Origin: Planctomycetota bacterium
Lineage (GTDB): Bacteria; Planctomycetota; Phycisphaerae; FEN-1346
Reading direction: 5' to 3'
Assembly: GCA_026386995.1 (NCBI GenBank)
Contig: JAPLMO010000258.1
Span: forward strand, 1-6,743
Length of the DNA stretch: 6,743 bases
Part shown: positions 1 through 6,743 of the stretch, one piece after another
How the letters are laid out: every line of letters begins with the position of its first letter
How positions within the stretch are numbered: the stretch's first letter is position 1
Position numbers and translations under genes: made by a program
The notes under the pieces: generated by a model
What the model was told of the DNA's origin: nothing
The model's input: only the letters and a program-made list of their open reading frames with translations
The model's database searches: none

Positions 1-473
1 CATTGCCGCCCAGCGAGGCGGCCGAGTCGGCCTGGGCCCGCCTGCACGTCGTGCCGGCGCTGATGGCCTACACGGCGTTCGGGTTCGCGTGCATCTACGG
101 CTTGTTGTACCTGGTGGCGCGGCGTGGCCTGCGGCACCATCCGTACGGCGTCCTTTTAGACCGCCTGCCGCCCCTGGACCTCCTGGGGCACATGATGTGG
201 CTGGCGCTGGTGGCGGGCTTCATCTTTATGACGATTGCGATTGCCACGGGGCCGCTGATGGCCGCCGCCGGCTATGCCAGCACCGAAGCAGTGGCCGCCA
301 GCCCGAAGATCATGAGCAAGATCATCACGGGCGGCGTGGCGTGGGTCATTTATGCCGTGGCGATCCTGGGCCGACTGGTGGGCAAGTGGCAGGCCGGGCG
401 GATTTCAGTCGTCGCCGTGGCGGGGTACGGCGTGGTCGTGGTGTTGCTGCTGGCCAGCGCGCTGCTATCGTAA
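1..473 (+). CDS. CcsA/HemX-type cytochrome c assembly family membrane protein, 3' part
   Basis: The frame is open from the window edge, so the true start lies upstream; the visible part is about 157 residues ending in TAA at 471-473. It is a polytopic inner-membrane protein with four hydrophobic segments, roughly residues 16-38, 63-86, 105-123 and 133-155. The first begins with LHVVPALMAY, and the loop before the second reads DRLPPLDLLGH; this matches the C-terminal half of the CcsA/CcmC/HemX family, where a conserved His opens a membrane helix and RLPPL precedes the next. SPKIMSKIITGGVAWVIYA lines up with the family's DPKxxxxxxTWxxYA block. The WWG-rich heme-handling loop is not in this part. 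Position directly before hemA favours a HemX-like role (HemX influences HemA levels in Bacillus) over a c-type cytochrome maturation factor, but this is inference. The gap to hemA is 89 bp. Confidence 0.8.
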   Translation, partial: LPPSEAAESAWARLHVVPALMAYTAFGFACIYGLLYLVARRGLRHHPYGVLLDRLPPLDLLGHMMWLALVAGFIFMTIAIATGPLMAAAGYASTEAVAASPKIMSKIITGGVAWVIYAVAILGRLVGKWQAGRISVVAVAGYGVVVVLLLASALLS

Positions 474-498
474 GCATACGTTTAGCCGCGAATCGAAG

Positions 499-532
499 TT
501 AGCGCGGCGGGTGCGGAGACCCGCCGCGCGAA
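499..532. repeat. Dispersed palindromic repeat, copy A (ccsA-hemA gap)
   Basis: The sequence holds a perfect 11-bp stem, GCGCGGCGGGT (502-512) with ACCCGCCGCGC (519-529), around a 6-nt loop GCGGAG. A second copy lies at 5405-5438 and matches at 31 of 34 positions, loop included, so this is a repeat family and not a chance hairpin. It has no T-run after the stem, so it is not a classical intrinsic terminator. It sits 30 bp upstream of the chosen hemA start and could affect hemA translation or mRNA stability. Confidence 0.8.
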
Positions 533-562
533 ATGAGGTTGAACCGGTTCGAGCGATTCACA

Positions 563-2044
563 ATGGCCGAACTTTCAGTCATCGGGCTGAACCACCACAC
601 CGCACCGGTCGAGGTGCGCGAACGCCTCGCCTTGCCGGGCGACCTGGTGGTCAGGCTGCTGCACACCATACACGCCGAGCCCGCCATGGAAGAAGCGATG
701 GTCCTGGCCACCTGCAACCGCACGGAGTTGTACGGCATCGCGCGCGACGGCCACGACCCGCTGGCCTGCTTCCTGGACGTTGTCGGGCGCGTCAAGGGCG
801 CCCCCGTTGCGGCCGACCCGGCGGTCTTCTACCGGCACGAGGGCCTGGCAGCCGCGCGGCACATCTTCCGCGTTGCCGCGTCGCTCGACTCGCAGATCGT
901 CGGCGAGCACCAGATTTTGGGGCAGGTCAAGGACGCCTACCACCTGTCGTGCGAGGCCCGGACGGCCGGGTTCTTCCTGCACAAGCTGTTGCACTGGGCG
1001 TTTCGCGTGGGTAAGCGTGTGCAGATGGAGACCGACCTGGGCCGCGGCTCGGCCGGCATCGCCCCGGCGGCCGTCGAGCTGGCCCAGCAGATCTTTTCGA
1101 GCCTCTCGGGCAAGGCGGTCCTGCTCGTGGGCGCCGGCCAGACGGCCGAGGCCGCCGCGCGGGCACTTCTGCAACGCGGCGCCGCGCGGCTGGTTGTCGC
1201 CAACCGCACACTCGCCCGCGCACAGCAACTCGCGTACGACCTGGTGCACACGCAGGCCGGGACGAGCGAGGAAGAAGGCTGCCCCGACGAAATGGCCCCC
1301 TCCGGCACGGTTGTCTGCCCGGCCCTGATGGCGCTGGAGGTGCTTGAGGCGGAGGAAGCCAAAGAAGGGGTCAGGAGCCTTGACGGCGTAGGGCTCCAGA
1401 CCCCTTCTTTGGCCCAGACCCCTTCTACGTCTTTGCCTTCCGCGGCGGCCACCGAGGCGATCTCCCTGGAAGACATCCCCAAGGCGCTGCCGGGCGTCGA
1501 CCTGGTCATCTCTTCGACCGGCTCGCCCGAGTTGGTTCTGACGTACGACGCACTGGCCGACGGGCTGCGCCGCCGCCGGTCGCCCCTGTTTATCGTCGAC
1601 ATCGACGTGCCGCGCGACGTCGATGAGCGACTGGGCGACCTCGACAACGTGTTCCTCTACAATATAGACGACCTGGACCACCTTGTGGCCCGGAACGTCG
1701 ACCGCCGCCGCCATGAGATTCCGCGGGCCGAGGCGATCGTCGAAGACGAACTCTGCGAGTTCAGCCGATGGCTGGCGTCGCTCCAGGTCACCCCGATGAT
1801 CCGCCTCCTGAGGGAGCAACTCGATGCCCTCCAGCAGGCCCACATCGACCGCTACGGCAAACAGTTCAGCGACGCCGACCGCGAGCGGCTTAAGGCATTT
1901 ACTCAGACGCTCTGCAACCAGATACTTCATAAGCCGACGACGTTCCTGAAGGAACTGTCGAAGGAGGGTTCGACCAGCGAGAGCCTTCAGATGGCGGATA
2001 TCATCCGCCGCCTGTTCGGCCTTGACTCAAACAATGACGGGTAA
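563..2044 (+). CDS. hemA: Glutamyl-tRNA reductase (HemA)
   Basis: HemA reduces glutamyl-tRNA(Glu) with NADPH to glutamate-1-semialdehyde, the first committed step of C5-route tetrapyrrole synthesis, in the cytoplasm. The start at 563 gives the family's usual opening, MAELSVIGLNHHTAPVEVRE. An in-frame ATG at 533 would add ten residues overlapping the end of repeat A and is less likely. Neither start has a strong ribosome binding site. The catalytic Cys is C51 in TCNRTELY; SLDSQIVGEHQILGQVK follows near residue 115; the NADPH-binding loop GAGQTAEAAA starts at G190; VVANRT is at 211-216 and VISSTG at 315-320. The C-terminal dimerisation helices run from about 385 to the end. The length of 493 is about 70 more than usual because of an extra segment, roughly residues 228-296, inside the NADPH domain; it contains a palindromic repeat (1358-1426). 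The frame is kept, so the gene is probably active. ahbC follows after 27 bp. Confidence 0.96.
   Translation: MAELSVIGLNHHTAPVEVRERLALPGDLVVRLLHTIHAEPAMEEAMVLATCNRTELYGIARDGHDPLACFLDVVGRVKGAPVAADPAVFYRHEGLAAARHIFRVAASLDSQIVGEHQILGQVKDAYHLSCEARTAGFFLHKLLHWAFRVGKRVQMETDLGRGSAGIAPAAVELAQQIFSSLSGKAVLLVGAGQTAEAAARALLQRGAARLVVANRTLARAQQLAYDLVHTQAGTSEEEGCPDEMAPSGTVVCPALMALEVLEAEEAKEGVRSLDGVGLQTPSLAQTPSTSLPSAAATEAISLEDIPKALPGVDLVISSTGSPELVLTYDALADGLRRRRSPLFIVDIDVPRDVDERLGDLDNVFLYNIDDLDHLVARNVDRRRHEIPRAEAIVEDELCEFSRWLASLQVTPMIRLLREQLDALQQAHIDRYGKQFSDADRERLKAFTQTLCNQILHKPTTFLKELSKEGSTSESLQMADIIRRLFGLDSNNDG
1358..1426. repeat. GGGGTC/GACCCC inverted repeat inside hemA
   Basis: A 22-nt arm (1358-1379, core AAAGAAGGGGTCAGGAGCC) is the reverse complement of 1392-1413 (core GGCTCCAGACCCCTTCTTT) with one mismatch, around a 12-nt loop. 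The word CCAGACCCCTTCT recurs directly at 1396-1408 and 1414-1426. The element is in frame and encodes residues 266-288 of HemA, within a segment most HemA proteins lack. A 14-nt word, AAGAAGGGGTCTGG, is shared exactly between the complement of 1396-1409 and 4032-4045 in ahbD, which links it to the repeat there. Confidence 0.85.
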
Positions 2045-2055
2045 CCAGCGAGCAC

Positions 2056-2061
2056 GAGAGG
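2056..2061 (+). promoter_or_regulatory. Probable ribosome binding site of ahbC
   Basis: GAGAGG lies 10 nt before the ATG at 2072, in the 27-bp gap after hemA. The spacing is on the long side. A closer ATG at 2064 opens only three codons before a TGA that overlaps the real start (ATGA at 2072-2075 context), so it is not the gene start. Confidence 0.5.
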
Positions 2062-2071
2062 CAATGTACCG

Positions 2072-3286
2072 ATGATCGGAATCTCAAAACTATATTGCGG
2101 CACGGTCGAACCGAGCGACGTCCTGCGCTACGGCGGCGACAGCAAACGCCTGCCCAGCCACCTCCTCCAGTTCTCGACCGACAAGAAGCCCGTCGTCGTC
2201 TGGAACTGCACGCGCCGCTGCAACTTAAAGTGCGTCCACTGCTACAGCCAGTCCGAGAACAAGGCGTACGAGGGCGAGTTGACGACCGGCGAGGGCCTCG
2301 CCATGCTCGAGGACCTCGCGCAGTTCGGCGTCCCCGTCACCCTCTTTTCCGGCGGCGAGCCGCTCGTACGGCAGGACCTCTTCACCCTTATCGAGCGCAC
2401 CGTAAGGCTCGGTATGCGGGCGGTCATCTCCACCAACGGCACGCTGATTACCGAGGAGAAGGCCGAGCGCCTGAAGGCCTTCAACCTCAGTTACGTTGGC
2501 GTCTCGCTCGACGGCCTCAAGGACGTGAACGACCGTTTCCGCGGCGTCTCCGGGGCGTTCGAGAAGGCCCTCGCCGGCATCCGCAACTGCCAGAAGACGG
2601 GCATCAAGGTGGGCCTGCGCTTTACGATCACCAATCGCAACGCCTCCGAAGTGGACGGCATCTTCGACCTTATCCGCCAGGAGAACATCCCGCGCGTCTG
2701 CTTCTACCACCTCGTCTACGCGGGCCGCGGCAGCAAACTGATGAGCGAAGACCTCGACCACGAGGCCACACGCCGCGTCGTCGACCGCATCATCGACCGC
2801 ACCGCCGAACTCCACCGCGAGGGACGCAAGGTCGAAGTCCTCACGGTCGACAACCACGCCGACGGGCCGTACCTGTACCAGCGGATGCTCCGCGAGAAAG
2901 ACCCGCGCGCGGCTGACGTGCTCGCGCTTCTCCAGATGAACCGCGGCAACTCCTCGGGCGCAGGCATCGGCTGCGTCAGTTGGGACGGTGCGGTCCACGC
3001 CGACCAGTTCTGGCACCACGTGACGTTCGGCAACGTCCGCGAGCGGTCGTTCTCCGCAATCTGGACGGACCTCACGAACCCGCTCATGGCGAAACTCAAG
3101 GACAAGCGGCCCCACGTCAAGGGGCGCTGCGCCACGTGCCGGTTCCTGGACATCTGCGGCGGCAACTTCCGCGTCCGCGCCGAGGCCGCCACCGGCGACC
3201 TTTGGCAGCCCGACCCGGCCTGTTACCTGACGGACGAGGAGATTGCCGTCGCCGCCGACAAGCCCGACACCATCTGCCGCGAGTGA
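2072..3286 (+). CDS. ahbC: 12,18-didecarboxysiroheme deacetylase (AhbC), radical SAM
   Basis: AhbC removes the acetate side chains at C2 and C7 of 12,18-didecarboxysiroheme, giving Fe-coproporphyrin III in the siroheme-dependent heme pathway. The N-terminus MIGISKLYCGTVEPSDVLRY and the stretch PVVVWNCTRRCNLKCVHCY are what I recognise as AhbC; the related heme d1 protein NirJ shares the second stretch. The radical-SAM 4Fe-4S cysteines are C50, C54 and C57 (CxxxCxxC), and the SAM-contact motif is SGGEPL near residue 93. The C-terminal region carries a SPASM-like set of cysteines for an auxiliary cluster: C301, then C353-x2-C356-x5-C362-x21-C384. The length of 404 residues is normal for the family and I see no break or insertion. 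It lies 27 bp after hemA and 4 bp before the ahbD start, so the three genes are almost certainly one transcript. NirJ is the main alternative, but ahbD next to it and no other nir genes favour AhbC. Confidence 0.9.
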   Translation: MIGISKLYCGTVEPSDVLRYGGDSKRLPSHLLQFSTDKKPVVVWNCTRRCNLKCVHCYSQSENKAYEGELTTGEGLAMLEDLAQFGVPVTLFSGGEPLVRQDLFTLIERTVRLGMRAVISTNGTLITEEKAERLKAFNLSYVGVSLDGLKDVNDRFRGVSGAFEKALAGIRNCQKTGIKVGLRFTITNRNASEVDGIFDLIRQENIPRVCFYHLVYAGRGSKLMSEDLDHEATRRVVDRIIDRTAELHREGRKVEVLTVDNHADGPYLYQRMLREKDPRAADVLALLQMNRGNSSGAGIGCVSWDGAVHADQFWHHVTFGNVRERSFSAIWTDLTNPLMAKLKDKRPHVKGRCATCRFLDICGGNFRVRAEAATGDLWQPDPACYLTDEEIAVAADKPDTICRE

Positions 3287-3290
3287 GACC

Positions 3291-4400
3291 GTGACCGAAA
3301 CGACAAAACATCCCGCCCCCCAGCCCTACCTGCCGCGCCTCATCGCCTGGGAGGTCACCCGCTCCTGCCCACTGGCGTGCAAGCACTGCCGCGCCGCCGC
3401 ACGCCTTGAGCCTTACCCCGGCGAACTTTCTACCGACCAGTGCCTGCGGGTCCTCTATAACATCGCCTCCTTCGCCAAGCCCACGATGATCCTCACGGGC
3501 GGCGAGCCGATGCTCCGCACCGACATCTACGATATCGCCGCGCACGCCCGCCGCCTGGGCCTGCCCGTGGTCATGGCGCCGTGCGGCAAGTTCGTCGATG
3601 ACGAGGCGGTCGCGCGGATGAAGAAGGCCGGCATCCACTGCATCTCGATCTCGATCGACGGGGCAACCGCCGCCTCGCACGACGCCTTCCGCGGCATCAA
3701 GGGGGCGTTCGATTTCGCCATCCGCGCAAGCGAGGCGGCCAAGCGCGGCGGCCTCGACTTCCAGATCAACACCACCATCACCCAGCACAACCTGGCGGAA
3801 CTGCCCGCCATCCTGGACCTCGCCGTCCGACTCGGGGCGACCGTCTTTAACCCGTTCCTCCTGGTGCCCACGGGGCGCGGCAAGGAACTGGCCGGCCAGG
3901 AAATATCGCCCGAGGACTACGAGCGGACGCTTCACTGGCTCGCCGGACAGGAAAGCCGCACCGACATCCGCATGCGCGTCACCTGCGCCCCGCACTACAC
4001 CCGCGTTATACACCAGCGCCACTTGCTTGCCAAGAAGGGGTCTGGCGAAAAGGGGTCTGACCCCCTATCCGTTCAGGGGTCTGACCCCTTTTCGCCCCCG
4101 CGCGGCAAAGGGTGCCTGGGCGGCAAGGCCTTCGCGTTCATCTCGCACGTCGGCAAGGTCCAGATCTGCGGATTCCTGGAGACCGAGTGCGGCGATCTGA
4201 AGAAGGAAAACTTCGACTTCCGCAAAATATGGGAGACCTCATCGGTCTTTCTGGCCATGCGCGACGTCGACCGCTACCACGGCAAGTGCGGCCGGTGCGA
4301 GTACCGCCGCATCTGCGGCGGCTGCCGCGCCCGAGCCTTCGCCATGACCGACGACTACCTGGCCGAAGAGCCCTTCTGCATCTACCAGCCGCTTCGCTAA
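3291..4400 (+). CDS. ahbD: Heme b synthase (AhbD), radical SAM Fe-coproporphyrin III decarboxylase
   Basis: AhbD oxidatively decarboxylates the two propionates of Fe-coproporphyrin III at C3 and C8 to vinyl groups, the last step to heme b. I chose the GTG at 3291, four bases after the ahbC stop, with GAGTGAG just upstream; it gives 369 residues. An ATG at 3243 would overlap ahbC by 44 bp and add a Pro/Ser-rich tail foreign to the family. The text PYLPRLIAWEVTRSCPLACKHC is typical AhbD, with cluster cysteines C26, C30 and C33. LTGGEPML, MAPCGK and SISIDGATAASHDAFRG follow. Auxiliary-cluster cysteines are C275, C293, C300, C333-x2-C336-x5-C342-x2-C345 and C363. Residues 248-269 (KKGSGEKGSDPLSVQGSDPF...) are encoded by a palindromic repeat in the variable linker between TCAPHY and KGCLGG. 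The frame is intact. The last 54 bp of coding are nearly duplicated at 5242-5295. Confidence 0.92.
   Translation: MTETTKHPAPQPYLPRLIAWEVTRSCPLACKHCRAAARLEPYPGELSTDQCLRVLYNIASFAKPTMILTGGEPMLRTDIYDIAAHARRLGLPVVMAPCGKFVDDEAVARMKKAGIHCISISIDGATAASHDAFRGIKGAFDFAIRASEAAKRGGLDFQINTTITQHNLAELPAILDLAVRLGATVFNPFLLVPTGRGKELAGQEISPEDYERTLHWLAGQESRTDIRMRVTCAPHYTRVIHQRHLLAKKGSGEKGSDPLSVQGSDPFSPPRGKGCLGGKAFAFISHVGKVQICGFLETECGDLKKENFDFRKIWETSSVFLAMRDVDRYHGKCGRCEYRRICGGCRARAFAMTDDYLAEEPFCIYQPLR
4032..4096. repeat. GGGGTC/GACCCC inverted repeat inside ahbD
   Basis: The arms 4044-4064 and 4076-4096 (21 nt each, outer part GGCGAAAAGGGG, inner part GGGGTCTGACCCC) are inverted copies with a single central mismatch, around the 11-nt loop CTATCCGTTCA. 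Each arm is itself a near-palindrome, GGGGTC-T-GACCCC. A partial extra copy, AAGAAGGGGTCTGG, lies at 4032-4045. The element stays in frame, encoding Ser/Gly/Pro-rich residues 248-269 of AhbD. It resembles the small REP-like palindromes that some genomes carry in many copies; which transposase family moves it cannot be told from here. Confidence 0.88.
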
Positions 4401-4420
4401 GGGCCGTTCACGGCCCTTTC
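4399..4420 (+). terminator. Hairpin at the ahbD stop, possible intrinsic terminator
   Basis: AAGGGCCG (4399-4406) pairs with CGGCCCTT (4411-4418) around TTCA, an 8-bp perfect stem that begins in the TAA stop codon. Only three T residues follow, then CCCC, so termination would be weak unless Rho or the next hairpins help. It is the natural 3' end of the ccsA-hemA-ahbC-ahbD transcript. Confidence 0.5.
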
Positions 4421-4524
4421 CCCGCCGAAGGCGGGCTTAGCCTCGGCGTTTACGCCGAGGTAACGGACGGGCGAAAGGCTACTCTTCCTTTATCCTTTTC
4501 TCGGAGCCCGCTTGAGCGGGCTTC
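4421..4524. repeat. Cluster of three further short hairpins
   Basis: Three separate perfect stems follow the ahbD terminator candidate. They are CCCGCC-GAA-GGCGGG (4421-4435), CCTCGGCG-TTTA-CGCCGAGG (4441-4460) and AGCCCGCT-TG-AGCGGGCT (4505-4522, extendable by two pairs to 4503-4524). Between the second and third is a pyrimidine-rich stretch, 4479-4502. The stretch holds no gene that I can support; the 4401-4599 gap consists of these hairpins and the lipoprotein promoter and leader. The hairpins differ in sequence, so they are not copies of each other. Confidence 0.65.
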
Positions 4525-4543
4525 CCCTCCGGGCGTTCTTGCG

Positions 4544-4572
4544 TGGACAGGTCCTCTGAATTCTGTTATGCT
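4544..4572 (+). promoter_or_regulatory. Sigma-70-like promoter of the lipoprotein gene
   Basis: TGGACA (4544-4549, one base off TTGACA) is followed after exactly 17 bp by TATGCT (4567-4572, four of six to TATAAT), with a TG at 4564-4565 making an extended -10 (TGTTATGCT). Transcription would begin near 4579 and leave a leader of about 20 nt before the ATG at 4600. The lipoprotein gene would therefore be transcribed on its own, separately from the heme operon. Confidence 0.6.
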
Positions 4573-4599
4573 CAGCCACGTCAAATGATGGGTGAACCT

Positions 4600-5250
4600 A
4601 TGAGAATCGCGACCCTCGCCTTGCTCGTTCTTCTGCCGCTCTGCCTGGCCTCGTGCGGCCCGGCGCAGATGCCGCAGACGCTCCCCGCCGCTGACGCGAA
4701 GGCGCAGGCGCAGTCGGCGGAGATGCCGCAGACGTTCCTCGCCACCGACTCGAAGGCGTGGACGCAGTGGCTCGACAGCAAGACCGACCACGGCAGTTTC
4801 TCCCGCTTCGAGGTCCGTGATATCCTGAAGTTCCTCGCCGGCCCCGCCGACCTCGCCATCGAGGAGTCGCCCGCTCTCGACCGGGAGGTCCAGCACATCG
4901 ACCTTGCGGCACTTTCTGTGCGGCAGGCCCTCTGGAAGGTCTCCAGCGAGTACGGCGTCAAGATCGCCTGGGCCGTGACGCACGAGCCGCGCACGTTCAT
5001 GGACGCCCTTGAGACCGAGTCTCGCCGCGATGGGCCTGGCGGCGTCACGACACTCACCGAAGTCATGCAGGGCGACCCCGAGGAGTACCGGAGGCTGAAG
5101 GCCGAAAAGAAGATTTACCGCGAAGAGGTCCAGGGCGATACGCTCTACTACGCTGTCGAGAACGTCCTTTGCCTGCCGTTCGCCAACGGCGCATCGGCCA
5201 TGGTCACGATGGTCGAGCGGTACAAGACCCCCGCGCCGAAGTCGCCATGA
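4600..5250 (+). CDS. Predicted lipoprotein with possible STN/secretin-N-like domain
   Basis: I do not recognise this as a named family. The start at 4600, with GGTGA four bases before it, gives a textbook lipoprotein signal: MR, a hydrophobic stretch (residues 3-16), then the lipobox LASC with C19 as the lipidated residue. In-frame ATGs at 4585 and 4588 would add only four or five residues. The mature protein should be anchored to a membrane on the periplasmic side. Residues 24-56 hold an 18-residue tandem duplication (MPQTLPAADAKA / MPQTFLATDSKA) acting as a linker. Residues 67-126 alternate strand and helix, with DLAIEESPALDREVQHIDL then SVRQALWKVSSEYGVKI. This recalls STN/secretin N0 domains, where a short domain binds a partner protein, but the likeness is by eye only. 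The rest (EVMQGDPEEYRRLKAEKK, then AMVTMVERYK) is unassigned. The TGA stop overlaps the ATG of the copied ahbD tail (ATGA, 5247-5250). No link to heme synthesis is evident. Confidence 0.75.
   Translation: MRIATLALLVLLPLCLASCGPAQMPQTLPAADAKAQAQSAEMPQTFLATDSKAWTQWLDSKTDHGSFSRFEVRDILKFLAGPADLAIEESPALDREVQHIDLAALSVRQALWKVSSEYGVKIAWAVTHEPRTFMDALETESRRDGPGGVTTLTEVMQGDPEEYRRLKAEKKIYREEVQGDTLYYAVENVLCLPFANGASAMVTMVERYKTPAPKSP
4669..4767 (+). repeat. 54-bp tandem duplication within the lipoprotein gene
   Basis: Units begin at 4669 and 4723, each with ATGCCGCAGACG. Over the first 15 codons, 37 of 45 bases agree; beyond that the units diverge. At the protein level MPQTLPAADAKAQAQ aligns with MPQTFLATDSKAWTQ. 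The duplication lies just after the lipobox, in the linker between membrane anchor and folded domain, where length changes are tolerated. Confidence 0.75.
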
Positions 5251-5300
5251 CCGACGATTACCTGGCCGAAGAGCCCTTCTGTATCTACCAGCCGCGATAG
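5242..5300 (+). pseudogene. Duplicated 3' end of ahbD (54-bp copy)
   Basis: Positions 5242-5295 match 4339-4392 of ahbD at 52 of 54 bases, a constant offset of 903 bp. In the ahbD phase this copy reads MTDDYLAEEPFCIYQPR followed by TAG at 5298-5300. The two differences (GAC to GAT at 5258, TGC to TGT at 5282) both fall at third codon positions and change no residue. The copied ATG overlaps the lipoprotein stop as ATGA, so ribosomes might re-initiate and make a 17-residue peptide, though that is unlikely to matter. It is best read as the displaced or leftover tail of an ahbD copy. The upstream sequence in the same phase is not AhbD-like. Confidence 0.88.
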
Positions 5301-5319
5301 CGTGGCCGCGATCATGTAG

Positions 5320-5341
5320 GGTGGTCGCCTGGGCGACCACC
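5320..5341. repeat. Perfect 10-bp inverted repeat
   Basis: GGTGGTCGCC (5320-5329) and GGCGACCACC (5332-5341) are exact inverted copies around TG. It lies in the 5301-5437 stretch between the ahbD tail copy and the - strand gene, where converging transcripts from both sides would meet. There is no T-run, so it is not a clear terminator; it may be another member of the palindromic repeat population in this region. Apart from this and the next repeat I see nothing coding on the + strand here. Confidence 0.7.
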
Positions 5342-5404
5342 AATGGAAGATGCATGTGCTACTGCACGTTAGAGCACTTTAAGATTGCGTGCATACACTA
5401 CCCC

Positions 5405-5438
5405 TTGGCGCGGCGGGTACGGAGACCCGCCGCACGAA
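5405..5438. repeat. Dispersed palindromic repeat, copy B
   Basis: This matches the copy upstream of hemA (499-532) at 31 of 34 positions. The arms are 5408-5418 and 5425-5435, with one unpaired position (C5409 opposite A5434), around a six-base loop ACGGAG. It ends where the reading frame of the broken response regulator on the - strand loses meaning, so it may mark the point where that gene was cut. Confidence 0.8.
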
Positions 5439-5530
5439 TCCTGCCCAAGTGGCGCTGCAGTATTACCCACGTACTCGTCCACGGAGCGGTACATCTGCCG
5501 GAACAGTTGCTGATCGTCAGCCAGAAGCAC
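5438..5530 (-). pseudogene. N-terminal remnant of a NarL/LuxR-type response regulator
   Basis: On the - strand, a frame one step off that of the kinase reads IRVLLADDQQLFRQMYRSVDEY from 5539 to about 5471. LLADD with LFR is the first strand and helix of a NarL/FixJ-family receiver domain, including the acidic pair that binds Mg2+. After about 20 residues the similarity fades (VGNTAAPLGQD), and the frame runs through palindromic repeat B to a TAA at 5371-5369, so the phosphoacceptor Asp and the DNA-binding domain are missing. Its start would overlap the kinase 3' end (GTG at 5530-5528, kinase stop at 5519-5517), the usual layout of a coupled kinase-regulator pair. No ATG precedes it in frame; one base removed from GGG near 5541 would join it to an ATG, so the start may be damaged too. 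Confidence 0.72.
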
Positions 5531-6743
5531 TCGAATCGCCCTGGCTCATTCCCCCAGGGCATGCCTTTTCCGGCACCAGCGGCACCCGCAAGGCAACGGT
5601 GGTTCCTTTGCCCGGCTCGGACTGGATTGTGAGGCTTCCGCCCAGGTAGTCGAGGCGTTCGCGTACGTCGAAGAGGCCGAAGCCTCCGCCCGCATCGCGA
5701 ATCGAGAGGGCTTTCTTGGTGTCGAACCCCACGCCGTCGTCCTGAACCTCGACGAGGACCGTCTCGCCATCGCGACCGACGGAAACGCCCACGCTCAGGG
5801 CCTGGGCGTGCTTGACGACGTTCTGGAGGACCTCGCGGACGCCCCGGAACAGGACCACCCGCACGTCGTTCGTCATGGGCTTGGGAAGGTCGTCGGTCCG
5901 AAAAGAAGTAGCCAGGCCGTGGGCCCCCTGGATGCGGTCCAAGAGCGACTCGACGGCCGGATCGAAGCCCAGTTCGTACAGGGCCACCGGGCTGAGGTCA
6001 AACAGCAGCGTCCGCATGTCGTGGATCGACTGCGCCACGAGGTCCCCGGCTTCGCGCAAGACGGGCGCCAGGCATGACGCCGGTTTCTGCCGGGCCAGAC
6101 CATCGAGTTTCATCACGACCAGCGCGAGGTTCTGGAGCACGTTGTCGTGCAGGCCGGCGGCGATGCGGCGGCGCTCTTGCTCCTCGACCACGGCCAGTTT
6201 CGCCCCCAGCGACCGCAGGCGCTGCCGGTGAGCCTTCACCTGGTCCTCGGCCCGCTTGCGATCGGCGATTTCCAGCCGTAGCGTTTCGTTGGCCTCCTGC
6301 AATTCGCGGGTTTGTTCCGCCACGGCGCTTTCCAGATCTTCGGCGTAGCGGCGCAAGCGTGCGTGGAATGCCCGGTGCACGTGACGCACGATCTCATCGG
6401 GGTCGCCCGCTTTCTCCACATAGGCGAAGGCGCCAAGATTCACGGCATCCCTGGCGGACTCGTAGGAGTCGTACCCGGTGTTGATGACGACCCGAATGTC
6501 ATCCGCGACGGCGCGAAGCCGGGCCAGCAGTTGCTCTTCGGGGAGGTCGGGCAATCGCAGGTCCACCACCGCCACGGCGAATCCGCCACGCTCGAGGTGC
6601 TTGAGGGCCTCCGACGCGGTGGAGCAGCCGGTGACCTCAAATCCCTCTGCCCGCATGATGGCGGTGAGCGTTCGCAGTTGGGCCTCGTCGTCCTCGACGA
6701 TCAGCAGCCGCGACCGTTCCTGGGACTGCTTTCCGCTTTTCAC
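5517..6743 (-). CDS. Receiver-histidine kinase fusion (REC - coiled coil - HisKA_3 - HATPase)
   Basis: This is a cytoplasmic two-component signalling protein with no membrane segment in the 408 residues seen. Residues 12-125 form a receiver domain: acidic pair D18-D19, phosphoacceptor D61 (VVDLRLPD), T89 (INTGYDS) and K111 (YVEKAGDP). Residues 128-190 form a coiled-coil linker. The HisKA_3 dimerisation box follows, with H199 in RRRIAAGLHDNVLQNL, the NarX/DesK type. The ATPase domain shows N308 (EVLQNVVKHA), D336 (DDGVGFD), GGGFGLF at 352-358 and GKGTTVALRVPL near the end. Input presumably reaches it by phosphorylation of the receiver by another kinase, which then tunes autophosphorylation at H199. 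The first codon is a GTG on the window's last base triplet, so the start is plausible but unproven and the gene may extend further. The expected partner regulator downstream is reduced to a fragment. No link to the heme genes is evident; it is transcribed towards them. Confidence 0.92.
   Translation of the reverse strand: MKSGKQSQERSRLLIVEDDEAQLRTLTAIMRAEGFEVTGCSTASEALKHLERGGFAVAVVDLRLPDLPEEQLLARLRAVADDIRVVINTGYDSYESARDAVNLGAFAYVEKAGDPDEIVRHVHRAFHARLRRYAEDLESAVAEQTRELQEANETLRLEIADRKRAEDQVKAHRQRLRSLGAKLAVVEEQERRRIAAGLHDNVLQNLALVVMKLDGLARQKPASCLAPVLREAGDLVAQSIHDMRTLLFDLSPVALYELGFDPAVESLLDRIQGAHGLATSFRTDDLPKPMTNDVRVVLFRGVREVLQNVVKHAQALSVGVSVGRDGETVLVEVQDDGVGFDTKKALSIRDAGGGFGLFDVRERLDYLGGSLTIQSEPGKGTTVALRVPLVPEKACPGGMSQGDSSASG

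Follow-up and report, generated by a model that had tools for sequence, protein, structure and literature searches.

How did two genes of heme synthesis come to carry the same kind of long palindromic repeat within their reading frames? REP elements are usually regarded as extragenic. The window, by which we mean the whole analysed stretch of 6,743 nt, contains hemA for glutamyl-tRNA reductase (563..2044, plus strand; TIGR01035, E 1.4e-113; domains GlutR_N, Shikimate_DH and GlutR_dimer), whose open reading frame (ORF) is open from 533 and starts with MAELSVIG at 563, and ahbD for heme b synthase (3291..4400, plus strand; TIGR04545, E 6.9e-135), which starts with GTG at 3291. The ahbD score of 449.8 bits, for the ORF as read from 3243, is under the TIGR04545 cut-off of 500. 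Between the two lies ahbC (2072..3286, plus strand; TIGR04546, E 5.2e-210), in which neither an element nor a AAGGGGTCTG-like word was seen. The window holds no transposase gene.

The hemA hairpin (1358..1413, no strand assigned) is of the type AAGGGGTCAGGAGCC...GGCTCCAGACCCCTT and encodes the peptide AKEGVRSLDGVGLQTPSL. The repeat search gave it arms of 22 nt (1358-1379 and 1392-1413, 95%) around a 12-nt loop, and a partial extra arm copy, AGAAGGGGTCTGG on the minus strand, follows at 1414..1426. The ahbD hairpin (4044..4096, likewise without strand), which encodes GEKGSDPLSVQGSDPFS, consists of two GGGGTCTGACCCC palindromes spaced by 11 nt, with arms of 21 nt (4044-4064 and 4076-4096, 95%) and a loop of 11 nt; its partial extra copy is AAGAAGGGGTCTGG at 4032..4045 (plus strand). 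The arms of both (21-22 bp) are built on GGGGTC(A/T)G. When the window was scanned with loops of 3-15 nt and at most one mismatch, no place but these two had arms of at least 18, and the longest arm over 40 dinucleotide shuffles was 14. RNA folding of the two stretches gave z values of -6.55 and -6.46, with 0/200 shuffles folding equally well. All seven occurrences of AAGGGGTCTG in the window (at most one mismatch) fall within the two hairpin stretches (shuffles: mean 0.33, maximum 3). The repeat search and the shuffles thus bear out the long inverted repeats with 11-12 nt loops and partial extra copies described in the earlier note, as well as its exact 14-nt word common to both genes, AAGAAGGGGTCTGG; the two copies of this word lie on opposite strands, at 4032-4045 (plus) in ahbD and as the complement at 1396-1409 in hemA. 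That the hairpin types differ between hemA and ahbD supports the proposal of separate insertions. Selection of the element for open frames, also proposed, finds no support and was rejected, since only 3/6 frames are free of stops in each of the stretches 1358-1426 and 4032-4096.

Both hairpins are in frame, and both sites are linkers of variable length among homologues: in hemA a loop of the NADP domain, and in ahbD the stretch from the radical-SAM domain to the C-terminal cysteine cluster, which measures 13-86 aa among 45 AhbD proteins. In the AlphaFold models, most of each insert is predicted to be disordered, in stretches of low confidence between folded parts, so the cost to the protein may be small. 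Homologue alignments and predicted disorder therefore agree with the expectation of a preserved frame at length-variable sites that tolerate coding insertion. The HemA alignment covered 32 of the 120 listed relatives; two fragments with QTP words (P0048 and P0051, 80 and 85% identity) were left out of it. Relatives without the insert were expected to give the precise insertion point, but HemA offered no clean empty site, and the relatives without the peptide differ around it too. More distant HemA relatives likewise have variable linkers, rich in Ala and Glu.

Of 392 Planctomycetota genomes, 14 contain the palindrome, against 1 match for the reversed control. The 1.8-Mb genome G448 has it at 60 places; arm length varied from 8 to 24 over the 31 distinct ones examined. 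A figure of 9/19 from a further set is no rate, because those 19 genomes were mostly picked for carrying the palindrome. The high copy number suggested earlier is not seen in the order of the near relative G012, since its 8 genomes lack AAGGGGTCWGACCCC and have just 4 exact matches to the hemA-type arm between them, located at 3 places. The genome G038, from the near relatives' order, has a AAGGGGTCAGGAGCC-N8-GGCTCCTGACCCCTT-like hairpin that resembles the hemA copy; a 545-aa ORF spans it, but an in-frame ATG, which opens a signal-peptide-like stretch, comes 55 bp after it, placing the hairpin just ahead of a gene. Rfam gave no match at gathering scores, and a literature search joining GGGGTC with REP and palindromic found no title on such elements among the matches listed. 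A guessed second repeat, CGGGACAGYCACCTTTTT, behind the peptide KTRDSHLF was found in 0/8 genomes and was dropped.

Repeats of this kind also stand beside transposases. In locus L211 of G448, a Y1 transposase ORF (737-1774) has an identical 43-bp palindrome at 715-757 and 1817-1859. Repeats with GGGGTCAG arms lie on either side of the Y1 ORF in L212 (G628), L214 (G496), and L226 and L227 (G463), and L212 and L214 have an additional one inside the Y1 ORF, in frame. The Y1_Tnp domain was confirmed in L211, L212, L214 and L227. Two of the three Y1 matches in G448 are bracketed by palindromes within 1.5 kb (0/20,000 simulations), a distance picked after the data had been seen. The second bracketed gene, L143, is immediately flanked by its own, different repeats of ~100 bp, and the GGGGTC palindromes, at distances of 1.0 and 1.5 kb, thus need not belong to it; the third Y1 gene, L225, has GGGGACAG repeats. 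In G628, only 3/24 Y1 matches have a listed palindrome within 1.5 kb, where 0.5 were expected (P 0.015). In the near relatives' order, 0/12 Y1 loci had GGGGTCAG flanks, the motif filter having found no Y1 ORF in 4 of the 12; outside these 12, L137 has GGGGTCAGGCCCC at 2305, ~0.5 kb from its Y1 match. A Y1 gene flanked by the repeat was seen in other Planctomycetota genomes (the five loci L211, L212, L214, L226 and L227), but at none of the 12 loci of the near relatives' order and not in the window. The occurrence in 14 genomes, the 60 places in G448 and the Y1 flanks support a REP-like, transposase-associated kind of element.

Among known systems, the terminal inverted repeats of TIRYT/TIRtron elements have the motif GGGGWSAS in the sections of PMC3733652 drawn on here. 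GGGGTCAG fits this motif, on the plus strand at 1367 in hemA and at the arms of the ahbD hairpin on the minus strand, and such repeats occur in pairs and flank Y1 transposases in G448, G628, G496 and G463; unlike TIRYT repeats, the window copies sit inside genes, with no transposase in the window. The REPs and REPINs of RAYT (TnpA-REP) are likewise short dispersed hairpins, single or as an inverted pair, associated with Y1 transposases, but neither window hairpin has GTAG or GTGG directly beside it. In-frame REPs have been reported within tnpA-REP (in the part of PMC6006769 used here). The same part describes class 3 TnpA-Y1 in Planctomycetes, whose repeats are atypical in lacking GT[AG]G; this class shows Y----Q as its motif and CnGA at the foot. 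The phylum and the lack of GT[AG]G agree with our repeats, whereas the GGGGTC-flanked transposases read Y[IV]xxNP. The comparison with Rickettsia palindromic elements, which lie in frame within unrelated proteins and carry a CGTC tag at one end (PMC3733652, same sections), holds as an analogy, HemA and AhbD being unrelated proteins with in-frame hairpins, but not as membership, as the tag is absent from both.

We consider it likely that both hairpins are REP-like, non-autonomous GGGGTCAG-arm repeats of the kind associated with Y1/HUH (IS200-like) transposases, inserted into tolerant linkers. Most likely, a transposase of this sort would have copied them in trans, the copies landing in the flexible HemA NADP-domain loop and in the AhbD stretch that separates the radical-SAM domain from the C-terminal cluster. 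This would be tolerated insertion and not an adaptation to coding sequence on the element's part, the hairpins having persisted only because they left frame and fold intact. The transposition itself, an enzyme acting in trans in this lineage and the neutrality of the inserts are what we infer. Drift in a low-complexity linker, or local duplication, might build arms with no mobile element, and both the partial copies adjoining the hairpins and the Ala/Glu-rich, variable HemA linkers of distant relatives would fit; the same arms in two genes and beside transposases in other genomes, and the limit of 14 for shuffled arms, make this very improbable.

The AhbD relatives bear on two further explanations. 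We parsed 44 of the 120 listed relatives, excluding the window's own AhbD (P0121) from the counts; carriers of the element in AhbD and HemA are known from proteins alone. The element peptide occupies two different places in AhbD, after the stretch GDAAAVVPPHAHPG in P0130 and before a stretch like it in P0122, P0124, P0126, P0131 and P0136. At the DNA level, the AhbD linker of the related genome G038 contains a different, unrelated high-copy REPIN with a GTGG foot, so this stretch looks like a spot that tolerates mobile repeats, and peptides point to CAATCCG heptamer arrays in the linker as well. Linker type showed no clustering among the 17 nearest rows on a tree of the N-terminal part of the enzyme. 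On a wider 26-row tree it clustered somewhat (8 changes against a shuffled mean of 10.8, as low in 9/200) because the distant rows all lack these linker types. Such scatter might also reflect alleles exchanged among populations by homologous recombination, for which the highly conserved flanks of the linker would be helpful, and not repeated insertion. Exchange, however, leaves the origin of the repeats, the two positions (P0130 versus the others) and the unrelated G038 REPIN unexplained, and we regard it as unlikely. It is quite unlikely that the hairpins began as REP-like elements and now serve in mRNA or DNA, for example as a processing site or by reducing ribosome speed where one domain ends. 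Their strong folds (z of about -6.5 for both), their position in low-confidence stretches separating folded parts and an AhbD element peptide that is identical in 7/10 carriers, while the remaining linker hardly aligns, would suit such a role. Yet close relatives with and without the element are intermingled, P0129, P0132 and P0137, for example, managing without it, and the mean identity of the peptide (0.91) hardly exceeds that of the enzyme itself (0.89).

Under the insertion reading, the AhbD linker may be a genic landing site used repeatedly by mobile repeats in this planctomycete group, at least three unrelated families having entered in frame (the GGGGTC hairpins, in either of two positions, the G038 REPIN and the CAATCCG arrays). 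Its content would turn over faster than the enzyme evolves, which would make mobile repeats a main source of sequence for this stretch of a core heme enzyme; we give this extension about even chances. Genic REPs are already known, and relative to the cited sections of PMC3733652, which report them, the new point is the apparent repeated use of the AhbD linker. A transposase-associated class of hairpins thus occupies sites in two core genes of heme synthesis, and in close relatives one linker appears to contain repeats of different families. If borne out, this would offer a natural series for testing how often such elements hit genes, which filter acts on the survivors and whether bacterial protein linkers grow from mobile DNA; the protein cost of the inserts may be small and is measurable.

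Genic copies outside the window are in part doubtful. The ahbD element core and its 30-mers were absent from viral contigs; one of these contigs (L210) has a hemA-type hairpin early in a short ORF of uncertain start, and this copy was not used as evidence for a genic insert. CobA-HemD (L095) was rejected as length-neutral against 10 other loci, and YaaA (L108) and the MqnA-like protein (L110), compared by eye with family sequences, appear to have no clear extra residues. In the GC-rich genome G052, with REPIN copies at 40 loci, the genic share is not judgeable because long open frames are too common; three of five scanned ORFs there had Pfam domains (L263, L255 and L246), each starting ~40 or more residues past the repeat. 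Within the fetched loci, 25 of 71 distinct palindromes lie inside an ORF of at least 150 aa; 10 of these ORFs were scanned, 5 had Pfam domains, and L111 and L186 were kept as evidence. One in-frame copy sits at the junction of two glycosyltransferase domains, and two are in a 4-hydroxybenzoyl-CoA-reductase-like flavoprotein, whose best PDB relative, 1rm6_B, is 11 and 2 residues shorter at these places.

The window encodes a ccsB-like fragment, hemA, ahbC, ahbD, an ORF that matched no family, and a response regulator/histidine kinase. Two hairpins, in hemA (1358-1413) and ahbD (4044-4096), were its sole inverted repeats at loops of 3-15 nt and arms of at least 18, the longest arm in 40 shuffles of the window being 14, and the folding z was about -6.5 for both. 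All seven AAGGGGTCTG-like words in the window (at most one mismatch) fell inside the two stretches. The reading frame runs through both hairpins, and hemA and ahbD match their families, AhbD with a score under the NCBIfam cut-off. The hairpin repeat reported in frame in both genes by the earlier note was thus confirmed. The 14-nt word that it described is present in both stretches, on opposite strands, and its proposal of selection for open frames was not supported. The element, its frame and its location in tolerant linkers are well supported.

The hemA element corresponds to HemA residues ~266-288 (computed from coordinates), a stretch that varies among 32 aligned relatives. AlphaFold pLDDT is below 50 at residues 233-252 and 268-292, and residues 238-307 face no more than a couple of residues in the HemA structure 1gpj. 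A GV(R/K/S)..L...L(Q/R)TPS-like peptide was clear in six of the nine nearest relatives (77-93% identity), while P0008 has part of it, P0009 only a QTPS remnant and P0002 none in the alignment of 32 relatives; by inspection of the alignment, it was seen in none of P0010-P0032. This pattern suggests that the element in hemA is older and in decay.

The ahbD element corresponds to AhbD residues ~247-268 (computed from coordinates), with pLDDT below 50 at 257-273. The TCAPHY-to-CLGG stretch ranged from 13 to 86 residues in 45 proteins, whose linkers were typed by peptide as GGGGTC (10, window included), CAATCCG (3) or neither (32). The element peptide follows a like linker stretch in P0130 and precedes it in five other carriers, so the element either entered at no fewer than two points or moved. 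On a 26-row tree built without the linker, the GGGGTC state required six changes, at least three of them forced by well-supported branches, and 40 of 500 shuffles were as low. The scattered linker types could also have arisen by recombination between alleles. For the 17 nearest rows, a tree of the N-terminal part showed no clustering (seven changes vs a shuffled mean of 6.5; as low in 200/200) and one of the C-terminal part little clustering (six changes; as low in 85/200).

The AhbD linker may be a recurrent target of mobile repeats. The peptide QSAIRNPQFAI of P0125 and P0135, known from protein alone, equals one translation of a CAATCCG/CAATTCG heptamer array, from which it would be derived; GCAATCCGCAATTCGCAAT gave 70, 47, 25, 11 and 8 matches in five of the eight genomes in the order of G012, the near-relative group (at most one mismatch, overlaps counted; control 0). 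The AhbD linker of G038 is a DNA-level case of another repeat: it contains an exact GTGGCACGGCCGGCTTGTCCGGCC (L099:2255-2278) adjoining an inverted, imperfect second arm. GTGGCACGGCCGGCTTGTCCGGCC is an arm of a 76-bp REPIN found in G052, and at two mismatches it had 257 (G038), 226 (G052) and 48 (G045) matches, with between 0 and 4 in each of the remaining five genomes and none in the control.

In-frame copies were also found in other genes. Two palindromes of L111 (G496) fall within the FAD-binding domain of a protein resembling 4-hydroxybenzoyl-CoA reductase; at these points 1rm6_B is 11 and 2 residues shorter in the alignment, which has some unrelated gaps elsewhere too. In L186 (G448, 316-2523), a palindrome lies between GT2 and GT4 glycosyltransferase domains in one ORF; the repeat may have fused two genes here. 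KKGSDPF occurs in the methylase part of CobA-HemD (L095, G247) with the length unchanged; L108 and L110 are doubtful as in-frame copies. Genic REP-like elements are already known, since REPs have been described inside ORFs, with O. terrae and R. conorii as notable cases (PMC3733652), and in frame inside tnpA-REP (PMC6006769). Flexible linkers or loops have been suggested as neutral REP sites, and TIRYT repeats carry GGGGWSAS (PMC3733652); the main text of that paper does not contain "hemA", and its target-ORF list, an additional file, may include hemA or ahbD. In the portions of the literature searched, we found no report of GGGGTC-type elements in heme genes, nor of several repeat families entering a single linker.

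The window organism was placed near G001, G012 and G038 by protein identity only (AhbC 79% to L001 of G001, AhbD 75% to G012, HemA 67% to G038). Exact AAGGGGTCWGACCCC was absent from all eight genomes in the order of G012. For the hemA-type arm AAGGGGTCAGGAGCC, only the four exact matches were used, because the count at one mismatch (12) was only twice the control (6); G001 has two exact arms and G038 a complete hairpin. That hairpin falls early in an open frame of 545 aa but is probably outside the gene, because an in-frame ATG 55 bp downstream begins a signal-peptide-like stretch, with the Pfam domains starting later. Across the phylum, the palindrome was found in 14 of 392 genomes (one match for the reversed control), some of which have a single match that may be due to chance. 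G448 has it at 60 places, and its palindromes at 31 distinct places have arms of 8 to 24 and form a few sub-families.

PF01797 (Y1_Tnp) matches occurred in 16 of 17 genomes, including all eight in the order of G012. We read 23 Y1 loci, in five of which the motif filter found no Y1 ORF. In L211 (G448), an identical 43-bp palindrome overlaps one end of the Y1 ORF, with a second copy 42 bp past the other end. Palindromes flank the Y1 ORF on both sides in L212 (G628), with one arm in frame within it; L214 (G496) has a hairpin within the ORF and others on both sides, and L226 and L227 (G463) have GGGGTCAGGTCTC repeats on both sides. L225 (G448) has GGGGACAG repeats, and L143 (G448) bears different repeats at its own ends. 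Two of the three Y1 matches in G448 are bracketed by palindromes within 1.5 kb, which was equalled in 0 of 20,000 simulations; G628 showed a weak excess (3/24 near a palindrome, P 0.015). GGGGTCAG flanked none of the 12 Y1 loci from the order of G012. Mobilisation by a Y1 enzyme in the window's lineage is an inference.

The palindrome at L211:715-757 encodes the last residues of the transposase, whose ORF it overlaps at the 3' end, and the Y1 transposases at L212:1191 and L214:1102 carry their own flanking kind of repeat in frame. GGGGTCAGGCCCC lies ~0.5 kb from the transposase match in a Y1 locus of G022 (L137:2305).

Within the window, a 54-nt duplication (96%; 4339-4392 and 5242-5295) repeats the last ahbD codons where the next ORF (4543-5250) ends, an arrangement that insertion of this ORF, or copying of the end of ahbD, would produce. 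Two tandem 54-nt copies (83%; 4661-4768) lie inside the small ORF that follows ahbD. A 34-nt hairpin, GCGCGGCGGGTNCGGAGACCCGCCGCGC, perhaps of another REP-like family, lies directly upstream of hemA (499-532), with a second copy downstream (5405-5438); its core also occurs at L241:492-515, in the G045 hemA locus, and in no other of 285 loci.
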